64,000 bases of DNA from Streptomyces misionensis (GTDB taxonomy: Bacteria; Actinomycetota; Actinomycetes; Streptomycetales; Streptomycetaceae), in NCBI RefSeq assembly GCF_900104815.1, contig NZ_FNTD01000004.1, positions 3,178,501-3,242,500 on the forward strand. Direction: 5' to 3'. Numbering within the stretch: position 1 is the stretch's first letter; each line of letters opens with the position of its first letter. The notes under the pieces are model-generated. The model was not told the DNA's origin, made no database searches, and saw only the letters and a program-made list of their open reading frames with translations. The translations under genes and the position numbers were made by a program. This document shows positions 1-64,000 of this stretch, in pieces.

Positions 1-373
1 CGCCCGCCGCGTCCGTGACCGGCCCGACGTCCGGCGTGCGGTCGCCGTCCTTCAGTGCCGTGCGGACCCGGCCGACGGCCCGGTCGAGGTCGTCGACGGC
101 CTGGTTGACGTCGGCGCTGTCCGTCTTGTCGCCGATCCGGCGCAGATTGGTCTCGATGGAGTCGAGCGCGGAGTCGGCCCGCCGGGGGTCGTGCGCGGCG
201 TCCTCCACGGCCTGCTGGAGGTCGGTGACGCTGTCGGCGATGGTGTCGGCGGTCTGCACGCAGTCCAGGGCCTTGTCCACGGGGCCGCAGCCGGTGAGGG
301 CGGTGGTGAGCGCGGCGGTCGCCACGACGGTGGCGACGGCGGCGAGACGGCCTCGGCGTCGGCTGGCGCCCAT
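1..373 (-). CDS. Putative lipoprotein, 3' end outside window
   Basis: The protein begins with an Arg-rich n-region (SRRRGR), a hydrophobic Ala/Val/Thr stretch and a lipobox LTGC near residue 29, so it is predicted to be exported and lipidated on the outer face of the membrane. The 124 visible residues after the Cys are helical-looking and acidic, with DxxQQAVEDAA and NQAVDDLDRAV segments that suggest a coiled coil. I recognise no enzymatic domain. ATG at 373 is used; an in-frame GTG at 385 lies only three bases after an AGGAG and is an alternative start. The gene lies downstream of rph on the same strand, about 100 bp away, so it could be read through from it. Function unknown. Confidence 0.7.
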   Translation of the reverse strand, partial: MGASRRRGRLAAVATVVATAALTTALTGCGPVDKALDCVQTADTIADSVTDLQQAVEDAAHDPRRADSALDSIETNLRRIGDKTDSADVNQAVDDLDRAVGRVRTALKDGDRTPDVGPVTDAAG

Positions 374-476
374 GGTGGTGTTCACCCTCTCCTGATGTCC
401 CCTGGTGCGGTACGGGTGCGCGGCGGGCCGGGCACCCGTACCGGTAGGACGCGAGGGGGGCGCCGTGGGTTGCCCG

Positions 477-1214
<738 letters not shown>

Positions 1215-1241
1215 GGCATGGAGCCTATCCGCAGATGCGGA

Positions 1242-1272
1242 AGGGGCTCCTCCCGCGTCGGGAAGAGCCCCT
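1242..1272 (-). terminator. Hairpin after nagF
   Basis: Inverted arms 1242-1254 and 1260-1272 (AGGGGCTCCTCCC / GGGAAGAGCCCCT) pair with one mismatch around a 5-base loop. The hairpin lies just downstream of the nagF stop and upstream of rph, so it probably separates the two transcripts. There is no U-tract, as is common in Streptomyces. Confidence 0.65.
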
Positions 1273-1294
1273 GTCCGTGCGTCCCGGGGGGACG

Positions 1295-1528
1295 TCACAT
1301 CATGTCTTCGATCTCCGCGGCGATCGGGTCGGCGTCCGTGCCGATGACGACCTGGACGGCGCTGCCCATCTTGACGACGCCGTGGGCGCCGGCGGCCTTC
1401 AGGGCCGCGTCGTCGACCAGCGAGGGGTCGGAGACCTCGGTGCGCAGCCGGGTGATGCAGCCCTCGATCTCCTCGATGTTGTCGATCCCGCCGAGGCCGG
1501 CGACGATCTTCTCAGCCTTGGTGGCCAT
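1295..1528 (-). CDS. nagF: PTS EIIB component, GlcNAc-specific
   Basis: This 77-residue protein is a stand-alone EIIB domain of the glucose/N-acetylglucosamine PTS family. The phospho-accepting Cys24 sits in the GCITRLR motif, and the C-terminal half carries the [13 protein letters not shown] signature. EIIB passes phosphate from EIIA (Crr) to the sugar as it crosses the EIIC membrane component. The gene is divergent from nagE1, and the shared intergenic region carries a DasR-like operator. Start at ATG 1528 gives the family N-terminus MATKAEKI. The arrangement matches nagF-nagE1-nagE2 of S. coelicolor, where NagF pairs with NagE2. Confidence 0.92.
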
Positions 1529-1646
1529 GTTCCTTCTCCCTGATCCGAACCGCTTTGTCGCAGTAACCCACAGTTGGCCCATCTTCGCGAGCGGTCATGC
1601 CGTCCGTGCCGAATGATGGCGATCACGACAGCGGAACCGTCCGCCG

Positions 1647-1662
1647 ACTGGTCTACACCAGC
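1647..1662. promoter_or_regulatory. DasR operator (dre) between nagF and nagE1
   Basis: ACTGGTCTACACCAGC is a near-perfect match to the DasR-responsive element consensus ACTGGTCTAGACCACT. It lies between the divergent nagF and nagE1 genes, so GlcNAc-6-P/GlcN-6-P relief of DasR repression could control both. Confidence 0.85.
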
Positions 1663-1712
1663 GGGGGTACGGGCGCCAAACCGCGTCCGAGTCGAGTGGC
1701 CGGAGGACGCCC

Positions 1713-3020
1713 ATGGGCGAGGGGAGCGCGACCGGCGGCGGGGGCGGGGCCGGCGCGGTGCGGGAGCGCTGGGGCCGGCTGTTCCAGGGGCTGCAGAAGA
1801 TGGGGCGCAGCCTGCAACTGCCGATCGCGGTGCTGCCGGCCGCGGGCCTGCTGATCGGCCTCGGGCAGCCGGGCGTGGTGGGCGAGGGCGGGCTGGGCTG
1901 GACCGCGGCGGCCAAGGTGATGCGGGGCGCGGGCGGGGCGCTGCTCGACGGTTCGCTGGGGCTGCCGCTGCTGTTCTGCGTGGGCGTGGCGATCGGCATG
2001 GCGCGCAAGGCGGACGGTTCGACGGCGCTGGCCGCGGTGGCGGGGTTCCTCGTCTACTACGGGGTGCTGCACCAGTTCCCCCAGGACTGCCCGGCCGGTT
2101 CGCGTCCGCTGCCCGGCATCGGCTGCCGGGCGGGGGACGGGACGGTGGCGGCGTTCACCTTCCAGAACCCGGGGGTCTTCGGCGGGATCGTGCTGGGGCT
2201 GCTGGCCGCGTCCCTGTGGGCGCGTTTCCACCGTACGAAGCTGGTGGACTGGCTGGGTTTCTTCAACGGCCGCCGGCTGGTGCCGATCCTCATGGCCTTC
2301 GCCGCCATCGTGTTCGCGGCGCTGTGCCTGTGGGTGTGGCCGCCGGTCGGGGCCGGCCTGGAGGCGTTCAGCCGCTGGCTGCACGCGGCCGGGGCGTGGG
2401 GCGCGGGGCTGTTCGGCGTCGCCAACCGGGCGCTGCTCGTGGTGGGCCTGCACCAGTTCCTGAACGTGCCCCTGTGGTTCCAGTTCGGCAGCTACACCGC
2501 GCCGGACGGAACGGTGGTGCACGGCGACATCAGCATGTTCCTGGCGGGCGACCCGCACGCGGGCCAGTTCACCTCGGGCTTCTTCCCGATCATGATGTTC
2601 GCGCTGCCGGCCGCCGCGCTGGCGATCACGCACTGCGCCAGGCCGCACCGCCGCAAGGAGGTCGGCGGTCTGATGCTGTCGGTGGCGCTGACCTCGTTCG
2701 TCACCGGCATCACCGAGCCGATCGAGTACTCGTTCATGTTCATCGCCCCGCTGCTGTACGCGGTGCACGCGGTGCTCACCGGGGTCTCCCTGGCGGTGAC
2801 CTGGGCGCTCGGGGTGCACGACGGGTTCAGTTTCTCGGCGGGTCTGATCGACTACGCCATCAACTGGCACCTGGCGACCAGGCCATGGCTGATCGTCCCG
2901 ATCGGCCTGGCCTTCGCGCTCGTCTACTACGCCGTCTTCCGGTTCGCCATCACGGCGTTCGACCTGAAGACGCCGGGCCGCGAGCCCGAGGCCGAGAGCG
3001 AGGACGTCACCGGGGTCTGA
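1713..3020 (+). CDS. nagE1: PTS EIIC permease, NagE1-like
   Basis: This 435-residue polytopic membrane protein belongs to the glucose/GlcNAc EIIC family. It shows the conserved FQGLQKMGRSLQLPIAVLPAAGLL N-terminal amphipathic/TM start, the DGSTALAAVAGFLVYY segment, the KLVDWLGFFNGRRLVPI segment, and the sugar-binding GITEPIEYSFMF motif near residues 330-342. A GGAGG lies 6 bases before the ATG. It is a close paralogue of the next gene. It differs by an insertion at about residues 126-145 containing two Cys (DCPAGS...GIGCRAGDG), where NagE2 has a shorter loop. In S. coelicolor NagE2 is the major GlcNAc permease, so NagE1 may have a different or minor role. Confidence 0.88.
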   Translation: MGEGSATGGGGGAGAVRERWGRLFQGLQKMGRSLQLPIAVLPAAGLLIGLGQPGVVGEGGLGWTAAAKVMRGAGGALLDGSLGLPLLFCVGVAIGMARKADGSTALAAVAGFLVYYGVLHQFPQDCPAGSRPLPGIGCRAGDGTVAAFTFQNPGVFGGIVLGLLAASLWARFHRTKLVDWLGFFNGRRLVPILMAFAAIVFAALCLWVWPPVGAGLEAFSRWLHAAGAWGAGLFGVANRALLVVGLHQFLNVPLWFQFGSYTAPDGTVVHGDISMFLAGDPHAGQFTSGFFPIMMFALPAAALAITHCARPHRRKEVGGLMLSVALTSFVTGITEPIEYSFMFIAPLLYAVHAVLTGVSLAVTWALGVHDGFSFSAGLIDYAINWHLATRPWLIVPIGLAFALVYYAVFRFAITAFDLKTPGREPEAESEDVTGV

Positions 3021-3100
3021 CGGCACCGCCTCCGGCGCCGCGCGGCCCGCCTTCCGGTGGCGGAACTCACGGTTCCTTACCGCGCCTTCATCGTGCTACA

Positions 3101-3116
3101 AAAGGTCTACACCAGT
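3101..3116. promoter_or_regulatory. DasR operator 1 upstream of nagE2
   Basis: AAAGGTCTACACCAGT matches the dre consensus at 12 of 16 positions, including the GGTCTA core. It lies 34-49 bases before the nagE2 start. Confidence 0.8.
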
Positions 3117-3117
3117 G

Positions 3118-3133
3118 AGTGGTGTAGACCACC
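3118..3133. promoter_or_regulatory. DasR operator 2 upstream of nagE2
   Basis: AGTGGTGTAGACCACC is a second dre, one base after the first and ending 16 bases before the ATG. Tandem operators over the leader suggest tight DasR repression of nagE2. Confidence 0.82.
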
Positions 3134-3149
3134 ACCCGATGGAGGACGT

Positions 3150-4400
3150 ATGAGCACCGCCACCGCAACGGCGGCCCCCGCGAAGAAGCGGGGAACGGGC
3201 CTGTTCCAGGGCCTGCAGAAGGTCGGCCGGAGTCTTCAGCTCCCGATCGCCGTACTGCCGGCCGCGGGCATCATGGTCCGCCTCGGACAGGATGACATCT
3301 TCGGCAAGGACGGCCTTGGCTGGGACAAGGTCGCGACGGTGTTCAACGCGGCCGGCGGTGCCCTGACCGGATCCCTCCCCCTGCTGTTCTGCATAGGCGT
3401 GGCCATCGGCTTCGCCAAGAAGTCGGACGGCTCCACCGCTCTGGCCGCGGTCGTCGGCTTCCTCGTCTACAGCAAGGTCCTCCAGGCCTTCCCGCTGGTC
3501 GACCAGCACATCGACCACGGCAAGATCGTGGCCGCGACCTACAACGACCCCGGTGTCCTCGGCGGCATCATCATGGGTCTGCTGTCGGCCGTGATGTGGC
3601 AGCGCTTCCACCGCACCAAGCTGGTGGACTGGCTCGGCTTCTTCAACGGCCGCCGGCTGGTGCCGATCCTGATGGCCTTCGTCGGCACCCTGGTCGGCGT
3701 CTTCTTCCTGCTGGTCTGGGAGCCCATCGGCAAGGGCATCACGCACTTCGGCGAGTGGATGACGGGCCTCGGGGCCGGCGGCGCCGCCCTGTTCGGCCTG
3801 GTCAACCGCGGCCTGATCCCGATCGGCATGCACCAGTTCGTCAACACCGTGGCCTGGTTCCAGCTCGGCGACTTCCAGAAGGCCTCCGGCGAGGTCGTGC
3901 ACGGCGACATCACCCGGTTCCTCGCCGGCGACCCGTCCGCCGGCCTCTTCCAGACCGGCTTCTTCCCGATCATGATGTTCGGTCTGCCCGCCGCCGCCCT
4001 CGCCATCGCGCACTGCGCCCGCCCCGAGCGCCGCAAGGTCGTCCTCGGCATGATGGTCTCGCTCGCGCTGACGTCCTTCGTCACCGGTGTCACCGAGCCG
4101 ATCGAGTTCTCGTTCATGTTCATCGCCCCGCTGCTGTACGTGGTGCACGCGGTGCTCACCGCCGCGTCCATGGCGGTGACCTGGGGCCTGGGCGTGCACG
4201 ACGGCTTCAACTTCTCGGCCGGCTTCATCGACTACGCGCTCAACTGGCACCTGGCGACCAAGCCCTGGCTGATCATCCCGATCGGACTGGTCTTCGCGGT
4301 GATCTACTACGTGGTCTTCCGCTTCGCCATCCTCAAGTTCGACCTGAAGACCCCGGGCCGCGAGCCCGAGGAGGAGGTCGAGGACCTCACCAAGGCGTGA
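3150..4400 (+). CDS. nagE2: PTS EIIC GlcNAc permease NagE2
   Basis: This 416-residue EIIC membrane component of the N-acetylglucosamine phosphotransferase system imports GlcNAc with phosphorylation through NagF. The family motifs are all present: FQGLQKVGRSLQLP near the N-terminus, DGSTALAAVVGFLVYSKV, KLVDWLGFFNGRRL and VTEPIEFSFMF near residues 312-322. ATG 3150 has a GGAGG 4 bases upstream; an in-frame extension to 3057 would run through both DasR operators and is rejected. A strong hairpin follows the stop. By context and motif match this is the chitin-responsive GlcNAc permease that feeds the DasR development/antibiotic signal. Confidence 0.93.
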   Translation: MSTATATAAPAKKRGTGLFQGLQKVGRSLQLPIAVLPAAGIMVRLGQDDIFGKDGLGWDKVATVFNAAGGALTGSLPLLFCIGVAIGFAKKSDGSTALAAVVGFLVYSKVLQAFPLVDQHIDHGKIVAATYNDPGVLGGIIMGLLSAVMWQRFHRTKLVDWLGFFNGRRLVPILMAFVGTLVGVFFLLVWEPIGKGITHFGEWMTGLGAGGAALFGLVNRGLIPIGMHQFVNTVAWFQLGDFQKASGEVVHGDITRFLAGDPSAGLFQTGFFPIMMFGLPAAALAIAHCARPERRKVVLGMMVSLALTSFVTGVTEPIEFSFMFIAPLLYVVHAVLTAASMAVTWGLGVHDGFNFSAGFIDYALNWHLATKPWLIIPIGLVFAVIYYVVFRFAILKFDLKTPGREPEEEVEDLTKA

Positions 4401-4420
4401 GGCCGCCCGCCCGGCACGAC

Positions 4421-4455
4421 GAAGGCCCCGGAACCCAGGAGGTTCCGGGGCCTTC
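4421..4455. terminator. Bidirectional terminator nagE2 / MBL gene
   Basis: Perfect 15-bp arms (4421-4435 and 4441-4455, GAAGGCCCCGGAACC and its complement) around a 5-base loop lie between the convergent stops of nagE2 and the metallo-hydrolase gene. Confidence 0.9.
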
Positions 4456-4470
4456 GTCCGTGGGGCCGCC

Positions 4471-5223
4471 TCAGATCTCGTAGACCGCGCCCGGCGCCGC
4501 CAGTTCGACCGGTCCCGCGTAGGCCTCGCGCGCGTCGCGGAGGTTGGCCTCGGGGTCGGTCCACGGGGCGATGTGGGTCAGGACCAGGCGGCGCACGGCG
4601 GCACGGGTGGCCGTCTCGCCCGCCTCGCGGCCGTTGAGATGGAGGTCGGGGATGTTCTCCTTGCCGTGCGTGAACGCGGCCTCGCACAGGAACAGGTCGG
4701 CGCCCTGGGCCAGTTCGTCCAGGACGGGGGTGACGCCGGTGTCCCCGGAGTAGACGAGAGTCCTCCCGCCGTGCTCCAGCCGGACCGCGTACGCCTCCAC
4801 GGGGTGGCGGACCAGGTCGGTGTGCACCGTGAAGGGGCCGATCTCGAACGTGGACGGCTTGACGGTGCGGAAGTCGAACACCTCGCTCATCGAGGAGGCG
4901 GAGGGGGTGTCGGCGTAGGCCGTGGTCAGCCGGTGCTCGGTGCCCTCGGGGCCGTAGACCGGCACGGGCGCGCACCGGCCGCCGTCGTGCCGGTAGTAGC
5001 GCGCGACGAAGTACCCGAGCATGTCGATGCAGTGGTCGGGGTGCAGATGGCTGAGGAAGATCGCGTCGAGGTCGTAGAGACCGCAGTGGCGCTGCAGCTC
5101 GCCCAGGGCGCCGTTGCCCATGTCGAGGAGCAGCCGGAAGCCGTCGGCCTCGACGAGGTAGCTCGAACAGGCCGATTCCGCGGACGGGAACGACCCCGAG
5201 CAGCCGACGACGGTGAGCTTCAT
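4471..5223 (-). CDS. Metallo-beta-lactamase-fold phosphodiesterase
   Basis: This 250-residue cytoplasmic protein carries the metal-binding motif HLHPDH (His59, His61, Asp63, His64), a second-metal Asp in YSGDTGV and a late TH-type ligand in LVLTHIAPW. It belongs to the RNase Z-like branch of the MBL fold. The M. tuberculosis gene in the corresponding place next to rph (Rv1339) is an atypical class II cyclic-AMP phosphodiesterase. Calling this one a cAMP phosphodiesterase rests on that synteny and on the motif, and is an inference. GGAGG lies 10 bases before the ATG. It converges on nagE2 over a shared terminator. Confidence 0.82.
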   Translation of the reverse strand: MKLTVVGCSGSFPSAESACSSYLVEADGFRLLLDMGNGALGELQRHCGLYDLDAIFLSHLHPDHCIDMLGYFVARYYRHDGGRCAPVPVYGPEGTEHRLTTAYADTPSASSMSEVFDFRTVKPSTFEIGPFTVHTDLVRHPVEAYAVRLEHGGRTLVYSGDTGVTPVLDELAQGADLFLCEAAFTHGKENIPDLHLNGREAGETATRAAVRRLVLTHIAPWTDPEANLRDAREAYAGPVELAAPGAVYEI

Positions 5224-5484
5224 GAAGCAGAAACCTCCGTTGGCGGGAGAACCGATGGGCGGGCCGAGGCTCCCCGGACAAGGACAGGACGAGGAACCCC
5301 GGAAAAGGGCTGACGGGGGTCGTGCGGGTCTGTCGAGCCTACGGCGCGAGGGCGCGGGCCGCTCCTCTGCCAGGGGCCGTTGTGGGCGAACTCACCTGTG
5401 CTGTCACCGGTTCGGCTGGACCCGGGGCGCACGGGAACGACAGGAGGGCGCGCGCCGGGCGGCACGCGCCGGTAACGTCGTCGT

Positions 5485-6006
5485 ATGGACACGTCCTGGT
5501 GGCTGGCGCTCGCCGCGGTGGTGCTGCTCGCCCTGGTGGCCTCGCTCGTCGACGGCTGGGGGCGCGGACGCCGGCCCCGCGGACGACGACGGCTGCGGCC
5601 ACCGGGTCTCCCGGGCGCCCGGGACGCGCGGGCGCCGGCCGGTCGTCCGTCACCGGGTGACATCTGGTGGGCGAACGTGCCCTTCGAGGACCGCGCGGAA
5701 GCCCGCGGGGCCGCGCGCGGCGCGCCGGCCGGGGCGGCGGCGGGCGACGGGCCGGGGAAGGACCGGCCCTGTCTGGTGCTGGCCGTGCGCGGGAACCGGG
5801 CCACCGTCGCCAGGATCACCAGCAAGTTCCACGACGACCGGGCCGGGGTGATCCCGCTGCCGCCCGGCGCGGTCGGCGACGCGCGGGGCCGCCCCAGCTT
5901 CCTGCACACCGACGAGCTGCGCGAGGTGCCGGTGGGCGACTTCCGCCGCCGGGTGGGGGTGGTCGACCCGGTCCTGTGGGACCAGGTGCGCCACCTCGCC
6001 CGTTAG
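5485..6006 (+). CDS. Membrane-anchored PemK/MazF-like protein
   Basis: The 173-residue protein has one hydrophobic segment at residues ~6-23 (WLALAAVVLLALVASLV), an Arg/Pro-rich linker to ~55, then a PemK/MazF-type domain. That domain starts PGDIWWANVPF (57-67) and continues KDRPCLVLAV (92-101) and ITSKFHDD. MazF/PemK proteins are mRNA endoribonuclease toxins, but no antitoxin-like small gene is adjacent. The domain also contains an Ala/Gly-rich insertion at ~70-90. Membrane tethering would be unusual for a ribosome-independent RNase. The ribosome-binding site is weak. The stop overlaps that of the convergent lipoprotein gene. Toxin activity is not established. Confidence 0.72.
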   Translation: MDTSWWLALAAVVLLALVASLVDGWGRGRRPRGRRRLRPPGLPGARDARAPAGRPSPGDIWWANVPFEDRAEARGAARGAPAGAAAGDGPGKDRPCLVLAVRGNRATVARITSKFHDDRAGVIPLPPGAVGDARGRPSFLHTDELREVPVGDFRRRVGVVDPVLWDQVRHLAR

Positions 6007-6446
6007 CTCTTCACGGTCACGGTGACCGTCCAGTCCTGGATGCCCTTGCAGGCCATCTGGCCGGGTGCGGTGGGCTGGGCGCACATGGGGCGGGACGAGG
6101 TCAGCCTCCCGGTGCCGGGGGCGACCGCCCGGTAGGCGGCCTCGGCGTCGCCCCGCCGGACGACGAAGCCCGAGTTGACGGCGGTGAGGGCACCGCCGGT
6201 GACGGTGACCGGCTTCCAGGGCCGGTCCTTGGTGCCGGTGAGGCCGAGCCGCACCTGACCGCCCTTGGCCACGCAGACGGTGCGTCCGTTGTCGGCGGCG
6301 GTCAGCCGCACCTGGTTCCGGCACACCGGGGCCTGGTTCCCGGGGACCGGGGAGACCTTCCGGCTCGCGGTGGAGCTGGTGTGGGTGCCGCAGCCCGCCA
6401 GCAGCAGGGCGGTGGCCGCGAGGGCGAGAACTGTCGTACGGCGCAT
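6003..6446 (-). CDS. Small secreted lipoprotein
   Basis: The 147-residue protein has a signal peptide with lipobox LLAGC (Cys19) and a Ser/Thr-rich tether. The remainder is a compact beta-rich region with four Cys beyond the lipobox (VCRNQV, VCVAKG, MCAQP, ACKG), possibly forming disulfides. No known domain is recognisable. Its stop codon overlaps the stop of the convergent PemK-like gene by two bases. An AAGG sequence lies about 10 bases before the ATG. Function unknown; an envelope-located structural or binding role is only a guess. Confidence 0.75.
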   Translation of the reverse strand: MRRTTVLALAATALLLAGCGTHTSSTASRKVSPVPGNQAPVCRNQVRLTAADNGRTVCVAKGGQVRLGLTGTKDRPWKPVTVTGGALTAVNSGFVVRRGDAEAAYRAVAPGTGRLTSSRPMCAQPTAPGQMACKGIQDWTVTVTVKS

Positions 6447-6555
6447 GGGGGGACCGCCTTTCCGCGGGGCCGCCGGTCGGCCCGCCTGGTGCCGGTGTGA
6501 CGTACGGCGGCCGGTGCCGGATCCCGCCGCAAGGCAAAGGACCGGCCAACGAACG

Positions 6556-6590
6556 GATCCCGCACGCGGAGGGTGTCCGCGTGCGGGATC
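6556..6590 (-). terminator. Terminator of S53 peptidase gene
   Basis: Perfect 15-bp arms 6556-6570 and 6576-6590 around GGGTG, 28 bases downstream of the peptidase stop codon. Confidence 0.88.
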
Positions 6591-6617
6591 GCAGGGTGGT
6601 TCGGGCGGTGCGGGTGA

Positions 6618-8693
6618 TCAGCCGGTCGTCAGGGCGGTGTCGTCCACGACGAAGCTGGTCTGGAGCGAGGAGTCCTCCACGCCGTTGAACTTCAGGGTGA
6701 CCGTCTGGCCCGCCAGCGAGGACAGGTCGAAGGTCTTCAGGGCGTAGCCGGAGGCCGCGTTGACGTTCGAGTACGTCGCCAGGGTGGTCGAACCGGCGGT
6801 GACCGTCAGCTTGTCGTACGCGGTGCTGCCGGTCTCCGCGGTGTCGATGTGCAGGTAGAAGGTCAGGGTCGCCTTGCAGCCCGCGGGGATGGTCACCGAC
6901 TGGGACACGGTGTCGGTGTGCGAGGTGCCGTACCCGTCCATCCAGGCCTTGTAGGAGCCGCTGTGCGCCGGCTCACCGCTGTCGGTGGTGATCACGCCGC
7001 TGCTCGCGGTCCAGCCGGTGTTGCCGGACTCGAAGCCCGGGTTGGCCAGCAGCTGGGTCGAGGTGCAGCCGCTGCCGCCGCCGGTGCCCACGGTCCAGGT
7101 GAAGGAGGTGGAGCCGGTCGCGCCGGTGGAGTCGGTCGCGGTGACGGTGACCTGGTAGGTGCCCGCGGTGGACGCGGTGCCGGAGATCACGCCGGTGGAG
7201 CTGTTGATCGACAGGCCGGTGGGCAGGCCGGAGGCGCTGTAGGTCAGGGCCGCGCCCGCGCTGTCGGAGGCCTTGATCTGGAGGCTGACGGAGCTGCCGG
7301 TGGTGGTGGACTGGCTGCCCGGGTTGGTCACGGAGACCGTGTTGCCGCCGGTGCTGCCGCCCGAGGTGAAGGCCGCGGTGCCGTTCGGGGTGCCCCAGCC
7401 GGTCGGGCCGTCGTAGCCGGTGGTCGCCTTGCAGAAGTACGACGTGGTGCAGGAGCCGTTGGAGCCGCTGGTGACGTCGTTCAGGTTGCCGGTGTGGCCG
7501 TAGGGGTACTTCGCCGGGTAGTCGCTGGAGCCCGGGGTGCCCGCGAGGGCGTAGACGCCGGCGATGATCGGCGAGGAGGCGCTGGTGCCGCCGTAGACCG
7601 CCCAGCCGCTGCCGCCGTAGGTGTCGTAGACCGCGACGCCGGTGGCCGGGTCGGCGACCGCGGAGACGTCGGCCTCCATGCGCTTGGAGCAGCCGGAGTC
7701 GGTCTGCCAGCTCGGCTTCGGGTCGTACGCCGAGCAGCCGGAGCCGGTGCCCTCGGTGGAGTTGGTGTTCCACACCGACTCGCTCCAGCCACGGGAGTTG
7801 GAGGAGGTGGTGAGGGCGGTGCCGCCGACGGCGGTCACGTACTGGGAGGTCGCCGGGTACTCGGCGCCGTAGCCGGAGTCGCCCGCGGAGACGGTGATCG
7901 CGACGCCCGGGTGCTTGAAGTACTGGGAGTCCTCGGTCGTCTGGGAGGACGCCTCGGAGCCGCCCCAGCTGTTGGAGACGAACTTGGCGCCCAGCGCGAC
8001 GGCCTCGTTCTCGGCGATGCCGAGGTCGGTGTCGTTCGCGGAGTTGGCCTCGACGAGGTCGATGTTGCAGTTCGGGCAGATGGCGCTGACCATGTCGATG
8101 TCGAGCGCCTCTTCACCGGCCCAGCCGCTGTCGTTGGTCGGCAGCGAGGTGGTGGAGCCGGTCTGACTGACCTGCTTGAAGCAGCCGTTGGCCTTGGTGC
8201 AGGCGGACAGGCCGTACTGGGAGCGGTACGTGGCCAGGTCGGCCTCGGCGTTGGGGTCGTTGTAGGCGTCGACCACCGCGACCGTCAGGCCCGAACCGCC
8301 CGTGGTGGGCAGGTTGTAGGCGCTGTGCAGGTTGGCCGGGGAGAGACCGGAGGGCGCCGCGGCGGCGAGCGCCGAGGCCAGCTTCTGCTTGATGTCGGTA
8401 CGGCGCTGCGCGAAGCAGGACACGTGACCGGGCGCGGCGTGGGCGGCGCACAGGTGGGTGGTGGGGACCTTCTGGCCGGCCTTGCCGGTCGTGTGGAAGG
8501 TCTGCCGCTCGGGTGCGGTCAGCGCCTGGTTGTTCTGGGCGACCTTGGAGGTGTGCGGGTGGGCCGCGACGGGCTGCGCGCCGGCCGTCGGCGCGGCGGC
8601 GAATCCGGCGACGGTCAGGGACAGAGCGGGGAAGGCGACGGCCAGAAGTCTTCGCATGCTTCGGGTGCGCCCGCTCGGGCGTGACTCACGCAT
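6618..8693 (-). CDS. Secreted S53 (sedolisin-type) peptidase with Ig and C-terminal beta-sandwich domains
   Basis: This 691-residue exported protein has an N-terminal signal peptide (to about residue 40, ending TAGAQP) and a short propeptide. The sedolisin catalytic domain spans ~115-430: Glu194 and Asp198 in GEEALDID, oxyanion Asp272 in SAGDSG, and nucleophile Ser371 in GGTSASSP. The calcium-site region near [13 protein letters not shown] closes it. A putative-Ig (He_PIG-like) domain at ~445-540 follows, with the motif [21 protein letters not shown]-terminal jelly-roll/galactose-binding-like domain begins at [11 protein letters not shown]53 enzymes are usually active at acidic pH. The start at 8693 has GGAGG 10 bases upstream. 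The gene is flanked by terminators and so is probably monocistronic. Confidence 0.9.
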
Positions 8694-8907
8694 GGGGTAC
8701 TGCCTCCATCGGGAAGTGGGGTTTCTCGCACTGGTTGGCAGGCCCGTGACGCGCGTAGCGGCGACCACGCAGTCATGAGCATGACATCGCAGACACTCGT
8801 CGTGTCGGCTGAGCGTGACATGACAGGGTGCGGGAGGAACCTAGCCCCGCACGCGCTTCACCCGGCAGGGGCCCAAGGAATTCTTTGCTTCCCCATAGGA
8901 ACGGCTT

Positions 8908-8929
8908 AGCCCCCTCGTGAGAGGGGGCT
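8908..8929. terminator. Short GC hairpin
   Basis: AGCCCCCTC and GAGGGGGCT (8908-8916, 8921-8929) form a perfect 9-bp stem with a GTGA loop. It is probably an accessory terminator downstream of cysM. Confidence 0.6.
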
Positions 8930-8968
8930 GGGCTGCGCTTGAGGCGGGAGCGGCCCGGGATTCAGGGT

Positions 8969-9010
8969 CTTTCGTCCGGGCCCGCGAGCCCGGCATGATC
9001 CAGACGAAAG
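8969..9010 (-). terminator. cysM terminator
   Basis: Outer arms CTTTCGTC (8969-8976) and GACGAAAG (9003-9010) enclose an inner CGGGC/GCCCG stem, giving a composite hairpin just after the cysM stop. Confidence 0.7.
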
Positions 9011-9014
9011 GCCC

Positions 9015-10260
<1,246 letters not shown>

Positions 10261-10310
10261 GGTTGCGGGCTCCTGTCGGAAGTGTTCGTCGGGGCTGCGG
10301 GCTCGGTACG

Positions 10311-10343
10311 TCAGCAGAAGGCGCGCACCACAGTCAGAACCAT
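10311..10343 (-). CDS. Candidate cysteine leader peptide of cysO-cysM
   Basis: ATG-initiated 10-codon ORF encoding MVLTVVRAFC followed directly by TGA, 50 bases before cysO. Tiny upstream ORFs whose last sense codon or codons are Cys occur before sulfur-assimilation genes in actinobacteria, where ribosome stalling at low Cys-tRNA changes downstream expression. There is no clear ribosome-binding site, so it may be translated from a leaderless or near-leaderless transcript. The 9-mer GAGCCCGCA occurs twice between this ORF and the cysO start, the second copy covering the cysO ribosome-binding site. Too short to call from coding statistics. Confidence 0.5.
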   Translation of the reverse strand: MVLTVVRAFC

Positions 10344-10422
10344 GGGCTCATCGTATCGATTCCCGGTCGGCGCTCCGGAATGTGATCCCATCTGTCGGAC
10401 GGATTCCGGTCGCATCCTGAGA

Positions 10423-10845
10423 TCAGTAGGCGGCGACGACCTTGACCTCCTCCTCGGTGACCTCACCGTCCACGATGCGGAAGGAACGGAACTGGAACTC
10501 GCCCAGGCCGTCGGTGTCCGCGGTGGAGACCAGGACGTAGTGGGCGCCGGGCTCGTTGGCGTAGGAGATGTCGGTGCGCGAGGGGTGGGCCTCGGTCGCG
10601 GTGTGCGAGTGGTAGATGACCACCGGCTCCTCGTCGCGGTCGTCCAGCTCGCGGTAGAGCTTGAGCAGATCGCCCGAGTCGAACTCGTAGAAGGTGGGCG
10701 ACATGGCCGCGTTCAGCATGGGGATGAAACGCTCGGGGCGGTCCGAACCGGCCGGACCGGCGACGACGCCGCACGCCTCGTCGGGGTGGTCCTTGCGGGC
10801 GTGGGCGACGATCTGGTCGTACAGCGCCTGGGTGATGGTCAGCAT
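10423..10845 (-). CDS. mec: CysO-cysteine isopeptidase, JAMM metalloprotease
   Basis: This 140-residue zinc metalloprotease has the JAB1/MPN fold. The complete JAMM motif is His79-x-His81-x7-Ser89-x2-Asp92, and an upstream acidic ligand lies in the N-terminal PDEACGVV segment. In mycobacteria Mec releases cysteine from the CysO-cysteine adduct made by CysM. Here it may also trim the Met-Arg tail of CysO. The start MLTITQALYDQ is chosen because upstream in-frame sequence is non-family. The gene order mec, cysO, cysM is that of Rv1334-Rv1336. A 162-base gap containing the leader ORF separates it from cysO, so cysO-cysM may have its own promoter. Confidence 0.9.
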   Translation of the reverse strand: MLTITQALYDQIVAHARKDHPDEACGVVAGPAGSDRPERFIPMLNAAMSPTFYEFDSGDLLKLYRELDDRDEEPVVIYHSHTATEAHPSRTDISYANEPGAHYVLVSTADTDGLGEFQFRSFRIVDGEVTEEEVKVVAAY

Positions 10846-10926
10846 GCTCGTCAGGATAAGCACAGGGCCGCCCCGTACCGATGGGTGGTACGAGGCGGCC
10901 CGCATGCCGGACGTCCTGAGCGGCGA

Positions 10927-10957
10927 CCGCCGGGGGCGCCACGAGTGCTCCCGGCGG
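10927..10957 (-). terminator. Amino-acid permease terminator
   Basis: CCGCCGGGGGC and GCTCCCGGCGG form an 11-bp stem with one mismatch (arms 10927-10937 and 10947-10957), 35 bases after the permease stop. Confidence 0.6.
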
Positions 10958-10991
10958 CCGGACGTCCCGGGGAGGGGTCCCGGCGGTGGCG

Positions 10992-12425
10992 TCAGCGCTT
11001 GGCGAAGGCCGAGGCCTCCGGGTTGCGGCGCTTGAGCACCGCGTACGAGATGCCGAGGATCAGACCCCACAGCGGCGCGCAGTACAGCGAGACCCGGGCG
11101 TCCTTGTCGATGCCCATCAGCACGATCACCATGCCGATGAACAGCAGCGCGAAGACGCTGGCGTACGGGGCGCCGGGGGCCCGGAACTCCGAGCGGGGCA
11201 GGACGCCGCGGTCCGACAGCCGCCGGTAGCGGATGTGGCAGATCAGGATGACGATCCACGCCCACATGCCGGAGATGGTCGCGAAGGAGACCACGTAGTC
11301 GAACGCCTTGCCCGGCCACTGGTAGTTGATCCAGACGCCCACGAGCATCAGCGCGGCGGAGAACGTGGTGCCGACCAGCGGCGTACCGCTCGGTGTCAGC
11401 TTGGTGAAGAACTTCGGACCCTGGCTGTTGAGCGCGAGGTCGCGCAGCATCCGGCCGGTGGAGTACATGCCGGAGTTGCAGGAGGACAGCGCGGCCGTGA
11501 GGACCACGAAGTTGACGATGCCGGCGCCGACGGACAGGCCCATCTTCTGGAAGGCGGCGACGAAGGGGCTCACCCCGGCGTGGAACTCGGTCCACGGCAC
11601 CACCGACAGGATCATGATCAGGGCGCCGACGTAGAAGACGGCGATGCGCCACGGCACGGTGTTGATCGCCTTCGGCAGCACCTTGCGCGGGTCCTTGGAC
11701 TCGCCCGCGGTCACGCCGACCAGTTCGACGGCGAGGAAGGCGAACATGACCATCTGGAGCGTCATCAGGGTGCCGCCGACGCCATGCGGGAAGAAGCCGC
11801 CCTCGTTCCACAGGTGGCCCACCGAGGCGGTCTTGCCCGCGTCGGAGAAGCCGAGCGTCAGGATGCCCGCGCAGATCAGGATCATGCCGATGATGGCGGT
11901 CACCTTGACCATGGAGAACCAGAACTCCAGCTCGCCGAAGAGCTTCACGGAGATCAGGTTGGCGGCGTAGAGCACGATGGTGAAGATCAGGGCCGAGGCC
12001 CACTGCGGTATGGAGAACCAGTACGTCATGTACGCGGCCGCGGCGGTGACCTCGGTGATGCCGGTGACCACCCAGAACAGCCAGTACGTCCAACCGGTGA
12101 CGAAGCCCGCGAACGGGCCGATGAACTCGCGCGCGTACTCCGAGAAGGAGCCGGAGACCGGGCGGTACATCAGCAGCTCGCCGAGCGCCCGCATGATCAG
12201 GAAGATGACGAAGCCCGCGATGGCGTACGCCAGGATCAGACTCGGTCCGGCCTTGGAGATGCCCTTGCCCGCGCCGAGGAACAGACCGGTGCCGATGGCA
12301 CCGCCGATGGCGATCATCTGGATCTGCCGGGACCCGAGCCCCCGCTGATACCCCTCGCCCTCGCCGCCTTCCGCCCGCACGGCGTCCTGGCCGTCGGGAT
12401 GCTGGTCGACCTGCGCTGAGGTCAT
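10992..12425 (-). CDS. APC-family amino acid permease
   Basis: This 477-residue inner-membrane protein has about 12 TM segments. It shows the APC-superfamily/AAT-family signature in TM1 (GGAIGTGLFLGAGKGISKAGPS) and the EL-x-x-YRPVSGSF motif in TM2-3, typical of proton-driven amino acid importers such as AnsP, AroP or CycA. ATG 12425 (MTSAQVDQHP) has a GAAAGG 10 bases upstream; ATG 12446 has none. Substrate cannot be told from sequence. In mycobacteria the genes next to clpS and mec lack this permease, so it appears to be an insertion into a conserved block. A 27-bp palindrome upstream may be an operator. Confidence 0.88.
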   Translation of the reverse strand: MTSAQVDQHPDGQDAVRAEGGEGEGYQRGLGSRQIQMIAIGGAIGTGLFLGAGKGISKAGPSLILAYAIAGFVIFLIMRALGELLMYRPVSGSFSEYAREFIGPFAGFVTGWTYWLFWVVTGITEVTAAAAYMTYWFSIPQWASALIFTIVLYAANLISVKLFGELEFWFSMVKVTAIIGMILICAGILTLGFSDAGKTASVGHLWNEGGFFPHGVGGTLMTLQMVMFAFLAVELVGVTAGESKDPRKVLPKAINTVPWRIAVFYVGALIMILSVVPWTEFHAGVSPFVAAFQKMGLSVGAGIVNFVVLTAALSSCNSGMYSTGRMLRDLALNSQGPKFFTKLTPSGTPLVGTTFSAALMLVGVWINYQWPGKAFDYVVSFATISGMWAWIVILICHIRYRRLSDRGVLPRSEFRAPGAPYASVFALLFIGMVIVLMGIDKDARVSLYCAPLWGLILGISYAVLKRRNPEASAFAKR

Positions 12426-12743
12426 TCTTGGTGCGCCTTTCTCCATTCCGACCCGGGCCTTCGTCGGCCTCGGACCGGATCACGATCCCCCCGGATTGAT
12501 GGAGTTGTTGCCTGGCCGACGGTCGTCGGCTCGGTGGCGCACCCGGCCGAACGTGGGTGGTGTTCGCCGGGCGGTCGTGAAGATTTATCACGACCGCAAC
12601 ACTGATCACCCTGATCGATTGTGATGCAAGGCACAGGTAGAAGCAGACAAATAGCGTCCGAACGAGGCAAACCCGGCCGCAACGGTGACGGGATCGTTAT
12701 CCGGATTTGAGCGTCCGCTGAGCGAACCGCAGATCGGGCAGGA
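12426..12743. other. Permease promoter region
   Basis: This 318-base gap between DUF2017 and the permease contains the palindrome listed separately and an AT-richer stretch around 12580-12660 that probably holds the permease promoter. No gene is supported. Confidence 0.6.
12571..12597. promoter_or_regulatory. 27-bp palindrome upstream of permease
   Basis: GCGGTCGTGA (12571-12580) and TCACGACCGC (12588-12597) are perfect 10-bp inverted arms around the AT-rich spacer AGATTTA. The site is 146 bases before the permease start. The AT spacer and full symmetry suggest a dimeric regulator site, though an RNA hairpin in the leader is possible. Confidence 0.55.
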
Positions 12744-13349
12744 TCAGGGCATAAGGGTCGACACCAGGGTCTCCTGGAGTCCGCCCAGCCACAGATAGGC
12801 CATCACCATCGGCTTGCGCGGGTCCTCGTCCGGCAGCCGGTACAGCAGCTCGGTGTCGTCCTCGTCGGTGATCTCCAGCCGGGCACCGATCGCGAGGCGC
12901 AGATCGTTGAGGGAGTTCAGCCAGCGCCGGGACTCCTCGGGAGTCAGCTTCAGCACCGCGCCGCCCTCGTCCACCGGGGCGAGCGCGTCCAGGCTGCGGA
13001 TCACCGCGAGCGCGTTCTCCCGCTTGCCGGCCCGCAGGTCGTTCTCGGTGTAGCGGCGGAACTCGGCGGAGTGCGCCCGGCGCTCCTCGGCCTGGGCGGG
13101 CGAGTCCGGGGCCTTCTCCGGGTCGCTGTAGGCGTCCGGGAAGAGCCGGCGCAGCACCGGGTCGGCGGGCGGCTCGCTCGGCCCCTCGGCGAACAGCTCC
13201 GCGAGCGGATCGGCGGGGGCGTCCGCGCCGGGACCCGGGCCGATCAGCTCCAGGAGCTGGACGGCCAGCGATCGGATGATCGAGATCTCGACGTCGTCGA
13301 GCGCGACGGCCGCGCCGCCGCCGGGGAGCGGTTCGAAATGTCCGGGCAT
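12744..13349 (-). CDS. DUF2017 protein
   Basis: This 201-residue soluble, acidic protein begins MPGHFEPLPGG and includes the segments ISIIRSLAVQLLELI and RRWLNSLNDLRLAIG that mark the DUF2017 family. No catalytic residue pattern is evident. It starts 13 bases after clpS and is very likely co-transcribed with it. The clpS-DUF2017 pair is conserved across actinobacteria (Rv1331-Rv1332), suggesting a role linked to Clp proteolysis, but its function is not known to me. Confidence 0.85.
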   Translation of the reverse strand: MPGHFEPLPGGGAAVALDDVEISIIRSLAVQLLELIGPGPGADAPADPLAELFAEGPSEPPADPVLRRLFPDAYSDPEKAPDSPAQAEERRAHSAEFRRYTENDLRAGKRENALAVIRSLDALAPVDEGGAVLKLTPEESRRWLNSLNDLRLAIGARLEITDEDDTELLYRLPDEDPRKPMVMAYLWLGGLQETLVSTLMP

Positions 13350-13362
13350 GTAAGTGGGTTCG

Positions 13363-13680
13363 CTACTTCCGGTCCTGCTGCAGGGTGGCCCACAGTCCGT
13401 AGCCGTGCATGGCCTGCACGTCGCGTTCCATCTCCTCGCGGCTTCCGCTGGAGACGACCGCCCGGCCCTTGTGGTGGACGTCGAGCATGAGCTTGGTGGC
13501 CTTGTCCTTGGGGTAGCCGAAGTACGTCTGGAAGACGTACGTCACATAGCTCATGAGGTTCACCGGGTCGTTGTGCACGATGGTGACCCAGGGGACGTCG
13601 GGCTCGGGTACGGCGAAGACCTCCTCCGCCGACTCGGTGCGTTCGATCTCTACGGGCGCGGGTGACGTCACAGTGACCAT
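13363..13680 (-). CDS. clpS: ClpS, ClpAP/ClpCP adaptor for N-degrons
   Basis: This 105-residue adaptor binds N-degron substrates and delivers them to the Clp unfoldase. The core [20 protein letters not shown] includes the HNDPVN motif that contacts the substrate amino terminus. The following [19 protein letters not shown] and GLWATLQ segments complete the ClpS fold. ATG 13680 is preferred over an in-frame GTG at 13707 by length (family about 100 residues). The gene is divergent from pncB across only 56 bases, so the two promoters must overlap or abut. DUF2017 follows. Confidence 0.92.
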
Positions 13681-13736
13681 GCTGCCACGCGCCCCGGAAA
13701 TCGTCACACTGACGAGATGGGGTTACCCTACTCGAC

Positions 13737-15083
13737 ATGAACACAGCGGACCTTGGGCTGCCGGTGGATGTTCCGTCGACGGCGCTCTTCACGGACCAGT
13801 ACGAGCTGACGATGCTGCAGGCCGCCCTGAAAGCGGGCACGGCCGACCGGCGGAGCGTGTTCGAGGTCTTCACCCGGCGGCTGCCCGACGGGCGGCGCTA
13901 CGGCGTCGTCGCGGGCACCGGACGCGTCCTGGACGCGGTGGAGAACTTCCGCTTCGACGAGGGCGTCCTGCGCTTCCTGCGCGAGCAGCGGATCGTCGAC
14001 GAGGAGACCCTGCGGTGGCTGGCCGGCTACCGGTTCACCGGGGACATCTGGGGCTACCCGGAGGGCGAGGTGTACTTCCCCGGCTCCCCGATCATGCGCG
14101 TGGAGGGCAGCTTCGCCGAGTGCGTGCTCCTGGAGACGGTGATCCTCTCCATCCTCAACCACGACTCGGCCATCGCGGCCGCCGCCTCCCGGATGGCCTC
14201 CGCGGCCGGTGACCGCCCGCTGATCGAGATGGGTGCCCGCCGCACCCACGAGCTGGCGGCCGTCGCCGCCGCGCGCGCCGCCTACGTGGGCGGCTTCGCC
14301 ACCACCTCCGACCTCGCGGCCGGCTTCCGGTACGGCATCCCGACCGTCGGCACCTCCGCGCACGCCTTCACCCTGCTGCACGACCGCGAGCGGGACGCCT
14401 TCCGGGCCCAGGTGGACGCCCTCGGCTCGGACACCACGCTGCTGGTGGACACCTACGACGTCACCGAGGCGGTCCGCACGGCGGTGGAGGTCGCCGGCCC
14501 CGGGCTGGGCGCGGTCCGCATCGACTCCGGCGACCTGCTGCTGGTCGCCCACCGGGTCCGCCAGCAGCTGGACGAGCTGGGCGCGACCGGCACCAAGATC
14601 GTGGTCACCTCCGACCTGGACGAGTACGCCATCGCCTCGCTGGCCGCCGCGCCGGTGGACGCGTACGGGGTGGGCACCCAGCTGGTCACCGGTTCCGGGC
14701 ACCCGACCGCGTCCATGGTCTACAAGCTGGTCGCCCGCGCAAAGACCGCCGACCCGGGGGCGCCGCTGGTGCCGGTGGCCAAGAAGTCCAGCGGCGGCAA
14801 GATCTCCGTCGGGGGCCGCAAGTGGGCGGCGCGCAGGGTGGACGCGGACGGAGTGGCCGAGGCCGAGGTCGTGGGCACCGGGCCGGTGCCGGCCGAGCTG
14901 GCCGACCGGCAGCTGCTGGTGCGGCTGGTCGAGGGCGGCACGGTCGTGGCCCGCGAGCCGCTGGACGTGCCCCGGGACCGGCACATCGCCGCCCGCGCCA
15001 ACCTCCCGCTGTCCGCGACGCAGCTGTCGCGGGGGGAGCCGGTGCTGCCGACGGAGTACCTGCACGAGCGCTCGGGCAGCTAG
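13737..15083 (+). CDS. pncB: Nicotinate phosphoribosyltransferase
   Basis: This 448-residue enzyme of NAD salvage converts nicotinate, PRPP and ATP to nicotinate mononucleotide. Family features are the TDQYELTMLQAAL N-terminal motif, the autophosphorylated-His region of GTSAHAFTLLHDRE, and the PRPP-binding IDSGDLLLVAHRVR segment followed by KIVVTSDLDEYAI. The gene is divergent from clpS as in M. tuberculosis pncB1-Rv1331. pncA follows 86 bases downstream on the same strand, placing nicotinamide deamidation and nicotinate recycling together. Confidence 0.93.
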   Translation: MNTADLGLPVDVPSTALFTDQYELTMLQAALKAGTADRRSVFEVFTRRLPDGRRYGVVAGTGRVLDAVENFRFDEGVLRFLREQRIVDEETLRWLAGYRFTGDIWGYPEGEVYFPGSPIMRVEGSFAECVLLETVILSILNHDSAIAAAASRMASAAGDRPLIEMGARRTHELAAVAAARAAYVGGFATTSDLAAGFRYGIPTVGTSAHAFTLLHDRERDAFRAQVDALGSDTTLLVDTYDVTEAVRTAVEVAGPGLGAVRIDSGDLLLVAHRVRQQLDELGATGTKIVVTSDLDEYAIASLAAAPVDAYGVGTQLVTGSGHPTASMVYKLVARAKTADPGAPLVPVAKKSSGGKISVGGRKWAARRVDADGVAEAEVVGTGPVPAELADRQLLVRLVEGGTVVAREPLDVPRDRHIAARANLPLSATQLSRGEPVLPTEYLHERSGS

Positions 15084-15169
15084 TGCCGGACCGCCGTCGC
15101 CTCCCTCTCCCCTACGGGCCCGTAACTCTCTAGGCTCGGATACTTCACCGCCGTTCGAAGGACACCACC

Positions 15170-15763
15170 ATGCGCCGCGCCTTGATCGTCGTAGACGTGC
15201 AGAACGACTTCTGCGAGGGAGGCAGCCTCGCGGTGGCCGGTGGTGCCGACGTGGCCGCCGCCGTCACCGAGCTGATCGGCCAGGCGGCGGGCACCGGGTA
15301 CCGCCATGTGGTGGCCACCCGCGACCACCACATCGCGCCCGGCGGCCACTTCGCGGACGACCCCGACTACGTCCGCTCCTGGCCCGCGCACTGCGTCGCG
15401 GGCACCGAGGGGGTGGGCTTCCACCCGAACTTCGCCCCGGCGGTCGCCTCCGGCGCGATCGACGCGGTCTTCGACAAGGGCGCCTACTCGGCCGCCTACA
15501 GCGGCTTCGAGGGCAGTGACGAGAACGGCACCGCCCTCGCCGACTGGCTGCGCGCCCGGGACGTCGAGGAGGTCGACGTGGTGGGCATCGCCACGGACCA
15601 CTGCGTCCGCGCCACCGCCCTGGACGCGGCGCGGGAGGGCTTTCGCACCACCGTCCTGCTCGACCTGACGGCCGGGGTCTCGGCGGAGACGACCGAGCGC
15701 GCCCTGGAGGAGCTGCGGGCGGCCGGCGTGGAGCTGACCGGCAAGCCGGTGCTGGGCGGCTGA
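15170..15763 (+). CDS. pncA: Nicotinamidase
   Basis: This 197-residue isochorismatase-fold amidase hydrolyses nicotinamide to nicotinate. The catalytic triad is visible as Asp9 (VVDVQNDF), Lys103 (FDKGAYS) and Cys145 (TDHCVRATA). Metal ligands are expected in RDHHIAPGGHFADD (Asp52, His54 region) and near His75. The length is typical of bacterial PncA. AAGGACACCACC precedes the ATG. Downstream of pncB, it supplies the substrate for that enzyme. The gene converges on a small hypothetical gene across a GC-rich hairpin. Confidence 0.93.
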   Translation: MRRALIVVDVQNDFCEGGSLAVAGGADVAAAVTELIGQAAGTGYRHVVATRDHHIAPGGHFADDPDYVRSWPAHCVAGTEGVGFHPNFAPAVASGAIDAVFDKGAYSAAYSGFEGSDENGTALADWLRARDVEEVDVVGIATDHCVRATALDAAREGFRTTVLLDLTAGVSAETTERALEELRAAGVELTGKPVLGG

Positions 15764-15772
15764 GCCCGGCGG

Positions 15773-15796
15773 GCGCCGGGCCCCGCCGCCCGGCGC
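15773..15796. terminator. Convergent terminator pncA / hypothetical gene
   Basis: GCGCCGGGC and GCCCGGCGC (15773-15781, 15788-15796) form a 9-bp stem with a 6-base loop. The right arm overlaps the last base of the opposing stop codon. Confidence 0.65.
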
Positions 15797-16119
15797 TACC
15801 GCGCCACCGCAGCGCCGCGCAGCAGCGCCCGGATCGGGTGCCACAGCTCGGTCATGACACCGTTGTCCCCCGGGGCGGGGGTAGTGCGCCATATCAGGCC
15901 GTCCGGATGGTGCAGCACCGCCGTGATCTCGTCCGGCGTCGGCGGAGCCGTGTTGCCGCGGAGGTAGACCGCGCGCAGGCCCAGATTGCGGAGCCGGGTC
16001 AGGGCCCGGGCCCGGTTGCGGGCGTGCACCAGGACACGCACCCCGGCGGCGTCGTACGGCAGGTTCAGCGCGACGACAACGGTGCCGTTCGGCAGTTTGC
16101 TAAAGCCTCCAGCGGCCAT
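15796..16119 (-). CDS. Conserved hypothetical protein, 107 aa
   Basis: I do not recognise the family. The protein is small, basic and soluble. It has an N-terminal beta-like segment (NGTVVVALNLPYDAAGVRVLV), an Arg-rich stretch (HARNRARALTRLRNLGLRAVYL), and a C-terminal part with Trp and His residues (GLIWRTTP, ELWHPIRALL). There is no signal peptide. The start is ATG 16119. It is separated from the upstream M6 peptidase gene by a strong terminator, so it has its own promoter in the AT-richer stretch 16130-16180. Confidence 0.7.
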   Translation of the reverse strand: MAAGGFSKLPNGTVVVALNLPYDAAGVRVLVHARNRARALTRLRNLGLRAVYLRGNTAPPTPDEITAVLHHPDGLIWRTTPAPGDNGVMTELWHPIRALLRGAAVAR

Positions 16120-16180
16120 GCGGTCACATCCCCGTTTCGTTCGGTGTCAATAAGAGAGCCACAGAACGCACCTAAACACG

Positions 16181-16214
16181 ATCGGCGGCAACCCGCCAAG
16201 GGGTTGCCGCCGAT
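16181..16214 (-). terminator. M6 peptidase terminator
   Basis: Perfect 14-bp arms ATCGGCGGCAACCC (16181-16194) and its complement (16201-16214) with a 6-base loop, 26 bases after the peptidase stop. Confidence 0.9.
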
Positions 16215-16240
16215 ACGCGTCTGACCTGCGAAGATGCGGA

Positions 16241-18595
16241 CTACTTCACTGCGGGTCCGACCTTCACGGAGATCGTCGAGCCGTCCTTGGCCTCGTGGAC
16301 GATCGAGATCTTGGTGTTGGTGTCAGTTACCTTCACCGCACCGCTCGGGTTCGCCGGGTCGTAGTACGTGTTCGCGTGGTCGTCGAAGACCGAGACGCCC
16401 TTGGACGGCTTGACCGTCGTCGCGACGTCCGCCTTGTGCAGCGTGATGCCGTCCGTGCCGTAGAGGCTGAAGGGCGAGTCGTACGCCTGCATCCGGTTGC
16501 GCAGCAGCGTGCCGTCGGCCCACCGCAGCGCCGTCGGGTGGGAGTCGACCGGGAGGATCAGACCGCTGCCCGGGTGGTCCTTCACGTTGGTGTTGTTGTC
16601 GGCCTGGGAGGTGTCCCACTTCCAGATCAACAGGCCGTTCTGGTACGGGTAGTGCTCCACCCAGTCGGGCCGCGCCGCGGAACCGAAGTTGTACGGGCCG
16701 GTCTTGAGCGTGGTGTCGTACGACACGTACTGCCGGTTCTCGGCGATGTAGTACTGCGGGTAGTCCTTGGTGAAGGACGCCCCGATGCGGGAGAAGCCGC
16801 TCGCGCTCCAGGCGGCGTCCGCCGTCTCGGCGTTGTCCGAGAAGAGCGGGGTGCCGTCGGCGGTCACGGTGATCTCGTCGGCGGTGAAGCCGTTCTCCGC
16901 GACGCCGCCGTCGGTGACGTAGCGGAAGCGGAGCTGGATCTTCTGCCCGGCGTACGCGCTCAGGTCGTAGGACAGCTTCTGGTTCTTCTCCGAGAAGCCG
17001 GTCAGCGCGGGCGCGCCGCTGGCGTCACGCGGGATGGCCTTGCCGTCCGCCGTGCCGTCCACGGCCGTCCACTTGGCGCCGCCGTCGGTGGACACCTCGG
17101 TGTAGAGGTAGTCGTAGTCGGCCTCGATGGCCCACCAGCCGTCGAGCGTCAGCGCGGCGGAGGACTTGCCGGTGAGGTCGACGTCCCGGGTCAGCGTGTT
17201 CTTCAGGTCGTTGCCGCTGCCGCTCCACCACTGGGTGGCGCCCTCGGCCGGCTCGTTGATGGTGGTGGTGACCGCCTTGTCGGGCAGGCTGACCACCAGG
17301 CCCTGCTTGTTCTTGGTGTTGTACTCGGCGACGCCCAGCTTGTGCGAGGACTTGGTGCCGGCCTTGGCGGTGTCGTAGTTCAGCCAGCCCAGCTGGAGCT
17401 TGTCCCAGGCGTTCATGTCGCCGGGCAGGTCGCCGATGGCTTCCTTGCCGGTGCCGAGCCAGGAACCGGAGGACATGAGGGTCCAGAAGCCGGTGGAGTT
17501 GTCGCCGCCGTCGGTGTCGTACTCGTCCGGCAGGCCGAGGTCGTGGCCGTACTCGTGGGCGAAGACGCCGAGGCCGCCGTTCTCCGGCTGGATGGTGTAG
17601 TCGCCGACCCAGATGCCGGTGTCGCCGACCGCCGCGCCGCCCAGCTTGTTGTCCGTGGGGCCGGTGGCGCCCGCGTCGGTGCCGAAGGCGTACCAGCGGT
17701 GGGCCCAGATCGCGTCGGTGCCCTGGACGCCGCCGCCCGCGGACTCGTCCTCGCCGGCGTGGACCAGCTGGAAGTGGTCGATGTAGCCGTCGGGCTCGTT
17801 GAAGTCGCCGTCGCCGTCGTAGTCGTAGCGGTCCCACTGGTCGTACTGGGCCAGGTCCGCCTTGATGTCGGCGTCGGACTTGCCGGCCGCCTTCTGCTGG
17901 GCGACCCAGGCGTTCAGACCGTCCTTGACGACGTTCCACACGCTGGTGCAGTTGGTGGAGCCGCAGGCGTTGTTGCCGTAACGGGCCTCGTTGTAGGGCA
18001 CCTTGACCCAGTCGGAGACCTCGCCGTCCACCGAGTAGCGGCCCGAGGACTGCTTCTCGTAGTACTTCTTCAGCGACTCGGTGTTCTTGCCGGTGCCGAA
18101 GTACAGGTCCTGGAAGTGCTTCTGGTCGTAGTCCTGCTGCCAGGCCGTGGAGTTGTCGAGCTTGCGGTCCGGCGCGGCGATCGTGTTGTGCAGCGGGCCG
18201 GGGGTGCCGCCGTACTTCGGATCGGTCTTGTCGCCGAACTCCACCAGGATGGTGAAGATCTTGTCGGTCTTCTCGCGGCTCAGCTCGACGTACTTGCTCT
18301 TGCCCTTGCCGCTCTTGAGCTTGACGACCTTGGAACCGTCGCGCTCCTGCGCGGACGCCTTGCCCGCGATGACCTGGTTGAGGGCCTCGGCGCGCTGCGC
18401 CTTCTGGGTCTTGCTCAGCGGGCCGTCGAGGTCGTGCGTCTGCTGCCGCACCGGCGCCGGGTCGTGCCGGTGTACGGCGCCGGCCCCGGTCCGGGTGCTC
18501 GCCTCCGCGACGGCGAAGGTGGCGAACGTGGCGGAGGCCGCCGCGAGCGTCACACCGATCGCGGCCGCTCTGAACGTCCAGGATCTGCTGGTCAC
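16241..18595 (-). CDS. Secreted immune-inhibitor-A-type M6 metallopeptidase
   Basis: This 784-residue exported zinc peptidase starts at GTG 18595, where GGAGGAA sits 6 bases upstream. An in-frame extension to 18808 lacks family features. A signal peptide (SRSWTFRAAAIGVTLAAASA) leads into a charged propeptide. The M6 catalytic domain carries HEYGHDLGLPDEYD (zinc His347, Glu348, His351) preceded by GLGVFAHE. The C-terminal part (WWSGSGNDLKNTL, the repeated beta-sandwich DNAETADAAWSASGF, and VSYDTTLKTGPYNFG) matches the accessory domains of InhA. It is likely a secreted degradative protease of the developing mycelium. A strong terminator follows. Confidence 0.92.
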   Translation of the reverse strand: MTSRSWTFRAAAIGVTLAAASATFATFAVAEASTRTGAGAVHRHDPAPVRQQTHDLDGPLSKTQKAQRAEALNQVIAGKASAQERDGSKVVKLKSGKGKSKYVELSREKTDKIFTILVEFGDKTDPKYGGTPGPLHNTIAAPDRKLDNSTAWQQDYDQKHFQDLYFGTGKNTESLKKYYEKQSSGRYSVDGEVSDWVKVPYNEARYGNNACGSTNCTSVWNVVKDGLNAWVAQQKAAGKSDADIKADLAQYDQWDRYDYDGDGDFNEPDGYIDHFQLVHAGEDESAGGGVQGTDAIWAHRWYAFGTDAGATGPTDNKLGGAAVGDTGIWVGDYTIQPENGGLGVFAHEYGHDLGLPDEYDTDGGDNSTGFWTLMSSGSWLGTGKEAIGDLPGDMNAWDKLQLGWLNYDTAKAGTKSSHKLGVAEYNTKNKQGLVVSLPDKAVTTTINEPAEGATQWWSGSGNDLKNTLTRDVDLTGKSSAALTLDGWWAIEADYDYLYTEVSTDGGAKWTAVDGTADGKAIPRDASGAPALTGFSEKNQKLSYDLSAYAGQKIQLRFRYVTDGGVAENGFTADEITVTADGTPLFSDNAETADAAWSASGFSRIGASFTKDYPQYYIAENRQYVSYDTTLKTGPYNFGSAARPDWVEHYPYQNGLLIWKWDTSQADNNTNVKDHPGSGLILPVDSHPTALRWADGTLLRNRMQAYDSPFSLYGTDGITLHKADVATTVKPSKGVSVFDDHANTYYDPANPSGAVKVTDTNTKISIVHEAKDGSTISVKVGPAVK

Positions 18596-18930
18596 TTGAG
18601 TTCCTCCCCCGCGCCCCGCGCGCGGACAGGGGGTTCCCGTGATCGGAAGTCCGTGCGCGCATGACAAGCGCGTGTTCAAGTGACGACATTTGACTAGAGG
18701 TTTAGAAGAAAAGACAGATCTTGACTCGGTAAGGTCTGGTGCACTATGCGGAGTTGACGTCGACTTTAGGCGGGGCGTGCTTCCTGTGCGCCCCCCGTGC
18801 ACCGGCACCGTGGGTTAGGTCACGCTTACCGAGGGGTCCGCTCGGGCATGCAGGCGAGGAGAGAAGAGAGTCGAACGGCACCCGATCACCCGGTCACCCG
18901 ATCACGAAGACTTCCGAGGACACGATTGCC
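18596..18930. other. Divergent promoter region, M6 peptidase / small membrane protein
   Basis: This 335-base region has an AT-rich core at about 18680-18745, unusual for this window. Within it, TTGACT (18721-18726) followed 18 bases later by TATGCG could be a promoter toward the right. The iron-box-like element is listed separately. No gene is supported here. Confidence 0.5.
18815..18833. promoter_or_regulatory. Possible iron box (DmdR/IdeR-like)
   Basis: TTAGGTCACGCTTACCGAG matches about 13 of 19 positions of the DtxR-family consensus TTAGGTTAGGCTAACCTAA, with an intact left half TTAGGT. It lies 98 bases before the small membrane-protein gene. The right half is degraded. Confidence 0.3.
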
Positions 18931-19167
18931 ATGCCTCGTCCGACCGTCGCCCAGCTCGCCTACGGTGCGTGCACCGTGGTCTTCTCGACCCTCGCCATGC
19001 TGCTGCTGTCCCAGACGAGTTCGGGCGCCGGCATCGCCGTCATCGCCCTCGCCGCGCTCGCGCTCGGGCTGCTGGTCGCGATGACGGTGCCGGCGCCACG
19101 GGCGCGGGGCACGGAAGAGGCCGCCGGGGCGGCTCCCGAGGAGCGGCGCGTCCCGACGGCCCTGTGA
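18931..19167 (+). CDS. Small two-TM membrane protein
   Basis: The 78-residue protein has two hydrophobic helices (about residues 7-26, LAYGACTVVFSTLAMLLLS, and 33-53, GIAVIALAALALGLLVAMTV). A cytoplasmic-like acidic/Arg tail ends RRVPTAL. No domain is recognised. The chosen ATG has a CGAGGA stretch about 12 bases upstream. It converges on an RDD-family gene 21 bases away. Function unknown. Confidence 0.65.
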   Translation: MPRPTVAQLAYGACTVVFSTLAMLLLSQTSSGAGIAVIALAALALGLLVAMTVPAPRARGTEEAAGAAPEERRVPTAL

Positions 19168-19188
19168 CGCCGGCCGGTACGGCGGCGG

Positions 19189-19908
19189 TCAGTCGGTGCT
19201 GACCACCACCGTCCTGGCCGCCTTGTCGTGCAGGCCCTGCTTGTAGGGCCGGTCGAAGAAGCTCCAGCCGCCGCAGATCACGGTCCAGACGCAGGCGCAG
19301 CAGAAGGCGAACGGCAGCCACAGCACGAGGGCCCGCAGCAGTGCGGTCTGCATGCTGGGGGTGGCGCCGTCGGACAGGTTGGCCACCCGCATGCGCAGCC
19401 ACTTCTTGCCGAGCGTCTGACCGGTCCTGTGGGTCAGGAAGGTGTCGTAGGCGATGTAGAGGACGGCGGCGATGACGGACTGGCCGAGCGAGCGGGCGGC
19501 GTCGACGCGGTCGCCGTTCACCTCGTACTCGCGCACGTTGAACGCCCAGGTGAGCAGGTAGACGACGATCCCGACCAGGATCATGTCGATGATGCGGGCG
19601 AGCGTCCGCTTGGCGCTGTCGGCCAGCGGGGGCATCCCGGCGAGGGGGTCGGTGGGACGGCCGCCGGGGCCGGACGGACCGGCTCCGTAAGGGCCGCCGC
19701 CGTACGGGCCACCGCCGTAGGGGCCCTGCCCGTAGGGGCCGCCGGCGGGCGGGGGCTGGCTGCCGCCGTAGGGCGGGGGGTAGGGGCCGCCGCCGTCCGG
19801 CGGGCGGTCGTACGGCGAGCCGGGCCCCTGCTCCGACGGGGGCGGCTTCCTGAACGGGTCGTCCTCGGGTGGCGGCTCTCCGGAGCCGGGGGGCGGTGCG
19901 CTGCTCAT
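19189..19908 (-). CDS. RDD-family membrane protein with Pro/Gly-rich N-terminus
   Basis: In this 239-residue protein residues 1-~90 are low-complexity (GPYGGGPYGGGPYGAG-type repeats and poly-Pro). They are followed by an RDD domain beginning LARIIDMILVGIVVYLL. That domain has the second conserved segment LTHRTGQTLGKKWLRMRV and about three TM helices. RDD proteins are small membrane proteins of uncertain, possibly transport or Na+/H+-related, function. A second RDD gene on the same strand lies 133 bases upstream and the two are paralogues. The proline/tyrosine repeat region is probably cytoplasmic and disordered. Confidence 0.85.
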   Translation of the reverse strand: MSSAPPPGSGEPPPEDDPFRKPPPSEQGPGSPYDRPPDGGGPYPPPYGGSQPPPAGGPYGQGPYGGGPYGGGPYGAGPSGPGGRPTDPLAGMPPLADSAKRTLARIIDMILVGIVVYLLTWAFNVREYEVNGDRVDAARSLGQSVIAAVLYIAYDTFLTHRTGQTLGKKWLRMRVANLSDGATPSMQTALLRALVLWLPFAFCCACVWTVICGGWSFFDRPYKQGLHDKAARTVVVSTD

Positions 19909-20041
19909 GGCCCGAGTGGATCGCGAACGCCCCGGCTCCGCATCCGGCGGACGGCCGTACGGGGGACGGCCCTGTTCCCGGGGTCCGGCCCGGTACCGGC
20001 GCCGGTGCCGCGCCCGGCCGCGCCCCGGCCCCGCGCGCGGC

Positions 20042-21586
20042 TCAGCCCGCGACGAAGGTGTGGGCCGCCTTGTCGTGCCAGCACTGGTGCCAGGGCCGGT
20101 CGAACAGGCACCACAGCACGCCCACGATCCCGATGCCGAGCAGCCCGGGGATGCTGTAGACGAGCCAGCGGCGCAGCGCCGGGGCGAAGGTCGGCGGCTC
20201 GTGCGCCTCGATGTCCCGGACCTCCAGGCCGCACAGCCTCTTGCCGAGGGTGCGGCCCCACTTGACGGTGGGCAGCACCTCGTAGACCACGCCGGCCAGG
20301 AGCAGCACGGCGAGCACGACGGCGAGGCTGGTGCCGGTCGAGCCGTCGATCAGCCAGACGGTGACCTCGTGCCCGGACAGCCGGGCCGCGTCGATCTTCT
20401 CCCGGACGTGGTCGGCGGCCCGGACGCCGAGCGGCACGGCCGCGGCGGCGGTCACGGCGCCCACGACCACGCTGTCGATCAGCCGGGCCGCGAACCGCTT
20501 GCCCAGTCCGGCCGGGCGGGCGGCGGCCTGTCTGCGCGCCGCCGCCTGGAAGAGGTCCTCCACCGGCGGCTTCCACGGCGCCACGGGCTGCTCGTCGGCA
20601 CCGCCCGCCAGCTGGTGCACCTGCTGTGCCCAGGACCCCTGGCCGCCCGCCTGCTGCGGCAGCTGCGGGGGCACGGCGGCGGGACCGGACGGGGACGCGG
20701 GCGCGGGCTGCCGGGTCTGGGGCGGCTGGGGCTGCGGGGCTTGGGCCTGGGGGGCCTGGGCCTGAGGTGTCTGCCCGGCGCCGAAGCCGGGGCCTGGGGA
20801 CGGGGACGGCCCGGCGGGGGCGGGGGTGGGCGCGGCGACCGGGCCCTGGGTGCCGAAGCCGGGCGCGCCGCCCTGGCCCGGCGGCACCGGACGGATCGTC
20901 ATGGTGCCGCCGTCCGTGCGCGCGGCCGGTCCCGTGACGGGCCGCCGGAAGACGAAGGTGCCGGGGTCCGGGGCCTCGCTCCCGGCCGGCGGAATGGTCG
21001 CCGTGCCGTCGCCGCGGGCCGCCCGGCCCTCGGGCTGCGCGGGGCCGGGCGCCACGCGCGGATCGGCGCCCCGGGGACCGGCGGCACCGCCCTGCGCGGG
21101 CACGGACGGGCCGGCCGGAGTCTGCCGGGGAGCGGCGGCGGCGCCCTGCTGCCAGGGCTGCCGGGCCTGCCCGGGCACCCCGGCCCCACCCCACTGGGCC
21201 TGCCCCGCCTGCCCGGACCCGTCCGCCCGCTCCGCGTCCCGGCCGGGCGCTCCGTCGGCGGCGGCCGCCCCCGCGTCGCCCGCCGCCGGCCACCGGCCGG
21301 GTGTCCCCGGATCCGCCGCCGGCCGCGCGGAGTCCCCCGTGACCGCCGGTCCCGAGGCCGCCGGGCCACCGGGTTCCTCGTCGAAGAAGTGCGGGCCCGT
21401 CTCCTCCACGGCGGGGGTGACGCCGGGGGGCGGGCTGAGCGGTTCGCCGTCCTTGGGGGCGGGGCGGCTGGTGCCGGGCACCCAGGCGGTGCCGTTCCAG
21501 TACCGGACGTAGCCGGGGATGGACGGGTCCGGGTAGTAGCCCTCGCGGGGCCTGTCGTCACCTGGGGCCGGGGTTGGGGCGCTCAT
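20042..21586 (-). CDS. DUF2510 and RDD domain membrane protein
   Basis: The 514-residue protein has three parts. Residues ~14-40 carry a DUF2510 motif (REGYYPDPSIPGYVRYWNGTAWV), a small Trp-containing module common on actinobacterial membrane proteins. Residues ~45-345 are a long Pro/Ala/Gln-rich disordered region. The C-terminal ~150 residues are an RDD domain (GKRFAARLIDSVVVG, WGRTLGKRLCGLEV) with several TM helices. The start ATG 21586 (MSAPTPAPGDD) is chosen because the 21 residues upstream are unlike the family. It is paralogous to the following RDD gene. Function unknown. Confidence 0.85.
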   Translation of the reverse strand: MSAPTPAPGDDRPREGYYPDPSIPGYVRYWNGTAWVPGTSRPAPKDGEPLSPPPGVTPAVEETGPHFFDEEPGGPAASGPAVTGDSARPAADPGTPGRWPAAGDAGAAAADGAPGRDAERADGSGQAGQAQWGGAGVPGQARQPWQQGAAAAPRQTPAGPSVPAQGGAAGPRGADPRVAPGPAQPEGRAARGDGTATIPPAGSEAPDPGTFVFRRPVTGPAARTDGGTMTIRPVPPGQGGAPGFGTQGPVAAPTPAPAGPSPSPGPGFGAGQTPQAQAPQAQAPQPQPPQTRQPAPASPSGPAAVPPQLPQQAGGQGSWAQQVHQLAGGADEQPVAPWKPPVEDLFQAAARRQAAARPAGLGKRFAARLIDSVVVGAVTAAAAVPLGVRAADHVREKIDAARLSGHEVTVWLIDGSTGTSLAVVLAVLLLAGVVYEVLPTVKWGRTLGKRLCGLEVRDIEAHEPPTFAPALRRWLVYSIPGLLGIGIVGVLWCLFDRPWHQCWHDKAAHTFVAG

Positions 21587-21831
21587 GTCCGTCGTCCCGT
21601 ATCTGCTCGTGGGTGGGATGGGCGTCCCACATCTATCAGACGCGGGCACCGGCCACCGCCAGTCCCGCAGGACCCACTCCTTCCGGGCAACGCCGGGCGC
21701 GCCCGGTACGCCGGGCCGAAAAAAATTTCTCCGAACCCGCGTAATGCCCGCGCCGCCGCCCCCTCTCCCCTGGTACGGGCCCGCGCCCCGCGGTCCCGCG
21801 CACGTCCCCCGACAGAGAAGGAACGCAGGTC

Positions 21832-22245
21832 ATGCAGCACACGGTGGTGGAACGGGAACTCGAACTCAAGCTGATCCTGTCGCCCGAGCGGAGCATCCCG
21901 GTCCCGGCGCTGCTCGCCTACCGGTGCGACGATCCCTACGCCGTCCACATCGTCTTCCACATCAACTCCGAGCACCCGGTGCACTGGACGTTCGCCCGTG
22001 AACTGCTGGTGGAGGGCGTCTTCCGGCCGTGCGGGCACGGGGACGTGCGGGTGTGGCCGACGAAGGCGGACGGGCGCAGCGTCGTGCTGATGGCGCTGAG
22101 TTCGCCCGACGGGGACGCGCTGCTGGAGGCGCCGATCCCGCAGGTGTCGGCCTGGCTGGAGCGGACGCTGCGCGCGGTCCCGCCGGGGACGGAGGGCGGG
22201 CAGCTCGGCATCGACGACGCGCTCGACCAGCTGCTCGCCCGGTGA
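21832..22245 (+). CDS. ssgG: SsgA-like protein SsgG
   Basis: This 137-residue protein belongs to the SALP family found only in morphologically complex actinobacteria. The conserved blocks are ELELKLILSPERSIPVPALLAYRCDDPYAVHIVFHI, WTFARELLVEG and GDVRVWP. SALPs control septum siting and wall remodelling during sporulation, and SsgG in S. coelicolor affects septum localisation. Gene neighbourhood (GlcD-like oxidase convergent, RDD genes divergent) agrees with SCO2924. AAGGAA lies 10 bases before the ATG. There is a 245-base upstream region with no gene. Confidence 0.88.
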   Translation: MQHTVVERELELKLILSPERSIPVPALLAYRCDDPYAVHIVFHINSEHPVHWTFARELLVEGVFRPCGHGDVRVWPTKADGRSVVLMALSSPDGDALLEAPIPQVSAWLERTLRAVPPGTEGGQLGIDDALDQLLAR

Positions 22246-22277
22246 CCCGGTCCCCCGTCGCCGGGGGCCGGGCGGCG

Positions 22278-23687
22278 TCAGAAGAGCTTGCCGGGGTTGA
22301 GGATGCCGAGCGGGTCGAACACGGCCTTGACGCCCCGCTGCATCTCCACGCCGACGGACCCGATCTCGCGGGCCAGCCACTCCTTCTTCAGCACGCCGAC
22401 GCCGTGTTCGCCGGTGATGGTGCCGCCGAGTTCCAGGCCCAGGGCCATGATCTCGTCGAAGGACTCGCGGGCCCGCCGGGACTCGTCCTCGTCCTGGGCG
22501 TCGAAGCAGACGGTGGGGTGGGTGTTGCCGTCGCCCGCGTGCGCGCAGACGCCGATCGTCAGGCCGTACTTGGCGGCGATCCGGTCGATGCCCTCCAGCA
22601 TGGCGCCGAGCCTGGAGCGCGGGACGCACACGTCGTCGATCATCGTGGTGCCCTTGACCGCCTCCAGCGCGGGCAGCGAGAGCCGCCGGGCCTTGAGCAG
22701 CATCTCGGACTCGGCCGCGTCCTCGGCCGGGACCACCTGGGTGGCGCCGGCCGCCTCGCACAGGGCGCCGACGGCGGCGAGGTCGGTGGCCGGGTCGGGG
22801 GTGTCGAAGGCGGCGAGCAGCAGCGCCTCGGTGGTCTCCGGCAGGCCCATGCGGGCCATGGCGTTGACCGCCTTGACCGTCGTACGGTCCATCAGTTCGA
22901 GCAGGGAGGGCAGGTGGCCCCGCTCCATGATGTGGCAGACGGCCTCGCAGGCGGCCGCGGCGGAGGCGAACTCGGCGGCCATCACGAGCTGTCCGGGCGG
23001 CTTGGGCTTGAGGGCGAGGACCGCGCGGACGACGATGCCGAGGGAGCCCTCGGAGCCGACGAACAGGCGGGTGAGGTCGTAGCCGGCGACGCCCTTGGCG
23101 GTGCGGCGGCCGGTGGACATCAGGCGGCCGTCGGCGAGGACGACGTCCAGGCCGAGGACGTACTCGGCGGTCACCCCGTACTTCACACAGCACAGGCCGC
23201 CGGAGCCGGTGCCGATGTTGCCGCCGATGGTGCACATCTCCCAGCTGGAGGGGTCCGGCGGGTAGTACAGGCCGTGTTCCCCGACGGCTCGGGAGAGGAC
23301 CGCGTTGATCACGCCCGGTTCGACCACGGCGACCCGGTCGACGGGGTTGATCTCCAGGATGCGGTCCATCTTGACGAGGGACAGCACGATGCAGCCGTCC
23401 GAGGCGTTGGCGGCGCCGGACAGGCCGCTGCGGGCGCCCTGCGGGACGACGGGGACGCGCAGTTCGGTGGCGGTGCGCATGACGTGCTGCACCTGTTCCA
23501 CGGTGCGCGGCAGGACCACGACGGCCGGGGCCCCGGCGGGGCAGAAGCTGGCCATGTCGTGGGCGTAGGAGGCCGTGACGTCCGGGTCGGTCAGGACGGC
23601 CTCGGCGGGCAGGCCGGCCAGGAGCCGGTCGGTGAGGCTACCGGTTGCTGCGCCCGCTCCATCGCGGTGCGCTTCGATGCGGCTCAT
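22278..23687 (-). CDS. FAD-linked oxidase, GlcD/D-lactate dehydrogenase type
   Basis: This 469-residue flavoprotein of the VAO/FAD_binding_4 family has PRTVEQVQHVMRTATELRVPVVPQGARSGLSGAA for FAD pyrophosphate binding. The GNIGTGSGGLCCVKYGVT segment lines the flavin, and a C-terminal GlcD-type domain ends with GEHGVGVLKKEWL. Such enzymes oxidise glycolate or D-lactate and pass electrons to quinone or a partner subunit, but no GlcE/GlcF partner is adjacent. The start MSRIEAHRDG at 23687 avoids a non-family extension. It converges on ssgG and is divergent from the TPR gene. Confidence 0.85.
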   Translation of the reverse strand: MSRIEAHRDGAGAATGSLTDRLLAGLPAEAVLTDPDVTASYAHDMASFCPAGAPAVVVLPRTVEQVQHVMRTATELRVPVVPQGARSGLSGAANASDGCIVLSLVKMDRILEINPVDRVAVVEPGVINAVLSRAVGEHGLYYPPDPSSWEMCTIGGNIGTGSGGLCCVKYGVTAEYVLGLDVVLADGRLMSTGRRTAKGVAGYDLTRLFVGSEGSLGIVVRAVLALKPKPPGQLVMAAEFASAAAACEAVCHIMERGHLPSLLELMDRTTVKAVNAMARMGLPETTEALLLAAFDTPDPATDLAAVGALCEAAGATQVVPAEDAAESEMLLKARRLSLPALEAVKGTTMIDDVCVPRSRLGAMLEGIDRIAAKYGLTIGVCAHAGDGNTHPTVCFDAQDEDESRRARESFDEIMALGLELGGTITGEHGVGVLKKEWLAREIGSVGVEMQRGVKAVFDPLGILNPGKLF

Positions 23688-23785
23688 GATCACAGGTTCG
23701 CACTCACAGCCATCGGTGTGAACCCCGTCAGCCTCCTGCCTCACCCGGCGCGATCTTCTTGTCGTACTGACGCACAGTGAGCGCC

Positions 23786-25276
23786 ATGGACAACCGAGTG
23801 AGCGAGCCGGGTACGTCCCTGATGAGCGAGTCCTCCACGCCGCGCCGTTCCCGGCGACTGCTGCGGCGGGTGCTGGTGACCGCGCTGACCGGCGGGCTGG
23901 TCGCGGGCGCGGTGCTGGCGGTGTGGCCAGGACTGCGGTCCGGGGCCGCGAGTCCGCCCGCCGCGGGGCCGCGGGCCCACCGGGCGCCGGTGCGCGCCCC
24001 GGCGCAGGCGGCGCAGGCGCTGACCGCGGTGACCTCCGGGGTGCCGGCCGCGCTGCCCGCCCTGACCGCGCTCATCGGGCAGGAGGAGCAGCGGGTGCGG
24101 GCGCAGCCGCAGGACGCGAGGGCGTGGGCGGTGCTGGGCACGGCCTACGTCGAACGGGGCCGCCGTACGGCGCAGGCCGCGGACTTCCCGCGGGCGGAAC
24201 GGGCCTTGCAGACCTCGCTCCAGGTGGTGGACGAGGAGCAGAACCTCCAGGCGCTGGACGGGATGGCCACGCTGGCGCTGGCGCGCCGGGACTTCTCGGA
24301 GGCGAAACGATACGGCGAGCAGGCGCAGGAGCTGGCGCCGCAGCGGTGGAGCTCGTACGCGCCGCTGATCGAGGCGTACAACGGGCTCGGCGACTACGAA
24401 TCCGTCGGCACCGCCCTGGAGAAGCTGATGGCGCTGAAGCCCGCGCCGGCCGAACGGCCCGCCGTGATGGCACAGGCCGCGGCGGTCTACCGGAGCCGGG
24501 GCTGGCGCGAGGACGCGGTGGCCCAGCTGAGCGACGCGGCGGCCGCCGCCGGCTCCCCCGCCCAGCAGGCCGCCTACCTGTCCCAGCTCGGCCAACTGGC
24601 CTTCGAGCGGGGGGACGCGCAGGACGCGCTGCGCCACTACGACGAGGCCCTGCGGCTGGACGCGGACCAGCAGGCGGCACCGTCCGGGCGGGCGCGGGCG
24701 CTGGCGGCGCTGGGGCGGCCAGCCGAGGCGGTGACCGCGTACCGGGCGGCCCTGGACCGGCGGGCCGACCCGCGCGACGCCCTGGAGCTGGGCGAGCTGT
24801 ACGAGTCGCTGGGCCGGACCGCGGAGGCCCGGCGGAGTTACGACCAGGTGGCCGAGCTGGCGAAGCGGGAGACGGCGGGCGGGGTCGACGACGAGCTGGT
24901 GCTCGGGCGGTACGAGGCCGACCACGGGGACGCGTCGGACGCCGTGGAGCGGCTGCGCGCCGAGTACGACCGCCAGCCCGGGACCGAGGTGGCCGACGCG
25001 CTCGGCTGGGCGCTGCACCGGGTCGGCGAGGACGACGAGGCCCTGGAGTACGCCACGACCGCGACGGACGGCACGAAGGGCGGCGGCCTGCGCAGCGCGC
25101 TGTACTCCTACCACCGGGGGGCGATCGAGGCCGCGCTGGAGCTGGAGGGGCCCGCGCGCCGCAGCCTCCAGGAGGCCCTGCGCATCAACCCGTCCTTCTC
25201 GCCCCTGTGGGCCCCGCAGGCCAGGTCGGCGCTCGCGGCGCTGGGCGAACCGCAGGACGTGGAGGTGCCGGGCTGA
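23786..25276 (+). CDS. TPR-repeat protein with N-terminal membrane anchor
   Basis: The 496-residue protein has a TM anchor near residues 22-47 (RRVLVTALTGGLVAGAVLAVW). From about residue 90 it contains tetratricopeptide repeats, for example ARAWAVLGTAYVERGR, LGQLAFERGDAQDALRHYDEALRLD and ALELGELYESLGRTAEARRSYDQ. The repeat domain is predicted extracytoplasmic and probably a protein-interaction scaffold. ATG 23786 is used. GTG 23777 and ATG 23822 are alternatives, none with a strong ribosome-binding site. It is divergent from the FAD oxidase and converges on hppD across a strong terminator. Partner unknown. Confidence 0.8.
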   Translation: MDNRVSEPGTSLMSESSTPRRSRRLLRRVLVTALTGGLVAGAVLAVWPGLRSGAASPPAAGPRAHRAPVRAPAQAAQALTAVTSGVPAALPALTALIGQEEQRVRAQPQDARAWAVLGTAYVERGRRTAQAADFPRAERALQTSLQVVDEEQNLQALDGMATLALARRDFSEAKRYGEQAQELAPQRWSSYAPLIEAYNGLGDYESVGTALEKLMALKPAPAERPAVMAQAAAVYRSRGWREDAVAQLSDAAAAAGSPAQQAAYLSQLGQLAFERGDAQDALRHYDEALRLDADQQAAPSGRARALAALGRPAEAVTAYRAALDRRADPRDALELGELYESLGRTAEARRSYDQVAELAKRETAGGVDDELVLGRYEADHGDASDAVERLRAEYDRQPGTEVADALGWALHRVGEDDEALEYATTATDGTKGGGLRSALYSYHRGAIEAALELEGPARRSLQEALRINPSFSPLWAPQARSALAALGEPQDVEVPG

Positions 25277-25286
25277 GACAGGGGCG

Positions 25287-25315
25287 GGGGCCCGGCACGT
25301 GGGATGCCGGGCCCC
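25287..25315. terminator. Bidirectional terminator, TPR gene / hppD
   Basis: GGGGCCCGGCA (25287-25297) and TGCCGGGCCCC (25305-25315) form a perfect 11-bp stem with a 7-base loop. Confidence 0.88.
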
Positions 25316-25331
25316 GCTCACCGGGTGTGGC

Positions 25332-27076
<1,745 letters not shown>

Positions 27077-27121
27077 CGGGAGCGGTCCTGGCGGGAGTTG
27101 GCGACCGCGGGCCGCGCACCC

Positions 27122-27913
27122 CTAACAGCTCGGCACCGAGCCCGTGCCCTTCTCCAGGGAGACCAGGGAGTCGACCGCGCCCTTCAGCGTGGTCACCGGG
27201 ACCAGGCGCAGCCCCTTGGGCAGTTCGGCCTTCGCGTCGGCGCACTCGGCCTTCGGCACCAGGAAGACGGTGGCGCCGTCGCGCCGGGCGGCCTGCGTCT
27301 TCAGCGCCACGCCGCCGACCGCGCCGACCCGGCCGGCCTCGTCGATCGTGCCCGTACCGGCGACGGTGCGGCCGCCGGTCAGATCGCCGCCGTGGCCGTC
27401 GCCGTGCAGCTTGTCGATGATGCCCAGGGAGAACAGCAGGCCCGCGCTCGGGCCGCCCACGTCGGCCAGCTTCAGGGTGACCTTGACCTGGTCGGGGCTC
27501 AGATCGAGGTACTTCAGCGCCGCGCTGGTCGCCGCGTCCTGCGACTGCCGCATCTGCGCCGTGTTGTGCTGCTCGATCTCCTTGAGGGTGTCACCGGTCG
27601 GGTAGACCGCGTCGCGGGGCATCACCGCACGGTCGGTGCGGAACCAGTTGCCGATCACGTCGCCGAGCGATACCCGGGCGTCGGGGCCGGTCGCCACGAT
27701 GGTGACCATCCGCAGCTGACCACTCGGCCTGCGCGTCTGCGCGCCGTCCACCGTGATCACCGGGGTGCCCTTGTTCGCCCCGAGCACGTTCGCCGTCATC
27801 CCCGGCTGCGCCACGGAGAACGGCAGCGGCGCGAACACCGCCGTGGCGAACAGCGCGGCGACCGGGAGGGCGCACACGGCGAGGGCTTGGCGGCGCGTGA
27901 GACGTGAGAGCAC
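27122..27913 (-). CDS. Secreted or membrane-anchored Lon-like (S16) protease
   Basis: The 263-residue protein has one N-terminal TM/signal segment (QALAVCALPVAALFATAVFAP). The Lon proteolytic fold is evident in the C-terminal half. The nucleophile Ser lies in LADVGGPSAGLLFSLGIID and the Lys partner in GGVALKTQAARRDGA, with GRTVAGTGTIDEAGRVGAVGG between them, as in Lon. There is no ATPase domain. It resembles YlbL but lacks an obvious full PDZ domain, having only a short MVTIVATGPDARVSLGDVIG segment. It is likely an extracytoplasmic peptidase of unknown substrate. It converges on hpdA. Confidence 0.82.
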   Translation of the reverse strand: MLSRLTRRQALAVCALPVAALFATAVFAPLPFSVAQPGMTANVLGANKGTPVITVDGAQTRRPSGQLRMVTIVATGPDARVSLGDVIGNWFRTDRAVMPRDAVYPTGDTLKEIEQHNTAQMRQSQDAATSAALKYLDLSPDQVKVTLKLADVGGPSAGLLFSLGIIDKLHGDGHGGDLTGGRTVAGTGTIDEAGRVGAVGGVALKTQAARRDGATVFLVPKAECADAKAELPKGLRLVPVTTLKGAVDSLVSLEKGTGSVPSC

Positions 27914-27968
27914 GGGTTCAATTTACGTGACGTGCCGCGCCCGGCGGCGCGGGCGGCCGCCGGGGCGT

Positions 27969-28610
27969 TCAGCGCAGCGCCTCCGCCACCTCCCGCGCCG
28001 CGTCCACCACCCGGGGACCCACCCGTTCCGGCACGGAGTCCGCGAGCATGACGACGCCGACGCTGCCCTCCACCCCGGTCACCCCCACCAGCGGTGCCGC
28101 CGCACCGCACGCCCCCGTCTCCAGCTCCCCCCGGGTCAGGGTGCAGGAGGGCTCGGCGGAGGGGGCGCGGCGGGCCGCGAGGATGGCCCGGCCCGCGGCA
28201 CCGCGGTCGAGCGGATGCCGGAAGCCCGCGCGGTAGGCCACGTGGTAGTCGGTCCAGCTCGGCTCGACCACGGCCACGGCCAGCGCCTCCGTGCCGTCGA
28301 CCAGGGTCAGGTGCGCCGTGGCCCCTATGTCCTCGGCCAGCGAGCGCAGGGCGGGCAGCGCGGCCTCCCGCACCAGCGGGTGCACCTGCCGGCCGAGCCT
28401 CAGCACCCCGAGCCCGACCCGGGCGCGTCCGCCGAGGTCGCGCCGGACGAGGGCGTGCTGCTCCAGCGTGGCGAGCAACCGGTAGACCACGGTCCGGTTC
28501 ACGCCCAGTTTGTTGGACAGCTCGGTGACGGTCAGCCCGTGGTCGGTGTCGGCGAGCAGCTTGAGGACCCGCAGTCCCCGGTCGAGCGTCTGAGAGGTCT
28601 CCGCGGTCAC
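27969..28610 (-). CDS. IclR-family transcription regulator
   Basis: The 213-residue protein begins TLDRGLRVLKLLADTDHGLTVTELSNKLGVNRTVVYRLLATLEQHALVRR, a textbook IclR winged helix. The C-terminal effector domain includes LTLVDGTEALAVAVVEPSW and HPLDRGAAGRAILAA. It is somewhat shorter than the family mean (about 250) because the effector domain ends early. GTG 28610 is chosen because GGAG lies 8 bases upstream. It is followed after 55 bases by the Lon-like gene on the same strand, so read-through is possible. Target and ligand unknown. Confidence 0.88.
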   Translation of the reverse strand: MTAETSQTLDRGLRVLKLLADTDHGLTVTELSNKLGVNRTVVYRLLATLEQHALVRRDLGGRARVGLGVLRLGRQVHPLVREAALPALRSLAEDIGATAHLTLVDGTEALAVAVVEPSWTDYHVAYRAGFRHPLDRGAAGRAILAARRAPSAEPSCTLTRGELETGACGAAAPLVGVTGVEGSVGVVMLADSVPERVGPRVVDAAREVAEALR

Positions 28611-28910
28611 GACCCCCACTCCTTCGGCGGTGAGGTCGGCGGGCCCCCGAGCGGACGATGCGTCACCGAGTCCCGTCGGCGACGCGCTCCAGAGGCCGCC
28701 GATCGGCAGGACGGCCCGGCGGCTCCGGACCCTGTCGCTTTCACGGCTGCGCTCCGCGGCGGCGCTGCCACGGGGCGTATGCGTAGCGGGACAGTAGCGA
28801 AGGGGGTTCGCTGAGCGGAAGTCTTGGTCCAGAATCCGGTCAAGGACCCAGGCGGACTGAGGGTATTCGTCCGTATACGTACGGCAGCGTAAACCCGGCC
28901 CGCCCGGTCC
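28611..28910. other. IclR promoter region
   Basis: This 300-base gap downstream of the helicase and upstream of the IclR gene is AT-richer around 28860-28890. I see no gene or strong hairpin; a weak CCGTA/TACGG dyad at about 28870-28884 is the only symmetry. Confidence 0.5.
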
Positions 28911-30707
28911 TCAGCGCATCCGCGTCGCCCACTCCTGCACCTTCGCGATGCGCTGCTTGAGCTGTCCGGCCGTGGCCTCCGCGCTCGGCGGCCCGCCGCA
29001 CACCCGGCGCAGCTCGGTGTGGATCACCCCGTGCGGCTTGCCGCTCTGGTGGACGTACGCGCCGACCAGGGTGTTGAGCCGCTTGCGCAGCTCCATCATC
29101 TCCTTGTGGCTGACCACCGGGCGCCGCTCGGCCGGCAGCTCCAGCAGGTCGGCCTCGGTGTCCGGCTTCTTCTTGCTGTGCGCGATCTGCCGGGCCTGCC
29201 GCTTCTGCAGCAGCAGCTGCACCTGGTCCGGCTCCAGCAGCCCGGGGATGCCGAGGTAGTCCTGCTCCTCCTCGCTGCCCGGGTGGGCCTGCATGCCGAA
29301 CTCGGCGCCGTCGTAGAGCACCCGGTCGAAGACGGCCTCGGACTCCAGCGCCTCGAAGGCGAACTGCTCCTGCTCGCCGGTGTCCTCGTCCTGCTCCTTG
29401 TTCGCCTCCTCCATCTCCTTCTCGGATTCGGCGTACGGGTCCTCCTCGCCCTCCTTCTTCGGCCTGTCGAGGGCGTGGTCGCGCTCCACCTCCATCTCGT
29501 TGGCGAAGGTGAGCAGGTCGGGGACGGTCGGCAGGAAGACGGAGGCGGTCTCGCCGCGCCGCCTGGACCGTACGAAGCGGCCGACGGCCTGGGCGAAGAA
29601 CAGCGGGGTGGAGATGGTGGTGGCGTACACGCCGACCGCGAGGCGGGGCACGTCGACTCCCTCGGACACCATGCGCACCGCGACCATCCAGCGGTCGTCG
29701 CTCGCGCTGAAATCGTCGATGCGCTTGGAGGCGCCGGCGTCGTCGGACAGGACCAGCGTGGCCTTCGTGCCGGTGATCTCACGGATCAGCTTGGCGTAGG
29801 CGCGGGCGGAGTCCTGGTCGGAGGCGATGACGAGCGCACCCGCGTCCGGGATGCCCTTGCGGACCTCGGTGAGCCGCTGGTCGGCGGCGCGCAGCACACT
29901 CGGCATCCACTCGCCGCGCGGGTCGAGCGCGGTGCGCCAGGCCTGGCTGACCGCGTCCTTGGTCATCGGCTCCCCGAGCCGGGCGGCGATCTCGTCACCG
30001 GCCTTGGTGCGCCAGCGCATGTTGCCGCTGTAGGAGAGGAAGATGACCGGCCGGACGACGCCGTCGGCGAGCGCGGAGCCGTACCCGTAGGTGTAGTCGG
30101 CGGCGGAGCGGCGGATGCCGGCGTTGTCCTCCTCGTACGTCACGAAGGGGATCGGGTTGGTGTCCGAGCGGAACGGCGTACCGGTCAGCGCGAGCCGCCG
30201 GGTGGCCGGTTCGAACGCCTCCAGGCAGGCCTCGCCCCAGGACTTGGAGTCGCCGGCGTGGTGGATCTCGTCCAGGATCACCAGCGTCTTGCGCTGCTCG
30301 ACGCGGTTGCGGTGCAGCATGGGGCGCACGCCGACACCGGCGTAGGTGACGGCGACCCCGTCGTACTCCCGGCCGAGCGGGCCGGCGCTGTACTCGGGGT
30401 CGAGCTTGATCCCCACCCGCACCGCGGCCTCGGCCCACTGCTTCTTCAGGTGCTCGGTCGGCGCGACCACGGTCACCTGCTGCACCACATGGTGGTGGAG
30501 CAGCCATGAGGCCAGCGTCAGCGCGAAGGTGGTCTTGCCGGCGCCGGGCGTGGCGACGGCGAGGAAGTCACGCGGCTGCTCCTGGATGTACTTCTCCATC
30601 GCCCCCTGCTGCCAGGCGCGCAGCTTGCTGGCGGTGCCCCAGGGCGCACGGCCCGGGAAGGCGGGGGAAAGGTGGTGGGACGTGGTGGAGGAAGCGGTGG
30701 TAGTCAC
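28911..30707 (-). CDS. DEAD/DEAH-type superfamily 2 helicase
   Basis: This 598-residue SF2 ATPase shows Walker A ATPGAGKTT at 52-60, motif Ia VVAPTEHLKKQW, motif II DEIH (146-149), motif III LALTGTPFRSD, and the C-terminal helicase half with motif VI QAVGRFVRSRRRGE. After it comes an acidic, Glu-rich stretch (~395-430) and a C-terminal domain ending QEWATRMR. The closest familiar group is the ResIII/RadD-like helicases. GTG 30707 has GGAG 4 bases upstream. A role in DNA repair is possible but inferred only from the fold. Confidence 0.85.
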   Translation of the reverse strand: MTTTASSTTSHHLSPAFPGRAPWGTASKLRAWQQGAMEKYIQEQPRDFLAVATPGAGKTTFALTLASWLLHHHVVQQVTVVAPTEHLKKQWAEAAVRVGIKLDPEYSAGPLGREYDGVAVTYAGVGVRPMLHRNRVEQRKTLVILDEIHHAGDSKSWGEACLEAFEPATRRLALTGTPFRSDTNPIPFVTYEEDNAGIRRSAADYTYGYGSALADGVVRPVIFLSYSGNMRWRTKAGDEIAARLGEPMTKDAVSQAWRTALDPRGEWMPSVLRAADQRLTEVRKGIPDAGALVIASDQDSARAYAKLIREITGTKATLVLSDDAGASKRIDDFSASDDRWMVAVRMVSEGVDVPRLAVGVYATTISTPLFFAQAVGRFVRSRRRGETASVFLPTVPDLLTFANEMEVERDHALDRPKKEGEEDPYAESEKEMEEANKEQDEDTGEQEQFAFEALESEAVFDRVLYDGAEFGMQAHPGSEEEQDYLGIPGLLEPDQVQLLLQKRQARQIAHSKKKPDTEADLLELPAERRPVVSHKEMMELRKRLNTLVGAYVHQSGKPHGVIHTELRRVCGGPPSAEATAGQLKQRIAKVQEWATRMR

Positions 30708-30855
30708 GGTCTCCGTGGTCAGTCAGTCGGCTACGTATGACAACCGGGCCACCCTACCGGCGCCGCGCTCCCCGCCGACGCCGAACGAGGCCGGGTCGCC
30801 CCAGGGTGGGACTCACGTCACAACCGGCGCGCTCCGGCGCTCGCGCCGCGCGGCG

Positions 30856-32292
30856 TCAGGGCGTTTCCGTCCGCATCCGCGTCGTCACCCAGGCCCCGGC
30901 CAGGGCCACCACCGCCATCGGCAGGAACACGGCGGCGAAGGCGGCGGGGTGGGAGGAGGTGGTCGTCGTGGTCGCGGAGGTGCCGCCGCCGAGCGCGGCG
31001 AAGGCGGCACCGGTGGCGGCGAGCAGCAGGGCGTTGGAGAGGCCGTCGGAGATCTGGAGCGCGGCGGAGTTGGCACCGGCCTGCTCCGGCGCGGACAGGC
31101 GCAGCAGCAGCACGCTGGTGGAGGAGATCACCAGGCCCATGCCGAAGCAGCCGAAGGCCCAGGCGACGGCCACGGTCCAGGCGGGCACGGAGTGCCACAG
31201 CACGCTCGGCGCGGCCAGCAGCGCGACGGTGACCAGCAGCATCCCGCCGGTCATCAGCCGCTCCCGGTGGGGCGCCAGGCGCGGCCGGGACTGCACCCAG
31301 GAGCCCAGCGCCCAGGTGCCGCCGCCCGCGGCCAGCGAGAACCCGGCGAGCGTCGGCGACAGCCCGCGCTGGGTGACCAGCATCAGCGGCACGAAGGACT
31401 CCGCGGCGATGAAGGACCCGGCGGACAGCCCGCGCAGCAGGACGACGGCGGGCAGGCCGCGGGCCGCCCGGCAGGTGCCGGGCGGCAGCAGGCCGAGGAC
31501 GGCGGGCACCAGCAGGGCGACGCCGGCCGCGCCGGGCACGAGGGAGAGGGGGCGCAGGTCCTGGGCGGCGTACTGGAGGAGGCCGGCGCCGAGGGAGATG
31601 CCGAGGGCGAGCCGGATGCGCCGCCGGTCGAAGGCGGCGGCGCCCGCCTCCGCGTCGACCGGTCCGGACGCCCGCCGGCGTATCTGCGGCAGGGCGAGGG
31701 CCAGCGGGAACACCACGAGGACCGGGATGCCGAGGAACACCCAGCGCCAGCCGAGCTGCTCGGTGACGGCACCGGAGGCGAGCGGGCCGACGACGGAGGG
31801 CACGACCCAGCTCGCCGCGAACGCCGCCATGATCGCGGGGCGCAGCCGCTCGGGGTAGGCGCGGCCGACGACGACGTACAGCGCGACGATGACCAGTCCG
31901 CCGCCGAGCCCCTGGACGGCCCGGCCCAGGATGAACACCCACATCGTCCGCGCGGTGCCGGCTATCACCAGCCCCACCGCGAAGGCCCCGATCCCGCTGG
32001 TCAGCGCCCCGAGCGGACCGCGCCGGTCGGCCCACTGGCCGGCGAGGACCATGCCGAAGAGGCTGGTGGTGAAGTACCCGGAGAACGCGAACGCGTACAG
32101 CGCCACGCCGTCCAGCTCGCGGGCGGCGACGGGCATCGCGGTGCCCACGGCGGTCGCCTCGAAGGCGATCAGCAGGACGACGGAGACGATGCCGACGCTC
32201 AGCGCCCGGTAGGCCCGGCCGAGCACACCGCCGTCCGGCTCGACGTCTTCCTCCACCACGGCATCGGCGGCACGGGATCCCAGGACACTCAT
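30856..32292 (-). CDS. MFS drug-resistance-type exporter
   Basis: The 478-residue protein has about 14 TM segments and the MFS loop 2-3 motif GQWADRRGPLGAL. TM1 is followed by ATAVGTAMPVAARELDG, characteristic of the DHA2-like exporter group. A cytoplasmic Arg-rich loop lies in mid-protein. Start ATG 32292 (MSVLGSRAAD) is chosen over ATG/GTG codons upstream. A perfect 8-bp palindrome lies 22-45 bases before the start codon. No regulator gene is adjacent. Substrate unknown. Confidence 0.85.
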   Translation of the reverse strand: MSVLGSRAADAVVEEDVEPDGGVLGRAYRALSVGIVSVVLLIAFEATAVGTAMPVAARELDGVALYAFAFSGYFTTSLFGMVLAGQWADRRGPLGALTSGIGAFAVGLVIAGTARTMWVFILGRAVQGLGGGLVIVALYVVVGRAYPERLRPAIMAAFAASWVVPSVVGPLASGAVTEQLGWRWVFLGIPVLVVFPLALALPQIRRRASGPVDAEAGAAAFDRRRIRLALGISLGAGLLQYAAQDLRPLSLVPGAAGVALLVPAVLGLLPPGTCRAARGLPAVVLLRGLSAGSFIAAESFVPLMLVTQRGLSPTLAGFSLAAGGGTWALGSWVQSRPRLAPHRERLMTGGMLLVTVALLAAPSVLWHSVPAWTVAVAWAFGCFGMGLVISSTSVLLLRLSAPEQAGANSAALQISDGLSNALLLAATGAAFAALGGGTSATTTTTSSHPAAFAAVFLPMAVVALAGAWVTTRMRTETP

Positions 32293-32313
32293 GCCCGTCA
32301 GGGTAAGGCCCGT

Positions 32314-32337
32314 CACCGACATTGACCCCTGTCGGTG
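32314..32337. promoter_or_regulatory. Palindrome in MFS exporter promoter
   Basis: CACCGACA (32314-32321) and TGTCGGTG (32330-32337) are perfect 8-bp inverted arms with an 8-base spacer, 22-45 bases before the exporter ATG. The layout is typical of TetR/MarR operators, but no cognate regulator gene is nearby. Confidence 0.5.
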
Positions 32338-32515
32338 GACCCACCTCCCACTACGACCTTGGTCCTGGTCCCCCCTCGTCCTGTGAACGCGGTGTGGCAG
32401 TCACATTGCGGCCCCGGCCATCCCCTTGAGCCCCGCGGCTCCCGCGCCCTACGGTCGATCCGTCGACATGGCCGTACGCCTTCCCGCCACGGCCGTGCGG
32501 ACGACAACTCAACAC

Positions 32516-32590
32516 GGCCGTGTGCCCGAGTGGCTTAGGGGCTCGCCTGCAAAGCGAGTTACACGGGTTCGATTCCCGTCACGGCCTCCA
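32516..32590 (+). tRNA. tRNA-Cys (GCA)
   Basis: The acceptor stem GGCCGTG pairs fully with CACGGCC at 32580-32586, the discriminator is T73 as expected for tRNA-Cys, and CCA is encoded at 32588-32590. The anticodon stem CTCGC/GCGAG encloses loop CTGCAAA with anticodon GCA at 32549-32551. The T-arm GGGTTCGATTCCC is canonical. A candidate upstream promoter is not obvious. Confidence 0.92.
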
Positions 32591-32638
32591 AGGACAGCAG
32601 TGTGTGCCGGAGCGGCACGGGGTTGCCCGGGGGCCCGC

Positions 32639-33262
32639 TCAGGCCTGGCGGCCGGGGATGTGTACGTCCTCCAGTTCCTGGGGCTGGACGAAACCGTCGC
32701 CGTCGGCGACTCCCGTCCGCTGGTGCACGTCGTCCGTGTCGATCTCGCGGAGGGACCCGTCCCGCGTGCGCTGCCAGTGCGTCCCCTCGGCGTCGCGGAA
32801 GGCGACGCTGACGCCGACGACATGCTCCATGACCGGCGCGACATCGGGGGCCGCTTCCACGAAGGCGCTGGCGAGCATGGGCTCGTGGGTGGGCGGGAGG
32901 ATGACGCGGTTCTGCCAGCGGATCGGGCGGGCGCTGAAGTCGACCCAGACGAAGACGCCGACCTCGTAGACGGGGAGGCGCGAGCCGTTCACCAAGTAGA
33001 TGTCGGGGAAGAAGCTTTCGCGGCGCAGGGCCACGCTCGTCGCCAGGCGGTCCGGGCGGTTGCCCCCGCCGAACGGCCGCCCGACCCACACGGCGACGCT
33101 GGAGGCCTGATCGGCTTGCCGCCGGCGCTCCTGTTCGCGATCCCGGTCCCGTTCGACGCGGATCATGTGGAACGCGGTGCGCGCTCCGTGGACCGCGGCA
33201 CCCAGCGCCGCCCATGTGCCCAAGGCACCGGCCCACGCGGCGAGATCGGCACTCGACGGCAT
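32639..33262 (-). CDS. Hypothetical protein with N-terminal helix, 207 aa
   Basis: I do not recognise a family. Residues 5-30 form a hydrophobic Ala/Trp-rich helix (LAAWAGALGTWAALGAAVHG), perhaps a membrane anchor, followed by a highly charged Arg/Glu/Asp-rich coiled-coil stretch (~38-56). The remaining 150 residues look beta-rich and soluble (IYLVNGSRLPVYEVGVFVWVDF). GGAGGG lies 3 bases before the ATG. The gene ends 49 bases from tRNA-Cys, pointing towards it. Proteins of this look are common in accessory regions of Streptomyces, but no mobile-element gene accompanies it. Confidence 0.65.
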   Translation of the reverse strand: MPSSADLAAWAGALGTWAALGAAVHGARTAFHMIRVERDRDREQERRRQADQASSVAVWVGRPFGGGNRPDRLATSVALRRESFFPDIYLVNGSRLPVYEVGVFVWVDFSARPIRWQNRVILPPTHEPMLASAFVEAAPDVAPVMEHVVGVSVAFRDAEGTHWQRTRDGSLREIDTDDVHQRTGVADGDGFVQPQELEDVHIPGRQA

Positions 33263-33368
33263 CAGCCCTCCCAGGGTGCGGCACAAACGTACCGCCGGAC
33301 CGCCTCCCTGTTGAAGGAGTCGGAACCGGTCGCCGCATCAGCGACCGGGCCCTGCCGGGCGCCTGGGC

Positions 33369-34526
33369 TCAGAGCACCCCGCCCGCCTCGTCCTGGAACG
33401 TCTCGGTCCAGTAGTGCCACGTCGTGCCCGGCAGCGTGGCCGTCGGGTCGAGGGTGGTCAGGGTGTGCAGCATGGCGGCGGCCAGTTGTTCGTAGGCGGC
33501 CGTGCTGAGTTCGTGGGAGAGGTGCTGGTCGATGGTGCGTTCGTGGTGCAGCAGCCAGAGGGTGAAGGCGAGGGTGGAGACGTCGGTGTTGAGGGGGCAG
33601 AGCGCCGCCTCCGGTTCGCTGAAGGTGAGGACCGCGCCCGTGCGGCCGTCCACCACCAGGCTGTTGTCCTCCACCAGGTAGCCCAGGCGGATCAAGTGGT
33701 CGCAGTGGGCCGGGAGTTCGGACAGCGGGTAGTCGGGGCGGTCCCGGGTGAAGTGTTCGCGCAGGGTCGGCAGCGGGGCGTCCGGGTCGGCGAAGAAGAG
33801 GACCGCCTCCTCCGGCAGCCCGGTCTCGCGCAGGAAGCGGCGGGTCGGCTCGTGGGTGAGCGTGGCCGGGAAGTCGACGTCCTCGAAGCGGGCCACCCGG
33901 CCGTGCCCGAACTCCTGGTCCAGGACGCGGGCGGGCAGGTCGAGGGCGAGACCGGACGCCGTACCGGGACCCGCGACCAGGGACAGCGGGCGGATCAGGG
34001 CCGCCACCTTCCAGTACGGGGGGACCGCGCCGTCCGTGCCCTCCTCGAACAGGGCGAGCAGGCGGCGCGAGGCCTCGGCGACCGTCCTCGGGCCGTACTG
34101 GCCCGCCAGGGAGGCGAACCGGCCGCGCAGGCCCGTCAGTTCCTCGGTGACCGCGGCGAACCGCAGCAGCGTGGCCAGGGACGGCGCGAAGGGGCGGGAC
34201 TCGGACGGGTCGCACAGGTAGGCCGTCGTCACCTCGCCCGTGTCGCCGTCGAGCAGGATCGACTCGCGCTCCGTGCCCGGCGGGTTGAGCAGTTCGCCTA
34301 TCACCAGGCGGTCGCGCAGTTCCTCCGCCAGGTGGAGCGGGCCTTCGGCCGCGTCCGCGAGGGTGCGCAGGCCGTGGGCGCGCAGCGGCGAGAACGTCAG
34401 CACGTCGGTCACGGCGGGCAGCCCCGGGCCCGTGAGCAGTCCGCGCGTCGGCGCGTGGGTGACATGGCGGTCCAGCTCCGCCTCGGTCAGTGTGATCGCC
34501 GCCGTCCCGGCATCCGTCGTACTCAT
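33369..34526 (-). CDS. Tandem SUKH-4-like protein
   Basis: The 385-residue protein is made of two similar halves. THAPTRGLLTGPGLP (about 23-37) recurs as THEPTRRFLRETGLP (about 222-236). In both halves this is followed by an ExLxDxLVIGxLL or HLIRLGYLVED strand and a DGxTGxVxT/LxF strand. This pattern resembles the SUKH-4 family, used as immunity proteins of polymorphic toxins. I infer the family from motif memory, not from a search. No toxin gene is adjacent. GGGGGAG precedes the ATG by 3 bases. An in-frame extension to 34703 is rejected as low-complexity. Confidence 0.6.
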   Translation of the reverse strand: MSTTDAGTAAITLTEAELDRHVTHAPTRGLLTGPGLPAVTDVLTFSPLRAHGLRTLADAAEGPLHLAEELRDRLVIGELLNPPGTERESILLDGDTGEVTTAYLCDPSESRPFAPSLATLLRFAAVTEELTGLRGRFASLAGQYGPRTVAEASRRLLALFEEGTDGAVPPYWKVAALIRPLSLVAGPGTASGLALDLPARVLDQEFGHGRVARFEDVDFPATLTHEPTRRFLRETGLPEEAVLFFADPDAPLPTLREHFTRDRPDYPLSELPAHCDHLIRLGYLVEDNSLVVDGRTGAVLTFSEPEAALCPLNTDVSTLAFTLWLLHHERTIDQHLSHELSTAAYEQLAAAMLHTLTTLDPTATLPGTTWHYWTETFQDEAGGVL

Positions 34527-34725
34527 CGCTCCCCCGCGATCTCCCACTGCGTGACAGTGTGGCCGGCGCCGCTGCCCGGCTCCCCCACCGCTGTGCACAC
34601 TACGCCGCCCCACTGACAACGCCCCTCGACGGAAAGGACGCCGGACGACCCGGGCACGTTGCCCCGCGAAACCCACCGGGATGGGGACGGCCGCCGCGCT
34701 CACCGGATCACGGCGGCCGCCGCGT

Positions 34726-37035
34726 TCACCGCGTCGTGACGACCGCGGCCTGGGGACGGATCGGCAGCCGGTTGACCGGGCGGCCGGTGGCCGCGCGGAC
34801 GGCGGAGGCGATGGCCGCGGGGGCCGTCACCACCGGCACCGCGCTGACCGACTTGGCACCGAAGGGCGCGACCACGTCCCGCTCCTCCACCAGCTTGACG
34901 ATCCGGATGTCCGGCGCGTCCAGGGCGGTCGGCAGGGCGTAGCCGGTCAGGTCGGGATGGCGGACCAGCCCGCGCGGGGTGCGCAGGTTCTCGGTGAGCG
35001 CGATGCCGACGCCCTGGGTGACGCCCGCCTCGATCCGGGCCGCCAGCTGGGCGGGGTTGAGCACCCGGCCGACGTCCTGGGCGACCGCCAGCTCCACCAC
35101 CCGGACCGAGCCCAGCTCGATGTCCACGTCCACCACCGCGCGGATCGCGCAGAACGCGAGTCCCACGAAGGCGTCGCCCTGCCCGGCGGCGTCCAGCGGC
35201 TCGGTCGGGTGCGGGCGGCACTGCGCGGTGGCCCACAGCTCCTTGCCGTCCAGCGCCTCGGTGACCGTGGTCGACAGCACCCCGTCGTACGACGTGATCT
35301 TGCCGTCGTTGATCTGGAGCAGCTCGGTCGACATGCCGAACTTGTGCGCGAGCGGCTGGAGCAGCTGGGTGCGGACCATCTTCGCCGCCCGCTCCACCGC
35401 GCCGCCGGACACCCAGGTGTGCCGGCCCCGGCAGCCCGCGCCGGACGGCGGCTGGTCGGTGTCGACCGGGGCGACCCGGACCTCCTCGATGCCCAGGGTC
35501 TCCTGGACGATCTGCCGGGCCAGCGTGGTGAAGCCCTGGCCGGTCTCCACGGCCGCGCAGAGCACGGTCGCCATGCCGTCGTGCACCTTGACCGTCGCCG
35601 TGGACACCTCGTCGGCGCCCTCCGCGCCGAGCATGTGCACCATGCCGAGGCCGTAGCCGACGCCCCGGCGCACCGCCTCCGGCTCGCCCGCGCCCTCGGG
35701 GCCGCCGGGCAGCAGCCAGTCCTCCTCGGGCGTGTCCTTGGGCAGCGTCGGCAGCGGGAAGTCCCGTACCGCCTGGAGGAGTTCGGCGACCGGGGCGGGG
35801 CAGGTCACCGTCTGGCCGATGGGCAGCACGTCGCCCGTCGCCAGCACGTTGCGCAGCCGCAGCTCGGCCGGGTCCGCGCCCAGCTTCCTGGCCAGCTTGT
35901 CCATCTGGGCCTCGTAGGCGGCGCACACCTGCATCGCGCCCTCGCCGCGCACATGGCCGGAGGGCGGGTTGTTGGTGCGCACGGCCCAGCCCTCGATGAA
36001 GGCGTTCGGGACGACGTACGGGCCGCACGCGAAGGAGACGGCGGCCGCCAGCGCGTCGGCGGAGGTGTCTGCGTACGCGCCCGCGTCCAGCAGGATCTGC
36101 GCCTCCACCTTGACCAGCCGGCCCTCGGCGTCGGCGTGGTGGCGGTAGCGCAGCAGGGTGGGGTGGCGGTGGACGTGGCCGAGGAAGGACTCCTCGCGGC
36201 TCGCGGTGAGCTTCACCGGGCAGCCGGTGCGCAACGCGAGCAGCCCGAGCGGGAGCTGGAAGCCCTGGTCCTCGCGGTCGGCGGTGGCGCCGGGCACCCC
36301 GGTGACCACGATCTTCACTCGATCGGGTGACAGACCGAAGCAGGCGGCGGCGGTGTTGCGGTCGTGGTGCGGGTCGGTGGAGGCCAGGTACAGCTCCACA
36401 CCGCCGTCGGGGCGCGGCACGGCGAGTCCGGCCTCGGCGCCGATCGGGGCCGGGTCCTGCCGCCCGATGCGGTACAGCCCCTCGACCACGACCTCGCCGA
36501 CCGCCTCCGCGTCGCCGTGGCGCAGCGGGATGTGCCGGATCAGGTTGCCGTCGGGGTGCAGCGGCTCCGCCTCGAACGCCTGCTCGGGGTCGGTCACCGG
36601 GTCGAGGATCTCGTACTCGACGATGATCGCGGCCGCGGCCATCCGCGCGGTGTCGGGGTGGTCGGCGGCGACGGCGGCGATGGGCTCGCCGTGGTGCCGT
36701 ACGACCTCGGAGGCGAACACCGGCCGGTCCGGGGTGCCCCGGCCGTGGCGCGGGGTGCCGGGCACGTCCTCGTGGGTGATGACGGCGCGCACGCCGGGCA
36801 TCTCGCGGGCGTGCCGGGTGTCGATGGACACGATCCGCGCGTGCGCGTGCGGGGAGCGCAGTACGGCCGCCCAGAGCAGGCCCTCGGCCCACAGGTCGGC
36901 GGCGTAGGGGAAGGTGCCCTCGGTCTTGGCGCGGGCGTCGGCGTGCGGCAGGGAGACGCCGAGGCCGTGCGGCGGGCCCTCGGGCTCGGGGGCGGACTCC
37001 CCGGCGGGGGTCGCGGTGGCGGCTTCGTTGCTCAC
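34726..37035 (-). CDS. Molybdenum-hydroxylase large subunit, non-canonical active site
   Basis: The 769-residue protein is of the xanthine dehydrogenase/CO dehydrogenase large-subunit family. It has the N-terminal ALDH_Xan_dh_C region (RVSLPHADARAKTEGTFPY-like start, HARIVSIDTRHAREMPGVRAVIT), REESFLGHVHRHP, and VRGEGAMQVCAAYE in place of RGFGxPQ. Two hallmarks are absent. The cofactor motif GGGFGGK is replaced by GVPGATADRED (about 249-259). The C-terminal catalytic GVGE is replaced by SVSA, with Ala732 where the Glu base should be. GTG 37035 overlaps the 2Fe-2S gene stop by four bases (GTGA). The last gene of a three-gene operon. Canonical xanthine oxidation is doubtful. Confidence 0.85.
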   Translation of the reverse strand: MSNEAATATPAGESAPEPEGPPHGLGVSLPHADARAKTEGTFPYAADLWAEGLLWAAVLRSPHAHARIVSIDTRHAREMPGVRAVITHEDVPGTPRHGRGTPDRPVFASEVVRHHGEPIAAVAADHPDTARMAAAAIIVEYEILDPVTDPEQAFEAEPLHPDGNLIRHIPLRHGDAEAVGEVVVEGLYRIGRQDPAPIGAEAGLAVPRPDGGVELYLASTDPHHDRNTAAACFGLSPDRVKIVVTGVPGATADREDQGFQLPLGLLALRTGCPVKLTASREESFLGHVHRHPTLLRYRHHADAEGRLVKVEAQILLDAGAYADTSADALAAAVSFACGPYVVPNAFIEGWAVRTNNPPSGHVRGEGAMQVCAAYEAQMDKLARKLGADPAELRLRNVLATGDVLPIGQTVTCPAPVAELLQAVRDFPLPTLPKDTPEEDWLLPGGPEGAGEPEAVRRGVGYGLGMVHMLGAEGADEVSTATVKVHDGMATVLCAAVETGQGFTTLARQIVQETLGIEEVRVAPVDTDQPPSGAGCRGRHTWVSGGAVERAAKMVRTQLLQPLAHKFGMSTELLQINDGKITSYDGVLSTTVTEALDGKELWATAQCRPHPTEPLDAAGQGDAFVGLAFCAIRAVVDVDIELGSVRVVELAVAQDVGRVLNPAQLAARIEAGVTQGVGIALTENLRTPRGLVRHPDLTGYALPTALDAPDIRIVKLVEERDVVAPFGAKSVSAVPVVTAPAAIASAVRAATGRPVNRLPIRPQAAVVTTR

Positions 37036-39611
37036 GCCTGGCCTCCGTCCTGGCCGTAGTGCTGGTCGTGCGGGCCCGGCGTGCCGTAGGGCGGCGTGTC
37101 GCCGTAGCCGTCGGGCGCCTCGCCGTAGCCGCCCGGCATGTCGCCGTACCCGTCCGGCGTGGGCGGCGGCGTGTCGAAGGCACCCGGTGCCTCGAACGCC
37201 GACGGGCCGACGCCGCCGGAGCCGGGGCCCGCCTGCTGCGGGATGCGCGCCTCGCCCGCCGTGTCCGCCTCCGGCTCGGGGGCGTGCGCGGCCTCGCGCT
37301 CGGCGACGACCTCCTGGACGGCCTGGACGACGCCCCGGTACCCGGAGCAGCGGCACAGGTTGCCGCACAGGGCCTGCCGGGTCTCCAGTTCGGTCGGCGC
37401 GGGGTTGCCCTCCAGCAGGTCGTGCACCGTCATCGCCATGCCGGGCACGCAGAAGCCGCACTGCACGGCACCGCACCGGGCCAGCGCCCGCTGCACGTCG
37501 GAGGGTTGCCCGTCCTTGGCCAGGCCCTCGACCGTGCGCACCTCGGTGCCGGCCGCGGTGACGGCGGGCACCAGGCAGGAGGCCACCAGGCGGCCGTCCA
37601 CCTGCACGTTGCAGGCCCCGCACTCGCCCTGCGAGCAGCCGTCCTTGGCCCCGGCGAGCCCCAGCCGCTCGCGCAGCACGTACAGCAGCGACTCGCCGAT
37701 CCAGGCGTCGGCGACCCGGCGGTCGGAGCCGTTCACCCGCAGGACGTAGGAGGCGAGGGGGTGGTCGTCGTGGGGCGGGAGGGGGGCGGGCTCCTCCGGG
37801 GCGTCCGGGGTGTCCGGCGCGTCCGAGGTGTCCGGGGTGCCGGGAGCCTCGGGGGCGCCGAGGGCGGACTCGGCGGATTCGGCGGGCTGTTCGGGCCCTC
37901 CGGACGGCCCTGACGGCTCGGACGGCTCGGTCTGTCCCGGCTGTTCGGGCCGCTCGGCCAGGTCGTGGGGTTCCTGCCGGGCGCCGTCCGCGGGCGCGGC
38001 CTCCGGGACGTCCTGGACGGCGTGTTCCGGGGTGCTGGGCGGAGCCACCGGCGTGTCGCCGTCGTGCGCCGGAGCGGGGACGGTGGGTACGCCGGAGGGG
38101 GGCGTGGGCGTGTCGGACCGCTGGCCGGGCACGGCGGGCGCGGACGCGCCGGTGCGCTGCTCCGGTACGACCGGTGCGGTCGGGGCGGCGCCGGCCTCCG
38201 GGACCGCGGCGTCCCCCGCGTCCGCCGCCGCGTCCGGTGCGGCGGCGGCCGTACCGGGCTCCATGACGGCCTCGGGCACGGCACCCGGCTCGGCGGGGGC
38301 CGTGTGGTCCGCCGGGCCGTCGACGGGCCGCTCAGGGGCCGTCGCGGGGTCGTGCGCGGTCTGCTCCAGGGGGACACCGGCGGGCGGCGTGTGGTGCGCC
38401 TCCTGCGCGCGCCCGTCCCGCGCGTGGGCGCCGGGCGTGGAGTACGGCGATGCGCCGGGCGCCGACGGGTCGTGGGCGGCGTCGGCGTGCTCCGGCGGGG
38501 TGTGGCCCGGCTCCACCGGGGCCGGTCCGGGGTGCCCGGTGTGCCGGTGCGCGGCCTCCGCGTGTCCCGGCTGCCCCTGCCCGGCCTGGCCGAGCGGGTC
38601 CTCTATCCGGTCGTCGTGTCCGTGCGCGGCGTGTTCCCGCGCACCCTGGCCGTGCGGGTCGTGCGCGGGCGCGCCGTCGGGCCGGGCGGGCTGCTCGTAC
38701 GCCCCCTGGCCGTACGCGCCCGGCGCGGCACCACCCTGCGGGCCCGCGCCGTGCGCTCCGGCGTGCCGGCCCTGCGCGTGACCGGCCTGCGGGTGACCTG
38801 CCTGCGTCTGTTCGGCCTGCGGATGACCGGCCTGCGGGTCCGCGCCCTGCGCGTGTCCGTACCCGTCGTGCGTGTCCACGCCCGGCACCGGAGCGGCGTA
38901 CGCGCCCTGCGCGCGCCCCGCGCCGAAGTCCTCGTCGCCCGGGTGTTCCCCGGCCCCCGCGCCGTACACCTCTCCCGGCACACCACCGGTCCCGCCGTAC
39001 GTCTCCCCCGGCGCGCCCCCGGCCTCCGTGCCGTACCCCTCGCCGGTCGCGTACCCGTCCGCCGCCGGGGCCGCCGGCCCGGCCGCCTGCCCCCAGGGCT
39101 GGCCGGCGTTGGTGGCCCAGGGGGCCGGCGCGCCGCCCGGCAGGGTGGCCGGCGGGGTGCCGCCCCACTGCTCCACCAGGGACGACGTCGTGAACTCGCC
39201 CGACTCGTCCGGGAGTTCTCCGCCGGCGACGGGGATGGACCACTGCCCGGTGACGTCGTGGCCGGGCGCGGCCGGAGCCGCGGGCTCCTCGAAGGTCCAG
39301 TGCTGGGTGGCGGCCGGGTCGTACGTGAACCGGTCGTCCGCGCCCCCGTGCGTCGCGCCCGGGTCGGGCCACCCACCGCCGTCCGCGGCGGGCCAGCCCC
39401 CGGCGGCGCCCTCCGCGGGGGCCTGCGGGATGCGCGGCGGCACATAGCCGTGGCCGGGCGCGGCCAGCGGGCTGTCGCCGGACAGCAGGGCGTCTATGCC
39501 GCCCTCGGGGAGCTTGACGAAGGCGGTGGCGCCGTCGTCGTAGTCACCCGGCAGCGGGTTCCAGCGCCCGCCGCCCTCGGGCGTGCCCTCTCCGTGCTGG
39601 TCGTCGGTCAC
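37032..39611 (-). CDS. 2Fe-2S subunit of molybdenum hydroxylase with giant low-complexity extension
   Basis: The 859-residue protein is much longer than the usual 150-200 for this subunit. Residues 1 to ~605 are Pro/Ala/Gly/His/Glu-rich and disordered-looking, with His-Ala-Gln repeats (AGHPQAGHAQGRHAG). The ferredoxin-like module is at ~610-770 and intact: plant-type cluster Cys in GCSQGECGAC plus a fourth Cys, and the second cluster in CGFC...CGNLCRC. A Tyr/Gly/Pro-rich tail of ~90 residues follows. It overlaps both neighbours by four bases (start GTG 39611 within the FAD gene stop; stop within the Mo gene start), so translational coupling is expected. Confidence 0.85.
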   Translation of the reverse strand: MTDDQHGEGTPEGGGRWNPLPGDYDDGATAFVKLPEGGIDALLSGDSPLAAPGHGYVPPRIPQAPAEGAAGGWPAADGGGWPDPGATHGGADDRFTYDPAATQHWTFEEPAAPAAPGHDVTGQWSIPVAGGELPDESGEFTTSSLVEQWGGTPPATLPGGAPAPWATNAGQPWGQAAGPAAPAADGYATGEGYGTEAGGAPGETYGGTGGVPGEVYGAGAGEHPGDEDFGAGRAQGAYAAPVPGVDTHDGYGHAQGADPQAGHPQAEQTQAGHPQAGHAQGRHAGAHGAGPQGGAAPGAYGQGAYEQPARPDGAPAHDPHGQGAREHAAHGHDDRIEDPLGQAGQGQPGHAEAAHRHTGHPGPAPVEPGHTPPEHADAAHDPSAPGASPYSTPGAHARDGRAQEAHHTPPAGVPLEQTAHDPATAPERPVDGPADHTAPAEPGAVPEAVMEPGTAAAAPDAAADAGDAAVPEAGAAPTAPVVPEQRTGASAPAVPGQRSDTPTPPSGVPTVPAPAHDGDTPVAPPSTPEHAVQDVPEAAPADGARQEPHDLAERPEQPGQTEPSEPSGPSGGPEQPAESAESALGAPEAPGTPDTSDAPDTPDAPEEPAPLPPHDDHPLASYVLRVNGSDRRVADAWIGESLLYVLRERLGLAGAKDGCSQGECGACNVQVDGRLVASCLVPAVTAAGTEVRTVEGLAKDGQPSDVQRALARCGAVQCGFCVPGMAMTVHDLLEGNPAPTELETRQALCGNLCRCSGYRGVVQAVQEVVAEREAAHAPEPEADTAGEARIPQQAGPGSGGVGPSAFEAPGAFDTPPPTPDGYGDMPGGYGEAPDGYGDTPPYGTPGPHDQHYGQDGGQA

Positions 39612-40501
39612 GACAGCGCCCTCCCCAGTGCTCGTCGGGCCAGCGCGGCGACGGTGCGCCGCAGGTGCAGTACGGCGGGCGGCAGCGACGGCACCGAGCC
39701 GTCCGCCTCCGGCGCCGGGTCGGGGATGCAGGCCGCGGCGACGTACTCGCCGAAGGCACTCAGTGCCTCGGGGACGAGCGCGCGGTCGTTGTCCCAGTCG
39801 ATGAGCTGCGCGACCCACTGCTCGGCCTCCAGCGGCCGCAGCGGCATCGGCGCGATGGCCCCGACGGCGCAGCGCACGCCGCGCCGGGCGGGGTCGAGGA
39901 CGAGCGCCACGGAGGCGAGGGCGCGGCCGGGTCCGGTGCGCGCGGTGGCCTTCAGGAAGACCTGCGGGGCGTGCAGCAGCGGCACCCGTACGAAGCCGAT
40001 GAGTTCACCGCCGCCCAGCATCTCCACGCCCGCCAGCAGGTGCGAGACCGGGACCTCCCGGCGTGCCCCGCCCGGGCCCGCGACGATCAGCGTGGCCTCC
40101 AGGGCGGCGAGCACCGGGAGCGCGTCCCCGGTGGGCGCGGCGGAGGCGATGTTGCCGCCCAGGGTGCCCGCGTTGCGGATGTGCGGCGGGCCCGCGGCGC
40201 GGGCGGCGGCGGCGAGCGCCGGGATGAGGGCCGCGAAGTCGGGGCGGCCCATGCGGGCGTGGGTGAGGCCGGCGCCGAGCAGCGCGTGGCCGTCCTGGTA
40301 CTGCCAGCCGCGGATCTCGCTGATCCGGCCGAGGCCGACCAGGGCCGCGGGCCTGAGCTGCCCGGAGTTGACGGCGGCCATCAGGTCGGTGCCGCCCGCG
40401 ACGGGGACCGCGGTGGGCATCGCGGCGAGCGCCGCCACCGCCTCGTCCAGCGTCGTGGGCAGCGTGACGGCCTGCCCCGCCTGCGGTGCGTGCGTGGTCA
40501 A
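39608..40501 (-). CDS. FAD-binding subunit of molybdenum hydroxylase
   Basis: This 297-residue medium (CoxM/XdhB-like) subunit carries electrons from the 2Fe-2S clusters to FAD. The FAD sites are clear: VPVAGGTDLMAAVNSGQ and RNAGTLGGNIASAAPTGDALP. A CO-dehydrogenase flavoprotein C-terminal domain follows (ATARTGPGRALASVALVLD). The TTG start at 40501 is preferred because GGAAGGGG lies 8 bases upstream and TTHAPQAGQAVTLPTTLDEA fits the family. First gene of the FAD - 2Fe-2S - Mo operon. A 12-bp inverted repeat lies about 170 bases upstream. Confidence 0.88.
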   Translation of the reverse strand: MTTHAPQAGQAVTLPTTLDEAVAALAAMPTAVPVAGGTDLMAAVNSGQLRPAALVGLGRISEIRGWQYQDGHALLGAGLTHARMGRPDFAALIPALAAAARAAGPPHIRNAGTLGGNIASAAPTGDALPVLAALEATLIVAGPGGARREVPVSHLLAGVEMLGGGELIGFVRVPLLHAPQVFLKATARTGPGRALASVALVLDPARRGVRCAVGAIAPMPLRPLEAEQWVAQLIDWDNDRALVPEALSAFGEYVAAACIPDPAPEADGSVPSLPPAVLHLRRTVAALARRALGRALS

Positions 40502-40668
40502 ACCGGCTGCCCCTTCCCGCTGCCCCACCTGGTCCCGCCTGTTGCGCCGTACGGTACGTGCTGACAGGGCGGACGTGGCAACTCTGGCACATCTTCGCAG
40601 GACCCGGACGCGGGGGTCCGCTAGGAGGCATTCGCCCACCTCATCGGGGAGATGGCCGGTTTGGCGAG

Positions 40669-40708
40669 GCATCACCGAAGAGGGCGAATTGCCACCCTTC
40701 GGTGATGC
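40669..40708. promoter_or_regulatory. 12-bp inverted repeat upstream of hydroxylase operon
   Basis: GCATCACCGAAG (40669-40680) and CTTCGGTGATGC (40697-40708) are perfect complements with a 16-base spacer. The site lies between the hexosaminidase stop and the hydroxylase start, about 170 bases upstream of the latter. It could be an operator or a large-loop terminator of the hexosaminidase gene. Confidence 0.45.
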
Positions 40709-40793
40709 TGACGGGGTTTTTCCGCTATCTGTTCTATCCGCGTTGCCCGGCAGGCCCGTTGGGGTACACCCGCCGGGATCCGGCCGTTCGCGG

Positions 40794-42476
40794 CTACCTG
40801 TTGGGCGGCGGTCCGTCGATCGGGCGGCCCGGCACCCCGGGGCGCCGCTGCCACGGCCGGGGCCCGGCGGGCGGCCGGTAGGCGACGCCCAGGGCGTCAA
40901 GTCGCCGGTAGTGCGCGGTCATCCGGCGCTCGAACCGGGCGAAGTCCCGGTCCGCGGGGGCCGGCAGCCGGCTCCAGGCGACCTCGGCGAAGGCGGCGAG
41001 CCGGGGAAACGCCTGGTAGTCCACGCGCCCGGCGTCCTCCAGGGCCTCGGTCCACACATTGGCCTGGGTGCCGAGCACATGCCGCGCCTCGGCCTCGGTG
41101 AGGGCGGCCGGCACGGGCTCGAACCGGTAGACGTCCTCCAGGGTGCGCACGAAGCCGATCGGCACCGGCTCGTCGTCGCCGGGGGCCTGGCGGTGGTCCA
41201 GGTACACGTGCTGCTCGGGGCACATGACCACGTCGTGCCCGGCCCGGGCGGCGGTGACCCCGCCCTCGAAACCGCGCCACGAGGAGACCGCGGCGCCCGG
41301 CGCGAGGCCGCCCTGGAGGATCTCGTCCCAGCCGATCAGCCGGCGTCCGCGCGCGGCGAGCCAGGTGTCGAAGTGCCGGACGAACCAGGACTGGAGCTGG
41401 TCCTCGTCGGCGAGCCCCAGCTCGGCGATGCGCGCCTGGGCGGCCGACGACTTCTGCCACTGGTCCTTCGGGCATTCGTCGCCACCGATGTGGATGAACC
41501 GTGAGGGGAACATCTCCAGGACCTCCTCGAACACCCCTTCGTAAAACCGCAGGGTGCCGTCGGTGGGAGCCAGTACGTTGGAGTTGATCCCCCAGGTGTC
41601 CCAGACGGAGAGGGCCGTGGTGTCGATGACGTCGGTGTTGCCGAGTTCCGGGTACGCGGCGATGGCCGCCTGCGAATGGCCGGGCACGTCGATCTCCGGT
41701 ACGACGGTGATGTGCCGCTCGGCCGCGTAGGCGACGATCTCCCGGATGTCGTCCTGGGTGTAGTAGCCCCCGTGCGGCTTGTCCTCCCACAGCGGTGAGG
41801 CCCGGTGCCCGAACTTCGTCCGGGACCGCCAGGAGCCGGTCTCGGTCAGCTTCGGGTAGCGCCTGATCTCGATCCGCCAGCCCTGGTCGTCCGTCAGGTG
41901 CAGATGCAGCACGTTGAGTTTGTGCGCGGCCATCAGGTCGAGATAGCGCAGCACCCCGTCCTTGGGCATGAAGTGCCGCGCCACGTCGAGCAGCAGCCCG
42001 CGCCAGGCGAACCGGGGGCTGTCCTCGACGGTGACGGCGGGGAACTCCCATGCGGCGCGGTCGCCGATCGGGGCGCGCCGGAAGGCGTCGGGCCCGAGCA
42101 GCTGCCGGAGGGTCTGCGCGCCCTGGAAGAGTCCGGCCGCGCTCGCCCCGTCGAGTTCGATCCGCCGGCCCTCGGCGCGCAGGCGGTAGGACTCGGGGCC
42201 GCCGAGCTCGTCCGCGAGCGCGGGCACGATCCGCAGCCGGATGCGGCCGGCGCCGTCGCGGTACGGCGCGAGCGGCAGCCCGGTGGCCGCGCCGACGGCC
42301 GAGCGCAGCCAGCGCGCCACCCGTTCGGCGCCCTCGCCGGCGTCGATCTCCGTGTCCGTGTCGATCACACAGCGGGCGCCGGGCACCGAGATCCGGACCG
42401 GCGCCGGAATCAGCGCCACCGCCCCGGACTCCGGGGAATCGGCCGGAACCGGCCCCTTGTCGCTCATGTCACTCAT
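40794..42476 (-). CDS. Beta-N-acetylhexosaminidase (GH20)
   Basis: This 560-residue GH20 enzyme removes terminal GlcNAc from chitooligosaccharides. It has the N-terminal GH20b domain (ALIPAPVRISVPGA) and the TIM barrel with FAWRGLLLDVARHFMPKDGVLRYLDLMAAHKLNVLHLHLTDDQGW. The catalytic Asp-Glu pair lies in FIHIGGDECP. No signal peptide is visible at the chosen start (ATG 42476, MSDMSDKGP), so it would be cytoplasmic, acting on imported oligosaccharides. The ribosome-binding GGAGG is 13 bases off. It fits functionally with the nag transporters at the left of the window. Confidence 0.9.
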   Translation of the reverse strand: MSDMSDKGPVPADSPESGAVALIPAPVRISVPGARCVIDTDTEIDAGEGAERVARWLRSAVGAATGLPLAPYRDGAGRIRLRIVPALADELGGPESYRLRAEGRRIELDGASAAGLFQGAQTLRQLLGPDAFRRAPIGDRAAWEFPAVTVEDSPRFAWRGLLLDVARHFMPKDGVLRYLDLMAAHKLNVLHLHLTDDQGWRIEIRRYPKLTETGSWRSRTKFGHRASPLWEDKPHGGYYTQDDIREIVAYAAERHITVVPEIDVPGHSQAAIAAYPELGNTDVIDTTALSVWDTWGINSNVLAPTDGTLRFYEGVFEEVLEMFPSRFIHIGGDECPKDQWQKSSAAQARIAELGLADEDQLQSWFVRHFDTWLAARGRRLIGWDEILQGGLAPGAAVSSWRGFEGGVTAARAGHDVVMCPEQHVYLDHRQAPGDDEPVPIGFVRTLEDVYRFEPVPAALTEAEARHVLGTQANVWTEALEDAGRVDYQAFPRLAAFAEVAWSRLPAPADRDFARFERRMTAHYRRLDALGVAYRPPAGPRPWQRRPGVPGRPIDGPPPNR

Positions 42477-42635
42477 GTGGTCCGCCGCACCTCCACGCTC
42501 GCGTTGCACCATGCGCAACGGCCGTTTCGCTCTGTACAACCAGTCGATGGACAGGGAGGCTAGGTGCCCCGCTTCCCGCCCACAAGAGGTCTCGACCACT
42601 CGGACGCGTGACACGAGCAAGCCCCGGCACGGCGA

Positions 42636-42671
42636 AGGGCCCCGGCGCGCACCGAAGCGCACCGGGGCCCT
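42636..42671 (-). terminator. DUF3039 gene terminator
   Basis: AGGGCCCCGG (42636-42645) and CCGGGGCCCT (42662-42671) close a stem continued by an inner GCGC/GCGC pair, forming a strong hairpin 26 bases after the stop. Confidence 0.8.
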
Positions 42672-42697
42672 CGCGGGTCACCACGGGGGGCGGGGCG

Positions 42698-42988
42698 TTA
42701 CTTGCCCTTGCCCTTGTCGCCGCCCTTGTCGTCGCCGCCGCTGCCCATGGACTCGTAGATCTCCTTGCACATGGGGCACACGGGGTACTTCTTCGGGTCG
42801 CGGCCCGGCACCCAGACCTTGCCGCACAGCGCCACGACGGGGGTGCCGTCGAGGGCGCTCGCCATGATCTTGTCCTTCTGGACGTAGTGGGCGAAGCGCT
42901 CGTGGTCGCCGTCGCCGTGGGACACCTGTGGCGTCGGCTCTACGAGGGTCCCCGTACCAGTCCCGCGCTCGGGCTCAAGAGTGCTCAT
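42698..42988 (-). CDS. DUF3039 protein
   Basis: The 96-residue small protein has the actinobacterial DUF3039 core DHERFAHYVQKDKIMASALDGTPVVALCGKVWVPGRDPKKYPVCPMCKEIY. The Cys pattern C...CPMC suggests a bound zinc. It ends in a Lys/Gly/Asp-rich tail. Start ATG 42988 yields the family N-terminus MSTLEPERG. The YqgE gene lies just upstream (28 bases) on the same strand, indicating co-transcription. Function unknown; a zinc-ribbon role in nucleic-acid binding is a guess. Confidence 0.85.
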   Translation of the reverse strand: MSTLEPERGTGTGTLVEPTPQVSHGDGDHERFAHYVQKDKIMASALDGTPVVALCGKVWVPGRDPKKYPVCPMCKEIYESMGSGGDDKGGDKGKGK

Positions 42989-43016
42989 ACCGCCAGGGTA
43001 CTGAAGCGCCCGGCCA

Positions 43017-43598
43017 TCAGTTGAGCGAAGGGTCGTCCGGATATGTGGCCACCATCGCCAGCTCGCTGCGCTGGCGCCGCAGCACCTCGCGCCACAGCCG
43101 CTCCGGGGCCGGCGAGGAGACGTCGCCCGGTTCGGACTCGACGACGTACCAGGCACCCTCGGCCAGCTCGTCCTCCAGCTGGCCCGGGCCCCAGCCCGCG
43201 TACCCGGCGAAGATGCGCAGGGAACCGAGGACCGGGGCGAGCAGCTCCGGCGGCGCCTCCAGGTCGACCAGGCCGATCGCGCCGTGCACCCGCCGCCAGC
43301 CCAGCGGGGCCCCTTCGCCGTTCGCCCCGCCCGGGACGACCGCGACGCCCAGAGCCGAGTCCAGCGAGACGGGACCGCCCTGGAAGACGACGCCGGGCTC
43401 GCCGGTCAGCTCGGCCCAGCCCGCCAGGATGTCGCCGACGCCCACGGGGGTGGGGCGGTTCAGGACGACACCGAGGGAACCCTCCTCGTCGTGGTCGAGG
43501 AGGAGCACCACCGCGCGGTCGAAGTTCGGGTCCGCCAGGGCGGGGGTGGCCACGAGCAGCCGCCCTGTGAGCGAGGACACCTCGGTCATGCCAGACAT
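43017..43598 (-). CDS. YqgE/AlgH family protein
   Basis: The 193-residue protein has the YqgE signature: LTGRLLVATPALADPNFDRAVVLLLDHDEEGSLGVVLNRPT and FAGYAGWGPGQLEDELAEGAWYVV. The fold is known, but the role is not firmly established in any species. ATG 43598 (MSGMTEVSS) has GGAAG about 9 bases upstream; ATG 43589 is an alternative. It is divergent from murA across about 260 bases and is upstream of the DUF3039 gene. Confidence 0.88.
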   Translation of the reverse strand: MSGMTEVSSLTGRLLVATPALADPNFDRAVVLLLDHDEEGSLGVVLNRPTPVGVGDILAGWAELTGEPGVVFQGGPVSLDSALGVAVVPGGANGEGAPLGWRRVHGAIGLVDLEAPPELLAPVLGSLRIFAGYAGWGPGQLEDELAEGAWYVVESEPGDVSSPAPERLWREVLRRQRSELAMVATYPDDPSLN

Positions 43599-43860
43599 GA
43601 TCCCGCATCTTCCCCGGGAGTGGGGAGCCAATCGGAGTGCGGGAGTGAACGCAGCTCAGGGAGCACGGAAGCGGCCCCGGCGCACGCGCGCGACCGGTGA
43701 CCCCATGTGCCCGATCAAGGACGTTTCGTGTTGTGACACACCCATGACACGGCGGGGCGGTCCGCGGACTTACGGGCGGGGGGTGATCGGCGATTACCCT
43801 GTCCCACGGCCCGCCCGGTGATCGGCGGTCCCCTGCCCATCTGATCGGAACGCGAGATTC

Positions 43861-45201
43861 ATGACCGTCAACGACGATGTCCTGCTTGTCCACGGCGGAA
43901 ACCCGCTTGAGGGCGAGATCCGTGTCCGCGGTGCGAAGAACCTCGTACCGAAGGCCATGGTCGCCGCGCTGCTCGGCAGCGCGCCGAGCCGGCTGCGCAA
44001 CGTTCCGGACATCCGTGACGTGCGCGTCGTACGCGGCCTGCTCCAGTTGCACGGGGTGACGGTCCGTCCGGGCGAGGAGCCCGGCGAGCTGGTACTCGAC
44101 CCGACCCATGTCGAGAGCGCCAACGTCGCTGACATCGATGCCCACGCCGGCTCCAGCCGTATCCCGATCCTGTTCTGCGGCCCGCTGCTGCACCGGCTCG
44201 GGCACGCGTTCATCCCCGGTCTCGGCGGCTGTGACATCGGCGGCCGGCCCATCGACTTCCACTTCGACGTGCTGCGCCAGTTCGGCGCGACCATCGAGAA
44301 GCGCGCGGACGGCCAGTACCTGGAGGCGCCGAAGGGGCTGCGGGGCACGAAGATCCGGCTGCCGTACCCGTCCGTGGGCGCGACCGAGCAGGTGCTGCTG
44401 ACGGCCGTGCTGGCCGAGGGCGTCACGGAGCTGTCCAACGCGGCGGTCGAGCCGGAGATCGAGGACCTCATCTGCGTGCTGCAGAAGATGGGCGCGATCA
44501 TCGCGATGGACACCGACCGGACCATCCGGATCACCGGTGTGGACAAGCTGAGCGGCTACACCCACCGGGCCCTGTCGGACCGCCTGGAGGCCGCCTCCTG
44601 GGCCTCGGCGGCGCTCGCGACCGGCGGCAACATCTACGTCCGCGGCGCCCAGCAGCGCTCGATGATGACGTTCCTGAACACCTACCGCAAGGTGGGCGGC
44701 GCCTTCGAGATCGACGACGAGGGCATCCGCTTCTGGCACCCGGGCGGCCAGCTGAAGTCCATCGCCCTGGAGACGGACGTGCACCCCGGTTTCCAGACCG
44801 ACTGGCAGCAGCCGCTGGTGGTGGCCCTCACCCAGGCCACGGGCCTGTCGATCATCCACGAGACGGTCTACGAGTCCCGGCTCGGCTTCACCTCGGCCCT
44901 CAACCAGATGGGCGCGCACATCCAGCTGTACCGCGAGTGCCTGGGCGGCTCGGACTGCCGCTTCGGCCAGCGCAACTTCCTGCACTCCGCGGTCGTCTCC
45001 GGGCCGACCCGGCTCCAGGGCGCCGACCTGGTCATCCCCGACCTGCGCGGCGGCTTCTCCTACCTGATCGCCGCGCTCGCGGCCGAGGGCACCTCCCGGG
45101 TCCACGGCATCGACCTGATCAACCGCGGCTACGAGAACTTCATGGAGAAGCTCGTGGAGCTCGGCGCCAAGGTCGAGCTGCCGGGCAAGGCCCTCGGCTG
45201 A
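43861..45201 (+). CDS. murA: UDP-N-acetylglucosamine 1-carboxyvinyltransferase
   Basis: The 446-residue EPSP-synthase-fold enzyme catalyses the first committed step of peptidoglycan synthesis, moving enolpyruvate from PEP to UDP-GlcNAc. The active-site Cys is present in GLGGCDIGGRPID, so it would be fosfomycin-sensitive by this criterion. N-terminal RVRGAKNLVPKAMVAALL is the substrate-binding KN motif. Neighbours hup and the malic enzyme match the SCO2949-2951 order. A strong terminator follows. Confidence 0.94.
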   Translation: MTVNDDVLLVHGGNPLEGEIRVRGAKNLVPKAMVAALLGSAPSRLRNVPDIRDVRVVRGLLQLHGVTVRPGEEPGELVLDPTHVESANVADIDAHAGSSRIPILFCGPLLHRLGHAFIPGLGGCDIGGRPIDFHFDVLRQFGATIEKRADGQYLEAPKGLRGTKIRLPYPSVGATEQVLLTAVLAEGVTELSNAAVEPEIEDLICVLQKMGAIIAMDTDRTIRITGVDKLSGYTHRALSDRLEAASWASAALATGGNIYVRGAQQRSMMTFLNTYRKVGGAFEIDDEGIRFWHPGGQLKSIALETDVHPGFQTDWQQPLVVALTQATGLSIIHETVYESRLGFTSALNQMGAHIQLYRECLGGSDCRFGQRNFLHSAVVSGPTRLQGADLVIPDLRGGFSYLIAALAAEGTSRVHGIDLINRGYENFMEKLVELGAKVELPGKALG

Positions 45202-45219
45202 CCCCGGAGCAAACGGCAA

Positions 45220-45256
45220 ACAGGGCGGCCCCCTCGGTGTGAGGGGGCCGCCCTGT
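45220..45256. terminator. murA terminator
   Basis: Perfect 16-bp arms ACAGGGCGGCCCCCTC (45220-45235) and its complement (45241-45256) with loop GGTGT. Confidence 0.93.
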
Positions 45257-45386
45257 TGGCATCGTCGGCTCTTCGCGGCGCCGCCCGCCGGGCCGCGCCC
45301 CAGGGGGCGCGGGCAGCCGTGCGATCGGCGACGGCGGGCCCGCGGTCACCCGCGGGCCGGCGCCGCACAGCGGAGCGCCTACGCGC

Positions 45387-45668
45387 TTACTTGCCCTTGG
45401 CCGCTTCCTTGAGCTTGGAGCCCGCGGTGACCTTCACGCTGTAGCCGGCGGGGATGTTGATCGGCTCGCCGGTCTGCGGGTTGCGCGCGGTACGAGCGGC
45501 ACGGTGGGTGCGCTCGAAGGTCAGGAAGCCGGGGATGGTGACCTTCTCGTCGCCCTTGGCGACGATCTCGCCGACGGTCTCGGCGAACGCGGCCAGCACG
45601 GCGTCGGCGTCCTTGCGGGTCACCTCGGCGCGGTCGGCCAGCGCGGCCACCAGCTCACTGCGGTTCAT
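45387..45668 (-). CDS. hupA: Nucleoid protein HU
   Basis: The 93-residue HU/IHF protein begins MNRSELVAALADRAEVTRKDADAVLAAF. The arm motif RNPQTGEPINIPAGYSVKVTAGSKLKEAAKGK includes the DNA-intercalating Pro. Short length, without the Lys/Ala-rich extension of HupS, identifies HupA, the vegetative HU. Converges on murA. The 290 bases upstream contain its promoter and separate it from the malic enzyme gene. Confidence 0.95.
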   Translation of the reverse strand: MNRSELVAALADRAEVTRKDADAVLAAFAETVGEIVAKGDEKVTIPGFLTFERTHRAARTARNPQTGEPINIPAGYSVKVTAGSKLKEAAKGK

Positions 45669-45960
45669 GTTGTTACTCCCGTGTTTTTCTTGCCGTTGGG
45701 GTGTGCCACGCGGCGGTCAGGCCGCAGGCACTGCGATGCCGATGCGCTCGCGCCCAGGGACGCATCCTGCCCCTACCTGCGGCGGGAAAGCCAATCCGGC
45801 ACCCGTAGGAGTCGTGAGAACACCCTGGGGAGTCACACGAAAAGGGCCCGATCGGCGCCACCCTAGAGGGCGCCCGGTACCAGGTGGTTCCGCGACGCGC
45901 CGGAGCGGGGGGCCGCCGTGGTGATCCTCACAGCCCCCGGCACCGTACGGCACGCCCTGG

Positions 45961-47376
45961 TCAGGCAGTCGCGCCGACCGCCTTGGCGGCCTCGCGCACC
46001 GCGCCCGCGACGGCGCCCGCGACCCTGTCGTTGAAGACGCTCGGAATGATGTAGTTCGGGTTCAGCTCGTCCTCGCTGACCACGTCGGCGAGGGCCTTCG
46101 CGGCGGCGAGCATCATCTCAGTGTTGACGGTACGGGACTGCGCGTCCAGCAGGCCACGGAAGACACCCGGGAAGACCAGCACGTTGTTGATCTGGTTGGG
46201 GAAGTCGGAGCGGCCGGTGGCCACCACGGCGGCCGTCTGGCGGGCGATCGCCGGGTCGACCTCGGGGTCCGGGTTCGCGAGCGCGAACACGATCGCGCCG
46301 TCCGCCATGGCGGCCACGTCGTCGCCGTCCAGGACGTTCGGGGCGGAGACGCCGATGAAGACGTCCGCGCCGCGCACGGCCTCCTTCAGGGTGCCGGTGA
46401 GGCCCTCCGGGTTGGTGTTGTCGGCGATCCAGCGCAGCGGGGAGTCGGCCGGGGCGTCCACCAGGTCCTCGCGGCCGGCGTGCACCACGCCGTGGATGTC
46501 GGCGACGACGGCGTTCTTGACGCCCGCCGCGAGCAGCAGCTTGAGGATGGCGGTACCGGCGGCGCCGGCGCCGGACATGACGACCCGGATGTTCTCGATC
46601 GCCTTGTCGGTGACGCGCAGCGCGTTGGTGAGGGAGGCGAGCACCACGATGGCGGTGCCGTGCTGGTCGTCGTGGAAGACGGGGATGTCCAGGGCCTCGC
46701 GCAGCCGGGCCTCGATCTCGAAGCAGCGCGGCGCGGAGATGTCCTCCAGGTTGATGCCGGCGAAGCCGGGGGCGATCGCCTTGACGATCTCCACGATGGC
46801 GTCGGTGTCCTGGGTGTCCAGGCAGATCGGCCAGGCGTCGATGCCGGCGAAGCGCTTGAAGAGGGCCGCCTTGCCCTCCATGACGGGCAGCGCGGCCTTG
46901 GGGCCGATGTTGCCGAGGCCGAGCACGGCGGAGCCGTCCGTCACGACCGCAACGGAGTTGCGCTTGATGGTGAGGCGGCGGGCGTCCTCGGGGTTCTCGG
47001 CGATGGCCATGCAGACGCGGGCCACGCCCGGCGTGTAGACCATGGAGAGGTCGTCACGGTTGCGGATGGGGTGCTTGGACTGCATCTCGATCTTGCCGCC
47101 GAGGTGCATCAGGAACGTACGGTCGGAGACCTTGCCGAGGGTGACGCCCTCGATGCCGCGCAGCTTCTCGACGATCTCCTCGGCGTGGGCCGTGGAGGTG
47201 GCCGCGATGGTGACGTCGATACGGAGCTTCTCGTGGCCGGACGCGGTGACGTCGAGGCCGGTCACCGAGCCTCCGGAGGACTCCACGGCGTTGGTGAGCT
47301 GCGAGACGGCGGTTCCGCTCGCGGGCACCTCCAGCCGGATGGTCATCGAGTAGGAGACGCTGGGCGCCGTTGCCAT
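45961..47376 (-). CDS. NAD(P)-dependent malic enzyme with N-terminal ACT domain
   Basis: The 471-residue malate dehydrogenase (decarboxylating) makes pyruvate from malate. Residues 1-~80 form an ACT-type domain (YSMTIRLEVPASGTAVSQLTNAVESSGGSVTGLDV), a possible amino-acid sensor. The catalytic domain begins HPIRNRDDLSMVYTPGVARVC and has the Tyr/Lys active region (RNSVAVVTDGSAVLGLGNIGPKAALPVMEGKAAL). The metal site is in FHDDQHGTA and the dinucleotide site in VVMSGAGAAGTAILKLL. It occupies the SCO2951 position next to hup. Confidence 0.93.
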   Translation of the reverse strand: MATAPSVSYSMTIRLEVPASGTAVSQLTNAVESSGGSVTGLDVTASGHEKLRIDVTIAATSTAHAEEIVEKLRGIEGVTLGKVSDRTFLMHLGGKIEMQSKHPIRNRDDLSMVYTPGVARVCMAIAENPEDARRLTIKRNSVAVVTDGSAVLGLGNIGPKAALPVMEGKAALFKRFAGIDAWPICLDTQDTDAIVEIVKAIAPGFAGINLEDISAPRCFEIEARLREALDIPVFHDDQHGTAIVVLASLTNALRVTDKAIENIRVVMSGAGAAGTAILKLLLAAGVKNAVVADIHGVVHAGREDLVDAPADSPLRWIADNTNPEGLTGTLKEAVRGADVFIGVSAPNVLDGDDVAAMADGAIVFALANPDPEVDPAIARQTAAVVATGRSDFPNQINNVLVFPGVFRGLLDAQSRTVNTEMMLAAAKALADVVSEDELNPNYIIPSVFNDRVAGAVAGAVREAAKAVGATA

Positions 47377-47797
47377 GGCCGACTTCCTCTGCTTTCACCG
47401 TGTCGCGAGTTGTGCCGTCCGATCGTCGCACCTACCGCTGAGTACGTGGTAGTCGCCCTTGGTTACGGACGTTTTGTTCATGTGCGGTTCCCGAAGAGCA
47501 GCATGCTTTCGGAAAACAGTTTCCACCATACGAGAAACGCTCGGGCAAGGGAAGGGGGGTGCCCCGGCATCCGGGGCGCCTGCGGGATCGAAAACAGGAC
47601 AACGAAAAGAGGCCCACGTCACTTCCGTGACGTGGGCCTCCACGTTCAAGACACCGGCCCGCCATGCTCGCCTCGCGGCAAGTGGTCCCTCGAAGGGACG
47701 AAGGTTGGGCCCGGGGGCTTGGATCGAGCCGGTGCCGTACCCAGGCTAACAAACGGATGCCGACTGCCATTCCCCCTGCGGGCAGTTCACAGGAAAA
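47377..47797. other. Intergenic region, malic enzyme / HelD
   Basis: This 421-base gap contains the HelD terminator (listed) and an AT-rich patch at about 47455-47545 that probably holds the malic-enzyme promoter. A near-palindrome TTCCGAA...TTCGGGAA at 47488-47515 lies in the patch. A 28-codon minus-strand ORF here (start about 47482) is too weak to call. Confidence 0.55.
47609..47640 (-). terminator. HelD terminator
   Basis: Perfect 14-bp arms (47609-47622, 47627-47640) around TTCC. On the minus strand the stem is followed by TTTTCGTT, a T-run rare in Streptomyces. Confidence 0.9.
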
Positions 47798-50158
47798 TCA
47801 GTCCCGCAGCAGGTCCGGCACCCCGGCCGCGTCCGGTTCGTCCCGTTCCCCGGAGACCACCGTGAGCTGCTGGGTGGCCCGGGTCAGCGCCACGTAGAGC
47901 ACGCGCAGCCCGGCCGGGGACTCGTCCGCGATCTCCGCGGGCGAGACGACCACCGTGGCGTCGTACTCCAGGCCCTTGGCCTCCAGGCTGCCGAGCGCCA
48001 CCACCCGGTCGCCGAGCCCGGCCAGCCAGCGTCTCGCCTCCTCGCGCCGGTTCATCGCGACGACCACGCCGACGGTGCCGTCCACCAGCCCGAGCAGCCG
48101 CTCGGCCTCGGCCCGCACGGTGGCCTCCAGGGACTCCCCCACGACGGTGAAGCGCGGCTCGACACCGGTGGACCGCACGGCCGTGGGCGACTCGGAGCCG
48201 GGCATCGCGAGCGCGAGCACCCGGGCGGCCAGCTCGGCGATCTCCGCCGGGTTCCGGTAGTTCACCGTCAGCCGGAAGCGGCGCCGGGGGCGGCTGCCCA
48301 GGGCCTCGTCACGGGCCTCGGCCGCCTCGTCCGGGTCGGACCAGGACGACTGCGCCGGGTCCCCGACCACCGTCCAGGTGGCGTGCCGGCCGCGCCGGCC
48401 GATCATCCGCCACTGCATCGGCGTGAGGTCCTGCGCCTCGTCCACGATCACGTGCGCGTACTCGGTGCGCTCCTGCGCCAGCCGCTCGGCCCGCTCCCGC
48501 TGGCTCTCCTCGCGCACCGGCATCAGCTCCTCCAGGCCGGTGAGCTGGTCCAGCGGGTCGAGCTCGCGCTTCCTGCGGGGCCGCGCCGGGACGCCGAGGA
48601 TCGCCTGCAACTCGTCCAGCAGCGCGATGTCGTGCACCGAGCGGCCGTCCCGCTTCAGCGAGCGGGCCACCTTGCGCACCTCTCCCGGGTTGAGGATCCT
48701 GCGCGCCCAGCGGCCCAGCCGCTTCTCGTCGGCCATCGCGTCCAGCACCCGCGCCGGGGTCAGCTCCGGCCACCACGCGTCGAGGAAGCCGATGAAGGCG
48801 TCCTCGGTCGTGATGTCCTCGTCGAACGACGACCGCAGCTCGGCGGCCAGCTCCGGGTCGGTGTGCCGGGTGCCGGCCCCGGACTTCTCCCACAGGGCGT
48901 CCAGCAGCAGCTTGCGGGCGCGCGGACGCAGCAGGTTGACGGGCGCGGTGCCGCCGAGGGCGGTACGGCGGATCCGGTCCAGCTCCTCGGCCTCCAGTTC
49001 GAGCCGGCGCCCGAAGGCGACGACACGCAGGCGGGTCGGGGTGCCGTCGAGGGCGCGCGGCCCCTCGGTGTCGTCGTCCTTGTGCCCCGCGCAAGCGGCC
49101 GGCCCCAGCTCCAGGGCGCCCCGGGCGGCCTTCCGCAGCACCTTCAGCATCCGGTGGGACCCCTTGGCCCGGGCCACGGACGGCGAGTCGTACAGCGTCG
49201 CCTCCGCGCCGTCGACCAGCGAACCGATCGCCCGGATCGCGACCTGCCCCTCCTCGCCGAGCGAGGGCAGCACGCCCTCGGTGTAGGCGACGAGCAGCGG
49301 GGTCGGCGAGACGATCAGGATGCCCCCGGCGTACCGCCGCCGGTCCTGGTACAGCAGGTAGGCGGCGCGGTGCAGCGCGACGGCGGTCTTCCCGGTGCCG
49401 GGGCCGCCCTCGACGTAGGTGATGGAGGCGGCGGGAGCCCGGATCACGAGGTCTTGCTCGGCCTGGATCGAGGAGACGATGTCCCGCATGGTGTGGCCGC
49501 GGGCCTGCCCGAGGGCGGCCATCAGGGCGCCGTCGCCGATGACGGCCAGCTCCCGGCCGTCGAGGCGGGCGGTCAGCTCGGGCCTCATCAGGTCGTCCTC
49601 GACGCCGAGCACCCGGCGCCCCTTGGACCGGATGACGCGCCGGCGCACCACCCGTCCGGGCTCCACGGGGGTGGCCCGGTAGAAGGGCGCGGCGGCGGGC
49701 GCGCGCCAGTCGATGACGAGGGGCGCGTACTCGGCGTCCAGCACGCCGATCCGCCCGATGTGCAGGGTCTCGGCGATGTCGGCGGTGTTGTCCTCGCGCA
49801 CGGCCCCCTCGGCCGGCTCCACCGCCGTGTAGGCCCCGTCGGGCCCCTTCTTGCCGTCCTTCCCGAGCAGCAGGTCGATCCGCCCGAACAGGAAGTCCTC
49901 GAACTCGTTGTTGAGCCGGTTGAGGTGGATGCCGGCGCGGAAGACCTGCGCGTCCCGCTCGGCGAGCGCGCCGGGGGTGCCGACCTGGCCGCGCTTGGCC
50001 GCGTCGTTCATCAGGAACTCGGCCTCGTGGATCTTCTCCTCGAGCCGCCGGTACACCCGGTCCAGGTGTGCCTGTTCGACGCTGATCTCTCGGTCACGGG
50101 CGGAATCGTGTGCGTCCTGTACCGAGCCGACCGCGGAATGCTGAACCTGAGCGGCCAC
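47798..50158 (-). CDS. helD: HelD-type RNA-polymerase-associated ATPase
   Basis: This 786-residue SF1 (UvrD/Rep-like) ATPase has an N-terminal coiled coil (about 25-70, RVYRRLEEKIHEAEFLMNDA). A HelD-specific insert precedes Walker A, GGPGTGKTAVALHR (~249-262). Motif II is DEAQDLTPMQWRM. HelD proteins dislodge stalled RNA polymerase, and some confer rifamycin tolerance (HelR). Length and order match SCO2952. No obvious rifamycin-associated element was found upstream. The gene is divergent from nothing close by: the CGNR gene upstream is on the same strand. Confidence 0.88.
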   Translation of the reverse strand: MAAQVQHSAVGSVQDAHDSARDREISVEQAHLDRVYRRLEEKIHEAEFLMNDAAKRGQVGTPGALAERDAQVFRAGIHLNRLNNEFEDFLFGRIDLLLGKDGKKGPDGAYTAVEPAEGAVREDNTADIAETLHIGRIGVLDAEYAPLVIDWRAPAAAPFYRATPVEPGRVVRRRVIRSKGRRVLGVEDDLMRPELTARLDGRELAVIGDGALMAALGQARGHTMRDIVSSIQAEQDLVIRAPAASITYVEGGPGTGKTAVALHRAAYLLYQDRRRYAGGILIVSPTPLLVAYTEGVLPSLGEEGQVAIRAIGSLVDGAEATLYDSPSVARAKGSHRMLKVLRKAARGALELGPAACAGHKDDDTEGPRALDGTPTRLRVVAFGRRLELEAEELDRIRRTALGGTAPVNLLRPRARKLLLDALWEKSGAGTRHTDPELAAELRSSFDEDITTEDAFIGFLDAWWPELTPARVLDAMADEKRLGRWARRILNPGEVRKVARSLKRDGRSVHDIALLDELQAILGVPARPRRKRELDPLDQLTGLEELMPVREESQRERAERLAQERTEYAHVIVDEAQDLTPMQWRMIGRRGRHATWTVVGDPAQSSWSDPDEAAEARDEALGSRPRRRFRLTVNYRNPAEIAELAARVLALAMPGSESPTAVRSTGVEPRFTVVGESLEATVRAEAERLLGLVDGTVGVVVAMNRREEARRWLAGLGDRVVALGSLEAKGLEYDATVVVSPAEIADESPAGLRVLYVALTRATQQLTVVSGERDEPDAAGVPDLLRD

Positions 50159-50278
50159 CGGGCCCCCTTCTGACGTGCTGGGCAGCCGTCAACCGTACGC
50201 GAAGGGGGGCCGGGAGGCTACGGCGCCCCACGGCGTACGGCGCGGGGAGCGCAGATCGCGCGGCGGGGCGCGGGCGGC

Positions 50279-50845
50279 TCAGGCACGGGCGGCCAGGGTG
50301 GCCCGCCGCCGGTGCCGGGCGACCCGCTCCCGGTTGCCGCAGACCTCGCTGGAGCACCAGCGGCGGCGCCTGCCCCGGGAGGTGTCCAGATAGACGAGCG
50401 AACAGTTGTCCCCCTCGCACTCCCGCACGGCGGCCCGCGCGACGGGATCGGTGATCAGCTCCACGGCGTCCCGGGCGAGGAGGGCGAGCAGCGCGGCGGG
50501 CCCGGGTGGCGCGGCGAGTTCTCTTACGAGATCCCCACCTTGGCGGCGCACCGCGCGGGGGGCGGGGGGCGCGGCCGCGGCCAGGTCGTTGACCCGGACG
50601 AGGGCCCGCCGGTACGCCGCGGTGTCCCCGCCGCCGGGCCGCACCAACTGCTGGACGTGGCCCCGCACTTCCCGGAACCGCCCGAGCCAGGAGGCGTCGG
50701 CGTGCTCCAGCGCGGTCCCGGCCGGGACGATCCCCGCCCCCTGTATCCACGCGCACAGCGCGCCGACGGAAACCAGCTGTTCGCGGGGGTGGCCGGTGGC
50801 CAGAAGATCCAGACAAACCCGTCCGGCATCGAACCGCAGCGCCAT
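50279..50845 (-). CDS. ABATE/CGNR zinc-finger protein
   Basis: The 188-residue protein has an N-terminal ABATE-type stress domain (FDAGRVCLDLLATGHPRE) and a C-terminal CGNR zinc finger (CEGDNCSLVYLDTSRGRRRRWCSSEVCGNRERVARHRRR). Members are predicted DNA-binding regulators. ATG 50845 has no strong Shine-Dalgarno; ATG 50856 and a GTG are possible upstream starts. It is 120 bases upstream of helD and on the same strand. Target unknown. Confidence 0.85.
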   Translation of the reverse strand: MALRFDAGRVCLDLLATGHPREQLVSVGALCAWIQGAGIVPAGTALEHADASWLGRFREVRGHVQQLVRPGGGDTAAYRRALVRVNDLAAAAPPAPRAVRRQGGDLVRELAAPPGPAALLALLARDAVELITDPVARAAVRECEGDNCSLVYLDTSRGRRRRWCSSEVCGNRERVARHRRRATLAARA

Positions 50846-51018
50846 GTGCCTGTCACCGCCTAGGCATACGGGGAGGTCTCACATCGCCCTCCTCCCACAG
50901 TGCCCGTCCGACGCGGTCCCCGGAACCCCCCGCGCCGGACGGGGGCGGCGAACATCCGTCGCCGCGACGGCGGTTGCCGCGCTCGCGGCGTCGCGCCGGG
51001 GCGCCCTAGGTTGGGCGG

Positions 51019-51840
51019 ATGACGAAGAGCGCCGCGCCGGAGGACTTCCTCCGCGCCTTTCACGCCGAGCGTCCCGCCGTGACCGCCGAGGCCTTCGGGT
51101 CCGGGCGGGCGCCCGACGGGAGGTCCAGTTACCAGCTCCTGTGCGACCAGGTCGCCGGGGACCGGCGCGTGCTGGATCTCGGGTGCGGGGACGGGCTGTT
51201 GCTCGAACTGCTGGCCCGCGACGAGGGGCGGCGGCTCGCCGGGGTGGACCTGTCGCCGGAGTCCCTGGCGGCCGCCCGGCGCCGGCCCGCGCTGGCCGGG
51301 GTCCGGCTGGCCGTCGGGCGGGCGCAGCAACTGCCGTTCGCGGACGCCGGGTTCGACGCCTGTGTGTCGCACCTCGCGCTGATGCTCATGAACGACATCG
51401 AGCAGGTCGCCTCGGAGATCGCGCGGGTGCTCGCGCCGGGCGGGCTGCTGGCCTGTGCGGTCGGCGGCGGGCCCGTCGGCGGGGAGGCGTTCGAGCGGTT
51501 CGGACGGCTGCTGAGGCGCGCGGTCGACGAGGCACCCGCCTCCTCGCGCATCCCGTCCCTCGGGGACCGGCGCACGCGCAGCCGAGCGGGGCTGGACGAG
51601 ATCCTGCGGCCCGCGGGCTTCGGTCCCGTGCGGTGGCGGAGCGTGCCCATCGATCTCGGCGGCCCCGTGGCCCGGGTCTGGGACTCCGTCTCCGGGTTCT
51701 ACGAGCTGGGACCGCTCGACACGGCGACCGTCGCACGACTCCGGGAGGACTTCTTCGCCGACGTCGCGGACCTGACGACCCCCGAGGGCACCGTGCCCTG
51801 CGGCTTCACGGTGCATCTCGCCGCGGCCCGGCTGCGGTAG
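51019..51840 (+). CDS. SAM-dependent class I methyltransferase
   Basis: The 273-residue protein has motif I RRVLDLGCGDGLLLELLA, the acidic end of strand 2 in LAGVDLSPESLAA, and motif post-I FADAGFDACVSHLALMLM typical of the Methyltransf_11 fold. Substrate cannot be inferred. The N-terminus MTKSAAPEDFLRAFHAERPAVT fits similar Streptomyces proteins. A strong terminator separates it from tmRNA. GC-typical. No partner gene. Confidence 0.82.
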   Translation: MTKSAAPEDFLRAFHAERPAVTAEAFGSGRAPDGRSSYQLLCDQVAGDRRVLDLGCGDGLLLELLARDEGRRLAGVDLSPESLAAARRRPALAGVRLAVGRAQQLPFADAGFDACVSHLALMLMNDIEQVASEIARVLAPGGLLACAVGGGPVGGEAFERFGRLLRRAVDEAPASSRIPSLGDRRTRSRAGLDEILRPAGFGPVRWRSVPIDLGGPVARVWDSVSGFYELGPLDTATVARLREDFFADVADLTTPEGTVPCGFTVHLAAARLR

Positions 51841-51874
51841 GGCCTCTCTTGCGGATCATGCCGGGCGCGCATGA

Positions 51875-51909
51875 CGAAGGCCCCGTCGCTCGAAGCGGCG
51901 GGGCCTTCG
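51875..51909. terminator. Bidirectional terminator, methyltransferase / tmRNA
   Basis: CGAAGGCCCCGTCGCT (51875-51890) pairs with AGCGGCGGGGCCTTCG (51894-51909) with one wobble. Confidence 0.85.
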
Positions 51910-51938
51910 CCCACATGGGGTACCCCCGGAGGGGTTCG

Positions 51939-52304
51939 TGGAGATGGCGGGAATCGAACCCGCGTCCAACGGTGCGGAATCAGGGCTTCTCCGTGTGCAG
52001 TTCGCTGTGCTTTTCTCGGCCCCGGCGATCACGCGAACAAGTCGCCGACGGGCCCAGTCACTGTTTGATTTCCCTCTTCACCCCGTGACCGGGATCAAGG
52101 TTTAGTTCCCTAGCTGATGCCAGGATCCGGGTCGGGAACAGCCCCGGGCTGACACTTCGCAAGTCGCTACTTAGGCAGCGAGGGCGAAGGAATCGCGCTT
52201 GGTGTTGGCGATTATTTGTTTCGGCCTGTGGTTTACGAGATCATGGCCGCTTCCTCGACACGCTTCCCCTGCTTCGACAGCCGCTGTCGAAACCGATCAT
52301 CCCC
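51939..52304 (-). ncRNA. ssrA: Transfer-messenger RNA
   Basis: Read on the minus strand, the 5' end GGGGATGATCGGTTTCGACAG and 3' end with T-arm GGGTTCGATTCCCGC and CATCTCC close the tRNA-like acceptor. CCA is not encoded. The tag frame (52171-52209) reads ANTKRDSFALAA then TAA, an actinobacterial-type tag ending LAA. It rescues stalled ribosomes with SmpB, whose gene follows on the same strand 94 bases upstream. Confidence 0.95.
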
Positions 52305-52398
52305 ATGTTGTTTTTTCAAGGTGCGCACCGGACCTGCGCCCGATGCTGCTGCCATCGTACGGGAACAACGCAGGCCGATGCCAGCGTATTCCCCGGGG

Positions 52399-52953
52399 CT
52401 ACACGCCGCGCTGCCTCCGCTTCGCCGCCGCGATGGCGCGGTCCGACTCGCGTCGGTCCTGCTTCTCCCGCAGAGCCTGCCGCTTGTCGTACTCCTTCTT
52501 GCCCCGGGCGAGCGCGATCTCGGCCTTCGCGCGGCCGTCCCGGAAGTACACGGCGAGCGGCACGATGGTGTGCCCCGTCTCCTGGGCCTTGGACTCCAGC
52601 TTGTCGATCTCCTCGCGGTGCAGCAGCAGCTTGCGCTTGCGGCGCGCGGAGTGGTTGGTCCAGCTGCCCTGGTGGTACTCGGGGATGTGGGCGTTGTGCA
52701 GCCATGCCTCGCCCCGGTCGATCTGGACGAAGCCGTCGGTCAGCGAGGTCCGGCCCTCGCGCAGCGACTTGACCTCGGTGCCGGTGAGCACGAGCCCGGC
52801 CTCGTAGGTGTCGATGATCGCGTAGTCGTGCCGGGCCTTCTTGTTCTGGGCGACGATCTTGCGCTTGCCGCCCTTCTCGCCGTCCCGGGCCTTGCCCGCC
52901 CCGCCGCCCTGCTTGGGCTGGGACTCCTTGGGTACGTACATTCCCTTGCTCAT
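52399..52953 (-). CDS. smpB: SsrA-binding protein SmpB
   Basis: The 184-residue tmRNA-binding protein has the SmpB core [42 protein letters not shown] and a basic C-terminal tail ([33 protein letters not shown]) for the ribosome A site. It has a Gly/Lys-rich N-terminal extension of about 30 residues. ATG 52953 ([11 protein letters not shown]) is chosen; ATG 52965 and 52941 are alternatives. Upstream of tmRNA and downstream of the S41 peptidase, as in other actinobacteria. Confidence 0.94.
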
Positions 52954-52998
52954 AGTGCCGTCCATTTTCGCACTACGCGGGGGCCTCGCGGCCAGCCT

Positions 52999-54165
52999 TT
53001 AATCGGCGTCGCCCAGGCCGGCGAGAACCGTCTCGGCGCGCCGCAGGACGCTGTCCCCCGCCTCCAGGTCCGGTGTGATGCCCCGGCCGTCGACCGCGTG
53101 CCCCGACGGGGTGCGGTAGTGGCCCACGGTCAGCTCGGCCACCGAGCCGTCGGGCAGGTTCGTCGGCATCTGGACGGAGCCCTTGCCGAAGGTGCGGGAG
53201 CCGATCACGACCGCGCGCCCCCGGTCCTGGAGGGCGCCGGTGAGCAGTTCGGCCGCGCTCATGGTGCCGCCGTCGACCAGGACGACCAGCGGCCGGACGG
53301 TGTCCCCGCCGGGCGCGGCGTGCAGGGCGCGCTGGGCGCCGTCGACGTCGTAGGTGGCCACCAGGCCGCCGTCGAGGAAGGCGGAGGCGGCGGCCACGGC
53401 CTCGGTGACCAGGCCGCCGGAGTTGCCGCGCAGGTCCAGGGCGATCCCGTCGCCGGCCGGGGCGGCGCGCAGTGCCTCGCGGACCTCGGCGCCCGTGCCC
53501 CGGGTGAAGGCGGCGACCCGGATCACCGTGAGCCGGCCGGACGGCCGGGTCACGGTCACGGAGTCGGTGGACAGCGTGGCCCGGTGCAGGGTCTCGGTCC
53601 AGGTGCGGCCGCCGCGCTGGAGGCCGAGGGTGACGGTCGTCCCGGCGGGCGCGTCGTCGGCGTCGCCGCGCAGCAGGGAGACCACCTCGGTGACCGGCAG
53701 GCCGTCGGCCCTGGCGCCGTCGACGCTGCGCAGCCGGTCGCCGGTGCGGATGCCGGCCGCGGCGGCGGGCGAGCCGGGCTGGACGCCGGTCACCTCGATC
53801 CGGCCGTCCTGCTCGCGCGCCGCGGAGAGGCCGACGCCGGTGTAGCGGCCGTCGAGGGAGTCCTGGAACTCCTGGTACTCGCCCTCGGAGTAGACGGCGC
53901 CCCAGCGGTCCCCGCTGCGGCTGACGGCCCGTTCGGCGGCCTCCATCGGGGACGTGCCGTCGGCCATGGCCCGCGCGGCGGCCTCCCGCACGTCCTCGTG
54001 GAGCGCGGCGCCCACCGGCTCGGCGGTGGTGCGGCGCGCCGTGTGGTCGGGGTCCGGGAAGGCCCCGGTGACCGCCCCGGCGACGAGTACTCCGGCGAAG
54101 ACCAAGGTCAGCGCGGCCCCTTGGCGGGCTCGGAAGGTCGGACAGAGCGGGTCGCGGCCGGACAT
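52999..54165 (-). CDS. S41 carboxyl-terminal processing peptidase
   Basis: The 388-residue exported protease has one N-terminal TM (QGAALTLVFAGVLVAGAVTG), then a PDZ domain (about 105-185, GRIEVTGVQPGSPAAAAGIRTGDRLRSVDG). The S41 domain has nucleophile Ser in DGGTMSAAELLTGAL and Lys in GSRTFGKGSVQ. CtpA-like proteases trim envelope proteins. It lies between ftsX and smpB on the same strand, a conserved actinobacterial arrangement. Confidence 0.92.
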   Translation of the reverse strand: MSGRDPLCPTFRARQGAALTLVFAGVLVAGAVTGAFPDPDHTARRTTAEPVGAALHEDVREAAARAMADGTSPMEAAERAVSRSGDRWGAVYSEGEYQEFQDSLDGRYTGVGLSAAREQDGRIEVTGVQPGSPAAAAGIRTGDRLRSVDGARADGLPVTEVVSLLRGDADDAPAGTTVTLGLQRGGRTWTETLHRATLSTDSVTVTRPSGRLTVIRVAAFTRGTGAEVREALRAAPAGDGIALDLRGNSGGLVTEAVAAASAFLDGGLVATYDVDGAQRALHAAPGGDTVRPLVVLVDGGTMSAAELLTGALQDRGRAVVIGSRTFGKGSVQMPTNLPDGSVAELTVGHYRTPSGHAVDGRGITPDLEAGDSVLRRAETVLAGLGDAD

Positions 54166-54232
54166 GGCGGTGAGTCTAGGACAACGGGCCCGTCGTCACG
54201 GCCCGTTGCCCCGTCCGTCGTCTTGGTTTGCG

Positions 54233-55150
54233 TCACACCTTCAGGTACTTGCGCAGCGCGAAGAACGCCGCCAGGGCGGGCATCAGCACGCTCGTGGCGA
54301 GGATCAGCGGCAGCTTGGTCAACACGGCGTCCCAGCCGACGAAGTTGATGAGCGTGAGCTTGTGGGACAGGTCCATGCCGTGGTCGATGGTGAAGTACCG
54401 GCCGACCACCAGGAAGACGCAGGCCAGACCACCGCCGATGAGCCCGGCGACGGCGGCCTCGGCGATGAACGGCGCCTGGATGTAGAAGCCCGAGGCGCCG
54501 ACCAGGCGCATGATGCCGGTCTCACGCCGTCGGCTGAACGCCGACACGCGCACCGTGTTGACGATCAGCAGCAGCGCCACGAACAGCATCAGCGCCATCA
54601 CGCCGAGCGCGCCCCGGTTCATCAGGTTCAGCAGCTGGAAGAGGTTGTCCAGGATGCCCTTCTGGTCCTGCACCGACTGCACGCCGTCGCGCCCGTTGAA
54701 CGCGGTCGCGATCACCTGGTACTTCTGCGGGTCCTTGAGCTTGATCCGGTACGACTCCTGCATCTGGTCCGGCGTGAGGGAGCCGGCCAGCGGCGAGTTG
54801 CCGAACTGCTCCTTGTAGTGCTTGTACGCCTCGTCCTGGGACTCGTACGCCACCTTCTCGACGATGGTCATCTTGTGCAGGTCGGAGAGGATCTGCTTCT
54901 TCTGGTCCTCGGTGACCGCGCCCTTGGCGCAGTGCACGTCCTGTTCGGCGTCGTGCTTGTTGCACAGGAAGATCGAGACGTTGACCTTGTCGTACCAGTA
55001 GCCCTTCATGGTGCTCACCTGGTCGCTCATCAGCAGGGAGCCGCCGAAGAGCGCCAGCGACAGGGCGACGGAGACGATGACGGCGAAGGTCATCGTGAGG
55101 TTGCGGCGGAGACCGACACCGATCTCCGACAGGACGAACTGGGGGCGCAT
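54233..55150 (-). CDS. ftsX: Cell-division ABC permease FtsX
   Basis: The 305-residue membrane protein has four TM helices: N-terminal LRRNLTMTFAVIVSVALSLAL, and three C-terminal (LMLFVALLLIVNTVRV, AFIAEAAVAGLIGGGL, VLMPALAAFFALRKY). A large extracytoplasmic loop (about 45-170) contains two Cys (LCNKHDAEQDVHC) and is the region that, in other species, activates a wall hydrolase. It ends FFALRKYLKV. Pairs with FtsE, encoded 43 bases upstream. Confidence 0.93.
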   Translation of the reverse strand: MRPQFVLSEIGVGLRRNLTMTFAVIVSVALSLALFGGSLLMSDQVSTMKGYWYDKVNVSIFLCNKHDAEQDVHCAKGAVTEDQKKQILSDLHKMTIVEKVAYESQDEAYKHYKEQFGNSPLAGSLTPDQMQESYRIKLKDPQKYQVIATAFNGRDGVQSVQDQKGILDNLFQLLNLMNRGALGVMALMLFVALLLIVNTVRVSAFSRRRETGIMRLVGASGFYIQAPFIAEAAVAGLIGGGLACVFLVVGRYFTIDHGMDLSHKLTLINFVGWDAVLTKLPLILATSVLMPALAAFFALRKYLKV

Positions 55151-55193
55151 GGCGTCGGGTTGTGCCTTTCCGTGGACGAACTGGGACGGCGGG

Positions 55194-55883
55194 TCAGTGC
55201 TGGTAGCCGTAGACGCCGCGGGTCTGGTCGCGCACGAGACGTCCCTTCTCCAGCTCGATGACGCGCTTGCGCATCTGGTCCACGATGTTCTGGTCGTGCG
55301 TCGCCATGATGACGGTGGTGCCCGTCCGGTTGATCCGGTCGAGCAGTTTCATGATGCCGACGGAGGTCTGCGGGTCGAGGTTGCCGGTGGGCTCGTCGGC
55401 GATCAGCAGCTTGGGCCGGTTGACGAACGCGCGCGCGATGGCCACGCGCTGCTGCTCACCGCCGGACAGCTCGCCGGGCATCCGGTCCTCCTTGCCGCCG
55501 AGGCCGACGAGGTCGAGGACCTGCGGCACGGACTTGCGGATCTCGCCACGGGACTTGCCGATCACCTCCTGCGCGAAGGCCACGTTCTCCGCGACCGTCT
55601 TGTTGGGCAGCAGGCGGAAGTCCTGGAAGACGGTCCCCAGCTGGCGGCGCATCTGCGGCACCTTCCAGTTGGAGAGGCGCGCGAGGTCCTTGCCCAGCAC
55701 GTGCACCTGGCCGTGGCTGCACCGCTCCTCGCGGAGGATCAGCCGCAGGAAGGTGGACTTTCCGGAGCCGGAGGACCCCACGAGGAAGACGAACTCGCCC
55801 TTCTCCACTTCCAGGGAGACATCCCTGAGTGCGGGACGGGTCTGCTTGGGGTAGACCTTGGAGACGTTGTCGAATCGGATCAC
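55194..55883 (-). CDS. ftsE: Cell-division ATPase FtsE
   Basis: The 229-residue ABC ATPase has Walker [10 protein letters not shown], signature [14 protein letters not shown], Walker [13 protein letters not shown] and switch His in ATHDQ. GTG 55883 ([11 protein letters not shown]) is used; a longer in-frame start lacks family sequence. With FtsX it forms the complex that couples ATP hydrolysis to peptidoglycan hydrolase activation at the septum. First gene of the ftsE-ftsX-ctp block. Confidence 0.94.
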
Positions 55884-56122
55884 GGATGCACCACGGGTCG
55901 CCGGGGGTAGATGAGCGTGACCATACGCGAACCGGGTGCGCAAGCGCAGGCGCAGGCTGAGGTTGGGCAAGACTTGTACGCTTTTGCACCGCCCTTTGTA
56001 TGGACCGCGTTGACGGGGGCCTCGCGCACGCCCCGGCGGAAACTGGCACAGTGGGAGGGGAACGTTCGGGTTCCCGTGAGCGTTGTACGAAGCGACAGGG
56101 CCGGTGCAAGGAGGGCGAGCGC

Positions 56123-56314
56123 ATGACGTACGACCGGTTGGTGTGCGCGAACTGTGCGGCGCCCGTGAGCGAGGGCCGGTGCCCGGTGTGCCGCGCCAAC
56201 CGCGAGCGTCTTCAGCAGGAGGGCTTCCTCAGCGGGGTCAACCCGATGGCGCTGATCGCGCTGCTGGCGGTGCTGGTCGCCGCGCTGGTACTGCTGGCGC
56301 ACCAGACCGCGTGA
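56123..56314 (+). CDS. Small zinc-ribbon membrane protein, 63 aa
   Basis: An N-terminal zinc ribbon with two Cys pairs (CANC and CPVC, 14 residues apart in [22 protein letters not shown]) is followed by one TM segment ([22 protein letters not shown]). AAGGAGGG lies 9 bases before the ATG, supporting a real gene. It is divergent from ftsE. Similar small proteins occur next to ftsE in Streptomyces; function unknown. Confidence 0.75.
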
Positions 56315-56365
56315 CCGAGGACGGGCGGCCGCGACCGCGGGTCGGCAAAGGCCCCGGAAAACCTT

Positions 56366-56396
56366 GAGGGCCCGGAGCGTGACGCTCCGGGCCCTT
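56366..56396. terminator. Convergent terminator
   Basis: GAGGGCCCGGAGCG and CGCTCCGGGCCCTT form a long GC stem with a TGA loop, between the zinc-ribbon gene and the convergent surface-protein gene. Confidence 0.8.
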
Positions 56397-56460
56397 GCCG
56401 TGTGTGACATGCGTACGGTCGGTGTACGGCCGTACGCGTGTCGTCACTCGGAGACCGCGA

Positions 56461-57246
56461 TCAGGCGGCCGCGCCGCCCCGGCCCGCCAGGCGCGGCAGG
56501 ACGCGGAAGCCGATGCCGCCGGCGATCATCGTCGCGGCACCGATCACCAGGAAGGTGGTCTGGCCGGCACCCGTCTCGGCGAGCTGCTTGCCGCTGCCGC
56601 CGCCCTGCGGCTTCGGGGAGTCCGAGCCGGTGTCGGTGAGGGCCGAGGAACCCGCCTCCTGGGAGACGTTGTCGTTGCCGCCGCCCTGCGGGGTGTCGTT
56701 GTTGCCACCGGTGCCGGAGCCGCCGGTGCCGCTGCCGCCGGTGCCGGAGCCGCCGCCGTTGCCCGAGCCACCGGTGCCGCCACCGTGGTGGGAGCCGCCG
56801 CCGTTGCCGGAGCCGCCGGTGCCGTGGCCGCCACCGTTGCCGTGACCGCCGCCGTTGTTGCCGGAGCCGCCGGTGCCGTTGCCCGGGTCCGGGTTACCGG
56901 GGTCGGGGTTGCCCGGGTCCGGGTTACCGGGGTCAGGGTTGCCCGGGTCAGGGTTGCCCGGGTCCGGGTTGCCCGGGTCAGGGTTGCCCGGGTCAGGGTT
57001 ACCGGGGTCAGGGTTGCCCGGGTCCGGGTTACCGGGGTCCGGGTTGCCCGGGTCCGGGTTGCCGGGGTCGGGGTTGCCGGGGTCCGGGTCGCCCGTGCCG
57101 GGGTCCGGGCAGTCAGGGGTGACGATGATGTCACAAATGGGACCGGGGTCGGCCGAGGCGACACCCGCGACACACAGCGAGGCACCGGCCGCGACCACGG
57201 CACCCGCGGCGACCCGGGCGATCCGGATCCGCGTCTTCCTAGTCAT
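56461..57246 (-). CDS. LAETG-anchored surface protein with PDPGN repeats
   Basis: The 261-residue protein has a signal peptide (RIARVAAGAVVAAGASLCVAGVASA), 14 tandem PDPGN units (about 54-123), and a Gly/Ser/His/Asn-rich region to ~185. The sorting signal LAETG at 222-226 is followed by a hydrophobic helix (TTFLVIGAATMIAGGIGF) and a basic tail. LAxTG is the preferred signal of actinobacterial class E sortases. The repeats should form a stiff, extended wall spacer. Two Cys (ICDIIVTPDC) precede the repeats. Ligand or role unknown. Confidence 0.85.
   Translation of the reverse strand: MTRKTRIRIARVAAGAVVAAGASLCVAGVASADPGPICDIIVTPDCPDPGTGDPDPGNPDPGNPDPGNPDPGNPDPGNPDPGNPDPGNPDPGNPDPGNPDPGNPDPGNPDPGNPDPGNPDPGNGTGGSGNNGGGHGNGGGHGTGGSGNGGGSHHGGGTGGSGNGGGSGTGGSGTGGSGTGGNNDTPQGGGNDNVSQEAGSSALTDTGSDSPKPQGGGSGKQLAETGAGQTTFLVIGAATMIAGGIGFRVLPRLAGRGGAAA
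56878..57087. repeat. 14 tandem 15-bp repeats inside surface-protein gene
   Basis: Each 15-bp unit encodes PDPGN; copies differ only at synonymous sites (GGCAAC/GGTAAC, GACCCG/GACCCC, and similar). A diverged fifteenth unit encodes GDPDPG. The pattern indicates unit duplication followed by synonymous drift, and copy number could vary between strains. Confidence 0.95.
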
Positions 57247-57549
57247 GTATTTGCTACCCCCAGTAGCGATTCGTCAATGAGGCAGCGCGTGGGGCCGGCC
57301 GTGATCGACGGAGGCAGCTGACGATGCCCGAATCAGAGTCGAGTGATTCGGTCCCCCCGGTTCACATGCGCCCCAAAGACACGCATGCCACAGTCACCTT
57401 TTCGGTTTTTCAAAGCAACGTCAAGGGCGTTGCGAGCGCATTGTCCGATAAAGGTTTTTCAGGGGGAATTGGAAGCCGTGAGCGTGTCGTAAAACTGGGG
57501 CGAAACGACAACTGCCGCCTCGCGGGCGGCAGTTGTCATGTCGACAAAG
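57247..57549. other. Intergenic region, surface-protein gene / prfB
   Basis: This 303-base gap includes the prfB terminator (listed) and an AT-rich stretch at 57370-57480 that probably holds the surface-protein promoter. A plus-strand frame here is not supported. Confidence 0.55.
57507..57537 (-). terminator. prfB terminator
   Basis: GACAACTGCCGCC (57507-57519) and its complement (57525-57537) around TCGCG, 13 bases after the prfB stop. Confidence 0.88.
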
Positions 57550-58656
57550 TTACTTCTCCTGCTGCTTGCGCCAGCGAATGCCGGCCTCCAGGAAACCGTC
57601 GATCTCGCCGTTGAACACGGCCTCGGGGTTGCCCACTTCGTGGTCGGTGCGCAGGTCCTTGACCATCTGGTAGGGGTGCAGCACGTACGAACGCATCTGG
57701 TTGCCCCAGGAGTTGCCGCCGTCGCCCTTGAGGGCGTCCATCTTGGCCTGCTCCTCCTGGCGGCGGCGCTCCAGCAGCTTGGCCTGGAGGACGTTCATCG
57801 CGGTGGCCCGGTTCTGGATCTGCGAGCGCTCGTTCTGGCAGGAGACGACGATGCCCGTGGGGAGGTGCGTGATGCGGACCGCGGAGTCGGTCGTGTTGAC
57901 GCCCTGGCCGCCGGGGCCGGAGGAACGGTAGACGTCGATGCGCAGCTCGGACTCGTCGATCTCGACGTGGTCGGACTGCTCGACGACGGGGAGCACCTCG
58001 ACGCCCGCGAAGGAGGTCTGGCGGCGGCCCTGGTTGTCGAAGGGCGAGATGCGCACGAGGCGGTGGGTGCCCTGCTCGACGGAGAGGGTGCCGTAGGCGT
58101 AGGGCGCCTGGACGGCGAAGGTGGTCGACTTGATGCCGGCCTCTTCGGCGTACGACGTCTCGTAGATCTCCGTCTTGTAGCCGCGCTGCTCGGCCCAGCG
58201 CAGGTACATGCGCTGGAGCTTCTCGGCGAAGTCGGCGGCGTCGACGCCACCGGCCTCGGCGCGGATGTTGACCAGCGCCTCACGGGCGTCGTACTCGCCG
58301 GACAGGAGGGTGCGGACCTCCATCTCGTCCAGCGCCTTGCGCACCGCCGTGAGCTCGGACTCGGCCTCGGCGCGGGTGTCCGGGTCGTCCTCCTCCTCGG
58401 CCATCTCGAAGAGGACCGCGAGGTCGTCGATGCGGCCGCGCAGCGCCTCCGCCTTCCTGACCTCGGCCTGGAGGTGGGAGAGCTTGCTGGTGATCTTCTG
58501 CGCCTCGTCCGGGTTGTCCCACAGGGACGGCGCCGCCGCCTGCTCCTCAAGCACGGCGATATCGGCCCTCATCTTGTCGAGGTCCAGGACGGCCTCGATC
58601 GACTCCATGGTCGAGGAGAGGGACTTCAGCTCTTCGGAAACATCGACGACTGCCAC
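57550..58656 (-). CDS. prfB: Peptide chain release factor 2
   Basis: The 368-residue class I release factor reads UGA/UAA stop codons. The codon-recognition tripeptide SPF is in VRISPFDNQ, and the peptidyl-hydrolysis motif GGQ lies in [14 protein letters not shown]. The reading frame is continuous from ATG 58656, so the programmed +1 frameshift of many bacteria is absent. Downstream of the pka genes on the same strand, with a 207-base gap. Confidence 0.94.
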
Positions 58657-58863
58657 GCAACCAGCGTAACGGCTGTGGCAAGCGACCTGCTCCGGGCTCG
58701 AGGGGCCGCCGTCGCCGGGCGCAGGGGTGGCGGCGGCGGTCCTGCGGGTACGCCCACGTCGTGGCCGCTCAGGCGGTTCCCCGCGGCCGCCTGGCCCGGA
58801 CGTCCGTCCGGGCGGGGCCCCGGCCGCGCACCGACGACCACGCTCGCCGCCCCCACGGCGGAG

Positions 58864-60090
58864 TCACGGCGTCGACGTGCTGTGCGTGTCGCGGGGCGGT
58901 TGGTCGTCCGAACCGGAGGCCCACCAGCCGCCGACGGCGACGAGCGCCGCGACCGCCGCCCCGGCCACGCCCAGGGTGATCCGGCGGCGGCGTACCGCGG
59001 CGCGGTGCCGGGCCGAGCCGGGACGGGGGGCGCCGGGGGTGCGGGGGGCGCGGGCCGTGCCGTGGGCGCCGCCGGCCAGCTCGTCCGGGGCCGGGACCCG
59101 CATCGAGGTATGGGTGTCGCGGTTGGAGTCGGGGCGGGCGCCCGGCACGAGGGAGACCGCGCCCCGGCGGCGCACCGACTCGGCCCGCTCGGGGGGCGCG
59201 GAGGCCGGTTCCGCCTCGGCGGGCGGCTCGGCCGGCTCCGGCTCGTCCACGTCCAGCGGCGGCAGCCCGGCCAGCGTCGGCAGCTGCTCGCGCAGCCGCG
59301 CCGCCAGCTCCGAGGCGCGCAGCCGGGACGCGGGCGCCTTGGCGAGGCACTGCACGATCAGCTGCCACAGCTCCTCGGGGATGCCGGGCAGGGGCACGAC
59401 CGTCTCGGTGACATGGCGGCGCAGGACCGCGCCGGGGTGGCCGCCGCCGAAGGGGGTGAAGCCGGCCAGCAGCTCGTACAGGACGGTGGCCAGCGCGTAG
59501 ATGTCCACGGAGGCCCGCGGCGGCAGGCCCTCGACGATCTCGGGCGCGAGGTAGTCCGGCGTGCCGATGATCTTCGTCGCGCGGGTCCGGCGCGGGGCGT
59601 CGATCAGCTTGGCCACACCGAAGTCGGTGAGCAGCGCCGGGTGGGCACCGCCGGGGCCGAGCGGGCCCTGCATGTCGAGCAGCACGTTCTCCGGCTTGAC
59701 GTCCCGGTGCACGACCCCCGCCCTGTGGGCGGCGGCCAGCGCGTCGGCCACGTCGGCGACGATCGCCACGGCCGCCTCGGGGGCGAGCCGCCGCTCCCGC
59801 TCCAGGCGGGTGCGCAGATCGGTGCCGCGCACCAGGTCCATCACGAGGGCCAGGTCGTTGCCGTCGACGACCAGGTCGCGCACGGTGACGATGTGCGGGT
59901 GCTCCAGTCCGAGCAGGGCGGTGCGCTCCTGGACGAAGCGCCCGACGAGCTCCTGGTCGGAGGAGAGGTCCTCCCGCAGCAGCTTGATGGCGACGGGGCC
60001 CTCGGGTCCCTCGCCCAGCCACACCGTGCCGGCGCTGCCCCGCCCCAGGATCTGGTTCGCGGTGTACCGGCTGCCGATCTTCCGTGCCAA
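58864..60090 (-). CDS. pkaB: Ser/Thr protein kinase PkaB
   Basis: The 408-residue kinase has a Gly loop GRGSAGTV, VAIKLL Lys, catalytic HRDVKPEN (~126-133), DFG in LTDFGVAKL and LAPEIVEG, then a Pro/Ala/Glu-rich juxtamembrane (~265-375). One TM segment (RITLGVAGAAVAALVAVGGWW) is followed by a short outside tail. Both pkaA and pkaB are next to each other in S. coelicolor, and order and sizes match. A 134-base gap separates it from pkaA, the upstream gene on the same strand. Substrates unknown. Confidence 0.9.
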   Translation of the reverse strand: MARKIGSRYTANQILGRGSAGTVWLGEGPEGPVAIKLLREDLSSDQELVGRFVQERTALLGLEHPHIVTVRDLVVDGNDLALVMDLVRGTDLRTRLERERRLAPEAAVAIVADVADALAAAHRAGVVHRDVKPENVLLDMQGPLGPGGAHPALLTDFGVAKLIDAPRRTRATKIIGTPDYLAPEIVEGLPPRASVDIYALATVLYELLAGFTPFGGGHPGAVLRRHVTETVVPLPGIPEELWQLIVQCLAKAPASRLRASELAARLREQLPTLAGLPPLDVDEPEPAEPPAEAEPASAPPERAESVRRRGAVSLVPGARPDSNRDTHTSMRVPAPDELAGGAHGTARAPRTPGAPRPGSARHRAAVRRRRITLGVAGAAVAALVAVGGWWASGSDDQPPRDTHSTSTP

Positions 60091-60224
60091 GACTGCTCCT
60101 ACAGACGCGTGTTGTCGTCAAAGCTACGCGTCCGGCGAGCCAACCTTCACCGCGGCGACGGAAATCACCCGCCAGATGTCGACAAATCCCCAACCCCACG
60201 GGTGGGTTGCCGGCGCGCCACCGG

Positions 60225-61901
60225 TCAGTTGCCGCCGCCCAGGTCCTTGACCCAGCCGCTCACCTGGCCCGCCCAGTGCGTCACCTCGTGCCAGTAACCG
60301 CGCCCCTGGCCGACCCAGGTGTGCAGCGGGGTCAGCTCCCAGATCAGCCAGCTCGCCACGACCAGGATGACGATCGTGAACAGACAGCCCTTGAGGCAGC
60401 CGAGTCCGGGGATCTTCATCGGGTTGGCGCTGCGCTGCCGCGGCGGCCGGGGCTCGCGCGCGGGCCGCTGGGGCTCCGGCGGCGCGTACTGCCGGGGCTG
60501 CGGGGCGTACTGCCGGGGCTGCTGCTGCGGGGCGTGGCCGTAGCCCTGCTGGTACCCCTGCCCCTGCTGCTGCCGGCCGCGCGGCTGCGGCTGCTGCGGG
60601 CGGGGCTGCGGGGCCTGGCGCTGCGGCTGCTGCGGGCGGGCGGCCTGCCGGTGCGGCCGGTGGTGCAGCGGGTCGTCCTCCGGGGAGAGGTACTGGACCT
60701 GCGTCTGCTCGTTGCGGTCGCGGGCGGCGCGCAGCTGGTTCTGCCAGGGGTGCGGCTGCTCGGGCCCCTGCTGACCCGGCCCGGTGCTCGGCAGCACGGC
60801 CGTCGGGTCGGCGGCGCCGGTGTGCGGGAGGACGGCGGTGGGGTCGGCGGCGCCCGCGGGTCCCGCGGTGTGCGGCAGGACGCTGGTGGCGCCGTTCGGG
60901 TCGTACGCGCCCGGGGGCGCGTTCGTCGGCAGCACCTGCGTGGGGTCGGCGGCTCCCGGCACGCCGGGCTCGCCCGGCACCGCGGTCGGGGCCGGGTCGG
61001 GGGCGAGCAGCGCGCCGACGCCCTCGGCCGCGGCGATCGCGGCGGCGTTCGCGTGCACCCCGACGCCCGCGGCGACGACCCGCAGGCCGCGCGCCAGGTT
61101 CTCGGCGCTGGGCCGCTCCCCGGGGTTCTTGCGCAGGCAGCGCTCGATCACCGTCCACAGCGGGTCCGGGACGGTGGAGGGGCGGCGCGGCTCGGCGCTC
61201 AGGTGCTGGTGCAGCACCTCCAGGGAGGTGCCGCCGGAGAACGGCGGACGGCCGGTGACCAGCTCGTACAGCAGGATGCCGGCGCCGTAGACGTCCACGG
61301 CGGAGGTCTGCGGGCGGCCCTCGGCGGACTCCGGCGCGACGTAGGCGGGCGTGCCGACGAACTCCTGGGTGCGGGTCAGGCCCGGGGAGTCGGCGAGGCG
61401 GGCGATGCCGAAGTCGGTCAGCATCGGGTGCATCTCGCCGTCCTGCTGCTTGAGCAGCACGTTGGCGGGCTTCAGATCGCGGTGCACGACGCCGTCGGCG
61501 TGGCTCGCGGCGAGCGCGTCGGCGATCTGCGCGGTCAGCAGGGCGGCGGCGACCGGCGTCAGGGGGCCGTTCTCGCGCAGGTAGCGGTGCAGGTCGGGGC
61601 CGTCGACGAGGTCCATGACCAGCGCCAGCAGCTCCCCCTCCACCACCAGGTCGCGGACCCGGACGATGTTGGGGTGGGTGAGCCGGAGCAGGACGGAGCG
61701 CTCCCGCAGGAAGCGCATCACGATGTCCGGGTCGCTCGCCAGCTCCTCTTTCAGGACCTTGATGGCGACCGTTTCGCCCGGCTGGCCGGGTACGGCCGCC
61801 TCCTCGCCCGCGGTCTCGCGCTGGCGGGCACGCCAGACGGTGCCTGTGGCGCCGCGTCCGAGCGGCTCCTCAAGCAGGTACTTGCTGCCGACTGGCCGCA
61901 C
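60225..61901 (-). CDS. pkaA: Ser/Thr protein kinase PkaA
   Basis: The 558-residue kinase has a Gly loop GRGATGTVW, VAIKVLKEE after a short N-lobe insert, HRDLKPANVLL (~140), DFG in LTDFGIARL, and the activation-loop APES. Residues ~315-372 contain four TxVLP-type repeats (PTQVLP, ATSVLP, PTAVLP twice) and then a Gln/Pro-rich stretch. A TM segment near the C-terminus (CLFTIVILVVASWLIWEL) anchors it. GTG 61901 is used because GGGAG lies 8 bases upstream. Divergent from an FHA-domain gene. Confidence 0.9.
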   Translation of the reverse strand: MRPVGSKYLLEEPLGRGATGTVWRARQRETAGEEAAVPGQPGETVAIKVLKEELASDPDIVMRFLRERSVLLRLTHPNIVRVRDLVVEGELLALVMDLVDGPDLHRYLRENGPLTPVAAALLTAQIADALAASHADGVVHRDLKPANVLLKQQDGEMHPMLTDFGIARLADSPGLTRTQEFVGTPAYVAPESAEGRPQTSAVDVYGAGILLYELVTGRPPFSGGTSLEVLHQHLSAEPRRPSTVPDPLWTVIERCLRKNPGERPSAENLARGLRVVAAGVGVHANAAAIAAAEGVGALLAPDPAPTAVPGEPGVPGAADPTQVLPTNAPPGAYDPNGATSVLPHTAGPAGAADPTAVLPHTGAADPTAVLPSTGPGQQGPEQPHPWQNQLRAARDRNEQTQVQYLSPEDDPLHHRPHRQAARPQQPQRQAPQPRPQQPQPRGRQQQGQGYQQGYGHAPQQQPRQYAPQPRQYAPPEPQRPAREPRPPRQRSANPMKIPGLGCLKGCLFTIVILVVASWLIWELTPLHTWVGQGRGYWHEVTHWAGQVSGWVKDLGGGN

Positions 61902-62261
61902 GTCACGCGCTCCCTGCTGGTTGCTGTTGCTTGCCTTGCGTTCCGGTTGTTCCGACCCACTGTAGTGCCGCTCCGAGGGGCACCACGTAAGCGTTCCCGA
62001 CCATGTTCGAAGGGAAGACGCGTCACTTCGACAGGTGGTTGCCACCCGGTGTACGTGACCGATCTCAACTGATCGATGACGTCAACATGGTCAGGCACTT
62101 TTGGGGGCAGAGCCGACCATTCAAGATCACTTCTCGTCGGGTGGCGGGCACGCCGTCGACGGCAGGTGCGAGGATGCTCCCCGTACTGGCCGACGTGCTC
62201 GTGTGGGGTGGGGGGTAGTCCGCGCCCGCGCAGACCCGCGCAGAAGGGACCGCTGACGCCG
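61902..62261. other. Divergent promoter region pkaA / FHA gene
   Basis: This 360-base region is the shared upstream region of the two divergent genes. It has an AT-richer stretch at about 61915-62110 and no gene or strong hairpin that I can see. Confidence 0.5.
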
Positions 62262-64000
62262 ATGCAGATCCGGCTGACCGTCGTAGACCCGCTGGGCCCG
62301 CCCGCGCAGCGGGGCCGTGCCGCGAGCCGCGACGTGCTGGTCACGGCGCCCGCGGGCACCGACCTCGCCGCGGTCGCGTCCGCGCTGGCCGGGGCGGTCA
62401 CCGGAGAGGGCGCCGGACGGGAGGCGGGTGGCGCGGCCGTCGTGCTCTACGCCGACGCGGTACGTCTCGACCCGCGCCGCGCCGTCCTCGGCGAGCCCCC
62501 GCTGGTCGACGGCGCCGTCCTGTCCCTGGGCGCGCCCGCGGCGGCCGAACCGCACCCCGGGCCGGACGACGCGCCCACCCGGCTGCACGTGGTGGCCGGG
62601 CCGGACGCGGGCGGGGTGCACCTGCTGCACGGCGGGCGGATCACCATCGGCCGCTCCGCCGACGCGGACGTACCGCTGGACGACCCCGACGTGTCCCGTC
62701 TGCACTGCGCGGTGACGGTGGGCGCGGACGGCCGGGTCTCCGTGGCCGACCTCGGCTCCACGAACGGCACGACGCTGGACGGGACCCGGGTGGGCGAGCG
62801 CCCGGTACGGGTGCCGTCCGGGAGCCTCGTGCGGGTCGGCGAGTCCGCGCTGCGGGTCGCGGCCGGCGGAGTGCCCGGCGGGGACCGGCCGCGGGTCGTC
62901 GCCGACGGCGAGGGCTGCGTCCGGGTCGCCCCGGGGACGTCTCCCGGTGCCGGCGCGGACACCGCCCCTCCCTTCGATCCTCCCGTTCCCGGCGGCGCCG
63001 GGGCGGACGGGACCGCGCACGCCTACGGCTCCGTCCCGTGGGGGACCGCCGGCGCCGGCTACCAGGTCGAGGACGCGGCCACGGGGAGCGGGGACACCCA
63101 CGCGGGCCGGTTCGGCGTCGGCGGCGGGGCGCAGCCGGTCCGGCGGCGGGGGCTCGGCGCCTGGGCCCGGCGGCTGGCCGGCTCGCGCGCGGAGCAGCCG
63201 GAGGCCGACGCGCGGGCGTACGGCGACGCGGCCCCGGCCGACGGCGGCCCGGACGCCGATGCCGCCCGGCGGCCCGAGACCTGGCCCGACCCCGCCGCGC
63301 TGCTGCTGACCGCGCTCGGCCCCGGCCCCCGGCTGTGGGAGCGCGGTCCGGGACACCCGGAGGCCCTGACCGTACGGCTCGGCACCGCCGACCGGAGGAC
63401 CCCGAACGGCTCGGGCGTGCTGCCCGCCGTGCCGATGACCGCGGCCCTGCGGGAGGCGGGCGCGCTGGGCCTCGCCGGTCCCCGGCCCCGGCTGTCCGGG
63501 CTGGCCCGCGCGGTGCTGGCCCAGCTCGCCGCGCTGCACTCGCCGGACCTGCTGGAGATCGTGCTGATCAGCGCCGACGGTTCCCGTCCGGTGGAGGAGC
63601 GCACGGCCGAGTGGTCCTGGCTGGGCTGGCTCCCGCACGTCCGCCCGAACCACGGCCAGGACTGCCGGCTGCTGCTCGCCTACGACCGTGAGCAGGCCGC
63701 CGCGCGCACCGGGGAACTGCTGCGCCGGGTGGACGACTTCACCGCGGCCGGCGGCAACACGGCGACGGCGGTCAACACCCCGCGCATCCCGGCGCAGGCG
63801 CAGGCCCCCTCCCCCCGGCGGCAGCCGCCCGCGCCCGCCGCTCCCCTCTCCCCCTCCCCCCGCCGCCCCTCCTGGGCCAAGGACGACTCCGAACTGGGCG
63901 CGGCGAGCGGCTTCCCCGGCCCCTACACCGTCGTGGTGGTGGACGGCGACCCCGGCGGCACCGCGCTCCAGGAGGCCCTGGCGCGGCTGGCCGCGGTGGG
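62262..64000 (+). CDS. FHA-domain FtsK/EccC-like ATPase, 3' end outside window
   Basis: 579 codons are visible and the gene runs off the right edge. The FHA domain is at ~105-200, with GR130-131, SRLH 145-148 and STNGT 166-170, the phosphothreonine-binding residues. A Pro/Gly-rich linker follows. Residues from ~395 show the LREAGALGLAGPRPRLSGLARAVLAQLAALHSPD and EWSWLGWLPHVRP blocks typical of EccC/FtsK-like N-terminal regions in type VII-like systems. P-loop domains should lie beyond the window. AGAAGGGA precedes the ATG by 12 bases. Confidence 0.82.
   Translation, partial: MQIRLTVVDPLGPPAQRGRAASRDVLVTAPAGTDLAAVASALAGAVTGEGAGREAGGAAVVLYADAVRLDPRRAVLGEPPLVDGAVLSLGAPAAAEPHPGPDDAPTRLHVVAGPDAGGVHLLHGGRITIGRSADADVPLDDPDVSRLHCAVTVGADGRVSVADLGSTNGTTLDGTRVGERPVRVPSGSLVRVGESALRVAAGGVPGGDRPRVVADGEGCVRVAPGTSPGAGADTAPPFDPPVPGGAGADGTAHAYGSVPWGTAGAGYQVEDAATGSGDTHAGRFGVGGGAQPVRRRGLGAWARRLAGSRAEQPEADARAYGDAAPADGGPDADAARRPETWPDPAALLLTALGPGPRLWERGPGHPEALTVRLGTADRRTPNGSGVLPAVPMTAALREAGALGLAGPRPRLSGLARAVLAQLAALHSPDLLEIVLISADGSRPVEERTAEWSWLGWLPHVRPNHGQDCRLLLAYDREQAAARTGELLRRVDDFTAAGGNTATAVNTPRIPAQAQAPSPRRQPPAPAAPLSPSPRRPSWAKDDSELGAASGFPGPYTVVVVDGDPGGTALQEALARLAAV

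Follow-up and report, generated by a model that had tools for sequence, protein, structure and literature searches.

A xanthine dehydrogenase-like operon of Streptomycetaceae that lacks the catalytic glutamate and has an apparently rebuilt molybdenum pocket

In the window, by which the whole 64-kb stretch of DNA analysed is meant, a gene located at 34726..37035 (minus strand) encodes a PucD-like, Mo-type large subunit of 769 amino acids, identified from its open reading frame and from Pfam and NCBIfam matches, and marked by Ala732, GVPGATADRED (residues 246-256), RGEG (363-366) and Arg667. The three large-subunit domains Ald_Xan_dh_C, MoCoBD_1 and MoCoBD_2 (Pfam), together with the fold of a structure model, place this protein in the xanthine oxidase (molybdenum hydroxylase) superfamily. 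Its nearest relatives, among the best 120 of 7799 matches, are Streptomyces proteins, and five further genes of the 8.47-Mb host genome (seven matches) resemble it. Its top NCBIfam match is PucD, the xanthine dehydrogenase subunit D (TIGR03196), at 660.4 bits, below the curated cut-off of 783.65 bits. In what follows, f9 is an outside family of actinomycetes, f44 and f45 are a second and a third family of the order, and A-type refers to the Ala lineage of the window protein. The f9 orthologue passes the cut-off (816), and the f44 orthologue (781.1) and a Glu-bearing paralogue from the same genome (774.8) miss it; since that paralogue also falls below the cut-off, the low score was rejected as a sign of lost function.

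The two partner genes lie on the same strand. The Fe-S subunit (37032..39611, minus; 859 amino acids) consists of a low-complexity N-terminal extension of about 617 residues followed by a two-[2Fe-2S] domain (Pfam) with all eight cysteines, which we take to be the cluster ligands. The FAD-binding subunit (39608..40501, minus) carries the motifs AGGTDLM and IRNAGTLGGN; a TTG start at 40501 is assumed, a GTG 27 bases upstream being also possible. The Mo and Fe-S genes share four bases at 37032-37035 and the Fe-S and FAD genes another four at 39608-39611, as the first-pass annotation had stated. The eight cysteines do not vary in any lineage read, with one truncated sequence among the 68 of A-type. 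The A-type patterns shown retain the FAD motifs, with AGATD replacing AGGTD in some and 6 A-type rows falling short of this region, and the rows of f45 and of the Embleya-type lineage described below deviate in part.

The extension of the Fe-S subunit opens with a conserved motif, YD..ATAFV(K/Q)LP ... LAAPGHGYVPP, for which no credible second match was obtained among the other proteins of the same genome (next best E 0.03). Its length in other Ala-type orthologues, taking as its beginning the first start codon close to the FAD stop, ranges from 14 to 1610 residues, and a group of the L089-L101 type has short extensions (14-84 residues) without the motif. That the motif acts as a targeting or phospho-threonine-type signal is speculation.

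Directly downstream of the large subunit lies a gene for a SUKH-4 immunity-protein-like product (33369..34703, minus), followed by a tRNA-Cys(GCA) gene (32516-32590, plus) close to the downstream end of the cluster and by an MFS transporter gene (30856..32322, minus), a homologue of which lies on the downstream side of the Mo subunit in a number of related loci. These include Glu-intact ones, three from f9 and that from f44, and the homologue is absent within the f45 stretches read. Taking into account that it accompanies the f9, f44 and several Streptomycetaceae loci, the transporter may be a functional partner of the operon. On the other side are four synteny markers: a family-20 hexosaminidase (40794..42662, minus), which serves as such within Streptomycetaceae, a DUF3039 protein (42698..43000, minus), a YqgE/AlgH-like protein (43017..43631, minus), and an open reading frame at 43861..45201 (plus) which, from its sequence, we take to be MurA.

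No XdhC/PucA-type chaperone gene was detected within the 64-kb window. Such a gene is also absent, within the short stretches read, from the Glu-bearing f9 and f44 loci and from many canonical loci, and in the host genome an XdhC match is likewise missing close to two of the five further Mo-hydroxylase genes (near 7556232 and 6909315). Because Glu-bearing loci do without it as well, the missing chaperone was rejected as proof that no Moco is bound, and it lends no support to a loss of Moco.

The general-base Glu near the C-terminus of the large subunit is considered essential in the molybdenum hydroxylase family. In the window protein this residue is Ala732, which pairs without gaps with Glu869 of the aldehyde oxidoreductase (AOR) of D. 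gigas (1sij) in a HMMER alignment, so that the signature is lost rather than shifted, and the replacement by Ala732 proposed in the first-pass annotation is borne out. Among the window protein and the best 120 of 7799 matches, position 732 is occupied by Ala in 119 cases, by Ser in one and by Arg in one, the latter being a row whose C-terminus is out of register; in contrast, it is Glu in 120/120 relatives among the matches listed for a Glu-bearing orthologue. In the A-type rows from whole genomes (n=68, window included) there are 66 Ala and 2 Ser. A Glu at the equivalent site does exist in the f9 and f44 orthologues of the same locus, and a new Glu stands at the substrate-contact position 365, which qualifies the earlier picture of an outright loss; in the A-type lineage position 732 is Ala or Ser. 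In the mouse aldehyde oxidase AOX1, mutation of the general-base Glu to Gln left no detectable activity, with Moco still present at 60% as against 70% in the wild type (PMC2671166). Thus, Ala732 alone speaks against hydroxylation, and not against cofactor binding.

The glycine loop also departs from the superfamily pattern, GGxFG being replaced in GVPGATADRED. It had been suggested that this loop is altered, and this holds when it is aligned with relatives of the same locus, the motif lying at residues 246-256 and not at 249-259 as first given. The Glu-bearing same-locus relatives show GVGGAFGARED (3/3 f9 rows) or GVGGAFGQRGD (f44), and VPGATA takes the place of their GGAFGA or GGAFGQ in a gapless alignment, from which it follows that G248P and F251T are real. 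Aligned directly to 1sij by HMMER, the loop is out by one residue (T251 against T421); it is the gapless alignment through close relatives that puts T251 at the conserved Phe. A shift of the alignment was therefore rejected, both at the glycine loop and at 732. Among the matches listed, position 248 is Pro in 119 and Ala in 2 of 121 rows, versus Gly in 120/120 of the Glu-bearing set, and position 251 is Thr in 88, Met in 19, Ser in 12, Val in 1 and Leu in 1, versus Phe in 120/120. The substitutions at 732 and 248 are thus conserved across orthologues; Phe251 persists in a single one of the 68 genome A-type rows, and residue 252 is Ala in 42/68 and still Gly in 19/68.

Beyond Ala732 and the glycine loop, two further pocket changes are fixed, Phe365Glu and Gln667Arg. 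Both were overlooked in the first-pass annotation, as was the long N-terminal extension of the Fe-S subunit; its statement that the Fe-S and FAD motifs are intact holds for the window. Position 365 is Glu in 121/121 of the matches listed, versus Phe in 119 and Leu in 1 of the 120 listed for the Glu-bearing set, and in 68/68 genome A-type rows; position 667 is Arg in 121/121 versus Gln in 120/120 of the same two listed sets. Arg667 is found in 68/68 A-type, 4/4 Embleya-type and 5/5 f45 rows, and in 0/35 of the others. The HMMER alignment to 1sij pairs 365 with AOR Tyr535 and 667 with AOR Gln807, and 365 presumably corresponds to Phe914 of bovine xanthine oxidase, judging from the common RGFG motif. 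F914 of xanthine oxidase is described as contacting the substrate, with the equivalent Phe doing likewise in AOX3 (PMC3864932). Across the wider superfamily position 365 is variable, being Tyr in 1sij, His in 1rm6 and Ala or Pro in paralogues of the host genome. The sole f44 locus read (L136, from G549) has RGHG for RGFG and keeps the catalytic Glu, and RGHG occurs in 1rm6 too.

Other pocket positions are largely kept; cofactor roles are ascribed to 193, 251, 363, 667 and the Gln preceding the CGFC motif of the Fe-S subunit. Positions 193, 363, 369 and 538 are invariant in both listed sets (n=121 and n=120), with Gln500 in 114/121 of the matches listed. The genome A-type rows retain Gln193 in 65/68, Arg363 in 66/68, Gln369 in 67/68, Arg538 in 68/68, Gln500 in 60/68 and the Gln before CGFC in 66/68, the exceptions being Ala193 (three), Pro or His for Arg363 (two), His369 (one) and Ser or Glu for Gln500 (eight). 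Gln193 is absent also from the four other paralogues of the host genome. The f45 rows (5/5) have lost Gln193, Gln369, Gln500 and Arg538 and also the Gln before CGFC. Exactly one carboxylate is present among positions 365 and 732 in all 112 rows: Glu732 in 35 (canonical, f9, f44 and paralogue), Asp732 in 9 and Glu365 in 68.

Regarding its distribution, of the 393 genomes in a class-wide draw 122 reach E 1e-120 or better with their match. The members of the same genus among these, 44 in number, carry an orthologue with at least 77% identity, in one case divided between two contigs; the other matches listed in this draw do not exceed 55%. Within the family, the orthologue is present in 192/200 genomes from 17 genera, 189 of them at E=0, two with 64-68% identity, one of which has an insertion, and one split; 68 A-type rows were read in sequence and the remaining family orthologues were judged by score. 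Seven family genomes from two genera give best matches at E 1e-197 to 1e-200 (the four read being 50-51% identical), and in one, an assembly of 1290 contigs, the canonical paralogue alone matched. A single match at the threshold, which by score is the A-type gene, is found in 10/200 family genomes, so the A-type gene is not retained merely as the partner of a paralogue. One orthologue, L084 (G406), combines Glu365 and Ala732 with about 100 extra residues around query residues 431-441. In L093, L095, L098, L100 and L101 one in-frame TGA each was flagged, the open frames over the domain being intact; these codons probably lie in the region ahead of the start codon.

Elsewhere in the order, orthologues were found with 57% identity in one f44 genome and with 39-40% in f45 (five read). 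These loci are linked by the shared neighbours MurA, YqgE, DUF3039, malic enzyme and the MFS transporter, and beyond the family no single stretch carries all of them; one f9 locus has YqgE, DUF3039 and the transporter, and the other two have the transporter only. In a tree computed after removal of the motif columns, f9 (Glu) branches before f44 (Glu, His365), followed by a clade (100/99) that unites the Ala lineage with two Asp lineages, the Embleya-type one and f45. The two Asp lineages join at 88/59, a grouping that could reflect long-branch attraction. Asp732 is seen in the loci of Embleya hyalina, E. scabrispora and Streptomyces sp. SID3343 among the 80 loci retained out of 135, the other 77 of these 80 having Phe365 and Glu732, and from the closest named loci the genus g126, which belongs to the Asp lineage, is probably Embleya. 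Arg667, common to all degenerate lineages, suggests that Glu was lost through one early event, but the outcome at 732 differs among them (Ala or Asp). Taking into account that f9 and f44 orthologues at the same locus bear Glu, and that none of these lineages has lost any of the eight Fe-S cysteines, comparison of these sequences indicates that the operon is a vertically inherited branch, with its Mo pocket rebuilt and its electron relay kept.

Ten orthologue pairs gave dN/dS values of 0.05-0.22. The codons for Glu365 are GAG in 59 and GAA in 8 of 67 cases, and the use of both means that this residue is held at the protein level. The counterpart in S. coelicolor is probably SCO2940, an assignment that relies on its name and on its position near SCO2951 (malate oxidoreductase) rather than on sequence comparison. 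A re-analysis of iTRAQ and microarray data lists SCO2940 as a putative oxidoreductase or putative xanthine dehydrogenase (PMC3770449), and SCO2939, numbered beside it, is tabulated elsewhere among the targets of the sigma-E regulon, where it is called a hypothetical protein (PMC6767563). Taken together, tree, synteny, dN/dS and conserved Fe-S ligands back the original proposal that this is a separate branch whose active site has changed and whose operon has been maintained. Either role put forward with it, different chemistry or a redox or binding function without hydroxylation, would be compatible with the sequence.

The reading that we favour, with moderate confidence, is that an ancient molybdenum hydroxylase operon of PucD type, encoding FAD, Fe-S and Mo subunits, resides at the murA/yqgE locus and is represented in Streptomycetaceae by the form seen here. 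Its pocket around Mo would have been rebuilt on a stem that this lineage shares with the two other degenerate ones, with Gln667 changed to Arg and Phe251 and Phe365 lost; the catalytic Glu732 is Ala in the window lineage and Asp in those two. Purifying selection maintains the assembly of three subunits with its FAD and its two [2Fe-2S] clusters, and the large subunit keeps its fold in the structure model. Glu-assisted hydroxylation would have been given up, and the complex may now act as a flavo-iron-sulfur assembly for electron transfer or redox sensing, the pocket holding an altered ligand, or the cofactor in an altered setting. Points against this explanation are that Glu365 could replace the lost base, that a change at 365, a position so variable in the superfamily, need not kill activity, and that some orthologues depart at the kept places (Ala193 in 3/68, no Arg363 in 2/68, Phe251 present in 1/68). 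The first of these leads to a rather unlikely alternative, in which the complex would still bind Moco and catalyse, Glu365 taking over from Glu732 with a different substrate geometry or a different reaction. The invariance of Glu365 with both codons in use, the single carboxylate among 365 and 732 in every row, the retention of Gln193, Arg363 and the Gln before CGFC, and the substrate contact of the equivalent Phe in XO and AOX3 (PMC3864932) all speak for it. However, the tree shows the shift to 365 just once, on one branch, Gln667 and Phe251 have gone as well, and with Ala or Ser at 732 nothing makes the usual contact to Mo-OH. A broader version, in which an order-wide re-engineering would, in Streptomycetaceae, have shifted the catalytic carboxylate away from position 732 beside the Mo-OH and onto the face of the substrate at 365, with the pocket Gln exchanged for Arg and a Mo or pterin site of novel chemistry as the result, is judged unlikely.

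It could also be argued that the Mo subunit is a scaffold without Moco, whose sole task is to join the Fe-S and FAD parts or to bind a partner. The joint loss of Gln667, Phe251 and Glu732 would agree with this, as might the low confidence of the cofactor loops in the model, which covers the window protein alone. In the sister family f45, where five further pocket residues have disappeared, a fuller loss seems likely and an empty pocket would fit. For the window lineage, in contrast, the six residues retained in 60 to 68 of the 68 rows are hard to explain if the pocket is empty; Moco binding is possible there, since a bound pterin would fit the mostly kept Gln193, Arg363 and Gln before CGFC, and a scaffold is decidedly unlikely. 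The absence of catalytic residues might finally be attributed to a decaying pseudo-operon, or to a sequencing or alignment artefact, which is highly improbable given an orthologue in 192/200 family genomes, the low dN/dS values, the gapless alignment of both motifs to close relatives and the inclusion of the probable counterpart SCO2940 in the combined iTRAQ/microarray data set (PMC3770449).

The favoured explanation, that of a redox complex with a rebuilt pocket, would have a wider relevance. In Streptomyces and related bacteria the electron-carrying parts look intact and the active site rebuilt, and the known reaction of the family has probably been abandoned. This is a natural lineage without a Glu deemed essential, and yet the whole electron-transfer operon is kept under selection. 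Outside the lineage, Glu-bearing orthologues survive at the same locus, which offers a ready-made evolutionary series of Glu, Asp and Ala with which to test what a molybdenum hydroxylase does without its base. All this points to a broadly conserved redox complex of antibiotic-producing bacteria, now labelled xanthine dehydrogenase in databases.

The first-pass annotation had considered the system undescribed, which applies to its function, as no paper describing this branch was found in the open-access literature, and not to its proteins, which are widely annotated as members of the xanthine dehydrogenase family. In one study, Streptomyces synteny clusters include a xanthine dehydrogenase, without details that identify it as this one (PMC13118837). 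The closest known systems are PucD-type large subunits (TIGR03196) and the positional orthologue of f9, with about 50-53% identity and the same FAD, Fe-S, Mo order, domains and neighbours, from which the window protein differs in lacking Glu732, Phe251, Phe365 and Gln667, and in reaching 660 bits against 816 for f9. The PucD-like paralogue of the host genome (L002, C4:6315840-6318158) belongs to the same fold family, with about 45% identity, and differs in its canonical GVGGAFGGRED, RGFG and GIGE motifs and in an adjoining XdhC gene. The D. gigas aldehyde oxidoreductase (1sij), grouped with the xanthine dehydrogenase of R. capsulatus (1jro), carries Glu869 at the site that is Ala732 in the window protein. 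Among solved structures, the best sequence match to the window protein is 4-hydroxybenzoyl-CoA reductase (1rm6), a family member whose reaction is other than hydroxylation, and which carries Glu (PFGAKEASE) at the place of Ala732.
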